64,000 bases of DNA from NCBI GenBank assembly GCA_016209205.1, contig JACQWQ010000010.1:17810-81809 (forward strand), read 5' to 3'. The position numbers were made by a program, and so were the translations under genes. This DNA comes from Chloroflexota bacterium. Its GTDB lineage: Bacteria; Chloroflexota; Anaerolineae; UBA4142; SHND01. The notes under the pieces are model-generated. The model searched no databases, had not been told where the DNA came from, and was given only the letters and a program-made list of their open reading frames with translations. Below, piece by piece: positions 1-64,000 of this stretch. Numbering within the stretch: the first letter of the stretch is position 1; each line of letters starts with the position of its first letter.

Positions 1-651
1 CGCGCACACTTGTTTGTCACGCGCTTTCGCGTCACGGGCGAACCGGAAATTTTGGCAGTGACGGTCGGCGGGTGGTTTATCAGCATCGGGATGAACCACG
101 CGGGCGTTTCGCTCACGGGCAATCAACTGAATGCGAACGATTCGCGCGCGGGTGTGCCGCGTTTGCTCATCGTGCGCGATATTCTGGCGCAGACCAATTT
201 GGACGACGCGCTCGCGTCCGCATTGATGCCCGAACGCGCGTCGAGTTACAACAACATCATCGGCTCGCAAGACCGGCGCATCGTGAACGCCGAAGGGTCT
301 GCCACTGCCGCAGCCGTCACCTGGGCGCACACCGACGATGGCATCATCGCGCACACGAATCACTATCTCGCGCCCGAAATGCTGCACTTGGAAGCGGACG
401 CCGCGCACCGGAATATGTCGGCGTCGCGCTGCGCCCGCGCGTTGGACTACGCGCAAAAATATCGCGGGCACATTGATTTCGAAATCTGCGCGCGCTTGTT
501 GCGCGATCACGTCTATGCGCCGTGGAGCGTCTGCAAGCACGCGGGGCAAAGCGTCACGGTGTTCAGCGCGATCATTGATTTAACCGAATTGAAACTGTGG
601 TTAGCACGCGGCAACCCGTGTGAGAATGAATTTTCGCTCTACACGATTTAG
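1..651 (+). CDS. C45-type (acyl-CoA:6-APA acyltransferase-like) hydrolase, 5' truncated
   Basis: The frame is open from the first base, so the N-terminus lies outside the window. The visible ~214 residues contain a stretch typical of the C45/AAT Ntn-hydrolase family (NHAGVSLTGNQLNAND), followed by a second half with HTNHYLAPEM and a C-terminal WSVCKHAG segment. Family members cleave themselves at a cysteine and hydrolyse or transfer an acyl group on an amide; that catalytic cysteine should be upstream and cannot be checked. The substrate is unknown. The gene ends just before simple repeats, so it is probably not co-transcribed with the sugar block. Confidence 0.7.
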   Translation, partial: RAHLFVTRFRVTGEPEILAVTVGGWFISIGMNHAGVSLTGNQLNANDSRAGVPRLLIVRDILAQTNLDDALASALMPERASSYNNIIGSQDRRIVNAEGSATAAAVTWAHTDDGIIAHTNHYLAPEMLHLEADAAHRNMSASRCARALDYAQKYRGHIDFEICARLLRDHVYAPWSVCKHAGQSVTVFSAIIDLTELKLWLARGNPCENEFSLYTI

Positions 652-872
652 GGCGAATTGCAGATAGCCGATAGCAGATGGCGAATCGCGTATTACAAAT
701 CGCATATCGCCGATTACTGCTCACTGATGACTGGTCACTGATTACTGCTCACTGCTCACTGCTCACTGCTCACTGATGACTGGTCACTGATTACTGATTA
801 CTGCTCTCTCCCTCACTCCCCCTCTCTATCGCTCCCTCCAATCTCCAATTACGCCCCAAGCATCACCTGTGC
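652..872. repeat. Intergenic simple repeats
   Basis: No gene is seen here. Bases 660-710 are variations on GCGAATCGCG/CGCATATCGC, and 717-805 are iterations of CACTGATTACTGCTCACTG. The same two word families recur near 2.1, 37.5, 47.4 and 63.98 kb, and the first also occurs inside the coding region near 50.97 kb. Confidence 0.8.
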
Positions 873-878
873 TACAAT
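849..878 (+). promoter_or_regulatory. Probable promoter of the sugar block
   Basis: TACAAT at 873-878 is a good -10 box, 13 bases before the ATG at 892. A weak -35 candidate (TTACGC, 849-854) is 18 bases upstream. The leader would be only about 7 nt. Confidence 0.45.
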
Positions 879-891
879 CCTTGCGTTTGCT

Positions 892-1908
892 ATGATTCAA
901 CTGGCAGTCATTGGCGCGGGCTATTGGGGGCCGAATCTCGTTCGCAATTTCAGTCAAACTCCCGGCGCCCGCGTGGCGTATGTGTGCGACCTCGATGCGG
1001 CAAAACTTGCCCCGCTCGCCGCGCAGTATCCCACTCTCACCACCACCCGTAATTATCAAGACGCGCTCGGCGACCCGAACGTGGATGCGGTCGTCGTTGC
1101 GACGCCCGTTTCGACGCACCAGCGTTTGGCAGTCGAAGCGCTGCGCGCGGGGAAACACGTCCTTGTCGAAAAACCGCTCGCCGCGACCGTCCAAGCCGCG
1201 CGCGAAATTGACGCGGTAGCGCGCGAAGTGAAACGCGTGCTGATGGTGGGACACACGTTTATTTACAATCCCGCCGTGACCAAAGTCCACGAATATATCC
1301 AACGCGGCGCGCTCGGCGAAATTTACTATATTGACTCGGCGCGCGTGAACCTCGGCTTGCACCAGTTTGACATCAATGTTATTTGGGACCTCGCGCCGCA
1401 CGACGTTTCGATGATCTTGTATTGGCTTGGACAGCGCCCACTGCGCGTGAGCGCGCGCGGCAATTCGTACACGCAGGACAATATCGAAGACGTCGCGTTC
1501 GTTACGCTTGAATTTCCCGGCAAAGTCATGGCGCACATTCACGTCAGTTGGATGTCGCCCGCCAAGCTGCGTCGCACCACCATCGTCGGCTCGAAACAAA
1601 TGATCGTGTACGACGACCTCGAAGCGGCGGAAAAAGTAAAACTGTACGACAGCGGGGTGGAACAGCTCGCGCTCAACGCGACCACCCGGGCGGAATTGCA
1701 GCGCACGTATCGCGTCGGCGATGTGCTCAGCCCGCGTCTCGACGTGGTGGAACCACTGCGCGTCGAGTGCAAACATTTCGTCGAGTGTATCGTCGAAGGC
1801 AAAACGCCGCGCACGAACGGCGACGCGGGGATTGCCGTCGTACAAGTGTTGGAAGCCGCAACGCGTTCGTTAAGAGAAGGTGGACGGACGATAGAAATTG
1901 GAAGTTAG
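892..1908 (+). CDS. Gfo/Idh/MocA-family NAD(P)-dependent sugar dehydrogenase
   Basis: A 338-residue two-domain oxidoreductase. The N-terminus is a Rossmann fold with GAGYWG at 8-13, the family EKPLA motif is at 93-97, and the catalytic-type WDLAPHD is at 166-172. It resembles WlbA/WbpB enzymes, which oxidise C3 of UDP-N-acetylhexosamine or its uronate. The DegT aminotransferase two genes on would be the natural next step, adding an amino group to the 3-keto sugar. The substrate assignment is inferred from this context. The start is the ATG just after a TACAAT box. The 3' end runs straight into simple repeats. Confidence 0.85.
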   Translation: MIQLAVIGAGYWGPNLVRNFSQTPGARVAYVCDLDAAKLAPLAAQYPTLTTTRNYQDALGDPNVDAVVVATPVSTHQRLAVEALRAGKHVLVEKPLAATVQAAREIDAVAREVKRVLMVGHTFIYNPAVTKVHEYIQRGALGEIYYIDSARVNLGLHQFDINVIWDLAPHDVSMILYWLGQRPLRVSARGNSYTQDNIEDVAFVTLEFPGKVMAHIHVSWMSPAKLRRTTIVGSKQMIVYDDLEAAEKVKLYDSGVEQLALNATTRAELQRTYRVGDVLSPRLDVVEPLRVECKHFVECIVEGKTPRTNGDAGIAVVQVLEAATRSLREGGRTIEIGS

Positions 1909-2250
1909 AAATTGGAAGTTGGAAGTTGGAGGTTGGAGGTTGGAGGTTGGAAGTTGGAAGTTGGAGGTTGGAGGTTGGAGGTTGGAGGTTGGAGGTTGGA
2001 CGTAGAGACGTTCCGGTGGAACGTCTGGAGGTTGGAGGTTGGAGGTTGGAAGTTGGAAGTTGGAAACTGATAACTGATGACTGATAACTGATTACTGGTG
2101 ACTGATGACTGATAACTGATTACTGGTGACTGATGACTGATAACTGATTACTGGTGACTGATGACTGATAACTGATTACTGGTGACTGATGACTGATAAC
2201 TGATTACTTGGTGACTGATGACTGATAACTGATTACTGGCGACTGGTAAC
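1895..2250. repeat. Composite intergenic repeat (GGAGGTTGG array, palindrome, ACTGATAACTG array)
   Basis: Bases 1895-2070 are tandem GGAGGTTGGAAGTTGG-type heptamers, interrupted at 2001-2026 by a palindrome built on GACGTTCCGGTGGAACGTC. Bases 2066-2245 are tandem GATAACTGATTACTGGTGACT units. The first part recurs, with three copies of the palindrome, at 47.1-47.33 kb. The array begins inside the last codons of the dehydrogenase and ends just before the epimerase start. Confidence 0.9.
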
Positions 2251-2270
2251 TGGAGACGGGAGACCGGAGA

Positions 2271-3260
2271 TTGAAGATTCTCGTAACAGGCGGCGCGGGC
2301 TTTATTGGCTCGAATTTGGTGGACGCGCTCGCCGTGAACAACACCCACGAAATTATTGTTGCGGATGATTTTTCCACCGGCTCGCGCGAAAATGTGGCGC
2401 AACACGCGGCGAACCCGCGCGTGCGCGTCGTCGCCCTGGATATTCGCGACAAGTACGCGGTGCGCGAAATCATGCGCGGCGTGGACGTGGTATATCATCT
2501 CGCCGTCCAATGCATTCGCGTTTCGATTCGCGATCCGTATTTGGTGCACGACGTGAACGCGACGGGCACGCTGCACTTGCTCACCGCCGCGTTGGACGAA
2601 AATGTAAAACGATTCGTCTATTGCTCGTCATCCGAAGTGTACGGCACCGCGCGGCGCGTCCCGATGGACGAAGAACATCCGCTCGTCCCGACGACGCCGT
2701 ACGGCGCGAGCAAGCTCGCGGGCGAAACATACGCGCGCTCGTTTTATTTGACGTACGGTTTGCCCGTCACCATCGTACGCCCGTTCAACACGTACGGTCC
2801 GCGCGAGCATTTTGAAGGACCGTACGGCGAGGTGATTCCGAAATTCGTCGTGCGCGCGTTGAATCATGCGCCGCTCGTAATCTTTGGCGACGGCACCCAG
2901 ACGCGCGATTTCACCGACGTAAGCGATACGGTGCGCGGGTTGATTGCCGCAGGCGAATGTGACACGTTGGTGGGCGATGTGGTGAACATTGCGCGGGGGC
3001 AAGACGTCAACCTTCGCGACCTCGCGCAAATCGTCCTCGACACACTGCCCGACTCGCAAAGCGCTATTGAATATCAGGCCCCGCGCCCCGGCGACGTGCT
3101 GCGCCATTTCGCGGACATTTCCAAAGCCAAACGCGTGCTGGGTTTTGAACCGAAAATCGAAATTCGGCAAGGCGTCAAACGTTATGTGGATTGGCTCATG
3201 CGCAGTGAGTTCGACCCGCGCGAAATGTTGAGTCAAGAGAAATTGAGAAATTGGGAGTGA
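2271..3260 (+). CDS. NAD-dependent epimerase/dehydratase (extended SDR)
   Basis: A 329-residue extended short-chain dehydrogenase. It has the GGAGFIG nucleotide-binding loop at residues 7-13, the catalytic YGASK at 144-148 with the partner SSSEVYG segment at 119-125, and the substrate-side motif RPFNTYGPRE. Such enzymes epimerise, dehydrate or decarboxylate UDP- or dTDP-sugars. The start is a TTG directly after the repeat array and a GGAGA stretch. The next gene's likely start lies just beyond the stop, so the two are translationally coupled. The exact sugar cannot be told from sequence. Confidence 0.85.
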   Translation: MKILVTGGAGFIGSNLVDALAVNNTHEIIVADDFSTGSRENVAQHAANPRVRVVALDIRDKYAVREIMRGVDVVYHLAVQCIRVSIRDPYLVHDVNATGTLHLLTAALDENVKRFVYCSSSEVYGTARRVPMDEEHPLVPTTPYGASKLAGETYARSFYLTYGLPVTIVRPFNTYGPREHFEGPYGEVIPKFVVRALNHAPLVIFGDGTQTRDFTDVSDTVRGLIAAGECDTLVGDVVNIARGQDVNLRDLAQIVLDTLPDSQSAIEYQAPRPGDVLRHFADISKAKRVLGFEPKIEIRQGVKRYVDWLMRSEFDPREMLSQEKLRNWE

Positions 3261-3265
3261 CATCA

Positions 3266-4396
3266 TTGATCCCTATTACAAAACCTTTTTTCGACGAAAA
3301 CGAAGAACGCGCGGCGGCGGAAGCGATTCGCAGCGGTTGGGTCGTGCAAGGTCCGCGCACGATTGAATTTGAGAAAATGGTCGCAGAACGCGTCGGCGCA
3401 AAATACGCACTCGCCACATCCAACTGCACCACCGCGCTCCATCTCGCGCTGATTGCACTGGGCATCGGTCCCGGCGATGAGGTGTTGGTGCCGTCGTACA
3501 GTTTTATTGCCACTGCCAACAGCGTCTTGCACGCGGGCGCGACGCCGGTGTTTGTGGACATTGACGCGCGCACGTACAATATGGACCCGCTGCGCATCGA
3601 GGAAAAAATTACCCCGCGCACGCGCGCCATCATGCCCGTCCATCAAATCGGGCTTGCCGCCGACATTGACACGATTCATGCGATTGCGCGTAAACACGAT
3701 TTGCTGGTCTTGGAAGACGCGGCGACGATCATTGGCGGAACGTACAAAGGCAAACCGATTGGCGCGCACAGTCGCGCGGTGTGTTTTTCGTTCCACCCGC
3801 GCAAAGCGATCACGACGGGCGAAGGCGGCATGGTCACGACCAACGACGAAAACATCGCGCGTCAAGTCGAAATGCTGCGCTCGCACGGCGCGAACGTTTC
3901 TGATTTTGCGCGACATACAGCGGGCAAAGTGGTGATCGAAGAATATCCGGTGCTCGGTTACAATTATCGCCTCACCGACATTCAAGGCGCGGTCGGCGTC
4001 GAGCAAATGAAAAAGTTGGATTGGATTTTGCAGCGGCGGCTGGAAATCGGAGAGCGTTACAATCAAGCGTTCGCGGATTTGGATTTTATCGAGACGCCGT
4101 ACGAACCGGCGTTCGCCAAGCACACGTATCAATCGTATTGCGTACGCATCGCGCACAATGCGCCAAAAACGCGCGACGAAATCATGGCGGCGATGCAGGA
4201 CGCGGGCATTGCCACGCGCCGCGGCGTCATGGCGGCGCATCTCGAACCGTTTTACGTCAACCAATACGGGCGCGTATCCTTGCCCGTCACCGAACAAGCA
4301 ACGCGCACGACGATGCTCTTGCCGATTTACGCGCAAATGACGGAGCAAGAAATCGGGACTGTCATTCACACCTTTCGCAAAATAGTAATCAGATAG
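3266..4396 (+). CDS. DegT/DnrJ/EryC1/StrS-family PLP sugar aminotransferase
   Basis: About 376 residues. The N-terminus (IPITKPFF), the central HQIGLAADID and the PLP-lysine region FSFHPRKAITTGEGG (Lys about 180) are all typical of sugar aminotransferases that transfer an amino group from glutamate to a keto-sugar nucleotide. I prefer the TTG at 3266, since GGGAG at 3253-3257 is well spaced from it; GTG 3257 and TTG 3251 are alternatives that overlap the epimerase stop. With the upstream dehydrogenase it could make an amino-sugar for a surface glycan. Confidence 0.85.
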   Translation: MIPITKPFFDENEERAAAEAIRSGWVVQGPRTIEFEKMVAERVGAKYALATSNCTTALHLALIALGIGPGDEVLVPSYSFIATANSVLHAGATPVFVDIDARTYNMDPLRIEEKITPRTRAIMPVHQIGLAADIDTIHAIARKHDLLVLEDAATIIGGTYKGKPIGAHSRAVCFSFHPRKAITTGEGGMVTTNDENIARQVEMLRSHGANVSDFARHTAGKVVIEEYPVLGYNYRLTDIQGAVGVEQMKKLDWILQRRLEIGERYNQAFADLDFIETPYEPAFAKHTYQSYCVRIAHNAPKTRDEIMAAMQDAGIATRRGVMAAHLEPFYVNQYGRVSLPVTEQATRTTMLLPIYAQMTEQEIGTVIHTFRKIVIR

Positions 4397-4490
4397 TCGG
4401 ATTGTCGGTTGGTCGGTTAGTCGGTTGATGCAAAAGTCTTGACCATCCGACTATCCGACTCGCAGACCATCCGACTATCCGACCAAACCG
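4397..4490. repeat. Palindromic GTCGGATAGTCGG repeats
   Basis: GTCGGTTGGTCGGTTAGTCGG on the left and CCATCCGACTATCCGACTCG twice on the right can fold into a hairpin. The same word family fills 35871-35937. Confidence 0.7.
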
Positions 4491-5240
4491 ATGTTTCCAG
4501 ATTCCATCTCGATTGTCATTCCCGCGTACAACGAAGAAGCGACCATCGTTTCGGTCATGAACGAAGCGCAAACAGTTTTGCAGTCCTTGACGCGCGACTA
4601 TGAAGTGTTGGTCGTGGACGACGGCTCGACCGACCGGACGGGCGCGCTCGCCGACGATGTGGCGCGCCGCGACCCCGCGCACGTGCGCGTCATTCATCAC
4701 GACGGCAACAAAGGTTTTGCGGGCGCGATCAAAACGTGTTACGGCAACGCATCTCAAGATTGGGTGTTTCTCGCGCCCGCCGACAAGCAAGTAGATTTGA
4801 GCGAATTGAAAAATTTTATCGCGCTCACCGACGGCACGGACATCATAGTTGGTTATCGCAAACATCGCGCGGACGGACTGCGGCGTGAGTTGAATTCGTG
4901 GCTCTTTCATTTGCTCTGCCGCATTTTTTTCGGCATCCACTTGAAACAGATTTCCACCTCGAAACTGTATCGCCGCACGCTGCTGCAATCCATTCCGCTG
5001 CAAGCCGCGCCGTCTTCGGCAATGATCGAGCCCGAAGTGATTTTCAAGGCAATGCAAAAGGGCGCGCGTATACGAGAGGTCGGCATGAACCACTACCCGC
5101 GCGCGGCAGGCAAACCCAAGGGCACGGGCGTGCGCATGATCGTCAACACATTCGGCGAAATGTTTCGCTTGTGGTGGGTCTTGCGCGTCGCGCCCAAGCC
5201 CGCGCCGCCCTTGACCATGCCGACGGGAAAATCGCGGTAG
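4491..5240 (+). CDS. Family 2 glycosyltransferase (polyprenyl-phosphate sugar transferase-like)
   Basis: A 249-residue GT2 catalytic domain with IPAYNEE at 10-16 and VVDDGSTDRTG at 41-51 (the nucleotide- and metal-binding aspartates), plus GNKGFAGAIKT. There is no clear membrane pair at the C-terminus, as in soluble dolichol-phosphate mannose synthase types. It probably transfers a sugar from a nucleotide donor to a lipid carrier or surface acceptor. It lies in the glycan block between the sugar-nucleotide genes and the polytopic YfhO-like protein. Confidence 0.8.
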   Translation: MFPDSISIVIPAYNEEATIVSVMNEAQTVLQSLTRDYEVLVVDDGSTDRTGALADDVARRDPAHVRVIHHDGNKGFAGAIKTCYGNASQDWVFLAPADKQVDLSELKNFIALTDGTDIIVGYRKHRADGLRRELNSWLFHLLCRIFFGIHLKQISTSKLYRRTLLQSIPLQAAPSSAMIEPEVIFKAMQKGARIREVGMNHYPRAAGKPKGTGVRMIVNTFGEMFRLWWVLRVAPKPAPPLTMPTGKSR

Positions 5241-5242
5241 AA

Positions 5243-5590
5243 CTGTAGCATAGCGCCTCGTGCGCGTTGTAGCCGACCGAACGCCACAAGAACGCCACAA
5301 GCCTCGACGCCCACAAGCTTCAACGCCCACAAGCTTCAACGCCCACAAGCTTCAACGCCCACAAGCTTCGACGCCCACAAGCTTCAACGCCCACAAGCCT
5401 CGACGCCCACAAGCTTCAACGCCCACAAGCTTCAACGCCCACAAGCCTCGACGCCCACAAGCTTCAACGCCCACAAGCTTCAACGCCCACAAGCTTCAAC
5501 GCCCACAAGCTTCAACGCCCACAAGCTTCAACGCCCACAAGCTTCAACGCCCACAAGCTTCAACGCCCACAAGGGGCTATACTACAGTGG
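5243..5590. repeat. REP-like element expanded by a 16-bp tandem array
   Basis: The ends are imperfect inverted repeats: GTAGCATAGCGCCTCGTG at about 5246 and, on the other side, CAAGGGGCTATACTAC ending at about 5586. Between 5299 and 5572 lie about 17 head-to-tail copies of the unit AAGCTTCAACGCCCAC, with a CTCG variant in a few. The two ends match those flanking the transposase at 19.7-20.2 kb. The 129-residue open frame across the array is a by-product. Confidence 0.85.
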
Positions 5591-5602
5591 AATGCCGCCC
5601 TA

Positions 5603-7939
5603 TTGTGTACGACCTTGGAACGGATTGTTCAATTCTTTCGCCAACGTGATCTCCAAGCCCTGCTCTTGTTAGCGGCGCTCGTGTTTTTGTTTTTGCTGCC
5701 CGCCGCGACGATGCAGGGTGTTTATTTTTATGGCGACGCGAACGATTATTTCGCGCGGCTGGCCTACAGCGCGGAACGTTTGCGCACCGGACAATTCGCG
5801 CTGTGGAATCCGTACCTTTCCCTCGGCGGCTCGCACCTTGCCGACCCCGCCGCGCTCGCGACGTACCTTCCTGCCCTCGCGCTCTTTTTGATTTTTCCCG
5901 AACCGTTCGCCTACAACTATACCGTCATCCTGCATTTGTATCTCGCCGCGTCGGGCGCCTATCTCCTCGCGCGCGCGTGGCAGCAATCGCGCGGTGGGGC
6001 GTTGCTCGCGGCAACCGTGTTTGCGTTCAGCGGGTTCAGCGTCGGGCATTTACAGCATTTGAATATCATCATCGGCGCGGCGTGGCTGCCGTGGATTTTT
6101 TGGTGCCTTGAAAAATTTTTCGCCACGCGACGAAATCTTTATCTCGCGTTGGGCAGTTCGGCGCTCGCGCTGCAAATGACGGGTGGGCATACACAAACGG
6201 TGCTGTACGGCGGCGCGGCGTGGGGCGCATACTGTGTTGTTTTTTTTGTGCGCGAATGGCGGATGGGGCAAATGCGCGTTGTGGTGCGCCAAAGCGTTTC
6301 GCTCGCGCTGATGCTGCTCGGCGTGTTCGGACTCGCGGCGATTTTTATTGCGCCGCTCGCCGAACTGCTGAACTTTACGGCGCGCGGCGACCGCATCACG
6401 TACGAATACGCGACGACGTTTTCGCTGGAGCCGCTGCGGCTCGTCGAATTTTTCTATCCGTATTTTTTCGGCGGAAATCCCGGTAGTGTGGAACGCGGCG
6501 CGGGCAGTCTCATCGAAATGACCGCATATCTCGGCATTGTGCCGCTCGCGTTGGCAATCGGCGCATTGTGGCGGCGCGCGTGGCGCATCTATTTTTTGCT
6601 CGGGCTCGGCGCGCTCGCGCTCGTTTTGGCGTTGGGAAAATTTACGCCGCTGTATTGGCTCGTCTATCGCCTTCCGCTCTTTGGCACGGTGCGCGCGCCC
6701 GCGCGTTTTTTGGAATTGGTTGTCTTTGCCGTCGCGCTGTTGGCGGGCTATGGACTGGACGAGATTAAAAACCCAAAAACAAAATTACTGCGTAATTTTG
6801 TTTTTGGGTTTTTAGGATTGTTGCTCGGACTCGAAATTTTGTTTTTTCTCGCGCCGCGCGTGGGCGTGAATTTGTCAGAAACCTTCGCACAGGCGGCGGC
6901 GAACCCCGCGCTGCTGGCGACGATGCTGTTCACGTTGGCAGCGGGCGCGCTGTTTGTTTTGTGGTGGCGCGATATTTTCACCCCCCGCGCGCGCGTCGTC
7001 TTGACGCTGACGTTGGTGTTGATTGATCTTTTCTATTTCGGCTGGAATTTCCGCTACAACGCAGTCGCGCCGTTCGAGGTGTACACGGAACCGGACAAAA
7101 ACACGGCGGCATTGAGGCAGGTACCCAACGCGTTGGCGTACTATTGGGGGCTGGGCGAAACCAAAGGGGCAACCTATTTGCAACGCGGCGAATTGGATAC
7201 GTACGTGGATGCGGCGCGCGCGGGATTGCGCCAAAGTTTGCCGATACGTTTTCACGTTCGTTCGATGCAGGGCTATGGGACGGAACCGCCGGTCTATCAG
7301 GATTTGATGCAAGCCGTCGAGCGCGGGCGCGCGTTCGATCAAAATGCCGTCGCGCTTACCGCGTGGTTTGGCGACACGCACGTTTTGAGCGCACAAGCCC
7401 TGCACGACGGCAAATTGGAACGCGTGCAGCGCAGCGCGCAAATCAATCTCTATCAAAACACACTCGGCGCGCACATCGGGCGCGCGCGCGTTGTCTGGGA
7501 TGCAATTCAAGTCGAGTCGCCCGACGCCGCGCTGGCGAGTGTGACTAGCGGCATTCCCAATCCCGGACAGGTGCGTTTGCAAGGTGAACTTGGGAATTAC
7601 GCGCCGGTTCAAGACGCGCAAGCCAGCGCGCAAATCGAAATGGATCACCCCGAACACGTAAGCGTGCGCGTCGAAACGAATCAACCGGGCTGGCTGGTGC
7701 TGAATGACACGTACTATCCCGGCTGGCGCGCGACGGTGGATGGACAACCCGCAGAGATTTTGCGCGCGAACGCGTTGGTGCGCGCGGTGGCGATTCCGGC
7801 GGGTGAACATCGCGTCGAGTTTGTGTATGAACCGCTGTCGGTTAAAATCGGCGCGCTGGTGTCGCTGGTGACGCTGATTCTTTTGGCGGGCGTTTTGAGT
7901 TTTGAAATATGGCGCAAATCTACTGGTGTTGAAAAATGA
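5603..7939 (+). CDS. YfhO-family polytopic membrane protein
   Basis: A 778-residue protein with about a dozen hydrophobic segments in the first ~470 residues and one near the C-terminus, around a soluble domain. The N-terminal ALWNPYLSLGGSHLADP and the C-terminal LNDTYYPGWRATVDGQPAEILRANALVRAVAIPAG-type segment are YfhO family marks. YfhO proteins are GT-C-like and are linked to glycosylation of wall polymers, which fits the neighbouring GT2. The start is uncertain: TTG at 5603 or 5615, right after the repeat array. Confidence 0.8.
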   Translation: MCTTLERIVQFFRQRDLQALLLLAALVFLFLLPAATMQGVYFYGDANDYFARLAYSAERLRTGQFALWNPYLSLGGSHLADPAALATYLPALALFLIFPEPFAYNYTVILHLYLAASGAYLLARAWQQSRGGALLAATVFAFSGFSVGHLQHLNIIIGAAWLPWIFWCLEKFFATRRNLYLALGSSALALQMTGGHTQTVLYGGAAWGAYCVVFFVREWRMGQMRVVVRQSVSLALMLLGVFGLAAIFIAPLAELLNFTARGDRITYEYATTFSLEPLRLVEFFYPYFFGGNPGSVERGAGSLIEMTAYLGIVPLALAIGALWRRAWRIYFLLGLGALALVLALGKFTPLYWLVYRLPLFGTVRAPARFLELVVFAVALLAGYGLDEIKNPKTKLLRNFVFGFLGLLLGLEILFFLAPRVGVNLSETFAQAAANPALLATMLFTLAAGALFVLWWRDIFTPRARVVLTLTLVLIDLFYFGWNFRYNAVAPFEVYTEPDKNTAALRQVPNALAYYWGLGETKGATYLQRGELDTYVDAARAGLRQSLPIRFHVRSMQGYGTEPPVYQDLMQAVERGRAFDQNAVALTAWFGDTHVLSAQALHDGKLERVQRSAQINLYQNTLGAHIGRARVVWDAIQVESPDAALASVTSGIPNPGQVRLQGELGNYAPVQDAQASAQIEMDHPEHVSVRVETNQPGWLVLNDTYYPGWRATVDGQPAEILRANALVRAVAIPAGEHRVEFVYEPLSVKIGALVSLVTLILLAGVLSFEIWRKSTGVEK

Positions 7940-7955
7940 CACAGTGCATTACCAT

Positions 7956-8024
7956 TGTCATTTCGAACGCAGTGAGAAATCTCGGTGTTGCCAAGAGAGA
8001 TTTCTCACTCCGTTCGAAATGACA
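7956..8024. repeat. Palindrome, TGTCATTTCGAACG...CGTTCGAAATGACA
   Basis: The arms TGTCATTTCGAACGCAGTGA and TCACTCCGTTCGAAATGACA, extended inward by GAAATCTC/GAGATTTC, form a near-perfect hairpin of about 28 bp. When translated it gives the FERSEKS-type artefact peptide seen in many genomes. It falls between the YfhO and DUF2079 genes and can act as a stop or RNA-stability hairpin. Confidence 0.85.
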
Positions 8025-8057
8025 GCCCCTCAAACATTCGCGCCCAAAACTGCAATC

Positions 8058-9509
8058 ATGCACGGAACAAAATCTTTTTGGCAGTCGTCTGACAAGTGTT
8101 TGTACGCGCTGGCGCTGTTTGCGCTGGCGTGGATTTTTGTGTTGAGCGGCGCGGCGTGGCTCAAACTCAACGCGTTGGGCATGGGCTTTGACCTGGGGAT
8201 GTACGAACAGGTCATTTGGAATACGGCGCAGGGACGCGCGTTCGAGACGAGCGCGTTCCGCTATACCAACAATCACATCGGCGCGGACTTGATTGTGTTG
8301 GAAGCGATTCTTGCGCCGCTCTACGCGCTGCTGCCTGCGACCATGACGATGTTGGTCGCGCAGGTGTTCACGGTTGCGCTCGGCGCGCTGCCAATGTATC
8401 TTCTGGCGCGTGACCGCCTCAAATCCAATTGGGCAGGACTGGGCATCGCGATTGCGTACCTGTTGTATGCGCCGCTTTTGTATTTGACGCTGAATGAGTT
8501 TCAACCGCGCGCATTCGCGCTCGTGTGTGTTTTGTTCGCCATTTATTATTTGGACAAATCGCGCTTTCGCCCGTACATCGCGTTTCTTTTCATATCCCTG
8601 TTGACGCGTTCCGATGTCGCGCTGTTTGTCATCATGCTCGGCGTGCTGGCGTTTCTCTGGCGCAAGCCGTGGAAATTTTCGATTGTCCCATTCGTCATGG
8701 GCGCGCTGTGGTTCGTCGTCGCAATCTTTATCGTCGTCCCGTACTTCAAGACCGACAGCGGCGGTTTTATCTATTTCGAGACCTACAGTTGGCTGGGCAA
8801 AACGCCCGGCGAAATGCTCGTGACGATTTTGACCAACCCGTTGTATGTGCTGCAAACGGTTTTCACTCCGCCAAAAATTCAATTCTTGATTCAAGTGTTC
8901 GGGCCCACCCTACCCTTTTCTTTATTGCGCCCCGATGTGCTGCTGCTCGCCGCGCCGACGTTCGCGCTGAATCTTTTGTCGCAATATAACGTGCAATCCA
9001 ACATCACGCGCCAGTATGCGGCAATGTTGTATCCGGTCATGTATGCGAGCGCGGTGTTGGGCATTGCATGGCTGGCAAAACAAAAATGGTTCGCCCCGCA
9101 AAAATCACGCGCATTTTTCGTTCACGCCGCCGTCGTATGGATGTTGGGACTGACCATCGCGGAAAGTTTTGTGGTGGGCAACCCGGTCGTGTCACAATAT
9201 CGCAAAGGAATTTCGCCGCGCGTGGAAACGGTGCGCGGGTTGGTGGCAAGCGTTCCGGCGGAGGCGGGCTTGGGCATTTCGAATCACGTCGGTCCGTTTG
9301 CGGGACAGCGCGAAAGGTTTTACTTTTTCCCGCCGCACGAATATTACACGCACAACACATTTGAGGTTTCGCAGTACATTTTGGTGGACGCACAAGCCGA
9401 CGGCAATACGCCCGGCGTGAAAGTGGGGCTGGAACAATTGCAAAGTGATCCGGCGTGGGAATTGCTGATGCAGCGCGATGGATATGTGTTGTATCGAAAA
9501 AAAGAGTGA
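8058..9509 (+). CDS. DUF2079 polytopic membrane protein
   Basis: A 483-residue membrane protein with some ten hydrophobic segments. The N-terminal LGMGFDLGMYEQVIWNTAQG followed by HIGADLIVLEAILAPLYAL is the DUF2079 hallmark. The frame is open further upstream (7902), but that part is the translated palindrome, so I take ATG 8058. The biochemical role is unknown; the fold class resembles GT-C glycosyltransferases, and the position behind YfhO suggests a role in cell-envelope glycans. Confidence 0.8.
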   Translation: MHGTKSFWQSSDKCLYALALFALAWIFVLSGAAWLKLNALGMGFDLGMYEQVIWNTAQGRAFETSAFRYTNNHIGADLIVLEAILAPLYALLPATMTMLVAQVFTVALGALPMYLLARDRLKSNWAGLGIAIAYLLYAPLLYLTLNEFQPRAFALVCVLFAIYYLDKSRFRPYIAFLFISLLTRSDVALFVIMLGVLAFLWRKPWKFSIVPFVMGALWFVVAIFIVVPYFKTDSGGFIYFETYSWLGKTPGEMLVTILTNPLYVLQTVFTPPKIQFLIQVFGPTLPFSLLRPDVLLLAAPTFALNLLSQYNVQSNITRQYAAMLYPVMYASAVLGIAWLAKQKWFAPQKSRAFFVHAAVVWMLGLTIAESFVVGNPVVSQYRKGISPRVETVRGLVASVPAEAGLGISNHVGPFAGQRERFYFFPPHEYYTHNTFEVSQYILVDAQADGNTPGVKVGLEQLQSDPAWELLMQRDGYVLYRKKE

Positions 9510-9515
9510 TTGTCG

Positions 9516-9570
9516 CAAGACCTCACAGGTTTGTGCGACGAACTGCGTCGCCGAAACCTGTGAGGTCTTG
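9516..9570. terminator. Hairpin repeat CAAGACCTCACAGGTTT...AAACCTGTGAGGTCTTG
   Basis: A 17-bp perfect stem with a 21-base loop just after the DUF2079 stop. It belongs to a set of dispersed hairpins bounded by AAGACC...GGTCTT in this window. Confidence 0.7.
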
Positions 9571-9585
9571 CCCACGAAAAAAATT

Positions 9586-9613
9586 TTGACAGGCGTCCCC
9601 TTTCTGCTAAAAT
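9586..9613 (+). promoter_or_regulatory. Sigma70-type promoter of the first surface protein
   Basis: TTGACA (9586-9591), 16-base spacer, TAAAAT (9608-9613). The predicted leader to the ATG at 9736 is about 115 nt, with AAGGAG as ribosome site at 9721-9726. Confidence 0.75.
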
Positions 9614-9735
9614 CGCGCCGGTTGGCTGTGCGGTGTGAATTTAACAGGGAGATTGCGGGATTCTCATTTTCCCTTAATGACCGCGCCGTAAATGAAATAC
9701 GATAGACAACGTCAAAACAGCCAAGGAGAAGTTTT

Positions 9736-11493
9736 ATGCAAGCTAGAAAAGCACTCGTGATGGCGCTGGTGGTTCTGGGAACCAGCGCCTTTTTGTTGCC
9801 GATGATGGTTTCCGCCGCGAATTGGAGTACTCCATTCGCGCTCGGGGGAGGGGGGACAAAACCTGCCGTCGCTATTGATGCCAGTGGAAATCAACACTAT
9901 GTTTGGTGGACCTCCAACGGTGGGATTCAGTACTCGAAATGCACAGGACAGGGCGGTAAAGGATGCAGTTCCCCAAAGAATCTCCCGACCAGTGGCGCTT
10001 CGTACTATCCCAGCATCGCGATTGATCCGCAAGGACGCCCCAACGTCGTCTTTGAATCCAAAGTGGGTGACTCGGCAAAATACGCGGTCTATTGGACGCG
10101 CCTGCAAGGCAGCAATTGGACCAGTCCCAAGCGCATTACGCGAGAGCCGTATTCCGAATTACCTGACATTGCCATCGGTCCGGGCGGTGTGATTCATGTC
10201 ATTTATCAAAGCAAGCAGAATGACACGGGTTACGTGTATTACACTCAGAGCAATGGTGGTTTCGAGTTTTCGGCGGCGCAAGAGCTCGACGCGGCACAGT
10301 CCGATGCGCCGCTTGCGGAATTCGGCAAATTGGCAGCCCAGGGCAAAGCGCCCGAAGCCGCCGAAGGATCCCAGTTGAGCAATGGGCTTTACCCGCGCAT
10401 CGCCGCCGACGAAAATGATAGCGCGCACGTAGTGTGGAACGCGCCTTCTCCATACGGCATCAAATACCGATATCAAAGCCAAGGCAGTTTTGGCAGCACC
10501 CTCAATGTTGCGAGCGGACAAAAAGACCAAACGCCGGATGTGACCGTGGCGCCGAATGGTCACGTTGGAATTGTTTGGGGCACCTACGACGATTTCAATG
10601 ATGCGTTCGCCGAATACGACAACGGGCGCCAGGAAAACAGAATCAACGATATTGACGATGGTTTGGCGCAAAGTCTGTGGCCCAAAATCGCCGCTGACTG
10701 TGCGGGGAATTTCCATTTCGTCTTTCAAGGCAGCGTGAATAACGACAGCGCATGGAATATTTACCACCGGTCGTACGATCCCAGCACCAACAGTCTCGGC
10801 GCGCGCGAGACGATCGCGAAAATTGCAGCATCAGAACAGACACCCGCGGTGGATGCAACAAACATCGCGGCGATTGTGTACACCAACACCACCAACGGCA
10901 TCATTGATGCGTCAACCGCAAACTTGAATATCCAATGCACGCGCGGCGCAACCGAGACGCCGACCAATACGCCGACCATCACCGAAACACCGACCATCAC
11001 CAACACGCCCGACCCGAACATCACCCCGACGGAAACGCCCACTCCAACGGCGACACCCACCGTCGGCGGCGCGATTTGGGTGCCCAACACGAGCAAGGAC
11101 ATTATCTATCGCAAGACGTGGAAAAAGATCAACAACAACAAAGCCACCGACGACAACTATTCCCGGTGTGAAAAAAACGGCGCTTGTGAAAAGCGCGCGG
11201 CCGCCAAGGTTCTGGTGCCGGATGGTTATACCCGCGTAAAATGGTACACTGCCAAAGCCAAGAGTTATGGCATTACCAATGTGTTTATCAACGACCAATT
11301 TGCTGGAAAGGTTGACCTGTGTAAAGGGAGTTCGAGCTTGGCGCCGACATTCTTTAGCAAGACCTATACGATTCCGGCGCGGACGGACGGACAGCCCCGC
11401 TCGTTTGAAATCGGCGCACCGGGCAAACACAGCAGTTGTTCCCCCTACAATTCGAACTTTATCGTCGTTGACGGGTTCGAAATTCTCCCGTAG
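9736..11493 (+). CDS. Secreted propeller-stalk surface protein (paralogue 1)
   Basis: 585 residues. The signal peptide spans residues 1-27, ending near SAA. Residues ~30-385 contain repeated blades around SIAIDPQGRPNVVFE and DIAIGPGGVIHVIYQSKQ, typical of a sialidase/BNR-like beta-propeller. A Thr/Pro stalk (TETPTNTPTITETPT type) follows at ~395-430. The C-terminal ~140 residues form a cysteine-containing beta domain (IYRKTWKKI...SRCEKNGACEKR...VDLCKG...HSSCSPYNSN). A paralogue with the same order follows the GT4 gene. Likely an exported or cell-surface binding protein; no catalytic motif was seen. Confidence 0.75.
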   Translation: MQARKALVMALVVLGTSAFLLPMMVSAANWSTPFALGGGGTKPAVAIDASGNQHYVWWTSNGGIQYSKCTGQGGKGCSSPKNLPTSGASYYPSIAIDPQGRPNVVFESKVGDSAKYAVYWTRLQGSNWTSPKRITREPYSELPDIAIGPGGVIHVIYQSKQNDTGYVYYTQSNGGFEFSAAQELDAAQSDAPLAEFGKLAAQGKAPEAAEGSQLSNGLYPRIAADENDSAHVVWNAPSPYGIKYRYQSQGSFGSTLNVASGQKDQTPDVTVAPNGHVGIVWGTYDDFNDAFAEYDNGRQENRINDIDDGLAQSLWPKIAADCAGNFHFVFQGSVNNDSAWNIYHRSYDPSTNSLGARETIAKIAASEQTPAVDATNIAAIVYTNTTNGIIDASTANLNIQCTRGATETPTNTPTITETPTITNTPDPNITPTETPTPTATPTVGGAIWVPNTSKDIIYRKTWKKINNNKATDDNYSRCEKNGACEKRAAAKVLVPDGYTRVKWYTAKAKSYGITNVFINDQFAGKVDLCKGSSSLAPTFFSKTYTIPARTDGQPRSFEIGAPGKHSSCSPYNSNFIVVDGFEILP

Positions 11494-11499
11494 CTGCCC

Positions 11500-11536
11500 A
11501 AAACCTTCGAGGTCTCGAAAACCTCGAAGGTTTTTT
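11500..11536. terminator. Rho-independent terminator
   Basis: Stem AAAACCTTCGAGGT/ACCTCGAAGGTTTT with a 7-base loop, followed by a T-run, directly between the surface protein stop and the GT4 start. Confidence 0.85.
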
Positions 11537-11541
11537 CGCTC

Positions 11542-12780
11542 ATGCGTATTCTTTATGTCATCGCGATGTACGGGCCCGAATATCTCGGCAATCTGATTCA
11601 TCGCGAGCTTGGACACGAATTTACTCAGCGTGGGCATACCTTTGACGTCTTTGCTTTGTCTGCCGCGCGCGAAATGCAAGGGCGCGCGGCGGACAGCATC
11701 GAACAAGACATTCACGTCCACCGCGCCGTCGCTGCCGGATATGCACTGCCCAATGCCCTGAACGCGCTGGCAAAACCCTTTTTGCACTATGATCGGTTTG
11801 GCGCGGGACTGGTCGCACTCGCGCGTTATCTGTGGCAGCACCCGCGTTATGACGTAATCCTCGCCGAAGGCGCGTATCCGTTCGGCGCGATGTGCACGCT
11901 TGCCGGTCCCACCTCCGAGTTACTGGTCACCGTCGCGGGCGGCGATTTTATTGACAGCCCCGCGACGAGTTATGGCTACGGACGCTTTCGCACCGCGCGC
12001 GCGTTAATGCGTTACACGTTCCAACGCGCCGCCGCGATCCGCGTGACGACGCCGCTGGTGCGCGAACGCGTGCTCGCCCTCGACGCGCCGCCCGAACGCG
12101 TCGCGCTCATCCCGCGCAACATTGCCGCGTATTGTTATCCGCCGCCGGAAATTCCCCTCTCCGAGTTTCGCGCCCAAGCGCGCGATACGCTGCGCGAAAA
12201 ACACGCGCTCGGCAATGCGCGCCTTATTGCCGCCGTAGGACGTCTATTACCTATCAAGGGCTTTGACACACTCCTTCGCGCGCTGCCTACATTGATTGAC
12301 AAGGCGGGCGATACGCGCGTGCTGCTCGTCGGACCGAATCGCGTGGATCCCAAACTCGGCGACTATCAAGCCCATCTCACGCGCCTTGCCGCCGAGTCGA
12401 ATGTCGCAGACCGCGTTTTGTTCACTGGCGCGATCGCGCATCCGGACATGCGCGCGCTGCTTGCCGCCGTAGATGTGATTGCCGTGCCCAGCGTTTTGGA
12501 AGGAATGAACAAGGTGGCGGTCGAAGGCGCGGCCGTCGGGACGCCCAGCGTGGTCACGCGCACGGCAGGCATTGCCGATTTATTGCGCGACGCGCGCGCG
12601 GGCGAAATCGTCGCAGAAAATTCGCCCGACGCGCTGGCGCAGGGGTTAGCACGTGTGCTGTGCGACCCTGATCTGCGTCAAGCATACATCGCGCAGGGGC
12701 TGGATTTTGCGGCGCAGTTTTCCTCGCCTCGCGTCGGCGCGGCGCTGATGGCTTTGTGCGAAAAAATCGCTCATCCATAA
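11542..12780 (+). CDS. Family 4 glycosyltransferase
   Basis: 412 residues with the GT-B layout: an N-terminal acceptor domain (MRILYVIAMYGPEYLGNLIH) and a C-terminal nucleotide-sugar domain with AVGRLLPIKGFDTLLRALP, DRVLFTGAIAHPDM and PSVLEGMNKVAVEGAAVGTPSVVT. The EGMNKVAVEGAA glutamates correspond to the EX7E donor-binding motif. It sits between the two paralogous surface proteins and may glycosylate them or their stalks, which is inference. The ATG lies 5 bases after a terminator T-run, so expression needs read-through or a promoter inside the hairpin region. Confidence 0.85.
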   Translation: MRILYVIAMYGPEYLGNLIHRELGHEFTQRGHTFDVFALSAAREMQGRAADSIEQDIHVHRAVAAGYALPNALNALAKPFLHYDRFGAGLVALARYLWQHPRYDVILAEGAYPFGAMCTLAGPTSELLVTVAGGDFIDSPATSYGYGRFRTARALMRYTFQRAAAIRVTTPLVRERVLALDAPPERVALIPRNIAAYCYPPPEIPLSEFRAQARDTLREKHALGNARLIAAVGRLLPIKGFDTLLRALPTLIDKAGDTRVLLVGPNRVDPKLGDYQAHLTRLAAESNVADRVLFTGAIAHPDMRALLAAVDVIAVPSVLEGMNKVAVEGAAVGTPSVVTRTAGIADLLRDARAGEIVAENSPDALAQGLARVLCDPDLRQAYIAQGLDFAAQFSSPRVGAALMALCEKIAHP

Positions 12781-12848
12781 GACCCCAAGTGTTTTTGACG
12801 CGCGACGCGACTTGATTTGCGACATCGTCGAAAAACACTTGGGGTCTT
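12779..12848. repeat. AAGACCCC hairpin element, copy 1
   Basis: AAGACCCCAAGTGTTTTT and its complement bound a ~35-base centre. It starts on the GT4 stop codon. Identical ends occur at 14901 and 17494. Confidence 0.85.
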
Positions 12849-12873
12849 GCGAACGGGCTAACCAATTGGACTA

Positions 12874-12901
12874 TTGACCTGCGCGCGCGCCCTTGTTAAA
12901 T
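12874..12901 (+). promoter_or_regulatory. Promoter of the second surface protein
   Basis: TTGACC (12874-12879), 16 bases, TTAAAT (12896-12901). GGAGGA at 12954-12959 is the ribosome site for ATG 12966. Confidence 0.6.
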
Positions 12902-12965
12902 TAGACAGTTGAGGCGGACACGCGCGTAATTTACCCGGCAAGCACGTGTCCCCGGAGGAACTCGC

Positions 12966-14837
12966 ATGAAGCTTTATCGCGTTTTACTTGTCGCGCTCGG
13001 CATTCTGTTAGTTGGAGCGCTCTTGATACCGCTTACCGCGTCCGCCGCGACCTGGAATCCACCCTACAATCTCGGCAGCGGCAGTACCAAACCATCCGTC
13101 GCCATTGATTCGCAAGGCAACATCCATTATGTTTGGTGGGAGCCGACCTCCAAAGTTATTCAGTACACCGTCTGCACAGGATTGACGAAAGGCACTTGCC
13201 GCGCCGCCGAGACTTTGCCCAACAACGGCAACGATTCATATTTTCCCAATATCGCGCTGGACCCCCAAGAACGCCCGAATGTGGTCTGGGAATCGCGCGA
13301 CGGCGGTTCGTATTCCGTGTATTGGTCGCGTTACGAAAATGGCAAGTGGGGCGCGATCAAAAAAATTTCCGCAGAACCCTACAGCGAGTTGCCCGATATT
13401 GCGATCGGACCGCAAGGCATGATCCATGTCGTGTATCAAAGCAAACAGGACAACACGGGCTATGTCTATTACGTGGAAAGCAACGACGGCTTTGGAACAA
13501 TGCGCGCGCAACAATTGGGCGCGAGCGTTTCGGATGCGCCGATTGATGTAGCCGCCGAAGCGGTGGACAAAGGGCTTGCTCCGGAAGGGCAACAGCTGAC
13601 GAACGGTCTATTCCCACGCTTGACCGCCGACAACGACGACCTCGCGCACGTCGTTTGGAGCGTGCCCTCGCCTTATGGCATTTACTATCGCATCCAAAAA
13701 AGCGATGGTAGTTTTGCCAAAAAAATTACAGTTTCCAAAGATCACAAAGACCAGACTCCTGATATTACATTTTCGCCCAATGGTTCTGTTGGCATCCTGT
13801 GGGGCACGTACGATAATTTCAATATCGCATTCGCAGAATACAATGCCGGGCAGCTCGACTTGGTCAAATATGACGTTGACGGCGGACTGGCGCAATCGCT
13901 ATGGCCCCGTGTCGCGACGGATTGCACGGGCGTGTACCATTTTGCATTTCAGGGCAAAGTCACGACCGACGGCAATTGGGACATTTTTGCGCGCACCTAC
14001 GATGCGGGCACAAATAAATTTGGCAAACGCGTCACCATCGGCGACACGGGTTCAAAAGAGGAAACCCCCGCAATTGCCGTAACTCACCTCGGGGCAATCG
14101 TGTATGGCAACACGAGCAACAACTTGACAATGGGCAGCACCGCCGACCTCGGTATTACATGCGGCAGCTCGCCAACCAACACGCCCACGGACACTGCCAC
14201 GCTGATCCCGACGGCGACCAATACGACCGATCCTGGATCCACACCGACCCACACGCCAACTCCGACCGATACAACCACGCCGGGTTCCACGCCAAGCGAA
14301 ACACCCACCGAAACGCCGTCGCCCACTGCGACGGACACGCCCACCGCGCCGCCGACCGCGACGGACGCTGCTACCGATACGCCCACCGCAACACCCACTG
14401 TTACCACGTCGAGCGGCAACGAACACATCCCATCAAACGATCCACGCATCGTCTACAAAGGCACGTGGAAAGAATTCAAAGAGAAAGACGCGTCGGACAA
14501 GTTGTATGCGCGCTGCGGCGGAAACAAAGTTTGCAAAAAGAATTGGTCAGCGGAATTGAATTTCACTGGCGGGACGCGCGTCGAATGGGAAACGGTGTAT
14601 GCCAAAACGTATGGCAAAGTCATCGTACTGATTGACGGCGCGCCATTCGAGCAAGTGGATTTGTGCCGCCTCAACCGGAAATCGGCGCTGCCGCGTTTTC
14701 GCACCCGTTCCTACATTCTGGGCGGCGACGCGACAACGCCGCACAGCATCAAAATCAAGGCGCTGGGCAGGCATTCCAAATGTTCGCCGTACGACGTCAA
14801 TTACGTCTCTGTAGACGGCTTTAACATTATTCGCTGA
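12966..14837 (+). CDS. Secreted propeller-stalk surface protein (paralogue 2)
   Basis: 623 residues, about half identical by eye to the protein encoded at 9736-11493. Signal peptide 1-27, then propeller blades (KPSVAIDSQGNIHYVWW, NIALDPQERPNVVWE, DIAIGPQGMIHVVYQSKQ). The Thr/Pro/Asp stalk (~405-485) is longer than in the paralogue. The terminal Cys domain is conserved: IVYKGTWKEF, RCGGNKVCKKN, VDLCRLNRK, HSKCSPYDVNYVSVDGF. Its promoter and leader are arranged like those of paralogue 1, suggesting a duplicated gene-plus-promoter unit. Confidence 0.75.
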   Translation: MKLYRVLLVALGILLVGALLIPLTASAATWNPPYNLGSGSTKPSVAIDSQGNIHYVWWEPTSKVIQYTVCTGLTKGTCRAAETLPNNGNDSYFPNIALDPQERPNVVWESRDGGSYSVYWSRYENGKWGAIKKISAEPYSELPDIAIGPQGMIHVVYQSKQDNTGYVYYVESNDGFGTMRAQQLGASVSDAPIDVAAEAVDKGLAPEGQQLTNGLFPRLTADNDDLAHVVWSVPSPYGIYYRIQKSDGSFAKKITVSKDHKDQTPDITFSPNGSVGILWGTYDNFNIAFAEYNAGQLDLVKYDVDGGLAQSLWPRVATDCTGVYHFAFQGKVTTDGNWDIFARTYDAGTNKFGKRVTIGDTGSKEETPAIAVTHLGAIVYGNTSNNLTMGSTADLGITCGSSPTNTPTDTATLIPTATNTTDPGSTPTHTPTPTDTTTPGSTPSETPTETPSPTATDTPTAPPTATDAATDTPTATPTVTTSSGNEHIPSNDPRIVYKGTWKEFKEKDASDKLYARCGGNKVCKKNWSAELNFTGGTRVEWETVYAKTYGKVIVLIDGAPFEQVDLCRLNRKSALPRFRTRSYILGGDATTPHSIKIKALGRHSKCSPYDVNYVSVDGFNIIR

Positions 14838-14843
14838 TTCACC

Positions 14844-14878
14844 AAAAACGTCAGAGCACCGCAAGCTCTGACGTTTTT
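14844..14878 (+). terminator. Rho-independent terminator
   Basis: AAAAACGTCAGAGC/GCTCTGACGTTTTT stem with a short loop, 7 bases after the surface protein stop. Confidence 0.85.
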
Positions 14879-14900
14879 CGTTCGCCCCGCCGCGCAATGC

Positions 14901-14970
14901 AAGACCCCAAGTGTTTTTCAACCACGCTGTGCATCACGCCGCGCCGCGCACTGAAAACACTTGGGGTCTG
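14901..14970. repeat. AAGACCCC hairpin element, copy 2
   Basis: Same ends as copy 1 (AAGACCCCAAGTGTTTTT), different ~35-base centre. Confidence 0.85.
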
Positions 14971-14983
14971 GGTGGACTTGCAT

Positions 14984-15013
14984 TTGACGCGCCGCATTCA
15001 CAACGCGTATAAT
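14984..15013 (+). promoter_or_regulatory. Promoter of the ergothioneine genes
   Basis: TTGACG (14984-14989), 18 bases, TATAAT (15008-15013), about 70 bases before the EgtD start. Confidence 0.75.
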
Positions 15014-15086
15014 TTGAATATCCTTTTGCACCGCTTGTTTTTGCAGCTTACAAAGTCCTCGCGAGGGTGTCGTCTACGGGTATTCC

Positions 15087-16001
15087 ATGCTCAACGAAAT
15101 CACGCGCGGCCTGCAGCAGCCGCAAAAACAATTGCCCAGTAAGCTGTTCTACGACGAACAGGGTTCCAACCGGTTTGAAGAAATTAGCGCGTTGGAGGAA
15201 TATTATCTCACGCGCACCGAGATTGCGATTCTGCGAGAGCACCTATGCGAGATTGCCGCGCGCATCGGTCCGCAGCGCCTCTTGATCGAGTTCGGCAGCG
15301 GCAGCAGTAAAAAAACGCGCCTTTTGCTCGACGCGTTAGAGGACGTCGCGGGCTATGTGCCGATTGACATCTCACGGGAATTGCTCTTGCACGCGACAGC
15401 CGAACTCGAAGCCGCGTACCCCCGCCTCCCGATTATTCCGGTTCATGCGGACTATACGATTCCCTTTACGCTTCCACCTATCGCTTGCCAGGCGACACAC
15501 AAAGTTGCCTTTTTCCCCGGCTCGACCGTCGGTAATTTTTATCCGCCCGAAGTGATCGCGTTTCTGCGCCGCGTGGCGGATTTGGTTGGCGCCGGCGGCG
15601 GCTTGCTCATTGGCGTGGACCTGAAAAAGAATCCCGCGCTGCTCCATCGCGCCTACAATGATGCGGCAGGCGTCACGGCGCAATTCAATTTGAATTTGCT
15701 CGCGCGTCTCAACCGCGAGTTTGGCGCGGACTTTCCGCTCGACCAATTCGCACATCACGCGTTTTACAATGAAACGGAAGGTCGCATCGAAATGCACTTG
15801 ATCGCGCAGGATGACCTGAGCGTGCGACTCGATGGCTGTCAAATTACTATTCGGCGCGGCGAGAGTATTTTGACCGAAGTTTCGTACGAATACGCGTTGG
15901 ACGAATTCGCCGCGCTGGCGGCGCAAGCCCAGTTTGAGGTGGACGCGGTGTGGACCGACGCGCAACAATTCTTTAGCGTGCAATATCTGGTGGCGCGTTG
16001 A
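15087..16001 (+). CDS. egtD: L-histidine N-alpha-methyltransferase
   Basis: 304 residues, the usual EgtD length. The N-terminal LFYDEQGSNRFEEISALEEYY (about 20-40), the SAM-binding EFGSGSSKKTRLLLDAL (68-84) and FFPGSTVGNFYPPE are diagnostic. EgtD uses three SAM to convert histidine to hercynine, the first step of ergothioneine synthesis. EgtB lies 115 bases downstream in the same direction. No strong ribosome site precedes the ATG; this start gives the expected N-terminus. Confidence 0.93.
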   Translation: MLNEITRGLQQPQKQLPSKLFYDEQGSNRFEEISALEEYYLTRTEIAILREHLCEIAARIGPQRLLIEFGSGSSKKTRLLLDALEDVAGYVPIDISRELLLHATAELEAAYPRLPIIPVHADYTIPFTLPPIACQATHKVAFFPGSTVGNFYPPEVIAFLRRVADLVGAGGGLLIGVDLKKNPALLHRAYNDAAGVTAQFNLNLLARLNREFGADFPLDQFAHHAFYNETEGRIEMHLIAQDDLSVRLDGCQITIRRGESILTEVSYEYALDEFAALAAQAQFEVDAVWTDAQQFFSVQYLVAR

Positions 16002-16116
16002 TCCACGAAGGACACGAAGGGTTTCTTGGTGTCCTTCGCGGATTACACGGTTGGCACACCCGCTGAACGCGCGTCGCCAACCTCTGCATGATTTTGTCGT
16101 GAAACAGGGGGCAAAA

Positions 16117-17403
16117 ATGATTCGACCATCTGCATTCAAGTTGAGTGCGGCGGGGGCAGAGCTCATCGAGCCGCTCGAGGAGGCGCGTGAGCGCGAACGG
16201 GCGCTCATTGCGGATTCGAGCGACGCGCAAATGTTGGGCTTGGCGATGCACATTATCGAACCGCCGATTTGGGAACCGGGGCACGTCGGCTGGTTTCAGG
16301 AACGCTGGATTTTGCGCAACCTCGATCAAGCCGCCCCGCTTTTTCCTAACGCCGATTCGTTGTACGATTCGTTCAACATTCCGAACGCACAGCGTTGGGA
16401 TTTGCGTTTTCCGTCCTGTCGAGAAACAATCGAATACATTGACGCAGTGCTGCAGCGGACGCGTAAACGGTTAGAGGGCCAAGCGCCGAGCGCGCAGGAA
16501 ATTTATTTCTATCGCCTCGCGTTGTATCACGAGGACATGCACACGGAAACGCTGCACCACATTCGCCAAACGCTGGGTTATCCCACGCCGATGCTGCCCG
16601 GTGTGCCGCCGCACGCCCCCCACCTTCCGATTGACCCCACTTTCGAACCGCACGATGTTGCGGCGCCCGGCGGCGCGTTTTGTCTTGGCGCAACTACCAA
16701 CATTCCTTTCGTCTTTGACAATGAAAAATGGGCGCACGCCGTCGAGGTCGCGCCGTTTCGCATTTCCGCGACGGTGGTGACCACTGCCGAGTTTCAAAAA
16801 TTTGTCGAAGCGGGCGGCTATCACGACGCGGGGCTGTGGAGCGCGGAAGGTTGGGAATGGCGACAGCGCAGCAACGCAACCCATCCGGTGTATTGGACAC
16901 GTGACGCGGATGGTAAATGGTTGTGGCGGCGTTTTGACACGCTGGCGCCCCTGAAACCATTTTTGCCGATGATGCACGTCAATTGGTTCGAGGCGAACGC
17001 GTACTGCGCGTGGGCGGGACGCCGATTGCCGACCGAAGCGGAATGGGAACTCGCCGCGAGCGCGGAACCCGCACGCGATGGGCGCGGCATCCCCTCGGCT
17101 GTGCTCGGGGCCGGCTCTGAGCGCAAGCGCCGCTATCCCTGGGGCGACGAACCGCCAACGCGCGAACGCGCCAATCTCGATTCCGCCGCGCGCGGCGTGG
17201 TGGACGTACGCGCGCTCGCCGCAGGCGACAGCGCGCTGGGCTGCCGTCAGATGATCGGGAATGTGTGGGAATGGACGGCGGATACGTTCGACGCGTACCC
17301 GGGCTTTGTGCTCGATCCGTACGCCGAATACTCGGCGCCGTCATTCGGACAGCAAAAGGTGCTGCGCGGCGGCGGCTGGGCGACGCGCGGGCGGCTCATT
17401 TGA
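16117..17403 (+). CDS. egtB: Hercynine oxygenase / sulfoxide synthase, cut short by an in-frame TGA
   Basis: Residues 1-150 form the DinB-like metal-binding domain: PGHVGWFQERW (His56) and LYHEDMHTETL (His138, His142) supply the three iron-binding histidines. The FGE-sulfatase domain follows (FEANAYCAWAGRRLPTEAEWE, QMIGNVWEWTADTF). EgtB joins hercynine to a thiol (gamma-Glu-Cys or Cys) with O2. Reading stops at TGA 17401-17403 after GGGWATRGRLI. The same frame then continues NTFRNFYTPDRNNIFAGFRTCARD and stops at 17476-17478, which is exactly the conserved EgtB C-terminus. A CGA-to-TGA change at an arginine codon explains it. The start ATG 16117 has a GGGGG-rich ribosome site. Confidence 0.9.
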   Translation: MIRPSAFKLSAAGAELIEPLEEARERERALIADSSDAQMLGLAMHIIEPPIWEPGHVGWFQERWILRNLDQAAPLFPNADSLYDSFNIPNAQRWDLRFPSCRETIEYIDAVLQRTRKRLEGQAPSAQEIYFYRLALYHEDMHTETLHHIRQTLGYPTPMLPGVPPHAPHLPIDPTFEPHDVAAPGGAFCLGATTNIPFVFDNEKWAHAVEVAPFRISATVVTTAEFQKFVEAGGYHDAGLWSAEGWEWRQRSNATHPVYWTRDADGKWLWRRFDTLAPLKPFLPMMHVNWFEANAYCAWAGRRLPTEAEWELAASAEPARDGRGIPSAVLGAGSERKRRYPWGDEPPTRERANLDSAARGVVDVRALAAGDSALGCRQMIGNVWEWTADTFDAYPGFVLDPYAEYSAPSFGQQKVLRGGGWATRGRLI

Positions 17404-17493
17404 AATACGTTTCGCAATTTTTACACGCCCGACCGCAACAATATCTTTGCGGGCTTTCGCACGTGCGCGCGCGACTGAGCGCAGCGGAAGCCC

Positions 17494-17597
17494 CAAGACC
17501 CCAAGTGTTTTTGCCGCAGCGCGCGACTCGATGAACGATATCGTTGCGATGTGGCGATGTAGTTCATCGCATGTATCGCCAAACACTTGGGGTCTTG
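17494..17597. repeat. AAGACCCC hairpin element, copy 3
   Basis: The ends match copies 1 and 2. The centre is longer (~70 bases) and itself contains an imperfect GATGAAC/GTTCATC repeat. Confidence 0.85.
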
Positions 17598-17635
17598 GAC
17601 GCGTGTACGAGAGCAGTTGCACTGCGAGGAACCCT

Positions 17636-18058
17636 ATGCGACAACTTTTAACCCTGAGCCACGATGACGCGCAGCGTGCGGTGAACGCGATGCGTGACGA
17701 GGCGCTGCGTCGCGGCCAAGCCGGCGTCATCGTCGTCAGCGACGCGCACGGCGAACTCATCGCGCTCTTGCGCATGGACGGCGCGCCGCTTTCATCCATT
17801 CAAATCGCGCTAAATAAAGCGTACACTGCCGCGCGTGAACGCAAACCCTCGTACGAGGTCGGACAAAAAGCGCGCGACCCCGAGCGCGGTTTTCCTATGA
17901 CCAACTTTGGCGAATTGCGTTACACGACATGGGGCGGCGGCCTGCCCGTCTTGATCGAAGGCGAAGTTATCGGCGCCGTCGCCATTAGCGGCTTGCCCGA
18001 AAGCGAAGATATGGAAATCGCGGAAATCGGCAGAATGGCGGCGTTGGGGATTCTTTGA
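17636..18058 (+). CDS. GlcG/HbpS-like (DUF336) protein
   Basis: 140 residues matching the GlcG/HbpS fold: AVNAMRDEALRRG, VSDAHGELIALLRMDGAPLSSIQIALNKAYTA and a glycine-rich GGLPVLIEGEVIGAVAISGL near the end. Family members bind haem or small cofactors or accompany glycolate and diol utilisation genes. The precise role here is unknown. An open frame extends upstream to 17261, but that part overlaps EgtB and the hairpin, so ATG 17636 after GAGGA is chosen. Confidence 0.8.
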   Translation: MRQLLTLSHDDAQRAVNAMRDEALRRGQAGVIVVSDAHGELIALLRMDGAPLSSIQIALNKAYTAARERKPSYEVGQKARDPERGFPMTNFGELRYTTWGGGLPVLIEGEVIGAVAISGLPESEDMEIAEIGRMAALGIL

Positions 18059-18116
18059 GTTCCATCAGTTCCTCGAGTTCCGTCTTGAGGGAACTTGAGA
18101 ATTGAGGGAGCGCACC

Positions 18117-19094
18117 ATGAATATGCTTTATCGCACCTTTGGACGCACGGGTTGGCAGATCAGCGAAATCGGGTACGGCATGTGGGGCATGGGCGGCTGG
18201 ACCGAATCGGATGACGCAGAATCGCTGCGCGCACTGCATTTGGCAGTCGAACTCGGCTGTAATTTTTTCGACACCGCGTGGGCGTACGGCGACGGACACA
18301 GCGAGCAGTTATTCAATCAACTCGCCCGCGCGCACCCCGACAAGCTGTTGTATATCGCGACAAAAATCCCGCCCGAGAATCGCATCTGGCCCTCGCGGCG
18401 CGGATTCAAATTGCGGGACGTCTTCCCCGCCGACTATATCAAAGAGTACACCGAAAAGAGTTTGACCAACCTCGGCGTCGAGACGGTTCATGTCCAGCAG
18501 TTTCATGTTTGGGAAGACGATTGGGCAGAGATGGACGAATGGCAGCGCGCGATGGAAGATTTGAAACGCGACGGAAAAATTCAAGCGGTCGGCATCAGCA
18601 TCAACCGTTGGGAACCGTGGAATGGAGTTCGCACGTTGCGCACAGGTAAAATGGATGCAGTGCAAGTGATTTACAACATCTTTGACCAGAATCCCGAAGA
18701 CGAATTGTTCCCCGTGTGCGACGAATTCAACGTCGGCGTCATCGCACGCGTACCTTTCGACGAAGGCACGTTGACCGGCACGCTTACCAAAGATTCCAAA
18801 TGGGCACAAGGCGATTGGCGCAACACCTATTTCGTTCCCGAAAATCTGAACGCGTCGGTTGACCGCGCTGAAGCATTGCGCCCGCTGATTCCCGCTGGCG
18901 TGACCATGGCTGAAATGGCGCTGCGTTGGATTTTGGCGAACAGAACGGTTTCAACCATTATTCCCGGCATGCGCAAAGAAAAAAATGTGCGCGCCAACAT
19001 CGCGACCAGCGATGGAGTTTTGCTCTCTGACGACCTCATGCGCGAATTGAAAAAACATCGTTGGGATCGCATCCCCACCGAGTGGTCGCAATGA
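18117..19094 (+). CDS. Aldo/keto reductase
   Basis: 325 residues with the AKR barrel signatures: FFDTAWAYGDGHSEQLF (catalytic Asp and Tyr), ATKIPP (Lys position), HVQQFHVWEDDWAE (His position), and a C-terminal NADPH-binding STIIPGMRKEKNVRANI. Such enzymes reduce carbonyls with NADPH; the substrate is unknown. ATG 18117 has GAGGGAG at 18104-18110. The stop overlaps, as ATGA, the start of the downstream protoglobin fragment, so the original operon was AKR-protoglobin-Rieske. Confidence 0.85.
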   Translation: MNMLYRTFGRTGWQISEIGYGMWGMGGWTESDDAESLRALHLAVELGCNFFDTAWAYGDGHSEQLFNQLARAHPDKLLYIATKIPPENRIWPSRRGFKLRDVFPADYIKEYTEKSLTNLGVETVHVQQFHVWEDDWAEMDEWQRAMEDLKRDGKIQAVGISINRWEPWNGVRTLRTGKMDAVQVIYNIFDQNPEDELFPVCDEFNVGVIARVPFDEGTLTGTLTKDSKWAQGDWRNTYFVPENLNASVDRAEALRPLIPAGVTMAEMALRWILANRTVSTIIPGMRKEKNVRANIATSDGVLLSDDLMRELKKHRWDRIPTEWSQ

Positions 19095-19348
19095 AAGCAA
19101 TGGAACAAAAATTTGATCAAAACACGACCGCGAAATGCGGCGCGCCCGATTCAGGCAAATACTTTCGCTACATGCCAGAATTCGTCGGTTTTACCGCCGA
19201 AGACGAGCAAGCCATCGTCCAAACCAAAGCGATTCTTGAAAAACAGCAGTTTCCCTCGAATTACATCCCGCGCCCGCCGTGCAAAAAACGAAAATCGTCA
19301 CCATCGCGCGTGCGGACGATATTCAGGAAGGCGAGCGTAAAATTGTGA
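19091..19348 (+). pseudogene. Protoglobin (globin-coupled-sensor type) N-terminal fragment
   Basis: About 55 residues from ATG 19091 (KYFRYMPEFVGFTAEDEQAIVQTKAILEK) match the N-terminus of protoglobin-domain proteins, where the Z/A helices come before the haem pocket. From about 19245 the frame loses similarity and becomes out-of-frame Rieske sequence. A full protoglobin is about 190 residues, so roughly two thirds, including the proximal histidine, is missing. The ATGA overlap with the AKR stop indicates it was once a proper operon gene. Confidence 0.55.
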
Positions 19349-19575
19349 ACGTGGACGGCATTTCGATTGGCATGTTTCACCACAACGGAAATTGGTACGC
19401 GCTGCGTAACAGCTGCCTCCATCGCGGCGGTCCTGTGTGCACGGGCAAACTCGAAGGTGACACGCTCACCTGTCCCTGGCACGGCTTTCAATACGACGTG
19501 CGCGACGGACATCTCATCGTTGACCCCAAATCACGTCTCGACACGTTCAAGGTCAGGTTAGAGATACCACAATAA
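19279..19575 (+). CDS. Rieske [2Fe-2S] ferredoxin-like protein
   Basis: 98 residues with both cluster-binding motifs: CLHRGG (Cys-x-His) and CPWHGFQYD (Cys-x2-His). This is the length of stand-alone Rieske ferredoxins that serve oxygenases or reductases, or nitrite-reductase small subunits. The GTG at 19279 has no good ribosome site, and the truncated protoglobin overlaps it in another frame, so it probably lost its native upstream signals in the same deletion. Confidence 0.85.
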   Translation: MQKTKIVTIARADDIQEGERKIVNVDGISIGMFHHNGNWYALRNSCLHRGGPVCTGKLEGDTLTCPWHGFQYDVRDGHLIVDPKSRLDTFKVRLEIPQ

Positions 19576-19583
19576 AAAAATTT

Positions 19584-19615
19584 ACGCGGCGGGCGCCTCA
19601 ACCCGCCGCGTTTTG
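19584..19615 (+). terminator. Rho-independent terminator
   Basis: ACGCGGCGGG/CCCGCCGCGT stem followed by TTTTGT, 9 bases after the Rieske stop. Confidence 0.8.
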
Positions 19616-19620
19616 TATTT

Positions 19621-19678
19621 GTAGTATAGCCCCTTGTGGGCGTTATAGCCGGATGACGCGCACAAGGCGCTATACTAC
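19621..19678. repeat. REP-like palindrome, transposase 3' side
   Basis: GTAGTATAGCCCCTTGTGGG on the left and CGCACAAGGCGCTATACTAC on the right pair with each other. The transposase stop codon (CTA on this strand, 19675-19677) lies in the outer end. Confidence 0.85.
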
Positions 19679-20160
19679 AACGGCAACGGATTCATCAACC
19701 CGCTCCATTTCCAATCCTCACGCTTTGTCACCAAACCCTTGCGCACCGGATTATCTAAAATGTATTCCGAAATCGCGCCTAAACTTTCTTCGCTCCGCAC
19801 AATATGGTCAAAATAACGCGGCTGCCACAATTTTCCTTGACAGCCAAATTTCCAACTCGTGTTCGTCGCCTTGCCCTTGTATTGGTCGGTGAACGTCAGC
19901 GCGGAAATTCCATCTACGCGCGGGCTGACCAAAAAATGCAGATGGTCAGGCATCAAGCAGTATGTATAAACATTACACCGTTGACGCTCTTGCTCCTCAC
20001 GCAATAAATCAATCAATGCATCATTCAAATCATCGCGGCAAAACGGCACATGATTTATGTAAGCGCGAATCGTCATGAAGTAAACGCGCCATGCAAATGT
20101 GTATTCAATAGGGTCAAGCCGTTGATTTTGGACAGGGCGATATGGTTTATTCCACGGCAT
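19675..20160 (-). mobile_element. REP-associated tyrosine transposase (RAYT, Y1/HUH)
   Basis: 161 residues of the TnpA_REP type. It has the HUH motif in LMPDHLHFLVSP and the tyrosine region WQPRYFDHIVRSEESLGAISEYILDNPVRKGLV. RAYTs are single-copy HUH endonucleases that recognise REP hairpins and are thought to have spread them. It lies between two REP-like palindromes with the same ends, and a third copy is at 5.2-5.6 kb. It looks intact. Confidence 0.9.
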
Positions 20161-20170
20161 AATGTTTGAG

Positions 20171-20271
20171 TAGTAAAGCGCCTCGTGTGCGTTGTCTGTT
20201 CGTGCGCGTTGTCTGTACGCGTCGTTTATTCGCGTTTGCCCATACCAACGCCCACAAGGGGCTATACTACA
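20171..20271. repeat. REP-like palindrome, transposase 5' side
   Basis: GTAGTAAAGCGCCTCGTGTG at 20171 and CCCACAAGGGGCTATACTAC ending at about 20270 are the two ends, with CGTGCGCGTTGTCTG-type material in the middle. One arm carries GCGCCTCGTG and the other CCCCTTGTGG, as in the other two copies. Confidence 0.8.
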
Positions 20272-20275
20272 AAAT

Positions 20276-20352
20276 CTATTTCTTCCCCAACAGTCCCCTC
20301 AGCAAAATTATCGCGCCCTTTTTATCTAACGGCTCATTATTGTTCCCGAAGC
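20276..20352 (-). pseudogene. Diverged copy of the MrfA-type helicase C-terminus
   Basis: Read on the minus strand this gives FGNNNEPLDKKGAIILLRGLLGKK and a TAG stop. The full helicase ends CGNNNEPLDKRGAVILLRGLLG. The DNA match to 21580-21650 is about 80 percent over ~68 bases, with several synonymous changes. It begins immediately after the DarT-DarG stop. It is either the old gene end left after insertion or a scrap of a replaced homologue. Confidence 0.8.
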
Positions 20353-20355
20353 GTG

Positions 20356-21525
20356 TCAAGGCTTTAGCAAAAATTGTTTGGTGAGTGCTGTCGGCAGAAT
20401 TTTCTTCTCTGCTGGCAGATAGACCTCAACTGGAATCCCGAGCCGAGCAAGATAACGACACATTAATGGACCAACTTGTTCCCACTCTAGCCCCCCAAGT
20501 CCACACCCCAAGGCGGGAACGGCAAGGGACTTGATTGCAAGATCCGCAGCATTCTCTACAAGCCACTCCAAACCTTTTTCGATTCCCACAATATCCGACT
20601 GCTCTCGCCAATGATTTTTGGTAGGAAACAAAAGAAACCATGTTTCCAAATTGCCGTTGGATTCCAAAGATGGCTCCTCTGCCAGCTCTTGTTCTAAAGA
20701 CGATTCACGCTTGTACAAATAAGGTCTCCCCATTTTCAGCGTCTGATCCCGACACAAGTCTTGATAAAATACATAGACATCAGGAAATTGATACTTGGCG
20801 CGCGATGCAAGTCCTTTGCCCATAACCCCAACACAGTTAACGCTAATAGTTAAGGTTTGCATCCGGGAAAAGAACATGTCGCCCTCAATAATAGAAATGC
20901 GATCAGTCAATGCAATTCTTTGCGCTGGCTGGAAGAACAATGATAGCGCGGGAATCACTTCGATTTTTCCGTGGGGCAAAGTGGATTTGAGTTTTTCCGC
21001 AACAGTGTGCTTTGATACATAAATTCCATCAATAGAATCGGGAGTAACAACATCAGGTACCAGACATTCAGCCATCATTCTTCGCTTGGAACCATCTTCC
21101 TTTTTCCACCAATCGCTATTCAACACATCTAACATTTCCGCTACAGCTTGGCGTCCCTCGCGCGGATGCAAAATCTCGGACTCGGAATGTGCTGCATTCC
21201 CTGTGGTAATATAAATATCAGGGCGCTTTAGAATATCTTGACGGACAGCGACTATTGCAATTTCATCCAGTCCTTTTTCATTCACGACTTGGTAAAGCAT
21301 TGCGTTTCGCGGTTGAAAGTACAAGTTCGCAAAACTCCACAGGCTTCTCCCATCAGGGGTCAAACGGTTACGGCGATTTGCTACGATTCCCTCATTGTAA
21401 ATCCGCGTAAAGGGAACATTTTCCTTTTCAACAATCTCGTGAGACAAGATACCCCGATTCAATATTGAGGATATATTGTTTATGTGTGTGATGTAATACA
21501 AGCCCTTCATTCTTCGGTGTGCCAT
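20356..21525 (-). CDS. DarT-DarG fusion: DNA ADP-ribosyltransferase plus macrodomain
   Basis: 389 residues. Residues 1-~200 are a DarT (DUF4433) domain: YYITHINNISSILNRGI at 10-26, NRRNRLTPDGRS at 50-61, YFQPRNAMLY at 69-78, and KRRMMAECLVPD at 147-158, whose Glu153 matches the catalytic glutamate. Residues ~208-375 are a DarG-type macrodomain: SVNCVGVMGKGLASRAK at 228-244, FPTKNHWREQS at 300-310 and PALGCGLGGLEWE at 337-349. DarT adds ADP-ribose to thymidine in ssDNA; DarG removes it. They are normally two genes; here one chain carries toxin and antitoxin. Base composition is AT-richer than its neighbours. Confidence 0.85.
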   Translation of the reverse strand: MAHRRMKGLYYITHINNISSILNRGILSHEIVEKENVPFTRIYNEGIVANRRNRLTPDGRSLWSFANLYFQPRNAMLYQVVNEKGLDEIAIVAVRQDILKRPDIYITTGNAAHSESEILHPREGRQAVAEMLDVLNSDWWKKEDGSKRRMMAECLVPDVVTPDSIDGIYVSKHTVAEKLKSTLPHGKIEVIPALSLFFQPAQRIALTDRISIIEGDMFFSRMQTLTISVNCVGVMGKGLASRAKYQFPDVYVFYQDLCRDQTLKMGRPYLYKRESSLEQELAEEPSLESNGNLETWFLLFPTKNHWREQSDIVGIEKGLEWLVENAADLAIKSLAVPALGCGLGGLEWEQVGPLMCRYLARLGIPVEVYLPAEKKILPTALTKQFLLKP

Positions 21526-21579
21526 TTTCTTCCCTGCCTTTCACCATTCCGATTCAACTGCATTGCATTATAAAACAAC

Positions 21580-23865
21580 TTATCCCAACAACCCTCTCAA
21601 CAAAATCACCGCGCCTCTCTTATCCAACGGCTCATTATTATTCCCGCATTTCGGCGATTGCACGCACGACGGACAGCCGAATTCGCACGGGCATTGTTCA
21701 ATCGTTTCCAACGTCGCCTTCCACAACGATTCCAATAACGCGAATGCTTTTTCCGTGATGCCGATGCCGCCGGGAAAACCGTCGTAAATAAAAATTTGCG
21801 GCTTGCCCGTGTCGGGATGAATCAAAATCGAAAGCCCGCCAATGTCCCAACGGTCGCACATCGCAAACAACGGCAAGAGACCAATGCACGCGTGTTCCGC
21901 CGCGTGCAGCGAACCCGCAAGGTCGCAGCCCGCACGACTCAAGTCGTGACTACACTTTTCGGGAATGTCCCACCACACCGCTTTGGTATCAAACAACTGC
22001 GGCGGATAATCCAAATCCACCGTCGCTAAAACTTCTTCGGTGAATTGACGCTTGCGCCGATAGCCGACGAGTTGTTCCGACACGCGCACGTCGCCGTAGT
22101 ACGCGAGAGTATTCCCCACCTCGCGTTCGCGCAGGGATTTCAAAATGCGCGTCTCGCCGTTCTCGCGCACTTCGGTGTAATAATCCACGTCCACGGGCTT
22201 GCAATACGCCGCGCCCGCTTCCAAATCCAATTTCGTCACGAGATACGATTCGCCTTGATGCAAATAAATCGCGCCTTCGTAGCAGCGCTGCATCGCGGTC
22301 GTCGCTTCGATTTCTTCCAACGTCTTGAAATTATTCTTCACGTCTACGAGCGAAACAATTTTGTCCGACACCGAACGAATGTTGACCTGTTCCGCCGGAT
22401 AGCCGAGTCCTTGAAAATACCACTGGTCGTTGCGATATTCGAGCGTGTGGTTTCGCTCCAACTTAATCATTGCTTCGACAAAACCGGGGCCGAACAAATC
22501 TTCGTCCGCATTCGTCAACGGCAATTCGTACGCCGCGCACGGCAAATGTTTTTCCAAAATGTATGGATTGTCGGGATAAATCAACGCGTGCTCGACGGGT
22601 TTCGCAAACAACACTTCGGGATGGCGCATGAAAAATTGATTCAGCGGATCGTCCATGCCGACGAGAATCGAAAGCGCGTCGCGCGTGCCGCGTCCCGAAC
22701 GCCCCACCTGCTGCCACAACGACGCGATAGTGCCGGGAAAACCGACGACCACTGTCGCGTCGAGATGCCCCACGTCAATGCCCAATTCCAACGCGTTCGT
22801 CGCCGTCACACCGCGCAATTTTCCCGAAAACAAATCGCGCTCAATCGCGCGGCGTTCGTCGGCGAGGTAGCCCGCGCGGTACGATTTCACCGTGTTTATC
22901 AATTCGGGGTCGGTGCGTTTCAAATTATCGCGTGCGTAGAGCAAAACCAATTCCGCGAGTTTGCGCGCCCGCACGAATGTAATGTTTCGCAGCCCCGCGC
23001 GCACCAGCGACGCAAACAAATGCGCGGCTTCGGAGTTGGGACTGCGCCGCGTCGTGCGCGTCTTGTCAATGAACGGCGGATTCCACAACGCGAATTCGCG
23101 CTGCCCGCGCGGCGCGCCATCTTCGGCAATCACTTTGGCGCGACGGCCCGACAAACGATGCACATGCTCGCCCGGATTCGCAATCGTCGCCGAACAAAAA
23201 ATAAATTGCGGATTCGCGGAATAGTATTCGCACAAACGGCGGAGTCGGCGCAGCACGCACGCGACCTGCGAACCGAACACGCCGCGATAAATGTGCGCTT
23301 CGTCAATGACGATGTATTTCAAATTCGCGATGAAATCCGCCCACAGCGAATGATTCGGCAAAATGCCGACGGATAACATGTCGGGATTGGTGAGGATGAT
23401 GTTGCCCCGCTTGCGTAATTTTGTCCGCGCTTCGCGTTTCGTGTCGCCGTCGTACGTGTCGAAAACGATTTGCTTGTTCGTCTCCAACACGTTCGTTAAT
23501 TCGTCCAACGCGCGCAGTTGGTCTTGCGCTAATGCTTTGGTGGGAAACAAATACAATGCGCGGGAACGCGGCGCATCGAGGATCGCTTCCAGAACGGGCA
23601 CGTTGTAGCACAGCGTCTTGCCCGATGAGGTGCCCGTGGCGACGACGACGTCATTTCCCTCGCGCACATAATTGATCGCGTGCGCCTGGTGCGAAAAGAA
23701 TTTTTCGATCCCGTTTTGTTTCAGCGCGCGCAAGAGCGCAGGATGCAGTGGTTGCGCCAGCTGCGCGTATTTGGCGGGACGCGGCGCAAGATGTTCCAGG
23801 TGGATGATTTGGTTGGCGTAATGTTTTTCGGAACGGAGGGAAGTCAGGAATTGAGAAGGAGTCAT
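21580..23865 (-). CDS. DEAD/DEAH helicase with DUF1998 zinc domain (YprA/MrfA type)
   Basis: 761 residues. Walker A ATGTSSGKT is at 76-84, VIDEAHIYRGVFGSQ is the DEAH box, SATIANPGEH is motif III, and TNALELGIDVGHLDATVVVGFPG and QQVGRSGRG are motifs V and VI. The C-terminal DUF1998 region ends with a four-cysteine cluster (CPCEFGCPSCVQSPKCGNNN). Bacillus MrfA is a 3'-5' DNA helicase needed for mitomycin C lesion repair, and the length agrees. The last 23 codons are duplicated, diverged, beyond the DarT-DarG gene. Confidence 0.9.
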   Translation of the reverse strand: MTPSQFLTSLRSEKHYANQIIHLEHLAPRPAKYAQLAQPLHPALLRALKQNGIEKFFSHQAHAINYVREGNDVVVATGTSSGKTLCYNVPVLEAILDAPRSRALYLFPTKALAQDQLRALDELTNVLETNKQIVFDTYDGDTKREARTKLRKRGNIILTNPDMLSVGILPNHSLWADFIANLKYIVIDEAHIYRGVFGSQVACVLRRLRRLCEYYSANPQFIFCSATIANPGEHVHRLSGRRAKVIAEDGAPRGQREFALWNPPFIDKTRTTRRSPNSEAAHLFASLVRAGLRNITFVRARKLAELVLLYARDNLKRTDPELINTVKSYRAGYLADERRAIERDLFSGKLRGVTATNALELGIDVGHLDATVVVGFPGTIASLWQQVGRSGRGTRDALSILVGMDDPLNQFFMRHPEVLFAKPVEHALIYPDNPYILEKHLPCAAYELPLTNADEDLFGPGFVEAMIKLERNHTLEYRNDQWYFQGLGYPAEQVNIRSVSDKIVSLVDVKNNFKTLEEIEATTAMQRCYEGAIYLHQGESYLVTKLDLEAGAAYCKPVDVDYYTEVRENGETRILKSLREREVGNTLAYYGDVRVSEQLVGYRRKRQFTEEVLATVDLDYPPQLFDTKAVWWDIPEKCSHDLSRAGCDLAGSLHAAEHACIGLLPLFAMCDRWDIGGLSILIHPDTGKPQIFIYDGFPGGIGITEKAFALLESLWKATLETIEQCPCEFGCPSCVQSPKCGNNNEPLDKRGAVILLRGLLG

Positions 23866-23911
23866 GCCCAGATAAAAAAGCCGCCACCCGGTTCGAGCGG
23901 CGGAGGGTTGC

Positions 23912-24304
23912 TCAAGGATTCAGCCACAGAATTGGAACCTGTTGTTCGACGCTTTTGAATTCAGGATCACCAGTCACGATGGTTGCGCCGAGTTCTTGCG
24001 CGAGCGCAATGGCAAAGGCGTCGGCATACGAAACGCGGTGCTGGCTTTTGATGTGCGCCGCCGATTCAACGCGCGTCCGTGTGACCTCAGTCAGGGAGAT
24101 GGGGAATTCCTCTATCGCTTTTTTCAATTTCGCCAGGCGCTCTACTCCTTGTTCACGCTCGAGCGTGTAGAGAATCTCGCCCCAGTTGATCAAACTCATC
24201 AAGAGGGTAGACTCATTTGCTTCTGCTCTTTCGACCAGCTCTGCTATGGTTTCCTTTCCTGGTTCGTTTTGAATGAGCGCGAGTATGGCGAAGCTGTCTA
24301 GCAC
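23912..24304 (-). CDS. PIN-domain toxin (VapC-like)
   Basis: About 131 residues from GTG 24304: VLDSFAILALIQNEPG carries the first acidic residue, NWGEILYTL the second, and SYADAFAIALAQELGATIVTGDPEF the last two; together they make the Mg-binding RNase site. The frame is open back to 24388, but that stretch is encoded inside the upstream module gene. PIN toxins cleave tRNA or rRNA. The upstream coiled-coil genes are the likely antitoxin partners. Start placement is uncertain. Confidence 0.75.
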   Translation of the reverse strand: MLDSFAILALIQNEPGKETIAELVERAEANESTLLMSLINWGEILYTLEREQGVERLAKLKKAIEEFPISLTEVTRTRVESAAHIKSQHRVSYADAFAIALAQELGATIVTGDPEFKSVEQQVPILWLNP

Positions 24305-24773
24305 GTAAGTCGGCTTCTTCTCGCTCGAGCTCGGCGCGACGGTCGGCGAGGAGGGCTTGGGTGAGGGAGGGATATTGGCTGTACTCATTCTGAAGCTCCT
24401 TGATCAGCGCGCGAATATCTTTGGTTTTGGTGGGAGTCACCGGCGAGGCTTCAACTTCAGCCGTAACAGATTTTGGTAATTGCTCACTTACAATCTTTTC
24501 GAGCCGCTCCACCCGCCTAGCCAATGCCTGGTAGTCTGCCATTTGCTCAGGTTCGGCGCGACGGTCGGCGAGGAGGGCTTGGGTGAGGGAGGTTGTTCCG
24601 GCATATTTTTCCTGCATTTCTTTGATCAGAGCTGGAATATCCACATTTTGCTTTGCAACTGCTTGAGTGTCTATCGGTTGCTGCACACCTACAATCTCTT
24701 CCAATCGCTCTACCCGCTTTTCTAATTTCTGGTAGTCTGCCATTGACACTTGGATCATCTCACCTTGCGACAT
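24213..24773 (-). CDS. Two-module coiled-coil protein, probable antitoxin partner
   Basis: 186 residues with two copies of a module: MADYQKLEKRVERLEEIV ... DIPALIKEMQEKYAG ... SLTQALLADRRAE, then MADYQALARRVERLEKIV ... DIRALIKELQNEY ... SLTQALLADRRAELE. The N-terminal part of each is a short heptad coiled coil. The last ~35 residues are Arg/Lys-rich and lie over the PIN gene in another frame, so the native end may be earlier or joined to PIN by a frameshift. Good ribosome site (GAGGTTG). The function is inferred from position. Confidence 0.6.
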   Translation of the reverse strand: MSQGEMIQVSMADYQKLEKRVERLEEIVGVQQPIDTQAVAKQNVDIPALIKEMQEKYAGTTSLTQALLADRRAEPEQMADYQALARRVERLEKIVSEQLPKSVTAEVEASPVTPTKTKDIRALIKELQNEYSQYPSLTQALLADRRAELEREEADLRARQLRHTRAHSKRTRKGNHSRAGRKSRSK

Positions 24774-24810
24774 GTCAACCTCCTCGTTTGGTCAGGCAAC
24801 TGCTCAGCCA

Positions 24811-25179
24811 TCACAGCCGAGCCAATTCCTCGAACGACGCGCGGTTCTCGTCGATCAACTGATCTACAAAGGGCACTGCGCTATCTCGAAATGCCTCGTC
24901 CCAAGATGGAAACTTTTCCCTTTCCGATTGCCCAAGCCCGGCGCGACGGTCGGCGAGGAGGGCTTGGGTGAAGGAGGGGTATTTCCCATATTTCGCTTGC
25001 AACTCCTTTGTGTAGGCGCGAATATCGGTCACTTTATCAGGCGTAGTGGGAGCAGGTTCGGATTCAGGATTGCCCGGAGGGGGTAATTGCTCACGCACGA
25101 TCTTTTCGAGCGGTTCCACCCGTCTGACTAATGCCTGATAGTCTGCCATTGTTAGCTGGATCATCGGACCTTGTGACAT
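24811..25179 (-). CDS. Single-module paralogue of the adjacent coiled-coil protein
   Basis: 122 residues starting MSQGPMIQLTMADYQALVRRVEPLEKIV, then DIRAYTKELQAKYGKYPSFTQALLADRRA, one full module. It then continues with a distinct tail (FPSWDEAFRDSAVPFVDQLIDENRASFEELARL), which could be the toxin-binding segment. It overlaps the upstream gene by 19 bases. GAGGTTC supplies the ribosome site. It probably arose by tandem duplication of the module, as the DNA repeats GCGCGACGGTCGGCGAGGAG at three places suggest. Confidence 0.6.
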   Translation of the reverse strand: MSQGPMIQLTMADYQALVRRVEPLEKIVREQLPPPGNPESEPAPTTPDKVTDIRAYTKELQAKYGKYPSFTQALLADRRAGLGQSEREKFPSWDEAFRDSAVPFVDQLIDENRASFEELARL

Positions 25180-25499
25180 GTGAACCTCCTCGTGTAGCCA
25201 AACGATGAAACAAAGGTAAGTCGAATTTTGTCCTCCTCGACCGCTCTTTCAGGATTGACCCCAACCAGTTGCAAGAGCTCTTCATCCGGCTCAAGGTCAG
25301 GAAACTCGGTCTTGAACTCGGCAACTAAGGCTTCGAGCCGCAAGTGTTCCACCTCGACGCGTACTTTTTCCGCGCGGGTCCGATCCAACGTGGGTAGCTG
25401 CACGCGCACCTGATTGAGCATATCCAGAAAAGTCAAGGCGCTGCGGTCGAAATCTCGCCAGAGCGTTTCTGGAGTAGTTGTTTCTTTCACTGTGGGCAC
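25161..25499 (-). CDS. Small acidic protein, first gene of the PIN operon
   Basis: 112 residues from GTG 25499 with GGAG upstream. The sequence is helical and charged (LWRDFDRSALTFLDMLNQVRVQL ... EHLRLEALVAEFKTEFPDLEPDEELLQLVGVNP). No family was recognised. Its end overlaps the next gene, so it is the head of a four-gene minus-strand operon ending in the PIN toxin. Confidence 0.5.
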   Translation of the reverse strand: MPTVKETTTPETLWRDFDRSALTFLDMLNQVRVQLPTLDRTRAEKVRVEVEHLRLEALVAEFKTEFPDLEPDEELLQLVGVNPERAVEEDKIRLTFVSSFGYTRRFTCHKVR

Positions 25500-25571
25500 T
25501 ACGGTTCTCCTCTGTCAATCGATCTACAGCCATTATATCTTGCCTGTTCGCGGTTGACAAGGAGAACAGGT

Positions 25572-25624
25572 GTCAACGAATGGTGCGCCAGAGAGCGGCG
25601 CGCACGAATAAACGAATAGCGCGG
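25572..25624. repeat. Direct repeat, left of the C39 pair
   Basis: Nearly identical over ~50 bases to 26577-26630 (GTCAACGAATGGTGCGCC ... AATAAACGAATAGCGCGGG). The two copies bracket the two-gene cassette between them. Confidence 0.8.
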
Positions 25625-25698
25625 GGAACTCGAACCGTTCACTCGCATCGCACCACTGACGCGCATAGAATGCTTGCATGCCCTGCGATTTCCTTGCA

Positions 25699-25727
25699 TT
25701 GTCTTTTCTTTGTCTGAATGTTACAAT
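25699..25727 (+). promoter_or_regulatory. Promoter of the C39 pair
   Basis: TTGTCT (25699-25704), 17 bases, TACAAT (25722-25727). AGGGAGGT at 25751-25758 is the ribosome site. Confidence 0.6.
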
Positions 25728-25765
25728 ATCGCCAGTAAGGTGTACGATTCAGGGAGGTCAAAGAT

Positions 25766-26125
25766 ATGGCCAAGCAGGCAATTGTCACAGGAATAGAACT
25801 GCCTACCACTAGCCACATATCGGTCAGGATTGAGGTCAGCTCCCAGATCAATGTTTCTGGCTACATTGCCCGGCAGAAGGCGAACCGTTTCCTGATTCTG
25901 CAAGCAGGCGATCAACTGTGCGCCGGTGAGCCGGAACTAGTAGTCGGTCCTCGGGTGTACTGGCGCGTGCCCGCGCAGTTTGCTCCCTCCCGTCTGGGAC
26001 CGCTGGGCATTGCAGGACACTTGCTGGTGGATGCCGACACGGGTGAAGTGACCGTGGCTGATGGTCAAACGACGGACGACTTGATGCAGCGAGCCGAGGC
26101 GCTGTATGCACGTGCCGCATCTTGA
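25766..26125 (+). CDS. Hypothetical protein paired with the C39-like peptidase
   Basis: 119 residues with no signal peptide and no recognised family. The second half (LVVGPRVYWRVPAQFAPSRLGPLGIAGHLLVDADTGEVTVADGQT) reads like a small beta domain, with a helical C-terminus (DDLMQRAEALYARAAS). The last 20 bases overlap the next gene, so the two are coupled and probably act together. Confidence 0.6.
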   Translation: MAKQAIVTGIELPTTSHISVRIEVSSQINVSGYIARQKANRFLILQAGDQLCAGEPELVVGPRVYWRVPAQFAPSRLGPLGIAGHLLVDADTGEVTVADGQTTDDLMQRAEALYARAAS

Positions 26126-26561
26126 GCAAGAACGAGACTATAGCTGCTTGGCTGCCTGTGTCCGCATGGTGCTGGCTTTTTATGGCTCTGTGCACATCGA
26201 GGCGGAGCTGCGCGCTCTGTTCAAGACACGCCCTGGCGGCACAAGCCCAGCGCAGGTCATGTGGCGACTGCCCGAATTGGGATTCGACGCCTATGTGGAG
26301 ACCGGCTCTCAACCCATGCTCCGTAAGCATCTCGCGGCTGGGCAACCCCTTATCGTCCACGTTTGGACGCAGCCACTACCATACTGGCAGCAAGAAGCTA
26401 TTCATGCTCTAGTTCTTGTTGAGTTGACCCAAGAAAGCGTCTTGGCACACGACCCTGTCTTGCCGACTGGTCCCACTATGATCCCCCTTGACTCCTTTCT
26501 CCGCGCTTGGGCAGCCACGGATTACCTGACGATAGTCATTCAGCCCAAGCCCTCAGCGTAA
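26106..26561 (+). CDS. C39-like cysteine peptidase-fold protein
   Basis: 151 residues. QERDYSCLAACVRMVLAFYG has the catalytic-type cysteine, IHALVLVELTQESVLAHDPV the histidine and aspartate. This is the papain-like C39 fold. There is no transporter part and no signal peptide, so it is a cytoplasmic stand-alone domain that may process or bind the coupled upstream protein. Substrate unknown. Confidence 0.75.
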   Translation: MHVPHLEQERDYSCLAACVRMVLAFYGSVHIEAELRALFKTRPGGTSPAQVMWRLPELGFDAYVETGSQPMLRKHLAAGQPLIVHVWTQPLPYWQQEAIHALVLVELTQESVLAHDPVLPTGPTMIPLDSFLRAWAATDYLTIVIQPKPSA

Positions 26562-26576
26562 TATCCTCGCCATTGC

Positions 26577-26698
26577 GTCAACGAATGGTACGCCAGAGAG
26601 CGGCGCGCACGAATAAACGAATAGCGCGGGCGCGCGTCCATTCGTTTATTCGTTTATTCGTGGCGCGAACTGCGCGCCAATTCGTTGACGCCGAGTTT
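26577..26698. repeat. Direct repeat plus ATTCGTTTATTCG hairpin
   Basis: 26577-26630 repeats 25572-25624. 26638-26698 is an inverted counterpart (CATTCGTTTATTCG ... CGCCAATTCGTTGACG), so the whole block can fold. Related words appear at 28819-28865. Confidence 0.8.
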
Positions 26699-26708
26699 CA
26701 GCCAAATC

Positions 26709-26752
26709 AAAGCGCCTCGTCCCCAGCCACGGGGGACGAGGCGCTTCTTTGT
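26709..26752. terminator. Bidirectional terminator
   Basis: AGCGCCTCGTCCCC/GGGGGACGAGGCGCT stem flanked by A- and T-rich ends, between the plus-strand C39 gene and the minus-strand lipoprotein gene. Confidence 0.85.
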
Positions 26753-26816
26753 TTTGCTCACCTTCCCTGCCCGTCACAGTTGCCCATAGCACAAAGGGAA
26801 TGGCAGGGGGACTCTA

Positions 26817-27854
26817 TTATTGGAACGTCACGGACTTGATCACACCAAAGCCCTCGTGGAAGGTAGCAGGCAGTCCCATCACTGTTGTCTCTCCACTGAG
26901 GTAATAGGTGACTGCCGTCTGTCCCGCCAATTCCTTCCCACTGCGTAGAGTCAATGTAGTTTCCTTCTCACCTATCACGATTTTTGCGATATCAGCGACA
27001 GGAATCTCCAACGTAGACACGCCGATTCTTAGCTTCAAATGAACTGTCGGGTTCGTTCCTGAGAGTACAGGATACTGGTGCATCAGACACTTGGGTTCAG
27101 ATATCGTTGTTCTCGTACCGTCGTCAGTGTTTACAATCGCCGTAATATTCCCTTGTTCATCGGGAGTGAAAACGACAGAAGCGACCTTGTCGAAAGGAAC
27201 CAGAAACTCGGAAGGATATCCCTCCACGGTTATCCGCCCTTTGAGTTGGCAATCCAAAAACTCTGCGTCAGTGTATCTGCCGATTTCTCCTTCCAACCTT
27301 TCCCCGGTGAGCAAGGAGATTGCAAACTTGACGGTGTGCTCACCTTGAGCGCTGCTTCTCTCGATTGTCTTGATCTTGTCAAGCGATATCTGGATGGTGG
27401 TCGGGTCTTTGTACAACTCTAGCAGGTCGGCATCAAACGGGCGTGGGCACCCACTTATGCAAATGCCTCCTCGGCTCCAGTACTCTTCCAAACGCACGTT
27501 GGCAAGATCAAACACCGTTCCATCTTCACCCACAACGCGCGCCCTAGTGGCTGGCGTCGGCGACGGGCTTGCCGTGCCGCGAGTCGGTGTGGCTGCAGCA
27601 GCGGCTTTCGTAGTCACAGTCTCCACGGGCTTTGCTGTCGCGGTAGGTGTTGCCGCCGTACTCACCGCAGCAAAACTTGGCGTAACTGTTGGCGCTTGCG
27701 CCGCCGCCGTCAACGCCGCTTTTACAGCCGCATTCACCGTCGCCTGCACATCAGGCGTGGGCGGCGCGGGTGTGGGCGTGGTCACCGGTCGGATTTCGAC
27801 ACAGCCCACCACCAGCAGCAGCACAACCAACAGGATCCAGTTGAACTTGAACAT
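26817..27854 (-). CDS. Lipoprotein with Pro/Thr/Ala stalk and beta domain
   Basis: 345 residues from ATG 27854, chosen because GGAGGTAC precedes it and the N-terminus is then a lipoprotein signal (FKFNWILLVVLLLVVGC). Residues ~25-110 are low-complexity Pro/Thr/Ala. The remainder has repeated beta segments: ISLDKIKTIERSS, VPFDKVASVVFTP and IPVADIAKIVIGEK each end a unit, suggesting two or three related modules that sense or bind a ligand. No enzyme motif was recognised. Outer-face attachment to the membrane is expected. Confidence 0.7.
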   Translation of the reverse strand: MFKFNWILLVVLLLVVGCVEIRPVTTPTPAPPTPDVQATVNAAVKAALTAAAQAPTVTPSFAAVSTAATPTATAKPVETVTTKAAAAATPTRGTASPSPTPATRARVVGEDGTVFDLANVRLEEYWSRGGICISGCPRPFDADLLELYKDPTTIQISLDKIKTIERSSAQGEHTVKFAISLLTGERLEGEIGRYTDAEFLDCQLKGRITVEGYPSEFLVPFDKVASVVFTPDEQGNITAIVNTDDGTRTTISEPKCLMHQYPVLSGTNPTVHLKLRIGVSTLEIPVADIAKIVIGEKETTLTLRSGKELAGQTAVTYYLSGETTVMGLPATFHEGFGVIKSVTFQ

Positions 27855-28046
27855 CGTCGTACCTCCTTCCAGTTCACCGCCTATGCGGCGCCTTGCTTTT
27901 CTGGCATCAGCATAGCACACACGCGGGTACAAGTCTTTACCGGATCATTACCATTCGTTGCCGTTTCATTGCGGTTTGAAAATCTGTCAGCGGATAGGAA
28001 GAGATGATGCGTCATCACGCATGGCGCGTAGGATGAGCAGTGTGCG

Positions 28047-28793
28047 TTAGGCGGTGTCGAAAATGTGCGGCAGGTCTTGTGCGGCGATGCCGATGCCCTC
28101 GTCCGCGACGCGCACGCACAGCCGGTCTTGTTCTTCCTGCACGCTGATGATCACTTGACCGCCCGTAGGTTTCGAGTACTTGATGCCATTGTCCACCAAA
28201 TTCAACAGCGTTTGGCGCAAGCGGTCGCGGTCGCCCAACACCCGCGCCGGGCGTTCGGGACCGATATAGCGCAAGCGCACTTGTCGCGCGTCGGCGATTT
28301 CAGAAAGCGCCATGATCACATCCTCGATCACGCCCTTGAGATTGACCGGCTCGCGCACCAGCGGCGCGTCGGGCGTCTCCAAGTGAGACAGCAGGCGCAG
28401 GTTCTCAGTCAGTCGCGTCAGCCGCCGCACTTCAGCCGCGATGAGCGCGTGATACTGGCGCCAGCGCGCTTGTTCGTCCAACGCGCAGCTCGCCAAATTG
28501 TCGAGGTTGGTCTGAATGTTTTGCAGGGGGTTGGATACTTCGTGGGAGATGTTGTGAATAAAGTGGTGATACGCTGCGCGGGTGGATGCCGCTTGCGCTG
28601 CTTGTTCCGCGTGCGCGGCGATTTGCGCGCGCAAATCCTTGATCTCGTTCGAGAGACGATCGGGGCGGGCAGACCAGCGGCGGTAGCCCACGACCGCGCC
28701 GGCGGCGAGTGCGATCAGCGCGAGCGCGAGGAGGGGCAGCAGGAGGAACGGCGCGCGGATGGTGATTTCCATCCAGGAATCCGGTGACGGCAT
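28047..28793 (-). CDS. Sensor histidine kinase lacking the C-terminal G2 box
   Basis: 248 residues with one N-terminal membrane segment (~12-35), a short coiled linker and HNISHEVSNPLQ (H-box, phospho-acceptor His). The N-box LLNLVDNGIKYSKP, G1 VADEGIGIAAQDL and F-box HIFD follow; then the chain stops at FDTA. The ATP-lid G2 motif (GxGLGL) is missing, and downstream bases show no trace of it in any frame. Strong ribosome site AGGAGG. Follows the response regulator gene in the same direction. Confidence 0.8.
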   Translation of the reverse strand: MPSPDSWMEITIRAPFLLLPLLALALIALAAGAVVGYRRWSARPDRLSNEIKDLRAQIAAHAEQAAQAASTRAAYHHFIHNISHEVSNPLQNIQTNLDNLASCALDEQARWRQYHALIAAEVRRLTRLTENLRLLSHLETPDAPLVREPVNLKGVIEDVIMALSEIADARQVRLRYIGPERPARVLGDRDRLRQTLLNLVDNGIKYSKPTGGQVIISVQEEQDRLCVRVADEGIGIAAQDLPHIFDTA

Positions 28794-28818
28794 AATTGCC
28801 TCCTACAACGTCTTTGCG

Positions 28819-28865
28819 TTCATTCGTTTATTCGTTTATTCGTTTATTCGTTTATTCGTTTACAT
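28819..28865. repeat. ATTCGTTTATTCG tandem repeat
   Basis: Four head-to-tail ATTCGTTT units. They overlap the last codons of the response regulator, whose stop is formed by the repeat. Confidence 0.8.
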
Positions 28866-29580
28866 TCGTTGACACCTTGAAACGATAACCCACGCCGTGC
28901 ACCGATTGGATATAGCGCGGATTGCCGGGGTCTGGCTCGATCTTGGCGCGCAGTTTCGCCACACAGGTATTCACCGCGGCGTCAGAAACGTCCAATCCCG
29001 CCTCGTCGTATTCCCAAACCGCATCCAGCAGGTCCGCCCGCGCGCACGCCGCGCCCGGACGTTGGGCGAGATATTTCAACAGTTCAAATTCGAGGCGTGT
29101 CAGGTGGACCTCGCGCCCGCCGCGTTCTACCAATCGTCGGTCGAAATGGATGCGCAAATAATCGTCCACGACGAACCAGCCCGCCGCATCACCGCGCGCC
29201 TGTTGGGCTTGAATGCGGCGCAAGAGCGCGCGAACTTGCGCCAGCAGCTCGCGCGTCTCGAACGGCTTGGTGAGATAGACATCCGCGCCCAGTTCCAAGC
29301 CCACCACGCGGTCGAGCGTCTCTTTTTTGATGCCCGAGATCATGACGATGCCGACCGCCGATCCGACGCGCTGCCGGACCGTTCTGCAGACCTCCAGTCC
29401 GTCCAGGTGCGGCAGCTGGACGTCGAGGATGATCAAGTCGGGGTTGACTTGGTTCAGCGCCGCCAGCGCGCGGGCTCCATCTTCAGCTGTAGTAACGTCG
29501 AATCCTTCGCGCTCGAAATACTCTTGAAGCGACGCGCGTAAGGAGGTCTCATCTTCGACGATGAGCAGTTTCGCTTTCAT
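28852..29580 (-). CDS. OmpR/PhoB-family response regulator
   Basis: 242 residues. The receiver domain (LLIVEDE, ILDVQLPHLDG with the phosphorylated Asp, MISG, LTKPFE) comes first, followed by a winged-helix DNA-binding domain (LTRLEFELLKYLAQRPGAACARADLLDAVWEY ... VNTCVAKLRAKIEPDPGNPRYIQSVHGVGYRF). ATG 29580 gives the standard start; an upstream extension is possible but unlikely. Its partner kinase follows directly but is truncated. The target genes are unknown. Confidence 0.88.
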   Translation of the reverse strand: MKAKLLIVEDETSLRASLQEYFEREGFDVTTAEDGARALAALNQVNPDLIILDVQLPHLDGLEVCRTVRQRVGSAVGIVMISGIKKETLDRVVGLELGADVYLTKPFETRELLAQVRALLRRIQAQQARGDAAGWFVVDDYLRIHFDRRLVERGGREVHLTRLEFELLKYLAQRPGAACARADLLDAVWEYDEAGLDVSDAAVNTCVAKLRAKIEPDPGNPRYIQSVHGVGYRFKVSTNVNE

Positions 29581-29634
29581 AAACCCCGCCCAGCCGCGGC
29601 AATGACGGGTGACGAACGGCGCGTCACCCGCCAC

Positions 29635-31065
29635 TCAATACACCAGCTCCTCCGCGAAATGATCCTCGTGCTTGTCCAGATGCTTTTCGCAAATCACTAC
29701 TCGTCGCTGTTGCCGGTTCGAGCATTCGATGCAGATCCACTCGGCGATTTCCTGCTTGCCGCGCTTTTTGCACTCCTCGCAATAATGGTAGCGCGGCTCG
29801 TTCTGTTCAACCACCCGCGGGTACTTGGCGCTCGCCTCGCGCGGCGTGATGGCTTCCAGTTTGAGAATGTGCTGGATGTTATCGCCAAAGTCATACGTGT
29901 AAGACAGTTCATCGCCGGGCTCTAGCCCCAATTCTCCGACCAACCACTCGTCGCCCGCGCCGCCGCCAAATGGATTGTGGTCGCCTAGCCCGCGCCGGTC
30001 TGCATCCCGATCAGTGCCCAGGTAGAACTCGCTCAGATGGTCGCTCAAATCGTGACCAAACGCCGCGCGCATCTCCCGGTCAAGTTCCCGCAGCAGCTGA
30101 TCGCCGCGAATTTCGATGTGCCGCCACAGGTTTTTGTTGTGACGAAAAGCTGCCCAGAAGCGGTAAACCTTCTGGGCAAGTTCCTTGCGCGGCGGACGTT
30201 TGCGCGCGGAACGCCGCGGCGCTTCCAAGAGATCCAAAAAGTCTGACTCGTCCAGACCCAGCGCCTGGTAAATCTGGTCGGACCGTGTGGCGACTTGTAC
30301 CCACCGGTTCTGCCATTTGAAACGCGTAGTATCACGCAGAATCGTCTCTAGCGCATCGGGGGGGCAAGGATCGTGATAATGCCCCTGTGCCAGCAGTCGT
30401 GCAGCCACGTCAGTGAGCAGAGCGCCGCGGCGCCGCGACTTGAGAACCGCGGAGGCGGCATCAGCCACCGCGCGGTTGCGCGCGGCGAGCCGCGCTTTGT
30501 CGCGCCGGGCGTGCGGCTCGAACGTGAGGCGACAGTGTCGCGCCTCCGCGTCCACCAGCTCGACGATGAGCGCGTCCTCCGCGCGCGCCTTCTGGCTTGC
30601 GAGCCAGGTCCACAGCGCAGGCGCTCCACGCGTCCCCCAGATCATCCGCCAATGTCGCTCGCCCAGAGCTTCCGGGATCAGCGTGAGGGTTGTCCCGTCG
30701 GGCAGCTCCGCCGTCACTTGCGCCGGGTCTTTTGGCATACCTCGATCAATCTGATCGGGCCACAGTGCCGTCACCATCTCCCACTCGAAGAGAAGATGAC
30801 GCTTTTGCAAACCCTCTTGCGACAGCGGCTGACGCAGGATCGCGCCCTGCAAAAGCACCGGGAACCAGGCGTAGCGACCGTCGGCGGTGCGCTGCACCAT
30901 GTACGACTTGGTAAGGTTATTCAGCCCCGCTTTCAGGTCCGCCGTGTTCATGGGACGCAGCGCCTGCGTTGCGTCCAACAGTTCGTCAATGGTCAAAGGT
31001 CGTCGCGCCTGTACCAGCGCTTGCAGAATGGCTTGCGAGCGCGGCAAGCCATGAATTTTAGGCAT
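29635..31065 (-). CDS. PRiA4-ORF3-like protein with N-terminal helical domains
   Basis: 476 residues. The C-terminal ~140 match the plasmid pRiA4b ORF-3 family (LSEFYLGTD, ELGLEPGDELSYTYDFGDNIQHILKLEAI), followed by a metal-ligand-like tail with YHYCEECKKRG and WICIECSN. The N-terminal ~100 residues resemble a winged-helix module (SQAILQALVQARRPLTIDELLDATQAL). The combination suggests a nucleic-acid-binding protein, but the family has no established activity. It ends 54 bases before the response regulator start. Confidence 0.7.
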   Translation of the reverse strand: MPKIHGLPRSQAILQALVQARRPLTIDELLDATQALRPMNTADLKAGLNNLTKSYMVQRTADGRYAWFPVLLQGAILRQPLSQEGLQKRHLLFEWEMVTALWPDQIDRGMPKDPAQVTAELPDGTTLTLIPEALGERHWRMIWGTRGAPALWTWLASQKARAEDALIVELVDAEARHCRLTFEPHARRDKARLAARNRAVADAASAVLKSRRRGALLTDVAARLLAQGHYHDPCPPDALETILRDTTRFKWQNRWVQVATRSDQIYQALGLDESDFLDLLEAPRRSARKRPPRKELAQKVYRFWAAFRHNKNLWRHIEIRGDQLLRELDREMRAAFGHDLSDHLSEFYLGTDRDADRRGLGDHNPFGGGAGDEWLVGELGLEPGDELSYTYDFGDNIQHILKLEAITPREASAKYPRVVEQNEPRYHYCEECKKRGKQEIAEWICIECSNRQQRRVVICEKHLDKHEDHFAEELVY

Positions 31066-31096
31066 AGGTCGTTTTCCTTCGTTTTGCGCAATTCCC

Positions 31097-31489
31097 TTAC
31101 CTCAACCCTAATTTCGCGCGCACGAACGCGCGCACGCGTTTCATCGCCGCGATTGCTTCTTTCACATCATCGGCTGCGGCAGACAGCCCCGGATACCGAA
31201 TTTCGGAACCCCACCGATTCAGCAGAATGGCATCATCCTCGATCAATTGAAAATCGTCGTCTACATCCTGACAACGTCTTCGCAAATCTGTGAGGTCGTG
31301 GCGGAAACGGAATGGCTTTTTGTGCAGCACGAGAAATGCTTTCAAGTATTTTTCAATGCACTGCGCGCAATCGTACACTACCTTGTCGGGCAGCGGGTCT
31401 TTTCGACGCTGCGCGAGATCGAGCGCGCCTTTCCAGTCCATTTCGGCTTTGGCGACCCAATCGTGCACGGTGATGGTCTCGCCGGTCAT
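31097..31489 (-). CDS. HEPN-domain protein of an MNT-HEPN pair
   Basis: 130 residues of all-helical HEPN type: WVAKAEMDWKGALDLA, CAQCIEKYLKAFLVLHKKPFRFRHDLTDLRRRC (with the R..H active-site region) and the long C-terminal helix DDVKEAIAAMKRVRAFVRAKL. In known pairs HEPN is an RNase toxin and the nucleotidyltransferase neutralises it by AMPylation. The ATG lies inside the upstream gene, so they are tightly coupled. Confidence 0.82.
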   Translation of the reverse strand: MTGETITVHDWVAKAEMDWKGALDLAQRRKDPLPDKVVYDCAQCIEKYLKAFLVLHKKPFRFRHDLTDLRRRCQDVDDDFQLIEDDAILLNRWGSEIRYPGLSAAADDVKEAIAAMKRVRAFVRAKLGLR

Positions 31490-31841
31490 ATAGGATTCTC
31501 CCTTTTTGATTGATCTCTGTCATGAAGATATCGCCCAGCGCAAGGCGGTGTCTTAATTCTTGCGGGGTACGCACGATAATGTCCATTGCAAAACGGCGGT
31601 TGGAAAACAGTTTGTCAATCGCCATCGCATTCTCGATGGAGCGTTGGCGACTTTTCATCACCACCAACAAATCAATATCGCTGTCCAGCGTCGGTTCGCC
31701 ATACGCGTACGAGCCAAAGAGAATGATCTTTTCGGGATCAACTGCCTCGACGATACGTTTTGTAATGGCGCGCAGCAGCTCGCGCGTCACCAACGTCTCG
31801 CCGCGAAATTCTTCAATCACCCGCGTTGAATCGCGTCCCAT
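31353..31841 (-). CDS. Minimal nucleotidyltransferase (MNT antitoxin)
   Basis: 162 residues. IILFGSYAYGEPTLDSDIDLLVV is the GSx10DxD signature of pol-beta-type nucleotidyltransferases, and the family part ends near GRILYDR (about residue 118). The final ~45 residues (RDHHRARLGRQSRNG...) cover the HEPN gene in another frame, so an unusual 137-base overlap exists. MntA-type antitoxins add AMP to their HEPN toxin. Confidence 0.8.
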   Translation of the reverse strand: MGRDSTRVIEEFRGETLVTRELLRAITKRIVEAVDPEKIILFGSYAYGEPTLDSDIDLLVVMKSRQRSIENAMAIDKLFSNRRFAMDIIVRTPQELRHRLALGDIFMTEINQKGRILYDRRDHHRARLGRQSRNGLERRARSRAASKRPAARQGSVRLRAVH

Positions 31842-31844
31842 CCC

Positions 31845-31875
31845 TTCACCTGTCTACCTGTTTACTGTCTACTGT
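31845..31875. repeat. TGTTTACTGTCTACTGTCTACTG repeat
   Basis: A short tandem stretch between the MNT start and the CBS-like gene end, of the same style as the other simple repeats. Confidence 0.6.
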
Positions 31876-33318
31876 CTACTGCACACGTCCCGCGAGATAC
31901 TCGATCAGATCAATCTTGCTCACAATCCCCGTCACCTTGTCCTCTTCGCACACCACCGCGACTTTGCCGTGACGGAAGACCTCGGACAAGACGGCGAGCG
32001 AAGTTTCGGGACCGATCACTTCGGCGGATTCGTTGTCAATAATATCTTCAATCGTCTCGTCCACCACGTGCGCGTGGTCGGAGCCGAGCAAGTGATTGAG
32101 CAAATCCACTTCTGTCACCATCCCCGCATAACAGCCCTCTTCATCCACGACCGGCAATTGCGAAATGTTGTGCTGCTTCATGCGCGCGATGACGTCGGTT
32201 TTCAAATCGCGTTTGTGCGCGGTGATGACGCCCATTCGCTTGGTCGCCAAAATATCTTCGACGCGCCCCTCCGCGAGCGGCACATCGAGCATTCGGTTTT
32301 CACGCATCCAGTTGTCGTTAAACACTTTGGACAAATAGCGCGAACCCGAATCGGGCAAAATGACGACGACCGTTTTGTCTGCGTCCAAATTTTTTGCGAT
32401 TTGCAGCGCGGCGTAGACTGCCGTGCCCGACGAGCCGCCGCAAAACAATCCTTCTTCGCGCACCAACCGCCGCGTCATCAAAAATGATTCGCGGTCGCCC
32501 ACTTGCAAAACATCGTCCACGTATCGCAGATCCAACGCCGTCGGCAAAAAATCTTCGCCGATGCCTTCGATCTTGTACACCTTCGGAAACGCGCCCGGTG
32601 GAACGACACCGCCCGCTTTGAAAACGTCATACAGCAGCGAACCGATTGGGTCAACGCCAATGACCTTGACGTGTGGATTCTGTTCCTTCAAGTATTTACC
32701 CGTGCCTGTTATCGTGCCGCCCGTGCCCATGCCGCAGACGAGGTAATCTATTCTGCCCTGCGTCTGGTTCCAGATTTCAGGACCCGTCGTCAAATAATGC
32801 GCTTCGGGATTCGCAGGGTTCCAGTATTGTCCTGCCAGAATCGTGTTGGGCGTTTCTTCGGACAAACGTTTTGAAACTGAATAGTACGAGCTCGGGTCGT
32901 CCGGTTCGACGGCGGTCGGCGTAATGACGACGCGCGCGCCGAACGCGCGCAGCAGGCGAATTTTTTCTTCACTCATTTTATCGGGCATGACAAAAACACA
33001 TTTGTATCCTTTGATCGCCGCCACAATCGCCAGCCCGACGCCCGTGTTGCCGCTCGTGCCTTCGACAATCGTGCCGCCGGGTTTTAATGTGCCTTGACGC
33101 TCCGCGCGCTCGATCATGCCCAGACCGATGCGGTCTTTGACCGAACCACCGGGATTCATAAATTCGAGTTTGGCGTACACTTGCGCGCGAATGCCGCGCG
33201 TCACTTTGTTCAATTTCACCAGCGGCGTATTGCCGATAGCTTGCACTACATCGTCATAGACACGTAAATTTCCATCGGACAAAATTTTTTCGTTGGATAC
33301 ACTTATTAGGTTAGACAT
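31876..33318 (-). CDS. Cystathionine beta-synthase-like PLP enzyme with CBS pair
   Basis: 480 residues. The PLP lysine is in PGGSVKDRIG (about Lys61), with EGTSGNTGVGLA for the cofactor phosphate and GTGGTITGTGKYL. Residues ~345-480 are two CBS domains (MGVITAHKRDLKTDVIARMKQHNISQLPVVDEEG ... VIGPETSLAVLSEVFRHGKVAVVCEEDKVTGIVSKIDLIEYL) that typically bind adenosyl ligands. It condenses serine or O-acetylserine with homocysteine or sulfide; which one is not decided by sequence. ATG 33318 follows GAGGTGATCACG. Confidence 0.9.
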   Translation of the reverse strand: MSNLISVSNEKILSDGNLRVYDDVVQAIGNTPLVKLNKVTRGIRAQVYAKLEFMNPGGSVKDRIGLGMIERAERQGTLKPGGTIVEGTSGNTGVGLAIVAAIKGYKCVFVMPDKMSEEKIRLLRAFGARVVITPTAVEPDDPSSYYSVSKRLSEETPNTILAGQYWNPANPEAHYLTTGPEIWNQTQGRIDYLVCGMGTGGTITGTGKYLKEQNPHVKVIGVDPIGSLLYDVFKAGGVVPPGAFPKVYKIEGIGEDFLPTALDLRYVDDVLQVGDRESFLMTRRLVREEGLFCGGSSGTAVYAALQIAKNLDADKTVVVILPDSGSRYLSKVFNDNWMRENRMLDVPLAEGRVEDILATKRMGVITAHKRDLKTDVIARMKQHNISQLPVVDEEGCYAGMVTEVDLLNHLLGSDHAHVVDETIEDIIDNESAEVIGPETSLAVLSEVFRHGKVAVVCEEDKVTGIVSKIDLIEYLAGRVQ

Positions 33319-33428
33319 CGTGATCACCTCGAAAAAGATGAAGGATAAAAGAAAAAGTCTTGATTCATCTCTCATCCTTCACCCTTCATTTAGAGTATAG
33401 CACCCGGCGGCGAGAGGCAGCTAAAAGG

Positions 33429-33461
33429 AAAAGCCACATGCATTTTCCGCATGTGGCTTGT
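33429..33461 (-). terminator. Terminator of the small secreted protein gene
   Basis: AAGCCACATGC/GCATGTGGCTT stem. On the minus strand it is followed by TTTTCCTTTT. Confidence 0.75.
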
Positions 33462-33506
33462 TCCTCACTGGCTTGCACCAACGAGCAACCCAACCCTTCC
33501 TTGTAA

Positions 33507-33986
33507 TCAGTGGCAGCTCGAGTTACCTCTCCAGCAAGTCGCGCTTGAACTTGTTCCCCTACCTGAAGTATATTTGACTGTGCTGGCGGCACCCGGATAC
33601 GGTATCCATGCATGCCTAGCTGTCACATAAATGTAGGAGCAGTCCGGCCAGGGAACAGTTACACCGCCACTATTTGTATTCCAATAGCGATAAGATTCAA
33701 ACTCGTTAATGATATGGTTATAATCATGTGTGGACCATTCTCTCGACCAGGTGTCCAGATAGTAAATGCTAGAAGGTGCTGTTGTAAAATTACTACTCGT
33801 GGCATTACCACCTCCCTGAGTGCAAGATCCGGGGCTACCAGAAGTTATGGCCGCACCTCCTGCTCCATTGGAAAGTGTAACCGTAATATACTCAGCTAGT
33901 GCAGGGACAACCGAAGCCAAAAAGAGTGCGCTGATCATTAGAATCACGAAGAATGGACGCATTCGCTTGCGTAGCATAGTATTCAT
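33507..33986 (-). CDS. Small exported protein, unknown
   Basis: 159 residues. The signal peptide (MRPFFVILMISALFLASVVPALA) ends after residue ~31. The mature part is Ser/Gly/Tyr-rich with four cysteines (SPGSCTQ, WPDCSYIY, SATCWRGNSSCH) and aromatic runs (SIYYLDTWSREWSTHDYNHIINEFESYRYW). No family was recognised. Base composition is more AT-rich than flanking genes, as for its upstream neighbour, so both may be acquired. Confidence 0.65.
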   Translation of the reverse strand: MNTMLRKRMRPFFVILMISALFLASVVPALAEYITVTLSNGAGGAAITSGSPGSCTQGGGNATSSNFTTAPSSIYYLDTWSREWSTHDYNHIINEFESYRYWNTNSGGVTVPWPDCSYIYVTARHAWIPYPGAASTVKYTSGRGTSSSATCWRGNSSCH

Positions 33987-34026
33987 TGATAGTTGCCCCC
34001 AATGAGATTAGAAGATCGAGATATTG

Positions 34027-34662
34027 TTACGGGGTATTTTCAAGATTCTTCATAGCAATTCGTAACGCATAAACGAATTGCTGAAGGGTTCCATCTTGGG
34101 GATTGAAATTATTGCTACCGCGAGCTACGACTCCCCCCCAAGAACCAGACTTTTGACCGCTGTATGAATAGAATGGCGTCTTGTACCTTTCATCGGGCCA
34201 GGCTTTGGCCTTGGCTCGAAGTGCCGGATCAGCAATTAGATCTGCCAGTTCACTCATCTTGATATTTATTCCTGCTATGATCGTTCCTCTATCATATTGA
34301 CTCTTGAGCCATTTGATGTCCACCTCTGAAAGACTATGTTGATGTACAATTACCGCTCCTATCCTGCCTCTTTTTGTTGCGTTATCATTAGCTGCAGATT
34401 GATTACTTTCGACTGTTTGTTTCAACGTTGGAAAGTCATGAACAACTTTTACTCCTTCTCGTTGCAACGCAGTTAGCGAGCCGGGCACATCCTCACTTAT
34501 AGCAAGGCTAGTGGGGGCCAAGTAAATTATCTGAGCGTCCGAAGTAATCGTCGACGCATCACTTGCATTAAGAGTGAAGAGGCTGGTGATTGCTACTCCG
34601 ACCCCGATCAAGAAGAGAAAGAGAGCGATGAATAAGAGCCAAGATTTTTGTAACTGCTTCAT
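34027..34662 (-). CDS. Membrane-anchored protein, unknown
   Basis: 211 residues from ATG 34662, preceded by AAAGGAGC. There is one N-terminal membrane segment (SWLLFIALFLFLIGVGVAITSLF), then a soluble domain with alternating strands and helices (AQIIYLAPTSLAI, GVKVVHDFPTLKQTV, IGAVIVHQHSLSEVDIKWLKSQYDRGTIIAGINIKMSELADL), which reads like a Rossmann-type or peptidase-inhibitor-like alpha/beta fold. No family was recognised. It probably forms a unit with the downstream exported protein 40 bases on. Confidence 0.6.
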   Translation of the reverse strand: MKQLQKSWLLFIALFLFLIGVGVAITSLFTLNASDASTITSDAQIIYLAPTSLAISEDVPGSLTALQREGVKVVHDFPTLKQTVESNQSAANDNATKRGRIGAVIVHQHSLSEVDIKWLKSQYDRGTIIAGINIKMSELADLIADPALRAKAKAWPDERYKTPFYSYSGQKSGSWGGVVARGSNNFNPQDGTLQQFVYALRIAMKNLENTP

Positions 34663-35018
34663 GCTGTGCTCCTTTGAAGAATTGATTTGCATTTGTTTGA
34701 TTGAAGGTTGAGGCAGATAAGAGAGTTTGCACGTTACTAACGAATGGTGCTAGTCAGCACTATGAACAAGGGTGATGCTTTGGCTATAACTGTCGTGTAT
34801 CACAGAATTGATGCTTAAAGCAGGGACTAGCATCATTCGGTACTAAACTATGGCAGGTATAACACATTTCTCTTCCAACCGCAAGCTGAATTTCAGCGAC
34901 GGGTGTGGGTCACGTTTTGCACGATGCGAGTTTCTGACCGGTAACCACTCATTTTGTGCGATTTTCGTGGTGATTTCCTCTACTTGATACTGCCACGCAA
35001 AACTGTGACGCACACCTC
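34663..35018. other. Intergenic region
   Basis: AT-richer stretch upstream of the two exported-protein genes. GTGCTAGTCAGCAC at 34747-34760 is a short palindrome that could be an operator. No gene is supported. Confidence 0.4.
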
Positions 35019-35870
35019 TCAGCGACCGCCACGCTGTGTTAGTTCGTACACCGCGCGCCGCTCACGCCCACTCTGTTTGGCAATGCGCTTGACCGCATCC
35101 GTGCGCGGCATTCCTTGCGCAATCAACCTGTTAAATTCGCGTTTCACGCGCACATCATCCCATGCGTCGTCCTCGCTGGATGTTGGGCGCTTGACGGTTG
35201 ACTTTTGCCCCCCAATCACCAACGTGAATTCCCCGCGCGGTTCCACCGTTTGAAAATACGCGCGCACTTGCCGAATCGTTCCCCGCTGAAATTCTTCGAA
35301 CTTTTTCGTGAGTTCACGCGCGACACAAATTCGCCGCGCCGCGCCAAAGATATTTTCCAAATCCTCCAACGCGTCGCGCAAACGGTGCGGCGTCTCAAAT
35401 ACGACCAGTGTGTCGCGTTCGTCAACGAGGTCGCGTAAAAACCTGCGCCGCGCTTGTGGCTCGCGCGGCAAAAAACCCGCGTAATAAAACGCGTGCGCCG
35501 GGAGACCCGACGCCACCAACGCGGTCAACACCGCGCTCGGTCCCGGGATCGGCGACACGCGATGCCCCCGCGCAATCGCTTCACGCACCAGTTCATACCC
35601 CGGATCGTTGATGCCCGGCATCCCCGCTTCCGAAACCACCGCGACATCGCCGCGCTCCAACGCATCGAGAATCCGTTCCAACTTGTTCGTCTTGCTGTAC
35701 TCGAAAAATGACGTGACCGGCGTATGAATTTCAAAATATGTGAGCAGCTGTTTTGCCGTGCGCGTATCTTCGGCGGCAATCAACGAAACCGCGCGCAGCG
35801 TCTCGAGCGCGCGCGGCGATATGTCTTCGAGATTGCCGATAGGCGTGGCGACGAGAAAGAGAGTGGTCAT
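35019..35870 (-). CDS. rsmI: 16S rRNA (cytidine1402-2'-O)-methyltransferase
   Basis: 283 residues, standard RsmI length. The N-terminal LFLVATPIGNLEDISPRALETLRAVSLIAAEDTRTAKQLL and the central VVSEAGMPGINDPGYELVREAI and PIPGPSAVLTALVASGLP are tetrapyrrole-methylase-fold signatures specific to RsmI. It methylates the ribose of C1402 in the 30S decoding centre using SAM. The C-terminal RERRAVYELTQ is also typical. Confidence 0.95.
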   Translation of the reverse strand: MTTLFLVATPIGNLEDISPRALETLRAVSLIAAEDTRTAKQLLTYFEIHTPVTSFFEYSKTNKLERILDALERGDVAVVSEAGMPGINDPGYELVREAIARGHRVSPIPGPSAVLTALVASGLPAHAFYYAGFLPREPQARRRFLRDLVDERDTLVVFETPHRLRDALEDLENIFGAARRICVARELTKKFEEFQRGTIRQVRAYFQTVEPRGEFTLVIGGQKSTVKRPTSSEDDAWDDVRVKREFNRLIAQGMPRTDAVKRIAKQSGRERRAVYELTQRGGR

Positions 35871-35937
35871 TCCGTCGGATAGTCGGATCGTCGGATGGTC
35901 GCGGTGATTTGACTAACCGACCATCCGACGATCCGAC
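35871..35937. repeat. GTCGGATAGTCGG/CCGACCATCCGAC palindrome
   Basis: Same word family as 4397-4490. The arms are complementary and flank a short centre. Confidence 0.75.
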
Positions 35938-37443
35938 CTACAGACCATATATTTCCGCATACTTGTTTTTCAAATACGCGATGTACGACCGCGTTTGCAG
36001 CGGCTCGCCTGTAATTTGGTTTGCCAATTCGTTGAGCGTGAATTTTCTGCCGTGTTGGTAAATTTTTTGCTGGAGCCATTGCCGCAGCGGTTCAAATTCA
36101 CCTTGCGCGAATTGCGCGTCGAGATTGCCCAATTCCTTGCGCGCCTGCTCGAACAATTGCGCGGAAAAAAAGGTGCCGAGCGAATAGGTCGGAAAATATC
36201 CGTACAGGCCCATGGACCAGTGTACGTCTTGCAAGACGCCCTGCGCGACATCGGGCGGTGTGATGCCGAGATACGACGACATGGCTTCGTCCCACCACGC
36301 CGGCAGTTCCGCCACCCGCAGTTTGTTTTCGAGCAAAAGATTTTCCGCCTCAAAACGCAACATCACGTGCAGCGAGTACGTCACTTCGTCGGCTTCGACG
36401 CGAATGAGCGAGGGCTGCACTTTGTTCACGGCGCGATACATTTTTTCCGCGTCCAGGTCCGCCGCATTTTTGCGAAAGGTCCTTTTGAATTTTGGGAAAA
36501 AGAATTCCCAAAATGCGCGTGAGCGCCCGACCAAATTTTCCCACAAGCGCGATTGCGACTCGTGTACACCCAGCGACGCGCCGCCTGCCAACGCGGTGCG
36601 CTCGAATTTGTCCGGCGAACCTTGTTCGTACAACGCGTGTCCGCCTTCGTGCAGCGCGCCAAACAAACACGAGTTGAAAAAATCGGGCAGGATGCGATTC
36701 GTCACGCGCACGTCATGATTGGAAAACGTCGTGCAAAATGGATGCGGCACCCGGTCCATCCGCCCGCGTTCGAAATCATAGCCAATCGCGCGCAGCGCCT
36801 CATGCGCCAAAGCCCATTGTTTGTCCGGGTCATAATGGCGGAGCACCGCGGCATCCTCCACGCGGTCGGAATGTGCGCGGATGGTTTGTACGAGCGGCAC
36901 CAGCTCGCGGCGCACCGCGTCGAAAATTTCTGTTACTTGCGCGGTTTTCATGCCCGGTTCGTATTCGTCAAGCAGCGCGTCGTACATACGGTCGCTATAA
37001 CCGAGATATTCGGCTTCACGCTGCTTTAATTCCAACATGTGTGCAAGGTGTGATTCAAACCCATGCCAATCGTTTGCCGCGCGGGCTTGCGCCCACGCCG
37101 TCGTCGCCAAACCGCTCGCCTCTGCCAATTCGGCAACAAACGCCGCAGGCAAACGCACCGCTTTGACGTATTCGCGTTGCAGCACGCGCAACATCGAAAC
37201 TGTATCATCTTCGTACGGCAAATCGCGCGTTTCGGCGCTCAACAGGTCCAGCAAAGCCCCAACCCGTTCCGACGTAAAGCGCTCGTGCGCCAAACGCGAA
37301 AGCGTTGCCACTTGACTCGCGCGCGCCTGCGCGCCGCCCGGCGGCATGTACGCCTGCTGGTCCCAATTCAGCACCGACTGTGCCTTGTACAGATCATCCA
37401 CATCGGCGATGATTGCCTTGAATTCTTCCAAATGCTCTGACAT
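35938..37443 (-). CDS. M32 family metallocarboxypeptidase
   Basis: 501 residues, the family length. HEGGHALYEQG (zinc His265 and His269, Glu266) and the downstream HESQSRLWENLVGRS supply the zinc site and the M32 signature; DPDKQWALAHEALRAIGYDFERGRMD is also typical. M32 enzymes remove C-terminal residues from peptides and act as dimers in the cytoplasm. ATG 37443 matches the family N-terminus; a short upstream extension is ignored. Confidence 0.93.
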   Translation of the reverse strand: MSEHLEEFKAIIADVDDLYKAQSVLNWDQQAYMPPGGAQARASQVATLSRLAHERFTSERVGALLDLLSAETRDLPYEDDTVSMLRVLQREYVKAVRLPAAFVAELAEASGLATTAWAQARAANDWHGFESHLAHMLELKQREAEYLGYSDRMYDALLDEYEPGMKTAQVTEIFDAVRRELVPLVQTIRAHSDRVEDAAVLRHYDPDKQWALAHEALRAIGYDFERGRMDRVPHPFCTTFSNHDVRVTNRILPDFFNSCLFGALHEGGHALYEQGSPDKFERTALAGGASLGVHESQSRLWENLVGRSRAFWEFFFPKFKRTFRKNAADLDAEKMYRAVNKVQPSLIRVEADEVTYSLHVMLRFEAENLLLENKLRVAELPAWWDEAMSSYLGITPPDVAQGVLQDVHWSMGLYGYFPTYSLGTFFSAQLFEQARKELGNLDAQFAQGEFEPLRQWLQQKIYQHGRKFTLNELANQITGEPLQTRSYIAYLKNKYAEIYGL

Positions 37444-37449
37444 AGTTAT

Positions 37450-37560
37450 TCCGTTTCCTCTTTGTAGATTGCGGCTCACTGTTCACTGCACACTGATTAC
37501 TATTCACTGATCACTGATCACTGATTACCGATCACTGACCACTGATTACTGTTCACTACT
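37450..37560. repeat. CACTGATCACTGATTACTG tandem repeat
   Basis: Simple repeats fill the gap between the M32 gene and the SpoU gene and contribute the last codons of the latter. Confidence 0.8.
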
Positions 37561-38355
37561 CATCCTGCGTTTCACTTCGTACAACAACACGCTCGCTGCG
37601 ACCGCGAGATTGAGCGAGTCCACCTGTCCGCTCATCGGAATGCGCACCGCGTTGGCTGCGTGCAAAACATCATCCGGCAAACCCTCGCCTTCGTTTCCAA
37701 ACACCAACGCGCACGGCGGACGCAAATCGGCATGCCACAAATCTTGCGCCGCTTGATCCGACGCCGCTACCATGCGAACACCCTGCATTGTGCCCCAATC
37801 TAAAAAATCTTGCACCTTTTCCACACGCACCAACGGCGCCGTAAACAACGCGCCGCGACTCGCTTTCACCGCCGCGGGCGCGTATGGATCGGTCGCCGCG
37901 CCAATGACGACGACGCCGCGCGCATTTACCGCGTCTGCCGTGCGCAGAATACTGCCGAGATTGCCCGGGTTGCTCACTTGCCACAACGCCACGAAAACCG
38001 CGTCCGCGTCCACGCGTAGCGAATCCAAAGTGCGCGCGGTCATTTTCACAACCGCTGCCAGCCCTGACGGGTGTTCGCGTTCGGCGAACGATTCCAAGAC
38101 CGCGCGCGAGACGTTCACAATGCGCGTGCCCGCGCGTTCCTGTGCGCGCAGCATTGCACGCGCCGCCGCACTCGTCAGCAAATCCGGCGCGACGACAAGA
38201 AGTGTCACCGGCGCGCCGCTTTGCGCTGCCTGCAGAACGGGTTGAATCCCTTCGACCAGAAATTCGCCGCGCGCTTGGCGATTTTTTTTCTGTGCCAGCG
38301 CGCGCAGTTCCTTGACCAGTGGGTTCGAGGGGCTGGATAGAATTGTCGTTTTCAT
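37546..38355 (-). CDS. TrmH/SpoU-family RNA 2'-O-methyltransferase
   Basis: 269 residues: an N-terminal substrate-binding domain (LRALAQKKNRQARGEFLVEGIQPVLQAA), then the knotted SPOUT domain with VSNPGNLGSILRTADAVNARGVVVIG, LVFGNEGEGLPDDVL and IPMSGQVDSLNLAVAASVLLYEV, the three classic motifs. It methylates a ribose in tRNA or 23S rRNA; the target is not decidable. Confidence 0.9.
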   Translation of the reverse strand: MKTTILSSPSNPLVKELRALAQKKNRQARGEFLVEGIQPVLQAAQSGAPVTLLVVAPDLLTSAAARAMLRAQERAGTRIVNVSRAVLESFAEREHPSGLAAVVKMTARTLDSLRVDADAVFVALWQVSNPGNLGSILRTADAVNARGVVVIGAATDPYAPAAVKASRGALFTAPLVRVEKVQDFLDWGTMQGVRMVAASDQAAQDLWHADLRPPCALVFGNEGEGLPDDVLHAANAVRIPMSGQVDSLNLAVAASVLLYEVKRRMSSEQ

Positions 38356-38471
38356 GGGGTGCGGTCACGGACTCGCCGAGACAAACAAAACGAGTTCGCT
38401 TCCATGCGAGGAGCACACAACTGTGCCAGCACCAAGTGCAATTTTACGTCTGACAAAAAAGTGAATTCGAT

Positions 38472-38807
38472 TCACTGCTGCTTTTCAGAAATGTTCTCAC
38501 CCGATTTGGTCAAGCCGTCAAGCCAAGCCGAGTCGCGCTCGCCCACCATCAAAACCTCATCATAATAATTTTTATAGCCGAGCGCGTCCAATTTTTGTTT
38601 AAACACCTCGAGCGGACTCTTGTCATCCGCTTCCCAAATTTCGAGGAATGAACCTTGCGTCGTCAAAGTATAACCGACGACCAGCGTCACACCCGCCGCT
38701 TTGGCTGCGCGCCGCACCCGCGCCGCAAAACCCGCTTGTTCTTCTTCCGACAATTTTTTCCACTCGGGCTTGAGATGCCCGATGAGAATGAGAGCGATAC
38801 GTTTCAC
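38472..38807 (-). CDS. Small hypothetical protein
   Basis: 111 residues from GTG 38807 (VKRIALILIGHLKPEWKKLSEEEQAGFAARVRRAAKAAGV ... FLEIWEADDKSPLEVFKQKLDALGYKNYYDEVLMVGERD). The pattern of strand-helix-strand with an EIWE stretch suggests a dimeric ferredoxin-like (YCII or muconolactone isomerase-like) fold, but no family is certain. The upstream in-frame residues look non-coding. Confidence 0.55.
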   Translation of the reverse strand: MKRIALILIGHLKPEWKKLSEEEQAGFAARVRRAAKAAGVTLVVGYTLTTQGSFLEIWEADDKSPLEVFKQKLDALGYKNYYDEVLMVGERDSAWLDGLTKSGENISEKQQ

Positions 38808-38892
38808 GGAAGGATGATGGATTGCAGGTTTTTGCTGCGCGGCAGTACGCGCCAAGAACCGCAATCCAAATGAAGGATGAAGGATGAATCCT

Positions 38893-39261
38893 CTATCCTT
38901 GGCCCTTTAGTCTGCGAACGATCGTGACAAAAATTGAGATGAGCTCGTCGGTTTCTTGCGCTAAATGCGCCGCGCGTGCCTGAACGATAATGTTCGAATC
39001 CACCAACAATTCCAGCCAATATGCAGATTCATCCAATTCCTGCAACGCCCCTTCCATTTTGCTAATCAAATCGGCATCTGATTTTGCGCGCTGTCCTTCC
39101 CGATACTGTGCCCCAACAGATGTGCCCGAGCGCAGCAGTTGCTTTCCAAGGATTTGCGCTTCCGTCGTTTTTGGCAATGAAACATACAGACGTATAACCT
39201 CGAGAGCATACCGCTTTGTCCGTTCCCTCAAATCTTGTGGTTTCTTTTTTTCATCCTTCAT
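38893..39261 (-). CDS. Four-helix bundle protein (23S rRNA IVS/S23 type)
   Basis: 122 residues with the S23/avd-like signature: RTKRYALEVIRLYVSLPKTTEAQILGKQLLRSGTSVGAQYREGQRAKSDADLISKMEGALQELDESAYWLELL. Members are often encoded in rRNA intervening sequences or near mobile elements, or work as diversity-generating-retroelement accessory proteins; no reverse transcriptase is present here. The start ATG lies in a CATCCTT repeat and overlaps the stop of the upstream gene. Confidence 0.88.
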   Translation of the reverse strand: MKDEKKKPQDLRERTKRYALEVIRLYVSLPKTTEAQILGKQLLRSGTSVGAQYREGQRAKSDADLISKMEGALQELDESAYWLELLVDSNIIVQARAAHLAQETDELISIFVTIVRRLKGQG

Positions 39262-40739
39262 CCTTCATCCTTCATCCTTGGCATTTTCGGCGTGTGAATC
39301 GCATGTTTGTGTTGCCCGACCAATACCGCGAGCATTCCGCCGCGCTGCGCGACATTGACCACTTGTTTTTGCGAAGCGCGTCCGAGCACGGCGAGACCAT
39401 ATTTCGTCGGCGCAAAACCATAGACCACATAAAAGGGCGCGGTCGAGACCTCCCCGGTTTCCGTGAGCACGGGAAATTCGTACACGGCAATGCGCGCCAA
39501 ACGCTGCGCCACCCATTCTCCCGGTTCGCTCACTGCGCGTTGAATGGCGGCCTCCCACGCGCTCTGCGTGGTCGAAGGTCCGATCAAAACATCTTCGCCG
39601 CCATAGGCGCGATTGGGTTTAATGACCAAAATTTCGCGATTGTCGCGCGTAAATTCCAACAGTTCCACCAGTTCGCCCATTGGGTCTGTCGTACGGATAT
39701 CGCGCAGCACGCGCGTCCATAGGACATGGCGGCGAAACACATTGCGCTCGTCCATGGTAAAGTGTACGGCAAAGCGCGGGTCGGTGAGAATTTCAAAACA
39801 AGACTTGTGATCAAAATCACCCGCCATCGAACTGACCATTTGATTTTGGCGCAAGAGCTGTTTCATCGGACGCACGTTCATGCCTTCGGCTTCCATCTCT
39901 GCCAATTCGCGCGTCTCATAATCGCGATACGCCACGTCAATCAAATGATTTTCGTAATACACTTCGCCGCCCCGCACATACAATTCTTCGGGGTCGGCGT
40001 GATACACCTCGAGGCCCCGCGCGCGATAATAATTCATCAGCGTTTCTTGTTCGTTTGGACCATCGCCCGCGTATTTCGGATCAATAAAACAAATCGCGCG
40101 TCCCGGCCGTCCGATCACTTCCGCGTGATCCAACATTTCCTGCATAAAGGTATCGCGCAAATCGTCCGGCGCTTGGAGCGCCAAATCCGGCGCGACGGCT
40201 TCCATCACCGGCACCACCGTTTCGAGCACGATCTCTTCGGCAGTGGGGATCAAGTGCACGCCGCCTGCGCCCACAAGATTTGCTTCGATGAACGCGAGCG
40301 AATCTTTCGAGAACGCGCCGGTCAAATCCGCCACCGCGTCGAGCCGCCCAAAGACGGTATGAAATTGATTGTGACTCGCGCCCCACGTGTCCCACAACCA
40401 TTTCGCTTCGCCTTCTTGCAGCCGCACGATTTCACGCACCTGAAAATCTTTGAGGTACAGCTCCGGCATCCGCTTGAGCGCGCCAAGCAGCGTTTGCGAA
40501 ACATAATGAAAATAATTCAGTTGTTCCGAAAACACGGCGAGCGGGCGCATCAAGACATTGATCACTTCCGTCTTGCCGTCGCGATAATAAACCAGCTCTT
40601 TGCGCAGGGCTTGGTCGTGAATCGCCTGACTGAGCTCTTTCATGGTCTCTGGCGGCAGGGAAGCAAAAATTTGGCGGAGATACAAATCCAGTGAAACTCC
40701 GCGCAGACCTTGCTCGTCGGGCGTAAAGGGAGATTGCAT
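39258..40739 (-). CDS. Circularly permuted ATP-grasp-like protein
   Basis: 493 residues. VIKPNRAYGGEDVLIGPSTTQSAWEAAI and WVAQRLARIAVYEFPVLTETGEVSTAPFYVVYGFAP resemble the ATP-binding lysine and loop regions of the circularly permuted ATP-grasp family, and CFIDPKYAGDGPNEQETLMNYYRARGLEVYHADPEELYV its N-terminal nucleotide-fold half. Such proteins form peptide or amide bonds in small clusters. Here there is no alpha-E or transglutaminase neighbour, so the substrate is open. It was probably once joined to the S23-type gene only by the ATGA overlap. Confidence 0.65.
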   Translation of the reverse strand: MQSPFTPDEQGLRGVSLDLYLRQIFASLPPETMKELSQAIHDQALRKELVYYRDGKTEVINVLMRPLAVFSEQLNYFHYVSQTLLGALKRMPELYLKDFQVREIVRLQEGEAKWLWDTWGASHNQFHTVFGRLDAVADLTGAFSKDSLAFIEANLVGAGGVHLIPTAEEIVLETVVPVMEAVAPDLALQAPDDLRDTFMQEMLDHAEVIGRPGRAICFIDPKYAGDGPNEQETLMNYYRARGLEVYHADPEELYVRGGEVYYENHLIDVAYRDYETRELAEMEAEGMNVRPMKQLLRQNQMVSSMAGDFDHKSCFEILTDPRFAVHFTMDERNVFRRHVLWTRVLRDIRTTDPMGELVELLEFTRDNREILVIKPNRAYGGEDVLIGPSTTQSAWEAAIQRAVSEPGEWVAQRLARIAVYEFPVLTETGEVSTAPFYVVYGFAPTKYGLAVLGRASQKQVVNVAQRGGMLAVLVGQHKHAIHTPKMPRMKDEG

Positions 40740-40753
40740 GGTAGGAAAGCACC

Positions 40754-41572
40754 TTATTCGCGTTCAGGGTCACCACCAAGAGCGCGCAAGCGTTCGGCAA
40801 GTTCGCGGACGCGCGCTTCGGCTTGTTCGGCGCGTTGGCGTTCCTGTTCCGCGCGTTGGCGTTCTTGTTCGGCGCGTTGACGTTCCTGTTCCACGTGTTG
40901 ACGCGCTTGGTCGGCGCGTTGGCGTTCCTGTTCCGCGTGTTGACGTTCTTGGTCGGCGCGTTGGCGTTCCTGTTCCGCGTGTTGACGCGCTTGGTCGCGC
41001 TGTGCGATGACCTCGACAAATGTTGCAAACGGCTCACCATCGGGACGAAACAGCTTCAATTCGCCATCTTCTAGTTCAAAGCGCACACCCAACCGCGGAC
41101 TCGTCCAGCCGACAATGTTCTCTATTTCTTGCAATGTATCGCCGCGCCGAATCCAGCCGCTCAATTCGCCGTCGTCCGGGTCATACAAATAATACTCTTC
41201 GACGCCGAAACGTTCATAGAAATGGAGTTTGCGATGCATTTCGGAAAATGTATTGCCCGGCGAGAGAATCTCAAAAACCACTTGCGGCGGGATGTCGTCT
41301 TCAAGCCACTGCAAATACGAACCCCGGTCGCCTTTGGGACGTCCGAACACAACCAGCGCATCCGGCGCGACGCGAATTTTTGGATCTCCTTCGACGGGAT
41401 ACCAAAACAAATCTCCCGCGACAAACACTTGCGGGTCGTTCGCAAACAATGCCTCTAAACCATTTTCGATGGTGGCGATGTAACGAAATTGTTTGGTGTT
41501 GTCTGCCATGGGCTTCCCATCGCTTTCGGGATAGATGATACGTTTTGTGGTGATCGGCTCTTGAATCAACAT
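40754..41572 (-). CDS. Uma2-family (DUF820) nuclease-fold protein with heptad tail
   Basis: 272 residues from ATG 41572. Residues ~20-185 are a Uma2 domain: DLFWYPVEGDPKIRVAPDALVVFG (acidic site), PPQVVFEILSPGNTFSEMHRKLHFYERFGVEEYYLYDPD (E and K of the PD-(D/E)XK core). The C-terminus is about 12 near-identical seven-residue units (QERQRAD/EQERQHAE), a long coiled coil encoded by a 21-base tandem repeat at 40.83-40.99 kb. Uma2 proteins are numerous in Chloroflexota and cyanobacteria; their function is unproven. Confidence 0.85.
   Translation of the reverse strand: MLIQEPITTKRIIYPESDGKPMADNTKQFRYIATIENGLEALFANDPQVFVAGDLFWYPVEGDPKIRVAPDALVVFGRPKGDRGSYLQWLEDDIPPQVVFEILSPGNTFSEMHRKLHFYERFGVEEYYLYDPDDGELSGWIRRGDTLQEIENIVGWTSPRLGVRFELEDGELKLFRPDGEPFATFVEVIAQRDQARQHAEQERQRADQERQHAEQERQRADQARQHVEQERQRAEQERQRAEQERQRAEQAEARVRELAERLRALGGDPERE
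40829..40995. repeat. 21-bp coding tandem repeat (heptads)
   Basis: GGCGTTCCTGTTCCGCGTGTT-type units encode the Uma2 coiled coil. Their number probably varies between strains. Confidence 0.8.
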
Positions 41573-41901
41573 GTGACATGCTCCTCGACGCGGCAGCGTC
41601 GGCAACATTATAACGCGGGGCGTCAGCGGGGTAAAGGGGGAGGAATTTGATGACCGGCCGGCGGCTTGGAAAGCCCTGTGGGAGGGCTGGAGCCGCAAAA
41701 GGGGAGAAATTTTCGACGTGGTACAAACGTCAGAATCCCACATTTCGTTCCCCATTTTGATAGTCCAAAAGTACCTGAGCCGCTATCCATTCCCCTTATT
41801 GACGCCCGCGCGGGGAGAGCTTAAGATGAATTGCCAATGTGTATATCTCGGACGTTGTAGGAGCTAGAGACCCAGGAGTCTCGGATTGAAATCGAATAGA
41901 T

Positions 41902-43830
41902 ATGGCGCAGCTAGTTTTTTTGGACTTTGACCTTTCCATCGAGATTGACGGCGATGGGTATCGGGCGCGCGTCCTCGACTCGCCCGCCGGACAAGCCAGC
42001 ACGCGCTTTCAATTTCCGGTAGACGACTGGGCGCTCGAGTCATTTCTCGTTTCCTTGGGCACGGTACGACAACGCGCGCGCCGCGTCGAATCCAAAGAAA
42101 TGTTCGCCGCCAAACAATTGGGCGCGCGTTTGTACAACGCAGTACTGAGCGGCGACGTGCGCACCTGCTGGCAGCGTTGTTTGGACGAAGCCCGCCGCCG
42201 CGATTGCGGTCTGCGCATTCGCTTGCGCCTCAGCGCCGTTCCCGAATTGGCGGAACTGCCCTGGGAATTTCTTTACGATTCCGCCGCAAATCAATTCCTC
42301 GCGTTGTCCAATCGGACCCCCCTCGTGCGTTACGTGGATTTGCCGCAAAGCATTCTCCCGCTCGCGATCAAACCGCCGCTGCGCGTGCTCGTGATGATTT
42401 CCAATCCCACCGATTGGGACGAGCTCGACGTGGAGCAAGAACGCAGCAAGCTAGAACACGCGCTCAAACATTTGACGCAGGGCGGGCTGGTCATTCTGGA
42501 ATTCTTGCAGGACGCGACGCTGGAAAGCTTGCAGCATCGCTTGCGGCAAAACACGTTTCATCTCTTTCACTTTATCGGGCACGGCGGCTTTGACGAAAAT
42601 CATCGCGATGGGCTGCTCGTCTTGTGCGATGAAAATGGGCGCGGGCGCCGCGTAACCAGTCAACGTCTTGGCACGATTCTGACCGATCACTCTTCGCTGC
42701 GCCTCGTCATCCTCAATGCGTGCGAAGGCGCGCGCAGCGCGCGTGAAGACCATTTCACCGGCGTCGCGCAAACGCTGATGCAAAAAGGCATTCCGGCAGT
42801 GATCGCGATGCAGTACGATGTGAGCGATCACGTTGCCATCGCGTTCTCGCAAGAATTTTATGCGGCGCTCGTGGACGGTTATCCCGTGGACGCGGCGGTG
42901 AGCGAAGCGCGCAAAACCGTGTACGGGCAAGGCAACGACGTCGCATGGGGCATTCCCGTTTTGTACATGCGCGCGCCCAACGGACGCATCTTTGATTTCG
43001 ACGCGCAAGCTGCCGTACCGCTACGCCCACGCCATCTGCGCAAACTCAGCATCGCTTTTGTTTGTTTATTCGCGCTCTTGCTCGGCTGCATCGCGCTGAC
43101 TGCTACGGGAAAAATCCCGGACGGGTTAAGCGTCGCAGGAATGCCGATCTCCGCGGCGTTTACATCACCCACACCAACCGCGACACTTACGCCAACCTTT
43201 ACAGCAACTGCCACGCACACGCCCACCGCGCTGCCAACGACAACCTTCACCGCAACTGCGACCGCAACGGATACGGAATCGCCAACGGCAACGCGTGTCT
43301 CGCCGACGCCAACATTTTCTCCTACCATCACATTGACCCCGTCGCAAACAGTCCCGCCAAGCGAAACACCTACGGCAACTCCTTCGCCAACGGCGACGCG
43401 TACTTTTACGCCAACGCGTCGTCCCAACACGCGCACCCCGACGCCGACCTTCACACCGACATTTCCGCCGGGCGTCTATCTCACCGCGCTGAGCTTGGAC
43501 CCGCCCGACCCGCTGCGCAATCAGCAAGTCCACTTTAGGGCAAAACTGCTCAATACCACGGGCGCGCCGCAGCCCTATCGCATTCGTTTTCAGTTGTACG
43601 ATGCCGAGACGCGCAAACGCTACACGGATACGGCGCTCCACGACAGAACCCTGTCTGTTGGCGAGAACGTGATCATCGCCGCGCCATGGACGTATGATTC
43701 CGCGCTGATGGGTTGCATCTTGTTTTATCTGCAATTGGAGTATCAAACCAATGCCGCGCGCATTCCCTTTCGCGACGCGGCAGGCAATATAGTCGCGCGC
43801 GATTTTGCCGTGTGCGCGCCGGAACGATAA
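41902..43830 (+). CDS. CHAT-domain (caspase-like) protease, membrane-tethered with extracytoplasmic stalk
   Basis: 642 residues. Residues ~60-365 are a CHAT domain: LRLSAVPELAELPWEFLYD at ~108-126, FHFIGHGGFDE with His227, and VILNACEGARSA with Cys274, the caspase-type His-Cys dyad. A membrane segment (382-400) follows, then ~120 residues of Thr/Pro stalk and a C-terminal Ig-like domain (~520-640) with LDPPDPLRNQQVHFRAKLLNTTG. The catalytic domain should be cytoplasmic and the stalk domain outside. Resembles signal-responsive proteases, with the ligand side outside. Confidence 0.82.
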   Translation: MAQLVFLDFDLSIEIDGDGYRARVLDSPAGQASTRFQFPVDDWALESFLVSLGTVRQRARRVESKEMFAAKQLGARLYNAVLSGDVRTCWQRCLDEARRRDCGLRIRLRLSAVPELAELPWEFLYDSAANQFLALSNRTPLVRYVDLPQSILPLAIKPPLRVLVMISNPTDWDELDVEQERSKLEHALKHLTQGGLVILEFLQDATLESLQHRLRQNTFHLFHFIGHGGFDENHRDGLLVLCDENGRGRRVTSQRLGTILTDHSSLRLVILNACEGARSAREDHFTGVAQTLMQKGIPAVIAMQYDVSDHVAIAFSQEFYAALVDGYPVDAAVSEARKTVYGQGNDVAWGIPVLYMRAPNGRIFDFDAQAAVPLRPRHLRKLSIAFVCLFALLLGCIALTATGKIPDGLSVAGMPISAAFTSPTPTATLTPTFTATATHTPTALPTTTFTATATATDTESPTATRVSPTPTFSPTITLTPSQTVPPSETPTATPSPTATRTFTPTRRPNTRTPTPTFTPTFPPGVYLTALSLDPPDPLRNQQVHFRAKLLNTTGAPQPYRIRFQLYDAETRKRYTDTALHDRTLSVGENVIIAAPWTYDSALMGCILFYLQLEYQTNAARIPFRDAAGNIVARDFAVCAPER

Positions 43831-43860
43831 CGGCGCGTGGCTGCGGTTCGTCCGAACAAA

Positions 43861-43902
43861 AAAAGTTGCCCCGCAAGTTTGAACGTGCGGGGCAATTCTT
43901 TT
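43861..43902. terminator. Bidirectional terminator between convergent genes
   Basis: TTGCCCCGCA/TGCGGGGCAA stem with A-run before and T-run after. Confidence 0.85.
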
Positions 43903-43942
43903 CATAGTTTCGCTAATGGCTGAGGCGTACGTCGGCGGCGGG

Positions 43943-44746
43943 CTAATCCTCTTCGACTGGCTCTGGCTCGATCACTTCAAAGCCCGCCTCGCGCAGGGCT
44001 TGGGCGCGGCGGCTGTGAATGGACGCGGTCGCCAAGACGATGCGGTCAGGCGTCACTCCGGTCGCCTGGATGTAAATGTTCCGTTTTCGCTCCAAACGTC
44101 TCTGAATGTTCGGACCCGCGCTGGCTGCAATCTCGACCAAAATATGCACGCCATTCGTGATGATGAGGTCGAATTGCTCGCCTTGAATCACGCGCGCTTC
44201 GACATGGGCGCCAAACGATTTTTCCAACAGCGCAGAAATGGTCTCGCGGAACACACTCTCATTCCAAAGCCCCCACCGTTGACCCAGACGACTCAAGTCC
44301 TTGCGCAAGTCTGCAAAGCCGGTTTCCATCGTTTGCTTGAGATCCGCGACAACGTTCTCCAAATTGGTTTGGCGCTGCTCTAACGCGCGCTGCCCTTCCA
44401 CCAACGAACGCTGCCCTTGCTCCACGCCATCCATCCGCTGCTCCAACACGCGCTGCCCTTGCTCCAAGGCGCGTTGCCCTTGCTCTAACCCGCGCTGACC
44501 CTGCTGCAGCGCATCTTGGCCTTGTTCCAGATTGTCTAGCCGCTGATCAACACGATCAAACCGATAGTTGGATTCTTCGCGGTGTTGACGCAATTCTTCG
44601 AGCAACTGATTGAATTCGTCGCGCGAGGGAAATGCCTCCAGCATCATCCCGCGCAATTCATAACGCACTTCGGGATGCTCGCGGAGCACACGGGGCAGTT
44701 CCTCTTTGAGGACGTGCCGTATGGTTTCCAAGTCAAACTCGTTCAT
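43943..44746 (-). CDS. DUF3782-type PD-(D/E)XK protein with heptad coiled coil
   Basis: 267 residues. The N-terminal helix region is followed by a 21-base-periodic coiled coil (EQGQRALEQGQRVLEQR, residues ~70-130), then a nuclease-fold domain with WGLWNESVFRETISALLEKSFG (Glu), EQFDLIITNGVHILVEIAAS (Asp ... Glu-x) and a C-terminal basic segment. The D..VEI core corresponds to PD-(D/E)XK. Function unproven. Convergent with the CHAT gene. Confidence 0.75.
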   Translation of the reverse strand: MNEFDLETIRHVLKEELPRVLREHPEVRYELRGMMLEAFPSRDEFNQLLEELRQHREESNYRFDRVDQRLDNLEQGQDALQQGQRGLEQGQRALEQGQRVLEQRMDGVEQGQRSLVEGQRALEQRQTNLENVVADLKQTMETGFADLRKDLSRLGQRWGLWNESVFRETISALLEKSFGAHVEARVIQGEQFDLIITNGVHILVEIAASAGPNIQRRLERKRNIYIQATGVTPDRIVLATASIHSRRAQALREAGFEVIEPEPVEED

Positions 44747-45016
44747 CTTGTTCTCGTTCGAGTGCCGAGACCTGACGGTGTTTCCAATGGGGCGTGTCTT
44801 TTCGACTGTGTGCCGCGACGTTTTGCGTCGCAGAATCCTGTCAGGTCTCCCGAACCTATCGGCTCGGTTGGCAACGGAATTTTACCACCAAGTTGATTTC
44901 TCGTCATATAGTGAAACCCTATTGGGTGTGCGTCACATTTTTGGGATGCCAGTCGCTGTAGAGCGACTTGGTGTTGTTGTTGCCGCGATTTCTAATCGCC
45001 CGTTGCTGCCGACTTG
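44747..45016. other. Intergenic region with AGACCT hairpin
   Basis: GAGACCTGACGG at 44767 and CCTGTCAGGTCTC near 44850 are complementary and enclose ~60 bases, an element of the AGACC/GGTCT hairpin type. Otherwise no gene is seen. Confidence 0.5.
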
Positions 45017-46408
45017 TTATTCACTCCTCGTACGCGCAGTCTCTTTCATCATCCCATACGCGCGTTTCGCAGAATAATCTGCGCGCAGCAAACCAAAGTA
45101 TCCTTCGGGGTTACTGCCAATATCGCGGTCTTGCAGTTGATACCACACGATCGTCGGCGTCAAGTCCCACAGTTCGGTGTACACCAGACGCAACCAGTTC
45201 GCAACATCCTCTTCCGATTGGGGCGGCGCGGTGTTCCACCACGGCACGTCGCTCGGCGCACCGATTTCCGTGAGCCACAACGGAATTTTTTCATCGCCGT
45301 ATTGATTCAACACCGCGCGCGTCGCCGCAATCTTGGCGCGCAGCGCCTGGATGCCGCCGTTGGGCAGCATGTACGGATGAATCGCCATTACGTCGAAATA
45401 ACCACGCGCGCCGTGCTGATATGCCTGTGCGATGAAACTGTCTGCCAATCCCGAATCGTCGTTGCCTTCAACGCCGTTGCCGCTCATGCCCGCGAATAGA
45501 ACCACCGCGTCGGGGTCGGCGTACTTTGCGCCAAGATACGCTTCTTGCAAGAGCGCCGCGTACCGCGCGGGATTTGGCTGCGGTTTCCAAAATCCTTCCG
45601 TGTTCGGCTCATTCCAAATTTGCCATACGCGCACGTCGTTCTTGAAATGCTTGACCACCTCGTACGTGTAATGCGCGAAATCATAGTCGTTCAATGGTTC
45701 GGAATATAGGCGCACGCGCCAATCGTTCGATTCCTGCGCCGACGACGCCCACCAACTCACGTAATCCAGGATGCCCAGCATTTCCAATTTGTGCTCGCGC
45801 ACGATGCGTACGACGGCATCATAGTTGTCAAACTTCCATTCGTCGCGCACCGGGTTCAGCATCTCCCAATTGAAATCCATGCGTACGACTTGAATGCCTG
45901 CCTCTTGGATCAACTGCGTTGCGCGCCTTACATCTTCGAGTGTCGGATAATACGGCGCGCGGCGTCTTTCTAAATGCGCGGTTACGCCAAATTTCCACGC
46001 GGGCAGTTGGGGTGACGCGAACGCGACAATGCGGCGCGTAACGCGCAGTTCTTGCGATTGCGCGTCACGGACGGTCAGCGTTGCAGTGTAGGCGCGCGGC
46101 GTTTCAAACACAAACGGCGCGGGCTGTGCGGCATCGGCATCTGTCTCGCCGTCGCCGTCAAAATCCCACGCGTACGTGTATGGCAGCGCGCCACCCGAAA
46201 CATTCGCCGTAAATGTGACCGTGAACGGGGCGCGCCCGGAAACGAGTTTGTAGGATTGTTCCGCATCGGGCAGGATGGTTGCCGCCAACAAACGCAAGGG
46301 TGTCGGCGGCACACGCGTCGCCGTGGGCACGGGCGTCGGGGTGGGTGTTGGCGCAAGCGCGCTGCATGCGGCGAGCAACAATACGAGCAGTAAAATCAAA
46401 ACACGCAT
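45017..46408 (-). CDS. PKD-domain glycoside hydrolase-like lipoprotein
   Basis: 463 residues. The lipoprotein signal ends LLAAC (Cys15), followed by a Pro/Thr linker and a PKD domain (~46-128, with YTYAWDFDGDGETD). A TIM-barrel hydrolase of GH5/GH39 type follows: VWQIWNEPN carries the acid/base Glu267 and PLWLTEIGAP the nucleophile Glu381. It probably cleaves an external polysaccharide while tethered to the membrane. It starts 3 bases after the HD hydrolase stop, so the two are one operon. Confidence 0.82.
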   Translation of the reverse strand: MRVLILLLVLLLAACSALAPTPTPTPVPTATRVPPTPLRLLAATILPDAEQSYKLVSGRAPFTVTFTANVSGGALPYTYAWDFDGDGETDADAAQPAPFVFETPRAYTATLTVRDAQSQELRVTRRIVAFASPQLPAWKFGVTAHLERRRAPYYPTLEDVRRATQLIQEAGIQVVRMDFNWEMLNPVRDEWKFDNYDAVVRIVREHKLEMLGILDYVSWWASSAQESNDWRVRLYSEPLNDYDFAHYTYEVVKHFKNDVRVWQIWNEPNTEGFWKPQPNPARYAALLQEAYLGAKYADPDAVVLFAGMSGNGVEGNDDSGLADSFIAQAYQHGARGYFDVMAIHPYMLPNGGIQALRAKIAATRAVLNQYGDEKIPLWLTEIGAPSDVPWWNTAPPQSEEDVANWLRLVYTELWDLTPTIVWYQLQDRDIGSNPEGYFGLLRADYSAKRAYGMMKETARTRSE

Positions 46409-46411
46409 GTA

Positions 46412-47080
46412 CTAGCTTTCTCCCTGCACTTCACGCTCCAAGCGTTCGAAAAATGCCACCATATACGCGTGGCGTTCCGTGGCGATTCTACGCGCGGTCG
46501 GCGTGTAAAAGCGTTCGCGCAAATGTTTCAGTTTGACGTGAAATTCGTCAACCGGTGTATGCGAGTTATTGTGTTGCAGACGCGTGGCTATCGCGTCGGG
46601 TTTGGGTGCGCTGTACAATTTTTGGTTCAGCAAGCCGCATACGGCGTACGCGCGCGCAATGCCAATCGCGCCGATGGAATCGAGTTTATCTGCGTCGAAT
46701 AAAATTTTTGCTTCGAGCGTCTGCGGCTTGGCGGCGCCGCGAAAACGGTGCGAACGGATTGCGTCGGCGACGCGTTCGGCAAACGTTTCATCCGCGCCAT
46801 TTTGCACGAGAAATAATTTCGCCTCGCGCGCGGAAACGTCCGCGTGATCCGTATGTGCGCCGCCGGGTGGCTGCCCGCTCTTTGCAGCCGAATCTTCGTC
46901 ATGCCGCGCAATGTCGTGCAGCAATGCCGCGGCGCACACAATCTCCACATCCGCGCCCTCGACACCCGCCAGATGTTCCGCCATTCGTGTCACGCGCAAA
47001 ACATGCTCAAAATCATGGGCGCTGTCCGCATCCGTATAAAACGCGCGCGCCTGTTCAAGAGTAATAAAAGAGTGAGACAT
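46412..47080 (-). CDS. HD-domain phosphohydrolase
   Basis: 222 residues. The metal ligands are HDFEHVLRVTRMA (H), AALLHDIARHDE (HD) and FDADKLDSIGAIGIARAYA (D), as in YedJ-like HD hydrolases. These act on nucleotides or phosphoesters in the cytoplasm; the substrate is unknown. First gene of a two-gene minus operon; its promoter region is the repeat block at 47.1 kb. Confidence 0.85.
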   Translation of the reverse strand: MSHSFITLEQARAFYTDADSAHDFEHVLRVTRMAEHLAGVEGADVEIVCAAALLHDIARHDEDSAAKSGQPPGGAHTDHADVSAREAKLFLVQNGADETFAERVADAIRSHRFRGAAKPQTLEAKILFDADKLDSIGAIGIARAYAVCGLLNQKLYSAPKPDAIATRLQHNNSHTPVDEFHVKLKHLRERFYTPTARRIATERHAYMVAFFERLEREVQGES

Positions 47081-47094
47081 GCGGGAGATTATAA

Positions 47095-47545
47095 CATTGG
47101 AGGTTGGAGGTTGGAGGTTGGAAGTTGGAGGTTGGAAGTTGGAGGTTGGACGTAGAGACGTTCCGGTGGAACGTCTGGAGGTTGGAGGTTGGAGGTTGGA
47201 GGTTGGACGTAGAGACGTTCCGGTGGAACGTCTGGAGGTTGGAAGTTGGAAGTTGGAGGTTGGACGTAGAGACGTTCCGGTGGAACGTCTGGAGGTTGGA
47301 AGTTGGAAGTCGGAAGTTGGAGGTTGGAGAGGGAGAGATGAAGAGAGAGTGTGAGGAAGTAATCAGTTATCAGTAATCAGTGGCCAGTGATCAGCGACTC
47401 GCGATTTGTATGGGTGCGATTGTGCGATACGCGATTGGCGATATGCGAATCGCGATACGCGATTGACTATCTGCTATCAGCCATCGGCGATCAGCAATCT
47501 GCGATACACGATACGCGATTGGCGATTGGCGATTTGCCACTCTGT
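47095..47545. repeat. Composite intergenic repeat (GGAGGTTGG arrays, three palindromes, CGATACGCGAT words)
   Basis: Bases 47095-47335 are GGAGGTTGGAAGTTGG arrays interrupted three times (47151, 47208, 47264) by the GACGTTCCGGTGGAACGTC palindrome. 47360-47395 holds CAGTTATCAGTAATCAGTGG, and 47399-47535 variations on CGATACGCGATTGGCGATATGCG. The left part corresponds to the block at 1895-2070, 45 kb away. Confidence 0.9.
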
Positions 47546-47553
47546 GCTATAAT
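47526..47553 (+). promoter_or_regulatory. Promoter giving a leaderless acylphosphatase mRNA
   Basis: TTGGCG (47526-47531), 16 bases, TATAAT (47548-47553). The GTG start at 47560 lies at the expected transcription start. Confidence 0.55.
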
Positions 47554-47559
47554 TTTGGC

Positions 47560-47856
47560 GTGCAGACCAAACCAGTCAAACACAAGACACGGGCAACCGT
47601 CGTCGTGTGCGGGATGGTGCAGGGTGTCAATTATCGTTGGTTCACCCAGCGCCGCGCCTCAGATTTACAGTTGACAGGTTACGTACGCAATATGCCGGAT
47701 GGCTCGGTCGCGGTGGTTGTCGAAGGCGACCGCCGTGAGATTGAAACACTGCTCGATGCACTGCGCGTGGGACCTTCGGCGGCAGTCGTCGAAAGTGCAA
47801 CCGTGGAATGGCACGCGGCGTGCGGGGAGTTTGACCGCTTTGAAGTTAGATATTGA
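47560..47856 (+). CDS. Acylphosphatase
   Basis: 98 residues, standard length. VCGMVQGVNYRWFTQRRASDLQLTGYVRNMPDGSVAVVVEGDRREIETLLDALRVGP contains the catalytic Arg (NYRWF) and Asn (RNMPDGSV). It hydrolyses acyl-phosphates such as carbamoyl- or acetyl-phosphate. Small difference: the usual VGFR is here VNYR. The GTG start is likely leaderless. Confidence 0.93.
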   Translation: MQTKPVKHKTRATVVVCGMVQGVNYRWFTQRRASDLQLTGYVRNMPDGSVAVVVEGDRREIETLLDALRVGPSAAVVESATVEWHAACGEFDRFEVRY

Positions 47857-49165
47857 GTCCCGCGCGCTCCCGACCACAACGCGCGTGGCTGTTCCACAAA
47901 CTCAACTCTGGCAAGGCAAGCCCGACCGGATGGCATGGCTCGTCCTCTTTGGGGCGTTCTTTGTCTGCATCGCGCTCAGCGCCCTTGTTCCCTTTCTCGG
48001 TTATCAATTCATCCGCTTTTCCACCGACCCGCAGACCGCGTCGCTTCAGGCAGCGAACCGGACGAAAGAAGGCGACAACTCGGTGCGTGTCAACATACCC
48101 AACGTTTCATTGCCTATTGCTATCAAAGACCCCGCACCCGTTTCCGAAAACTATAGTATCACCACCGACAAGACCCAGTCTTCGGGTGCCTTTATCACTT
48201 TTTTTGATTCCAGCACCGCGACTATTTCACCCAACACGCAACTCATCTTGCACGATATGCGCCGTCCCAGTTTCGGCTGGAGCGATCAACCGAATATCAT
48301 CACAGTCGAACAAATCAGTGGGACGGTCCTTTATGGTGTCGTACAGCCATGGAAACACACCGGCAATCCTGACGGTCGTCCACCGCAATTTCTCGTGCGC
48401 ACCCCCAATTTTGACGCGTGGTTGAATCCGGGCGGGACGTATTCACTTGACGTCACCAAGAATGGCTCGGAAATTGCAGTCCGGTTCGGCGCGGCGACCG
48501 TGCAGACACGCGATGGGAGCCGTCAAATTCTGGTGGGGCTAGGGCAGCGCGTGATTGCCGAGACAGGCAAACCCTTGGGGGACCTGTTGCCTGCCGCCAA
48601 AGATTTGCTCACCAATGGCAATTTTACCGAAAAGATTGACTGCCAGACAAACACCGGGTCATGGAAATGCTACAGCGATCAAGGCGGCGACGGCGGCAAC
48701 GTGAATGGTTCCGCTGGTGTCGTCACGTTGGACCGAAACGCCGTACAAATCAAGCGCACGGGGTCGAATCAAAACAGTGCCATCACCGGCATTCGTCAAA
48801 TCATTGACCGCGACGTTTCCGATTTTCGGACGCTGAAACTTTTGGCGGACGTGCGCGTGGATGCACAGAATTTGTCGGGCGGCGGCTATCAAAGCACCGA
48901 GTACCCGCTCATTTTGCACATTACCTACAAAGACGTGGACGGCGACCGGCACGAATATTTTCAAGGGTTTTACATTCAAAACGATGCCAACAATCCGACG
49001 CAGAACGGCGGACTCATTCCCGCAGGCGCATTTATTCCATTCGATTCGAGCAACCTCCTCGCCAGTTTGCCGTTCAAACCCTTCCGTATCGAGTCGGTTG
49101 AAATCTACGCTTCGGGCTGGGACTATGAAAGCTATGTCTCGAATGTGCGCCTGACAGCAGAATAG
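47840..49165 (+). CDS. Membrane-anchored FecR-like protein with C-terminal beta domain
   Basis: About 441 residues. TTG 47840, overlapping the acylphosphatase end, is the most likely start; a longer frame goes back to 47699 inside that gene. One membrane segment (MAWLVLFGAFFVCIALSALVPFLGYQFI) is followed by a FecR-like domain (SGAFITFFDSSTATISPNTQLILHD ... VEQISGTVLYGVVQP). A galactose-binding-like beta domain makes up the rest (LTNGNFTE ... WKCYSDQGGDGG ... FRTLKLLADVRVDA ... VESVEIYASGWDYESYVSNVRL). No sigma factor gene is nearby. Likely a surface-sensing or cell-wall-binding protein. Confidence 0.7.
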   Translation: MKLDIESRALPTTTRVAVPQTQLWQGKPDRMAWLVLFGAFFVCIALSALVPFLGYQFIRFSTDPQTASLQAANRTKEGDNSVRVNIPNVSLPIAIKDPAPVSENYSITTDKTQSSGAFITFFDSSTATISPNTQLILHDMRRPSFGWSDQPNIITVEQISGTVLYGVVQPWKHTGNPDGRPPQFLVRTPNFDAWLNPGGTYSLDVTKNGSEIAVRFGAATVQTRDGSRQILVGLGQRVIAETGKPLGDLLPAAKDLLTNGNFTEKIDCQTNTGSWKCYSDQGGDGGNVNGSAGVVTLDRNAVQIKRTGSNQNSAITGIRQIIDRDVSDFRTLKLLADVRVDAQNLSGGGYQSTEYPLILHITYKDVDGDRHEYFQGFYIQNDANNPTQNGGLIPAGAFIPFDSSNLLASLPFKPFRIESVEIYASGWDYESYVSNVRLTAE

Positions 49166-49172
49166 AATCCGA

Positions 49173-49985
49173 ATGCTGAATCAAATCCGAAATTACCCGC
49201 GTGTCCGAACAGAGGACCTGCTCGTCGTTTCCAAACGCGTGATAGATGGTTTACTGCGAACGCTGCTGGTCATTCAAACGCCGTTCGGGTACAAACGCGT
49301 CGCGGAACTGTACGCGCCCGAACACGCCGAGAACAGCGCGGCAATTTTGTACGTACACTGGTACGAACCTGAAGCGCACGATTCCAATCGTCGTCAATTT
49401 GTGCAAGAGGCAAAAGAAATGGCGCGCGGCGGCGCGGTCTGCATGATGGTCGAAACACTGTGGAGCGACTTGGACTTTTTCATCAAGCGCACGCAAGCCG
49501 ACGACGCGCGCAACTCGGTGCAAGAGGCGGTGAACCTGCGCCGCGCGTTGGATGTATTGTTGTCGCAAGAAGGTGTGGACACAACACGCGTGGTGTACGT
49601 TGGACACGATTTCGGCGGCATGTACGGCGTGTTAGCGGGAAGCGTTGACCAGCGTCCAACACACTATGTCATCATGGCAGCGACGCCGCGTTTCCCAGAT
49701 TGGTATTTGTATTATCCCGCGCTGGAGGGTGATGCGCGCGAGGCGTTCCTCCAAGAAATGTCTGCGCTTGACCCCATCGCACACGTCGCAAATCTCGCGC
49801 CCGCGCCGGTGTTGTTTCAGTTCGCCGCCGACGATTTTCACGTGCCCAAAGCACGCGCAGAGGAATTTTTCGCGGCAGCGCACGAGCCAAAAGAGTTGAG
49901 CTGGTATGACGCAGGACACGGCTTGAACGCGCAAGCGACCGCCGAACGCCAAGCGTGGCTCAAGCAGCGACTTGGTCCGAGTTGA
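49173..49985 (+). CDS. Alpha/beta hydrolase with Asp in the nucleophile position
   Basis: 270 residues of dienelactone-hydrolase-like type. The nucleophile elbow is VGHDFGGMYG, so the usual Ser/Cys is Asp, as in epoxide hydrolases and dehalogenases. FAADDFHVP gives the acid and DAGHGLNAQ the histidine. It starts 8 bases after the FecR-like gene, suggesting co-transcription. Substrate unknown; an epoxide- or halide-cleaving activity is possible but not shown. Confidence 0.72.
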   Translation: MLNQIRNYPRVRTEDLLVVSKRVIDGLLRTLLVIQTPFGYKRVAELYAPEHAENSAAILYVHWYEPEAHDSNRRQFVQEAKEMARGGAVCMMVETLWSDLDFFIKRTQADDARNSVQEAVNLRRALDVLLSQEGVDTTRVVYVGHDFGGMYGVLAGSVDQRPTHYVIMAATPRFPDWYLYYPALEGDAREAFLQEMSALDPIAHVANLAPAPVLFQFAADDFHVPKARAEEFFAAAHEPKELSWYDAGHGLNAQATAERQAWLKQRLGPS

Positions 49986-49997
49986 CCGACTTTTCTG

Positions 49998-50097
49998 CTA
50001 GCCCGCAATCGCATTTCGGACGTCATCCAATGCGAGCGGATTTTCCGACGCGCTCACGTCGCCGGGGTGATTGCCCAAATACACCCTATGCGCCGTT
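49998..50097 (-). pseudogene. Diverged copy of the acyl-CoA synthetase C-terminus
   Basis: On the minus strand this reads VYLGNHPGDVSASENPLALDDVRNAIAG and a TAG stop. The intact gene at 50729-52804 ends VYLGQDPGDISALENTRALEEIKSVV plus a few residues. The similarity is clear over ~28 codons and is out of place, 600 bases beyond the real gene end with a DUF4160-DUF2442 pair in between. Confidence 0.85.
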
Positions 50098-50176
50098 TCA
50101 GTTAGAATGTGCGGGAGCGCGTTGTATGTGCTTGCAGATTTCTATCACGCCACGCGGAAGGGGAATCACAACAACG

Positions 50177-50422
50177 ATGCCATCGAAGCGGGTTGGGGGA
50201 TTTCTCTGTTATTTTGTTTCCTACGATTGTGAGGAACCGCCACACATTCATTTGGCAAAGGGTAAAGAGCGACGCGCCCCGGGCGCTAAATTTTGGTTGA
50301 TTCCGGTTCAATTGGAACGGAATCGCGGTCTCAACGCGAGCGAGCTGCGCGAAGCGCGCATTATTGTTCAAGAGAATCGGAGCGAGTTTTTGGAGATGTG
50401 GAATGAGCATTGCCACGATTGA
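50177..50422 (+). CDS. DUF4160 protein
   Basis: 81 residues: GFLCYFVSYDCEEPPHIHLAKGKERRAPGAKFWLIPVQLERNRGLNASELREARIIVQENRSEFLEMWNEH. PHIHLAKG and the C-terminal helix are family marks. DUF4160 genes usually stand before a DUF2442 gene and are predicted to form a toxin-antitoxin-like pair with it; this is not demonstrated. ATG 50177 is chosen; upstream in-frame sequence looks non-coding. Confidence 0.82.
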   Translation: MPSKRVGGFLCYFVSYDCEEPPHIHLAKGKERRAPGAKFWLIPVQLERNRGLNASELREARIIVQENRSEFLEMWNEHCHD

Positions 50423-50714
50423 CGTACAGCCACGGGTGAAAAATGTAGCGATCACCAACCACCTGTTATCAGTTCAGATTCAGGATGGGCGTACTGTTTC
50501 CGTTCCGTTAACTTGGTATCCGCGCCTGCTGCATGCGACAGCACAAGAAAGAACGAATTGGCGCGTATTTGAGGACACGGCTGGACGCGATGTGATTTTT
50601 TGGGAACACTTGGACGAATTGATTCCCGTAATCGCTTTACTAACAGGGACGTCAAGCCGAGAATCAAAACGTTCATTCGAACGATGGCGGAAAGCAAGAG
50701 CTATGCGGAAATAG
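50403..50714 (+). CDS. DUF2442 protein
   Basis: 103 residues from ATG 50403, overlapping the DUF4160 gene by 20 bases. VKNVAITNHLLSVQIQDGRTVSVPLTWYPRLLHATAQERTNWRVFEDTAGRDVIFWEHLDELIPVIALL is the DUF2442 signature. It forms a coupled pair with the preceding DUF4160 gene. Its stop is followed directly by a terminator that also forms the end of the convergent acyl-CoA synthetase gene. Confidence 0.85.
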   Translation: MSIATIDVQPRVKNVAITNHLLSVQIQDGRTVSVPLTWYPRLLHATAQERTNWRVFEDTAGRDVIFWEHLDELIPVIALLTGTSSRESKRSFERWRKARAMRK

Positions 50715-50747
50715 AAAATTTCGAGACATCATCTCGAAATTTTTTGT
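50715..50747. terminator. Shared convergent terminator
   Basis: AAAATTTCGAGA/TCTCGAAATTTT stem. The last codons and stop of the acyl-CoA synthetase (KISR, TGA) lie inside it, so the module appears to have supplied the gene's new 3' end. Confidence 0.8.
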
Positions 50748-52804
50748 TTCAGAACCACGCTCTTGATTTCCTCCAACGCGCGCGTATTCTCCAACGCGCT
50801 AATATCGCCGGGGTCTTGGCCCAAATACACTGCCCGCGCGACGCGACGCATGATTTTGGCATTGCGCGTGCGCGGCAAATCATTCACAAAATAAATCGCC
50901 TTGGGCATCAACGCCTTGCCCAATTCGTCCACCAAGAGTTCCCTGAGTTCCCGTTCGATGTTCGCGTATCGCGTATCGCGGACCACATATCGCATATCGC
51001 CCACTCCCTCATTTCCCTCAGTTCCCTTGGATCCCTCTTTGCCCTCTTCGCCCTCTCTCCCCTCTTTTCCCTCGTATCCCGCTTTCAACATCACAAAACA
51101 AACCACCGCTTCGCCTTTAATTTCATCCGGCGCCCCAATCGCCGCGCTTTCTTGCACGGCAGGGTGCTTGCCTAAAGCCGATTCCACTTCGGCAGGACCG
51201 AGGCGCTTGCCTGCCACTTTGATGACATCGTCAGAACGACCGAGAATGTACCACAAACCATCGTCGTCCACCGCTGCCCAATCGCCGTGCACCCACACAT
51301 TCGGAAAACGCGCCCAGTACGCGTCAAGATACCGTTGTGGGTCTTTCCAAAAACCGCGCGTCATGCCAATCCACGGTTGGCGTATCACCAGTTCGCCGAC
51401 GCGCCCGCGTACGGAATTGCCTTTTTCGTCCACCACATCCGCGTCAATCCCCGGCAGCGGTCCGGCGAACGAACCCGGTTTTTGCGGCGTGAGAAAATTG
51501 CCCATCACGATGCCGCCCGAAATTTCGGTGCCTCCCGAATAATTGATGATCGGGCGTTTCCCCTCCCCTACCGTGTTGAACAGCCACAACCAGGAAGTTG
51601 GGTTCCACGGCTCGCCGGTCGAGCCAAACGCGCGCAGTGATTCGAGTGAATATTTTTTTACCGGCTCGTCTCCATATTTCATCAAGGCGCGCACGAACGT
51701 CGGCGAAACACCGAGCAGAGAAATGTTGTGCCGCTCGACCATTGCCCATACGCGATTCGGCGCGGGATAATCGGGCGCGCCGTCGTACAAAAACATCGTC
51801 GCACCGAGCAAGAGCGCGCCGTACACCTCCCAGGGACCCATCATCCAACCCATGTCCGTCATCCAAAACAACGTGTCGGTGGGCTTGACATCCAACCCGT
51901 GATACATGTCCTGCGCGCCCTTGATGGGGAAACCACAATGCGTGTGTACCGCGCCTTTCGGTTTGCCGGTCGTGCCGCTGGTGTAAATGAGCATCAACAA
52001 ATCTTCGGCGTCGGTTTTTTCTGTTTCTGCATTGCCCGTATCTCCAAGCGTGACAATTTCATCCCACCAGTGGTCGCGTCCGTGCTGCATCTCGATGCGA
52101 TTTTTTGCGCGCGGCAATACGATAACATGTTTGACGCTTGACGTTTGACGCACTGCCTCATCCGCCGTTTGCTTCATCGGCACAACCTGTCCGCGCCGAA
52201 ATGTGCCGTCGGCGGTGAACAATGCTTTCGCACCCGCGTCGTTCAATCGCACGGCTGCCGCGCCTGCGCCGTATCCGCTGAACAATGGCAAAAAGACCGC
52301 GCCGATTTTGGCAATCGCCAAAACCGCGACCACGATTTCGGGTGTCATCGGCATGAACACGCCAATCGCGTCGCCCTTTTTCAAACCGAGCGCGCGCAAG
52401 CCGTTGGCGATTCGACCGACTTCCCGATCCAGCTGTGCGTACGTCAACGTGCGCGTTGCGCCCTCTTCGCCTTCCCACTTGACCGCAATCTGATTTTCGC
52501 GCGGTGTGCCAATGTATTTATCGAGACAATTGTGCACGACATTCATTTTCCCGCCGACGCACCATTGGGGAAACTGAATGCCGCCCGACAAATCCACCAC
52601 CTGCGTGTAGGGTTCATAAAACTGCACGTCCAATTCGCGCAGCAGTGCGTCCCAAAACCACGCAATGTCCTTTACCGACGCGCGCATGAATTCGTCAAGC
52701 GATGCCAAGCCGTGTCGCGTGTAGGACTGGTACAAATTACTGTCTTCGATTTGCACGCGGGAAGGTCGCCAGGCGATCTCGCCGCCAAATTCAAATTCTG
52801 CCAT
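50729..52804 (-). CDS. Acyl-CoA synthetase (AMP-binding, AcsA-like)
   Basis: 691 residues of the acetyl/propionyl-CoA synthetase type: LLMLIYTSGTTGKPKGAVHTH (ATP loop), YSGGTEISGG, HGDWAAVDDDGLWYILGRSDDVIKVAGKRLGPAEVES, and the catalytic Lys near the end (PRTRNAKIMRR). It activates a short-chain acid to acyl-CoA via an acyl-AMP. There is a low-complexity insertion (GKEGREGEEGKEGSKGTEGNEGVGD plus MRYVVRDTRYA) between the adenylation core and the C-terminal subdomain, encoded by simple repeats also found between genes. The terminal few residues come from the adjacent terminator. Confidence 0.88.
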   Translation of the reverse strand: MAEFEFGGEIAWRPSRVQIEDSNLYQSYTRHGLASLDEFMRASVKDIAWFWDALLRELDVQFYEPYTQVVDLSGGIQFPQWCVGGKMNVVHNCLDKYIGTPRENQIAVKWEGEEGATRTLTYAQLDREVGRIANGLRALGLKKGDAIGVFMPMTPEIVVAVLAIAKIGAVFLPLFSGYGAGAAAVRLNDAGAKALFTADGTFRRGQVVPMKQTADEAVRQTSSVKHVIVLPRAKNRIEMQHGRDHWWDEIVTLGDTGNAETEKTDAEDLLMLIYTSGTTGKPKGAVHTHCGFPIKGAQDMYHGLDVKPTDTLFWMTDMGWMMGPWEVYGALLLGATMFLYDGAPDYPAPNRVWAMVERHNISLLGVSPTFVRALMKYGDEPVKKYSLESLRAFGSTGEPWNPTSWLWLFNTVGEGKRPIINYSGGTEISGGIVMGNFLTPQKPGSFAGPLPGIDADVVDEKGNSVRGRVGELVIRQPWIGMTRGFWKDPQRYLDAYWARFPNVWVHGDWAAVDDDGLWYILGRSDDVIKVAGKRLGPAEVESALGKHPAVQESAAIGAPDEIKGEAVVCFVMLKAGYEGKEGREGEEGKEGSKGTEGNEGVGDMRYVVRDTRYANIERELRELLVDELGKALMPKAIYFVNDLPRTRNAKIMRRVARAVYLGQDPGDISALENTRALEEIKSVVLKQKISR

Positions 52805-53316
52805 TGTGATGTCTCCTTGCCTCAGTACATCCCAATTTGGGATGCTGTCATTTCGAGATGGTCATCCCTTTTGGGATGTGTAACCACAGAAACTTTTCCA
52901 ACGCGAATCAACACCAATCTTCGCCAAACCATGTCCTGAACGAACGTGAAGGATACGGCTTGGCACGAATCCACGCGAAAATCTTGTTTTTTTAGATTCG
53001 TGGCGCGGAGTTCGCGCCAATTCGCGCAGACCTGTCCCGAAGGCTTGTCCCGAAGTATTGAGGGAAGTTTTGGCGATGAATGCGATGGGAATACATCGCC
53101 CATCGCAGCAATCCGCGAACATTCAGGCGTTCGCGGCAAAAACCTCGAAGGCCTAACCACCAATAAACTCAGAATCCGCTCTAAAAGGCAGCGGCAATGC
53201 ATCCGATGAAGCGGACGCAGTTCGTCCGATGCATCGGCGCGCATTGCAGACTGCCGTAAGGCGGCGCGCAGTCCAAGAGATTGGAGAGCGGTCCCCTATC
53301 ATTGGAGTCTTGCTGG
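52805..53316. other. Intergenic region with short hairpins
   Basis: No convincing gene; a 140-codon minus-strand frame has no family resemblance and poor composition. It holds CATCCCAATTTGGGATG (52827), the related CATCCCTTTTGGGATG (52864), an AATTCGCG/CGCGAATT-like pair near 53000, and GCATCCGATGA...TCCGATGCATCGG at ~53200. Confidence 0.5.
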
Positions 53317-53344
53317 TTGACGCCGCGCGAATTTCACATACAAT
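53317..53344 (+). promoter_or_regulatory. Promoter of the first M42 gene
   Basis: TTGACG (53317-53322), 16 bases, TACAAT (53339-53344). ATG 53356 follows with a ~5-nt leader. Confidence 0.6.
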
Positions 53345-53355
53345 CGTGCAACCGT

Positions 53356-54519
53356 ATGACCGCGTTAGCAGACCTCCTCACCCGATTTTCCCAAACCCAC
53401 GGCACGTCAGGGAATGAAGACGCCGTACGCGCGCTCGTCGTGCGCGAATTCCAAAAACTTGCCGATGACATCCAAATCACAACGCACGGCTCCGTAATCG
53501 GCATCCGGTATGCGACAACGCCGCCGCGGTCCAAATCTCGCCGCGCGGCTGCTTCGTCGGACGCGCCGCGCCTGCTCGTCGAAGCGCACATAGACGAAAT
53601 CGGACTGGTCGTAACGGGGATTCAGGACGGCTTCATTCGCTTTGACGAAATCGGTTATTGGGACCCGCGCGTGCTGCCTTCGCAAAATGTATTGGTGCAC
53701 GGGCGCAAAACTTTGCCCGGCGTCATTGGCGCGCGTCCGCCGCACGTTTTGTCGGCGTCCGAGCGCAAAGAGACCTTGCCGCTCCCAGAATTGTTTATTG
53801 ACGTAGGCATGTCAGATGTGCGCGTCCGCGCACTCGTGAACATTGGCGACTCGATCACCATGGACCGGCAGGTGACGCCGCTGCAAAATGATTTCTATTC
53901 CGGCAAGGCGTTCGACGACCGCGCCGCGCTCGTCGCGCTGCTGGAATTTCTGCGCCAATTGCAAAATACGCCGCACGCGTGGGATGTGTACGCCGTCGCG
54001 AATGTGAATGAAGAAGACAGCGCGTTGTATCTCGGCGCGCTCACGTCCGCGTTCCAAATTCGCCCGCACGTTGCGCTTTGCCTGGACGTGACGCACGCGT
54101 ATCAACCCGGGCTGGCGCAAGACGAACTCGCGCGGCTCGGGCAAGGTCCGTGCATTGCGCGCGGCGCGAATGTACATCCCTTCGTGTTTGAAAAATTGCG
54201 CCAAGCCGCGCTAAGCGAAGCGATCCCGCATCACATTAACGTGTACGGCGGCGACACCGAAACGAATGCGTGGATGATGCAGGTCGCGGGCGAAGGCATT
54301 CCCACCGGATTGGTAGAAATTCCGCTGCGCTATATGCACACGCCGGTCGAGACGCTGCATCTCGACGACGTGGCGCGTGCGGCAGAACTCGTGCGCGTGT
54401 TTGCGACAAGCTTGACGCGCGAAGATGCTCTCGCGCTGCACGGTGAAACGTTCGTATACGGGGCGCAGCAAACTAAAAATCAGAAACCCAAATTGCCAAT
54501 TCGGAAGAAACGCCGTTAA
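53356..54519 (+). CDS. M42 family aminopeptidase, paralogue 1
   Basis: 387 residues. The metal ligands and catalytic residues are present: VEAHIDEIGL (His), SGKAFDDRAAL (bridging Asp), ANVNEEDSAL (Glu-Glu: general base and metal ligand), CLDVTHAY (Asp), YMHTPVETLH (His). M42 enzymes form large dodecamers that degrade peptides from the N-terminus in the cytoplasm. The last ~17 residues (TKNQKPKLPIRKKRR) are unlike the family and run into the AT-rich restriction-modification cassette, so the native end may have been altered by it. Confidence 0.88.
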   Translation: MTALADLLTRFSQTHGTSGNEDAVRALVVREFQKLADDIQITTHGSVIGIRYATTPPRSKSRRAAASSDAPRLLVEAHIDEIGLVVTGIQDGFIRFDEIGYWDPRVLPSQNVLVHGRKTLPGVIGARPPHVLSASERKETLPLPELFIDVGMSDVRVRALVNIGDSITMDRQVTPLQNDFYSGKAFDDRAALVALLEFLRQLQNTPHAWDVYAVANVNEEDSALYLGALTSAFQIRPHVALCLDVTHAYQPGLAQDELARLGQGPCIARGANVHPFVFEKLRQAALSEAIPHHINVYGGDTETNAWMMQVAGEGIPTGLVEIPLRYMHTPVETLHLDDVARAAELVRVFATSLTREDALALHGETFVYGAQQTKNQKPKLPIRKKRR

Positions 54520-54553
54520 AATAGGTTCGCCCGTGATTCAAAGGGAGCAAAAG

Positions 54554-55933
54554 ATGGCTCAAAGTAAATCGAACAAAAAATTGCGTCAAGCACGTGAAAG
54601 GGCGCAAACGTATCATCAAGAGTATCCATTTCGAACGACTCTTGATTTGAACCGAATATCCATTGATAAGACTTGGACTTTTAGTGACCTGACTCAAAAG
54701 CAGACAAGATATATTTCGCATGGCTACTATACTTATCCCGCCAAATTTATTCCTCAACTAGCAAGGCGACTTATTTGCGAATTAACTGCAGAAAGCGACA
54801 CAGTTGTTGACCCGTTTATGGGAAGTGGGACAACAATTGTCGAGGCCATGATTTCGGGAAGAAAAGGAGTTGGGACAGATGTAAACCCTGTAGCACATTT
54901 GGTTGCTAAGGTTAAGAGCACACCTATCAATCCCGAACTGTTGAGGAAAGTTTATGGGCAATTGGTCGTGGACCTAGAACATTATCTGGCACAAAGACCG
55001 AACTTGTTTGCAAGATACCATCCGCCAATCATCCCTGAGAATGAGAGGATTGACTATTGGTTTCGACCAAGCGAGAAAGAGCGGCTGGGAATTATCTTTG
55101 GAAGAATTACGGTGATTGAGGAACCCGATTGTCGAGACTTTTTCCTAGTAGCTTTTTCGCAAAGTCTAAAGTCTAGCTCTATTTGGATGCAGAAAAGTAT
55201 AAAGCCGACGCGCGACAGGGCGAAGGTGCCTGTTGACCCTCTAGCGGCATTTTTACGCCAGTCACGTTTTATGCTCAAACAAAACGAGAAGTTTTGGAAT
55301 TTGGTACCACCTAGCGTTCGAAGCAATCTTGATGAATACCGGGTTGTAACTCAATCAGATGCACGCGTTTTGCCTGTAAGCACCGGTGACGCAAGTCTGG
55401 TTGTAACCAGTCCGCCCTATGTCACATCCTACGAGTATGCAGATCTTCATCAGTTGACCGCATTGTGGCTGGGTTACACAAATTCCGTAAATCAATTCAG
55501 ACATAGCTTTATCGGTTCTGCGTATTCAAATCGCTCGACCATTGATTTACGCAGCGACATTGCCAATGCAATTGTGGAGAATCTTGAAACGGAAAAGAAA
55601 CGGCGGGAAGTCAGAAATTATTTTGCTGACATGCTAGAGTGCTTTCGAGAAATGTATCGAGTCCTAAGAGTCGGCGGCAAGGCATGTATTGTGATTGGGA
55701 ATACGAAATTTGAAGGCGTCGAGATTGCAAACGCCCAAGTTTTTATAGAACAAATGATGAGTCTGGGATTCGTCGTCCATAAGATCATCAAAAGGGAAAT
55801 TCCCTCCAAAATTCTTCCACAGACTAGGGACCCTGAAAATGGACAGTTTACTTCATCTGCTAATGCAGAAAAAGTCCTCGCATATCCAGTAGAGTTTATC
55901 CTCATTATGGAGAAACAACATGGAATTCGATGA
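54554..55933 (+). CDS. Type II DNA methyltransferase (SPPY type, probably N4-cytosine)
   Basis: 459 residues from ATG 54554 with AAGGGAG upstream. DPFMGSGTTIVEAMISGRKGVGTDVNP is SAM-binding motif I and TSPPYVTSYEYADLHQL the catalytic motif IV. They appear in the order X, I, variable region, IV, so this belongs to the alpha-like class. SPPY motifs are usual for N4-cytosine enzymes. It overlaps the endonuclease gene by 14 bases. AT-rich compared with the M42 genes around it, as expected for a transferred RM unit. Confidence 0.85.
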   Translation: MAQSKSNKKLRQARERAQTYHQEYPFRTTLDLNRISIDKTWTFSDLTQKQTRYISHGYYTYPAKFIPQLARRLICELTAESDTVVDPFMGSGTTIVEAMISGRKGVGTDVNPVAHLVAKVKSTPINPELLRKVYGQLVVDLEHYLAQRPNLFARYHPPIIPENERIDYWFRPSEKERLGIIFGRITVIEEPDCRDFFLVAFSQSLKSSSIWMQKSIKPTRDRAKVPVDPLAAFLRQSRFMLKQNEKFWNLVPPSVRSNLDEYRVVTQSDARVLPVSTGDASLVVTSPPYVTSYEYADLHQLTALWLGYTNSVNQFRHSFIGSAYSNRSTIDLRSDIANAIVENLETEKKRREVRNYFADMLECFREMYRVLRVGGKACIVIGNTKFEGVEIANAQVFIEQMMSLGFVVHKIIKREIPSKILPQTRDPENGQFTSSANAEKVLAYPVEFILIMEKQHGIR

Positions 55934-56627
55934 AGTTAAAAGGATATATCACAAATCGAGAGAATCTCGGAGTGATTATCAATTCGTGGGAAAGTTATTC
56001 AACGATATCAAGCAAAAATATTTGGAAGAGGCGAGACGGTTAGGTAAAGACCCTAATCAGTCTTGGAATTCTTGGAGCGGACACAATCTGCAAAAGTTAA
56101 TTGCCTACATCATTGAGGAATACGCCGACAAGAACAAGCACCCAGTCGGAATCACGAGTGATGATGCACTTCGGCGCAAAAAACTCCCAGCGGACCTTGA
56201 ACAGGTCAAGCGCAACATACTCGTCTTATATGCGGAATTCGCAGTCGTTCCTGATGCTGACATTGTGCTCTACGATAAGAAATCACTAAAGGTCATCGCA
56301 ATTCTTTCTTGCAAGGCAAGCTTACGAGAGCGAATCGCGCAGGCAGCGTACTGGAAAATCAAGCTGCATTCGGCAGCAAACACGCGTGATATTCTGTGCT
56401 ATCTGGTATCAACGGACAACGACGGAGACTTTTTGGCAACGGGTGAAAACACATCGCGTGACCGTATCATCGTAGAATATGGAGAACTAGATGGAGCATA
56501 TATTCTGAGAGATATTCCACAGAGCGCGAAGATCAAGTTGTTTGATTCAATTTTCACTGACTTGATGAGATTCTGGACGAATGGTATAGCAAACAACATT
56601 AAGCTCCCAAGCAAGGAGATCAAATGA
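55920..56627 (+). CDS. Type II restriction endonuclease, BsaWI-like family
   Basis: 235 residues. VVPDADIVLYDKKSLKVIAILSCKASLRERIAQAAYWKIKLH has the PD...(E/S)xK catalytic core and the CKxSLRERxxQxAYW stretch seen in BsaWI-family enzymes, many of which cut sites with a CCGG centre. The recognition site is inferred from family only. It is encoded directly after, and overlapping, the methyltransferase, and overlaps a small third gene as ATGA. Confidence 0.75.
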   Translation: MEFDEVKRIYHKSRESRSDYQFVGKLFNDIKQKYLEEARRLGKDPNQSWNSWSGHNLQKLIAYIIEEYADKNKHPVGITSDDALRRKKLPADLEQVKRNILVLYAEFAVVPDADIVLYDKKSLKVIAILSCKASLRERIAQAAYWKIKLHSAANTRDILCYLVSTDNDGDFLATGENTSRDRIIVEYGELDGAYILRDIPQSAKIKLFDSIFTDLMRFWTNGIANNIKLPSKEIK

Positions 56628-56815
56628 ACAATTATCGAATCATTATCGAAATCATTACTCCTGTAATGTTTACAATGGATGTACCGTCACAAGAAAGCGC
56701 GAAAAATCTCATCGAGAAATTATGTGACTCGAACTCCGAGTACTACGATCAGTTTTGGCAATATTTGTACGATTGCATTCACATCAAGTCTATTGCGATC
56801 CCGGTGGACGACTAA
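56624..56815 (+). CDS. Small third ORF of the RM cassette
   Basis: 63 residues (MNNYRIIIEIITPVMFTMDVPSQESAKNLIEKLCDSNSEYYDQFWQYLYDCIHIKSIAIPVDD) starting on the endonuclease stop (ATGA). There is no helix-turn-helix, so not an obvious C-protein. Its acidic character might suit an inhibitor or an endonuclease partner, but no family was recognised. Same AT-rich composition as the two RM genes. Confidence 0.5.
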   Translation: MNNYRIIIEIITPVMFTMDVPSQESAKNLIEKLCDSNSEYYDQFWQYLYDCIHIKSIAIPVDD

Positions 56816-56830
56816 TTCGATTCAAGAGCT

Positions 56831-57871
56831 ATGTTTCTCGAAAAACTCTCGAATGCCCGCGGTGTCTCGGGCAATGAAACTGCCGTGCGCGCGTTGATTG
56901 CCGAACAGCTGGAAAAATACGTGGACGAATATCGCGTCGACGCGCTGGGCAATCTGATCGCGCTGAAACGCGCGGCAAAGCGGAATGCCGCGCGCCGCGC
57001 GCCGCTCAAAGTCTTGCTTGCCGCGCATACAGATGAAGTCGGTCTGTTGGTGACGCACATTGACCGCGAAGGATATCTGCAATTTGACAAGGTGGGCGGG
57101 ATTGACGACCGCGTGCTCGCGGGCAAGGCGGTGTTGATCGGCGCGGCGGGTGTGCCGGGCGTCATCGGGTTCAAACCAAGGCATCGCTCGTCCGAGGCGG
57201 AACGGAAAAAAGTTGTGCCCGCCGACGCGCTGCGGATTGACATTGGCGCGACCTCGCGCGAGGACGCGGCGCGCGTCGTCGCCCCCGGCGATTACGCGAC
57301 GTTTGCGACGCAATTTTCTACGTTCGGCGATCATTGCGTGCGCGGCAAAGCGTTGGATGATCGCGTGGGCTGCGCGTTGTTGTGCGCGCTCGTGCGCGAA
57401 AATTTTCCGTTCGATTTGTACGCCGCGTTCACGACGCAAGAAGAAATCGGTCTGCGCGGCGCGCGGGTGGCTGCCTTCACCGTCGCGCCGGATTGCGCGT
57501 TCGTGTTGGAAGCGACGGTCTGCGACGATTCCCCCAAGACGCGCGAACAGTCGCCGACGACGCGTTTGGGCGCGGGGCCCGCGTTGACGATTGCCGACCG
57601 CAGGTTGTTGGCAGACAAGCGCTTGAATCGTCTGTTGGAACAAACTGCGCAAGAACACAAACTGCCCTATCAATTCAAACAGCCGCTCGTCGGCGGCACG
57701 GACGCGGGAATTATCCATCGCGTTCGCGCAGGCGTACCCAGCGCGGTCATTTCGATTCCCGCGCGTTACATTCATTCGCCCGCCGCCGTGATTTCACTCG
57801 ACGATTACGCGAATGCGTTGAAACTCTTGCGCGCGGCGCTGCCGAAATTGGCGGAGGGACTGGAGACCTGA
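56831..57871 (+). CDS. M42 family aminopeptidase, paralogue 2
   Basis: 346 residues. AAHTDEVGL (His), GKALDDRVGCA (bridging Asp), TTQEEIGLRGA (Glu-Glu) and YIHSPAAVI (His) are all present; the second-metal ligand position is VLEAT, a glutamate where paralogue 1 has Asp. It appears intact and active. It begins 15 bases after the RM cassette and is followed by the third, defective paralogue. Confidence 0.9.
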   Translation: MFLEKLSNARGVSGNETAVRALIAEQLEKYVDEYRVDALGNLIALKRAAKRNAARRAPLKVLLAAHTDEVGLLVTHIDREGYLQFDKVGGIDDRVLAGKAVLIGAAGVPGVIGFKPRHRSSEAERKKVVPADALRIDIGATSREDAARVVAPGDYATFATQFSTFGDHCVRGKALDDRVGCALLCALVRENFPFDLYAAFTTQEEIGLRGARVAAFTVAPDCAFVLEATVCDDSPKTREQSPTTRLGAGPALTIADRRLLADKRLNRLLEQTAQEHKLPYQFKQPLVGGTDAGIIHRVRAGVPSAVISIPARYIHSPAAVISLDDYANALKLLRAALPKLAEGLET

Positions 57872-58006
57872 GAGGTTTTTGCCAAGCCGTAGTTTGGCGA
57901 AACGTACGTTACACGTATCGCGTGCGCGGCGTACAGCGCGAATGGTATGTATGACACGCACGCGCGATGTATGTCATCGCAAGAAACCCTGTCAGGTCTT
58001 TACACT

Positions 58007-59099
58007 ATGACTCGAAAAAATTCAACTCGCGTGCGTGAAGCGCCACATTTTCCCGCGTTCGATCTGGGCGCGCCCAATCCACCCCTGGCGGCGCAAACCG
58101 TGAATGGAACGCTTGCGCCGTTCCAAGCACTGGTCAAGCGCTTGTCCGAGGCGTACGGTCCTTCGGGTAATGAAGAAGCCGTGCGCGATTTGGTGCGCGC
58201 GGAAATTACAGGCGCGGTGGATCAGGTGCGCACGGACGGCTTTGGCAATTTGGTTGCGTTTCGCAAGGGCAGCGGAAATACTCGCAAAAAAATCATGCTC
58301 GCCGCGCATTTGGACGAGATTGGCGTGATGGTTACGTTTATAGACGCGTTTTGGAATGCTCGGCGCGGTGAAACCATTGACACTGCTCGGCGCACGCTGT
58401 CAATTTGCAAATGGCGCGGTCGGTGTTTTTGGACGCGAGACGCGCGGCGCGGCGCGCACAGAAATCGAAACAGAAAAACTGTTTATTGACGTGGGCGCGG
58501 CTTTGGCGGAAGACGCGCCGGTGCGCGTCGGCGATGCCGCGTGTTTGGTGGGCGCGTTCCAAGAAACAGGAAATTTTTGGAGCGGCAAAGCATTGGCGTC
58601 ACGCGCGGGCTGTGCGTTGTTGATCGAGACACTGCGTCGTCTAAAAAAATCGCCGCACGATGTGTATGGCGTGTTCACCGTGCAGCAACAAGTGGGCACG
58701 CGCGGCGCCGGCGCGGCGGCGTTCGCGATTCAACCCGATTACGCGTTCATTGTAGACGCCGCGCCCGCGAATGATTTACCCGGCGCGTCCACGTCAGAGA
58801 TTAGCTTGGGCAAGGGACCCGCGATCAAGTTTCAAGATGAAAACATGATTGCCAGTCCTGCCGCGCGTCAAGTCCTGATTCATGCCGCGCACGACGCGCA
58901 TGTGCCCTATCAAGCCCTGGTTTCCACGCGCGCCGGGGGCGATGGAACGATAGTACAAGCGACACGCGAAGGCATTCTCACCGGCGCGCTCGCGTTGCCC
59001 ACGCGTTATTTGCACACCCCATCCGAAATGCTTGACCCGCGCGATCTGGAGAACGCGCTGCACCTTTTGGGACAGCTGCTTGCCGCCAAAGTGCTTTGA
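58007..59099 (+). pseudogene. M42 paralogue 3: frameshifted and active-site-less
   Basis: Two frames make up one M42 gene. Frame 1 (ATG 58007 to about 58345) covers SEAYGPSGNEEAVRDLVRAE to AAHLDEIGVMVTFIDA. Frame 2 (from about 58356 to 59099) goes on with LGAVKPLTLLGARCQFANGAVGVFGRE to YLHTPSEMLD. The join lacks a few residues, so a small deletion not divisible by three is likely. In frame 2 the bridging-Asp motif DDRAG is ASRAG and the catalytic EE is QQ (TVQQQVGTRGA), so it could not be a peptidase even without the shift. First His, last His and the Asp of IVDAAP remain. Confidence 0.85.
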
Positions 59100-59118
59100 G
59101 TTCAGTACTATTCTCCCA

Positions 59119-59147
59119 TTGAGATTTCGAAGGGACACGCGTAAAAT
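59119..59147 (+). promoter_or_regulatory. Promoter of the orphan riboswitch RNA
   Basis: TTGAGA (59119-59124), 17 bases, TAAAAT (59142-59147). The predicted start is near 59154, about 35 bases before the aptamer. Confidence 0.65.
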
Positions 59148-59184
59148 GCAACCGTAAGTACGAATGCACCTTAATTAACACTCC

Positions 59185-59290
59185 GACAAAGGCAAACACA
59201 GTCAAAGCTGTGGACGCAAAACTGAGGGACCTAAAACGGAGAAGTGAATTTCACTTCAGTCATGGTAGCCCGGTTGCCAAAGAGTGCAGC
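59185..59290 (+). ncRNA. Cyclic di-GMP-I (GEMM-I) riboswitch aptamer
   Basis: It has the conserved GEMM-I elements in order: GGCAAAC, a hairpin CACAGU-CAAA-GCUGUG, GGACGCAAAACUGAGGGACC (the conserved GGACGCAAA), a variable stem-loop (GAAGUGAAUUUCACUUC) and GGUAGCCCGGUUGCCA, which closes with GGCAAAC. The tetraloop is CAAA instead of the usual GAAA. A terminator follows at 59336, but no plus-strand gene follows within 2.4 kb. Confidence 0.9.
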
Positions 59291-59335
59291 CAAGCAAACA
59301 GCGTTTGGCAAGTGGTTTGAAAAAGCAATCGTCAA

Positions 59336-59372
59336 ACCCGCTTTCTTTGGATGAGAAAGCGGGTGTTTTTTT
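59336..59372 (+). terminator. Terminator after the c-di-GMP aptamer
   Basis: ACCCGCTTTCT/AGAAAGCGGGT stem followed by seven Ts: probably the riboswitch expression platform. Confidence 0.88.
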
Positions 59373-59420
59373 CCCAATGTAAAGCAAATGGGTCTGCTCT
59401 TCCCCCCAGAGCAGCCCATC

Positions 59421-59466
59421 GCGGGTTATTGCGCGGCCGGGCGCAATAACCCGCTGCTTTTTTTTG
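59421..59466. terminator. Second terminator hairpin
   Basis: GCGGGTTATTGCGC/GCGCAATAACCCGC stem followed by a run of Ts. Another hairpin (TGGGTCTGCTCT/AGAGCAGCCCA, about 59389-59417) lies between the two terminators. No coding region between. Confidence 0.85.
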
Positions 59467-59574
59467 TACGCGCAAAATGATTTGCGTAGGGGCGCACCCT
59501 TGTGGTCGCCCGTATGGGAATCGCCCGCCGGGCAGGGCAAGCGTCGCCAAAATACGGCTTATCAGCCATTGCTC
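59467..59574. other. Intergenic region before the PEP-domain gene end
   Basis: Contains GTAGGGGCGCACCC and GTCGCCCGTATGGG, the kind of short GGGCG repeat words common in environmental genomes. No gene. Confidence 0.4.
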
Positions 59575-61218
59575 CTACGTCGCGATGCGTTTGACAATTC
59601 CGTTCGTTCCATCAATTTCAATCATTTCTCCATCCACCAGCGCGCCTGTGAGGTTGGCGACGGCGGTCACTGCCGGTAAACGGTATTCGCGCGCGACGAC
59701 CGCGCCGTGTGACAAGACGCCGCCGCGTTCGAGGACCAAACCCGCCAGCCGCGCAAAGACCGGCGTCCACGCGGGATCGGTAGAAGGTGCGACCAGAATT
59801 TCGCCCACCGCAACGCGACCCAAGTCGCGCGGGTCACGCACAATTCGCGCGGCGCCGCGTGCGATGCCCGGGCTCACCCCGCGCCCGCGCCATGCCTGCA
59901 CTGGAACGTCTCTGTCCTGCCGTTCAAACAACGGCGTGTCGCCGCGCAGAAAATGTGGATACCCTCCCGTGCCCCGCGCGCGATATTCGTTCAGATGCTC
60001 GCGCCATTCGGTTTCACGCGCGGCAGCGCGCGCGGACAGTTCCGCCGATTCTATCGCCCCCGCGTAATATGCTTGCACCTCTGGACGCGTCGCGTAAAAA
60101 ATCGCGTCCGCGTCGGCCAGCACGCCCTGCGCCGCCAAGTCCGCGCCGAGTTTCAAGCACGCGCGGCGCGTGAGCGCAAGCGACTTGTGCCAATAATAGC
60201 GTTGGTCTTCGCGCAATTGCGCGTATCGCCGCGCGAGCGCGACGAGCGGGCGAAAAACAATGCGCTGCCACCAGCGAAGCGCGCCGCGCGCGCGCAGGTA
60301 GGCATCCTGCAATTCCGCCGGGTCGTCCCAATTTTTGGCGCGCGCCGATGTGTCAAGGAGCGGCAGCAGCTGTGTCGGATCCTCGCGAAATGTGGGGCAC
60401 GCGAGATCGAGCGTGAACGCGCGATGTCCATGCCGTTCCAAAAATCGTGCGAGTGCGTCCGCCGTTCGTTGTTCGTCGGCGCTGAGCGCGGCATTGGCGT
60501 TGATGCGTTCGAGTAACCGAGTGGAAAGCGGCGCGGGCAGCCGCGCGAGCGCGTCCAGTTCCGCATTCACCTCACGCGTCTTGTTTGGCACATTGCAGCT
60601 GAGGATAGGCGCGAGCTCACCCGTCCACTGCGCCAGAATTTTGTACAACACGTCCGCGTACGTCAGACTCCACCGATGAATGCGCAGCAAGCGCGCGTCG
60701 AGTTCATACAATGCGTTCAGGATGCCCAACAAGGTTTGTGCAGCATTCGCCGCATCGAGCGACGATTGGAGCCGCCGAGTTTGTGCGTCGTGATATGGGA
60801 CAAAGCGCCGCCATTTGAGATAGTTGAGCGGCGACGCGCCCCACGCCTCGCGCAGCAAATGCGTCACGAGAGATAAAACAAAACGCGGTTGCCACAGCGC
60901 GGTCGGGTACGGCGCGCGTTTGCGGTACGCGAGATCGCCGTGTGGAAAATAGCGTATCGCGTCGGCGGGCACGAATGCGTCGGGAAAGGGTTTGTAGATA
61001 ATCTGAAACACTGCGACGTTGACGTAGGGCAGCGCGCGCCACAAACGCGTCGCGGGAATCCTTTCCGCATCGGGATAACCCATAAAGCGCAAGGGTTCGC
61101 GCAGCGCGAGCTCTTCAAACAGCGCGCCGACGAATGACCAACCCAACGGTGAGACCGGTTCCGTAAAACGTTCGTTGAGAAACGCAGCGGTCCAGAGAAT
61201 TTCCGTGTCGTTTTGCAT
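59575..61218 (-). CDS. PEP-utilizer mobile-domain protein without ATP-grasp domain
   Basis: 547 residues from ATG 61218. The last ~85 residues are a PEP-utilizer swivel domain: GRGVSPGIARGAARIV, GEILVAPSTDPAWTPVFARLAGLVLERGGVLSHGAVVARE with the phosphorylatable His in LSHGA. The preceding ~460 residues are helical and resemble the linker portion of rifampicin phosphotransferase or PEP synthase-like proteins. No ATP-grasp domain is present here or next door, so the phosphate source is unclear. TATAAT (61226-61231, minus strand) precedes the ATG by about 7 bases, so the mRNA would be leaderless. Confidence 0.75.
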   Translation of the reverse strand: MQNDTEILWTAAFLNERFTEPVSPLGWSFVGALFEELALREPLRFMGYPDAERIPATRLWRALPYVNVAVFQIIYKPFPDAFVPADAIRYFPHGDLAYRKRAPYPTALWQPRFVLSLVTHLLREAWGASPLNYLKWRRFVPYHDAQTRRLQSSLDAANAAQTLLGILNALYELDARLLRIHRWSLTYADVLYKILAQWTGELAPILSCNVPNKTREVNAELDALARLPAPLSTRLLERINANAALSADEQRTADALARFLERHGHRAFTLDLACPTFREDPTQLLPLLDTSARAKNWDDPAELQDAYLRARGALRWWQRIVFRPLVALARRYAQLREDQRYYWHKSLALTRRACLKLGADLAAQGVLADADAIFYATRPEVQAYYAGAIESAELSARAAARETEWREHLNEYRARGTGGYPHFLRGDTPLFERQDRDVPVQAWRGRGVSPGIARGAARIVRDPRDLGRVAVGEILVAPSTDPAWTPVFARLAGLVLERGGVLSHGAVVAREYRLPAVTAVANLTGALVDGEMIEIDGTNGIVKRIAT

Positions 61219-61238
61219 CGCTCCCATTATATACAAAT

Positions 61239-61293
61239 GTTAAAAGGCAGTTGGACTGCCCTCGCCCGGCGGCAGTCCAACTGCCTTTTAACA
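61239..61293. repeat. Long palindrome TTAAAAGGCAGTTGGACTGCC
   Basis: A stem of about 22 bp (TTAAAAGGCAGTTGGACTGC and complement) with a short GC loop, just upstream of the PEP-domain gene and ahead of the cobalamin unit. No T-run bias; a dispersed palindrome rather than a terminator. Confidence 0.75.
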
Positions 61294-61310
61294 ATGGCAT
61301 ATCTCCTCGT

Positions 61311-61338
61311 TTGCGCGTCCGCGTAAATCGCTTATAAT
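61311..61338 (+). promoter_or_regulatory. Promoter of the cobalamin-uptake unit
   Basis: TTGCGC (61311-61316), 16 bases, TATAAT (61333-61338), directly ahead of the riboswitch. Confidence 0.6.
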
Positions 61339-61344
61339 GTCTGC

Positions 61345-61600
61345 ACGGCTGACGCCCGCACGCGTCATTTAACAAAACTACAAGCAACAACACGCAGCGA
61401 AGTCGGGTGAAATTCCCGCGCTGTCCCGCAACTGTGAAGCGAGTGGGATAGTGCGATAGTGAGATAGTGCGATAGTGCAATAGTCGGAGAATCCTCCCCT
61501 AACGCACTATCGCACTACTGCACTATTGCACTATCGCACTACAAGCCAGGCCGCCTGTGTGTTGGGCTGGGAATGAATCCACGGGTCCATCATTCGCAGC
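61345..61600 (+). ncRNA. Cobalamin riboswitch with an expanded variable arm
   Basis: GAAGTCGGGTGAAATTCCCG, CGCTGTCCCGCAACTGTGAAGC and, further on, the B12 box AAGCCAGGCCGCCTGTGTG are the conserved cobalamin-aptamer core. Between core halves the variable hairpin (61447-61541) is made of GATAGTGCGATAGTGAGATA-type repeats pairing with GCACTATCGCACTACTGCAC, i.e. about 38 bp of simple repeat. A terminator at 61694 completes the switch. It controls the downstream BtuF-like gene. Confidence 0.92.
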
Positions 61601-61693
61601 AACTTGCGGAAACTTGTTTCCGCCGAACCTTCGCGAGAAAGGGGGCAGACGTTTCATACACATTTGACGCACAAGCGTATTGTGCCTTTACCT

Positions 61694-61723
61694 CCTCTTG
61701 TCGAATCGGCAAGAGGTTTTTTT
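61694..61723 (+). terminator. Riboswitch terminator
   Basis: CCTCTTG/CAAGAGG stem with a 9-base loop followed by seven Ts, 41 bases ahead of ATG 61764. Confidence 0.85.
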
Positions 61724-61763
61724 ATTGCTCGTCACAACCGTAACCATCAATAGGGAGCCACTC

Positions 61764-62750
61764 ATGCAGTTCCGACAAAAAAAACTGAATCTCATTCTCG
61801 GCGCGCTGATCGGCTTGACGCTGTTTATCGCCGCCTGTGGCGCGCCGGTCGTACAACCCACCGCCGTTCCGCCAACCGCCGCGCCAACGCTTGCCCCAAC
61901 CCAAGCGCCGTCCGGCGTATCGCTTACCGACAGCGCGGGACGCAACGTCACACTCACCACTTTGCCAACGCGCATTGTCTCGCTCACACCCAGCACCACA
62001 GAAATCGCGTGCGCGGTCGGCGCGTGTGACAAGCTCGTAGGCGTGGACCAATTTTCGGATTTTCCCGCACAAGTCAAAACGCTGCCCAAACTGAGCGACG
62101 GGTTCAATCCGAATTACGAACAAATCGTCGCGGCGAAACCCGACCTCGTGTTGGTCGCGGGCATTACCTCCCCCGATGTCATCAAGAAATTGGAGGAATT
62201 GAAAATCAACGTGCTCGTCGTCGGCGCGGTCAGCACGACCTTTGACACGATCAAGAGTGAAATTGGAATGGTGGGCAAAGCGGTGGGCCGCGCCGATCAA
62301 GCCGCGCAAGTGGTCGCCGCGATGGATGTCAAGCTCGCCGACTTGGCGACAAAAATCGCGCAGGCAAAAACCAAACCGCGTGTGTTCTGGGAACTCGACG
62401 CGACGGACCCCGCCAAGCCGTTCACGCCGGGCCCCGGCAGTTTTATAGATGAAATCATTACGCGCGCGGGCGGCGAAAATGTGGCGCACAACGCGTCGTC
62501 GCCCTATCCGCAGCTCAACGCCGAAGAAATCATTCGAGCCAACCCGCAAATCATTATTCTCAGCGACGCGGCGTACGGCATCGCGCCCGAATCGGTGGGC
62601 AAGCGTCCGGGCTGGGATGTCGTACAAGCCGTGAAGGACAACAAGGTGTTTCCGATTGACGACAATCTCGTGAGCCGTCCGGGTCCGCGCGTCGTCGAAG
62701 GTCTGGAAGCCGCGGCGAAATTGATCCATCCCGAGTTGTTTACGCAGTAA
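61764..62750 (+). CDS. Cobalamin-type ABC transporter substrate-binding lipoprotein
   Basis: 328 residues. Lipoprotein signal MQFRQKKLNLILGALIGLTL ending in IAAC (Cys25), then a Pro/Thr linker and a class III (BtuF/FhuD-like) periplasmic-binding fold: IVSLTPSTTEIACAVGACDKLVGVDQFSDFP ... NPQIIILSDAAYGIAPE. Behind a cobalamin riboswitch it is most likely BtuF-like. ATG 61764 follows AGGGAG. In a monoderm or atypical envelope it would sit on the outer face of the membrane. Confidence 0.88.
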   Translation: MQFRQKKLNLILGALIGLTLFIAACGAPVVQPTAVPPTAAPTLAPTQAPSGVSLTDSAGRNVTLTTLPTRIVSLTPSTTEIACAVGACDKLVGVDQFSDFPAQVKTLPKLSDGFNPNYEQIVAAKPDLVLVAGITSPDVIKKLEELKINVLVVGAVSTTFDTIKSEIGMVGKAVGRADQAAQVVAAMDVKLADLATKIAQAKTKPRVFWELDATDPAKPFTPGPGSFIDEIITRAGGENVAHNASSPYPQLNAEEIIRANPQIIILSDAAYGIAPESVGKRPGWDVVQAVKDNKVFPIDDNLVSRPGPRVVEGLEAAAKLIHPELFTQ

Positions 62751-62751
62751 T

Positions 62752-62831
62752 GGCTTATGGACAGGATTAACAGGATTTTTCAGACTTTGTAATCCTGTTA
62801 ATCCTGTAAATCCTGTCAAGAAATCGTTTTT
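62752..62831. repeat. ACAGGATTAACAGGATT palindrome
   Basis: ACAGGATTAACAGGATTTTT and AATCCTGTTAATCCTGTAAATCCTGT pair across a short centre, between the two transporter genes. It may act as an intra-operon RNA stabiliser or attenuator. Confidence 0.7.
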
Positions 62832-63947
62832 ATGGCAAGTCAGGATGTGATACCCAAGCCCGCTGCTGAAATCATACGTGCCGCGCGCGTAATCTCGGGC
62901 GTCAACCTGCGCGCATGGGTGCGGCATCCCGCGTTCGTCTTGAGTGCGCTCGGTTTGTTTCTGCTGGCGACGTGCATCCTCGCCATGCGTCTCGGCACCG
63001 TCAGCATCGAACCGGCGCAGATCATTGCGATTACACTGAAACGTACATTTGGGTTCGACCTCGGGGTTGTCTGGAGCGCCGCCGACGAATCTATCATTTG
63101 GCAAATTCGGTTGCCGCGCGTCTTGGGCGCGGCAATTGTCGGCGCGGGGCTGGCGGGCGCGGGCGTTGTGTTTCAAGGTCTCCTGCGTAATTCGATGGCA
63201 GACCCGTACTTGCTCGGCACCTCGGGCGGCGCGGCGCTCGCCGCAACCATCGCGTTTTTTATTCCGTTCTCCATCGGCGTCGCGACGTATGGATTTGTGC
63301 CCATCGCCGCCTTCTTTGGCGCGCTGCTCGCCGTGCTGCTAGTGTACCGCATCGCGCGGGTCGGAATGCACACGCCGATTACGACCCTGCTGCTCGCGGG
63401 CTTTGCGGTGAGTTCGATGCTGTCGGCAGTCATGTCGGCGCTGATGCTGTTGAGTCGCGGGACATTGGAACGCGTCGTCTTGTGGACGCTCGGCGGGGTG
63501 AGCGCGAGCGGTTGGAATATGTTGTTTGCGGTGACGCCGTTGATCGCGCTGGGCAGTGTCTTGGCGTTTTGGTTGTCGCACGATCTCAACGCGTTCTTGT
63601 TGGGCGAAGAACAAGCAGCGGCGTTGGGCGTGAACGTCGAACGCAAAAAATTTCTGCTGCTCGCCGTCGGTGCGCTGATGACGGGCGCGGCGGTTGCGTT
63701 GAGCGGGCTGGTCGGTTTCGTCGGACTGATCGTGCCGCACATTGCGCGCATCGTGCTCGGACCCGATCACCGTTTGCTCCTGCCCGCGTCCCTGTTGTGC
63801 GGCGCGATCTTTTTGGTCATTGCCGATTTGATTGCGCGCACGGTGATTGCGCCACAAGAAATCCCGCTCGGCGTCGTCACCGCGCTCGTCGGCGCGCCGT
63901 TTTTCATCGTGCTGCTGCGCCGCGCGAAAAAAGCGTACGCGTTTTGA
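62832..63947 (+). CDS. FecCD/BtuC-family ABC transporter permease
   Basis: 371 residues with about ten membrane segments. LPRVLGAAIVGAGLAGAGVVFQGLLRNSMADPYLLGTSGGAALAA is the FecCD hallmark, and the cytoplasmic loop for the ATPase (LSHDLNAFLLGEEQAAALGV) and GLVGFVGLIVPHIARIVLGPDHRLLLP are conserved. With the preceding gene it imports cobalamin (or a relative). The ATPase gene should be just beyond the window end. Confidence 0.93.
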   Translation: MASQDVIPKPAAEIIRAARVISGVNLRAWVRHPAFVLSALGLFLLATCILAMRLGTVSIEPAQIIAITLKRTFGFDLGVVWSAADESIIWQIRLPRVLGAAIVGAGLAGAGVVFQGLLRNSMADPYLLGTSGGAALAATIAFFIPFSIGVATYGFVPIAAFFGALLAVLLVYRIARVGMHTPITTLLLAGFAVSSMLSAVMSALMLLSRGTLERVVLWTLGGVSASGWNMLFAVTPLIALGSVLAFWLSHDLNAFLLGEEQAAALGVNVERKKFLLLAVGALMTGAAVALSGLVGFVGLIVPHIARIVLGPDHRLLLPASLLCGAIFLVIADLIARTVIAPQEIPLGVVTALVGAPFFIVLLRRAKKAYAF

Positions 63948-64000
63948 GGCAAGATCAGAGACTGGAGACTCGAAAATCAGTTATCAGTCACCAGTTATCA
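63948..64000. repeat. Start of simple repeats at the window edge
   Basis: AGACTGGAGACTCG then CAGTTATCAGTCACCAGTTA, of the ACTGATAACTG family. Confidence 0.6.

Follow-up and report, generated by a model that had tools for sequence, protein, structure and literature searches.

A single-chain DarT-macrodomain protein in a Chloroflexota genome belongs to a widespread clade of fused DarTG proteins

How can a DNA-modifying toxin be held in check when its antitoxin is part of the same polypeptide? In two-gene DarTG2 systems the antitoxin acts in two ways: its macrodomain hydrolyses the DNA adduct, and its C-terminal domain sequesters DarT by mimicking single-stranded DNA (PMC7003065, PMC11481870). 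What triggers DarTG upon infection is described as unknown (PMC11481870). The question is raised by a gene in the window, i.e. the whole stretch of 64,000 nucleotides analyzed here from a Chloroflexota bacterium (contig JACQWQ010000010.1). From the sequence alone, a first-pass annotation had recognized a DarT and a DarG macrodomain in one protein, and had stated that in known systems the two are separate.

One open reading frame carries a DarT domain and a DarG-type macrodomain

The gene (20356..21525) lies on the minus strand, which the first-pass annotation had not given; the coordinates of its parts below all refer to this strand. It runs from an ATG start to a stop codon and encodes 389 aa in one open frame, with zero internal stops. 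The first half, residues 1–200 (20926..21525), is a DarT ADP-ribosyltransferase domain: Pfam assigns residues 10–187 to PF14487 (E 1.6e-42; 146 bits for a curated cut-off of 22.5), the PADLOC DarT profile matches at 7.6e-33, and a Thermus DarT structure is matched as well. The second half, residues 207–389 (20359..20907), is a DarG-type macrodomain, with a Pfam Macro match at residues 301–352 (E 8.6e-8), a PADLOC DarG match at 2.6e-46, an NCBIfam DarG match and a structure match. The NCBIfam matches are significant and below the equivalog cut-offs: 148 bits against 250 for DarG, and 82 bits against 150 for DarT, a cut-off that refers to two-gene DarT. The HMM scan places the halves in DarT and in DarG/Macro. 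All the motifs on which the first reading was based occur in the ORF, on the DarT side HINN, NRRNR, PRNAMLY and MMAECLVPD (with E153), on the macrodomain side NCVGVMGKGLA, FPTKNHW and GCGLGGLEW. We are thus close to certain that the ORF is a DarT-macrodomain fusion, and this part of the first-pass annotation holds on the grounds of the single frame, Pfam, PADLOC and a full-length structural match described below.

The match to DarG is partial. It is confined to positions 2–149 of 329 in the PADLOC profile and to positions 1–152 of 338 in the NCBIfam profile. By these two profiles there is no C-terminal DarT-binding (ssDNA-mimic) domain of DarG, the chain stopping after the macrodomain. A NADAR eraser, the feature of DarTG1, was not found with Pfam or PADLOC; the macrodomain stands in its place. 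Instead of the two adjacent separate genes of a DarTG toxin-antitoxin system, the locus holds a single ORF.

The architecture is that of a crystallized single chain

Among PDB chains, phmmer matches residues 5–387 of the query to residues 22–404 of the 406-aa chain of 7OMU (E 6e-143). This entry, entitled ‘Thermosipho africanus DarTG in complex with ADP-ribose’, was released in June 2021. An AlphaFold2 model built from seven homologues (mean pLDDT 82, pTM 0.77) superimposes on 7OMU over 375 residues with a Z of 46.5 and an rmsd of 1.8, at about 57–58% identity. In the model, residues 284–292, which overlap an insert of the macrodomain, have a pLDDT below 50. The next structures matched after 7OMU cover one domain each, e.g. 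Thermus DarT (Z 21.5) and the T. aquaticus DarG macrodomain (Z 22.5). As the match to 7OMU covers both domains together, model and crystal agree in how the domains are placed relative to each other. Structure prediction bears out the two-domain reading. The claim that DarT and DarG are separate in known systems does not stand, since 7OMU is a natural single chain, public since 2021. The single-chain architecture was thus already known, and the window protein joins that clade.

The crystallized chain has Ala at the position of E153, where the natural gene of a Thermosipho metagenome (L036) encodes Glu. Judging from this difference, the transferase was presumably put out of action for expression.

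Fused proteins form one clade spread over many phyla

We scanned one genome per species of the GTDB bacteria and archaea and kept 80 of 119 relatives. In these 80, together with the relatives of the window's genome, the whole arrangement is found in one frame at 86 loci, 82 of them distinct, with lengths of 387–402 aa once trimmed to the query start. Where the phylum is named, 29 fused genes belong to Chloroflexota, 18 to Cyanobacteriota, 11 to Poribacteria and 3 to Planctomycetota, and ten further phyla have one each. The survey that the first-pass annotation had called for thus reveals a whole clade of fused proteins in more than ten phyla, which again contradicts the supposed separateness of the two partners. 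In the window's phylum a DarT domain is present in 45 of 301 sampled genomes; in the best 30 of those loci ten are of the fused type (one with a stop codon) and the remainder are two-gene. The window's genus has darTG in two of six genomes.

Could two separate genes have been joined by an assembly or annotation error? The window does come from a draft genome of 279 contigs. Against this stand the 86 one-frame loci, some of them on complete chromosomes (CP073341, OY282381 and OY282386), and the crystallized single chain of 7OMU. The recurrence of the 389-aa arrangement in one frame rules out both chance and an assembly join, and we regard an artefact as practically inconceivable. The breadth of the clade, with 82 distinct genes and Chloroflexota, Cyanobacteriota and Poribacteria as the richest phyla, indicates a lasting solution that extends beyond one thermophile.

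Spread on plasmids or phages was considered and rejected. Among the matches listed, plasmid matches across most of the query are two-gene systems, and the phage record MT837167, which seemed a single locus, proved to be two ORFs. A full-length fused gene is present on one viral contig (L089).

In maximum-likelihood trees all the fused proteins lie beyond one branch, both for the DarT half (support 99/97) and for the macrodomain half (100/99), and each tree gives them a single origin. Their sister is a two-gene pair of the window's phylum (L119, genome G301; support 97/92 for DarT and 82/76 for the macrodomain). This pair differs from the fused type by its two adjacent genes and by a DarG that runs about 230 aa beyond the macrodomain; the two-gene DarGs of this phylum are mostly about 345–430 aa long. 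The tree of fused proteins mixes phyla. The simplest reading is one fusion event with loss of the DarG C-terminal region, followed by spread across phyla.

Several related arrangements were also observed. In an Acidobacteria locus a lone second DarT-like ORF (L049:653-1291, plus strand; 27% identical) lies directly upstream of a fused darTG. At L141:769-2801 and L146:398-2399 an ADP-ribosylglycohydrolase (PF03747, 6.8e-35 and 1e-39) comes immediately after a DarT-domain ORF or overlaps it, DarT being paired there with an ARH-type eraser and not with a macrodomain or NADAR. At L144:872-3281 (minus strand) a TIR domain (PF13676, 1.3e-28) is fused to a DarT-like domain and adjoins a DarG-like macrodomain gene.

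Catalytic residues are invariant and the first triad position is specific to the clade

In the alignment of fused proteins E153, M151, N230 and K303 are each invariant (82/82), while R51 and R148 are each found in 80 of 82. E153 (21067..21069) is by alignment the ART catalytic Glu, equivalent to E160 of T. aquaticus DarT. R51 (21373..21375) aligns with the arginine of DarT2 that is the proton-abstracting residue (PMC11543638). The catalytic Glu and the equivalent of R51 are present in all 25 separate DarTs. K303 (20617..20619) aligns with K80, which is catalytic in T. aquaticus DarG (PMC7003065), and its equivalent is common to separate DarGs. The protein thus has the catalytic Glu and proton-abstracting Arg of a DarT, and a DarG-type macrodomain with its catalytic Lys. 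With E153, K303 and N230 unchanged throughout the clade, the view that the active sites look intact on both sides proves sound. Over 38 close pairs dN/dS has a median of 0.13 in the DarT half and of 0.09 in the macrodomain half, indicating that both are maintained by purifying selection.

Four features belong to the fused clade only: Y11, an FFxP junction, an insert in the macrodomain and a C-terminal tail. Y11 (21493..21495) occupies the first position of the ARTD [H-Y-E] triad, which reads here Y11-Y69-E153, Y11 being placed by sequence alignment. The Tyr is found in 82 of 82 fused proteins (88 of 91 in a larger fused set), whereas 20 of 25 separate DarTs have His at the equivalent position. 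Since the first triad residue is Tyr and not His, the transferase activity should not be equated with that of DarT2. The inter-domain junction (residues 197–206, 20908..20937) carries the FFxP motif; F197, F198 and P200 occur in at least 95% of fused proteins and are missing or different in separate DarTs. The insert of 15 residues (275–289, 20659..20703) occupies columns that are missing in separate DarGs.

N110 (21196..21198) aligns with the target-base residue, H119 in Thermus DarT2 and N104 in E. coli DarT1. It is Asn in 81 of 82 fused proteins, in 15 of 25 separate DarTs and in M. tuberculosis DarT (7yk3), which is described as a thymidine enzyme (PMC11543638). A guanine specificity, deduced from Asn in DarT1 and His in DarT2, was considered and rejected, as Asn is shared by M. 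tuberculosis DarT and by many DarTs that are paired with a macrodomain; N110 thus gives no reading of base specificity.

darTG sits as a low-GC insertion behind a helicase gene

In the window darTG lies between an upstream MrfA/HRQ1-like helicase gene (21580..23865, minus strand; Pfam DEAD, MZB and WHD_HRQ1) and a Rieske-type gene. Its GC content is 43–46%, against 52–60% in most of the flanking DNA. In the sister genome G002 the helicase and Rieske genes adjoin directly, separated by about 45 bp; G005 has a darTG at the same site as the window. A direct repeat edges the gene: the proximal copy (21584..21646) is the 3′ end of the intact helicase gene, and the distal copy (20286..20348, 63 nt, 83% identical to it) encodes the last 23 residues of the helicase at 83%. 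Its GC content, its presence and absence within the genus, the empty site of G002 and the edge repeats mark darTG as a low-GC insertion where the helicase gene ends. The 63-bp repeats around it are a possible trace of insertion or exchange at this end.

When the window is compared with G005, synonymous differences reach a proportion of 0.78 in darTG but 0.39 in the neighbouring helicase gene; the two copies of darTG thus appear to predate the divergence of the two genomes. From this one pair we infer that darTG probably entered the site on two occasions, or else was exchanged. The helicase, which all six genomes of the genus carry, is treated here as genomic context. As an obligatory partner it was rejected: outside the window's genus it adjoins darTG in one other genome only (L004).

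Other changes are visible on the Rieske side. Of a protoglobin-Rieske gene (19061–19575, plus strand) two ORF fragments are left, and they lack most of the globin part; the gene is intact in sister genomes, with 326 aa in L002 and 368 aa in L129. The region 19618–20273 holds a transposase of the REP-associated type (Pfam Y1_Tnp; 19675..20160, minus strand) bracketed by near-identical palindromic elements of 25–28 nt.

A proposed self-erasing enzyme, most likely for defence

The first-pass annotation had argued that a covalent chain cannot be controlled by loss of the antitoxin. This is borne out: the antitoxin is not separate and the sequestering domain is absent, which excludes antitoxin loss as the control. 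The candidate controls named in that annotation are conformation, cleavage and the NAD/ADP-ribose balance. In EPEC the DarG macrodomain alone prevents DarT toxicity and the K54A mutant does not (PMC7003065). If such a macrodomain suffices when its Lys is intact, a tethered eraser could be enough in the fused chain.

We therefore consider the following mechanism, modelled on the two-gene enzymes. The N-terminal DarT would transfer ADP-ribose from NAD+ onto a base of single-stranded DNA, and the DarG-type macrodomain, tethered in a fixed arrangement, would hydrolyse that adduct. In the resting state the eraser would take off the marks of its own DarT half, keeping net modification low with no separate antitoxin. 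Phage replication, by exposing much single-stranded DNA, might tip the balance so that marks accumulate and replication is blocked; alternatively a phage product might act on the chain, altering its conformation or upsetting the balance. Anti-phage defence, by analogy with two-gene DarTG2, appears the most likely role, and for the whole mechanism, a single-chain DarTG2-type enzyme with self-erasing ADP-ribosylation of single-stranded DNA serving in defence, we see about even chances.

The neighbourhoods of the fused genes speak partly for defence. At L005 the fused gene lies between a type I specificity gene (HsdS) and an EcoEI-type HsdR gene, the position that DarTG2 holds between hsdS and hsdR in a published EPEC island (PMC12255303), and this counts for defence. 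At L022 its neighbours are an MmeI-type methylase fragment on one side and, on the other, an Eco57I methylase with a T5orf172/ResIII helicase after it, and the same DNA-methylase/helicase cluster recurs in related loci. Close neighbours are nevertheless mostly ordinary, non-defence genes, and among the diverse close neighbours of 82 fused genes there is no conserved partner, Eco57I-type methylases being among the commonest with 4 of 82. In five Nostoc-group loci the fused gene lies between the same conserved chromosomal genes, a constant position that fits a resident function as well. One could imagine a writer and an eraser in one chain setting a steady, reversible ADP-ribosylation of DNA that tunes replication or transcription, as proposed for M. 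tuberculosis DarT/DarG. The fixed 1:1 ratio would be more natural in a balanced modifier than in a toxin awaiting the loss of its antitoxin, both halves are under strong purifying selection, and DarT/DarG of M. tuberculosis controls replication and expression (PMC12170906). But the gene is patchy even within the window's genus, the tree mixes phyla, the context is insertion-like with low GC, and several restriction-modification neighbourhoods have an accessory, defence-like character; we hold a resident DNA-marking regulator to be rather unlikely.

The DarT half might also be attenuated or act on another substrate (another base, or RNA), the protein being mainly an eraser or reader of ADP-ribose and Tyr weakening the use of NAD+. 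The invariant Y11 in place of the usual His, the presence of N110 at the base-selecting position and the ability of T. aquaticus DarG to remove ADP-ribose also from uracil in RNA (PMC13036486) are in favour of it. Yet E153, M151, R51 and R148 are kept and the dN/dS of this half is low, Asn at the position of N110 occurs also in M. tuberculosis DarT, described as a thymidine enzyme, and the Glu-to-Ala change in 7OMU looks as if an active toxin had needed disabling. Such an attenuation seems to us improbable, and the defence reading remains the preferred one.

DarG-like macrodomains occur in phages too. Of the matches listed among 245 phage records that match the query, nearly all are over the macrodomain half only, and two phage records (MN871444 and KM044272; L126 and L127) carry free-standing DarG-like macrodomain genes. 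Being limited to the macrodomain half, these matches are candidate counter-defence erasers.

More tentatively, the fused clade may be a functionally separate branch, marked by its single origin, the loss of the sequestering half, the change from His to Tyr, its spread over more than ten phyla and a one-chain switch of conformation or enzymatic balance; we put this forward as a possibility, with doubt. If true, the one-chain switch would be a mode of control without a demonstrated example among DarTG systems. A single chain lacking the sequestering domain is in any case a compact test of whether an eraser alone can restrain a DNA-modifying toxin, and of what tips the balance.

Comparison with known systems

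With the two-gene DarTG2 systems of T. aquaticus, M. tuberculosis and EPEC, the window protein shares the catalytic Glu and Arg, the macrodomain Lys and the co-encoding of toxin and eraser. It differs from them as one chain without the DarG C-terminal domain, by the Tyr of its triad, and by the added FFxP junction, 15-residue macrodomain insert and C-terminal tail. It has the DarT fold of DarTG1 (DarT1-NADAR) and, like it, carries Asn where the target base is contacted, but the eraser of DarTG1 is a NADAR domain and that of the window protein a macrodomain.

In its logic the protein resembles a fused toxin-antitoxin of the CapRel type: toxin and antitoxin are in one chain, and antitoxin loss is impossible as a control. 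Chemistry and fold are unrelated, and the analogy is one of logic only. PMC11481870 cites as a precedent a fused toxin-antitoxin that a phage protein activates by binding to it directly.

The closest known relative is Thermosipho africanus DarTG (7OMU), like the window protein a single-chain DarT-macrodomain enzyme over its full length, with insert, junction and tail alike in the alignment. It differs in coming from a thermophile, in an identity limited to the value given above, and in the Ala that replaces the catalytic Glu in the crystallized chain.
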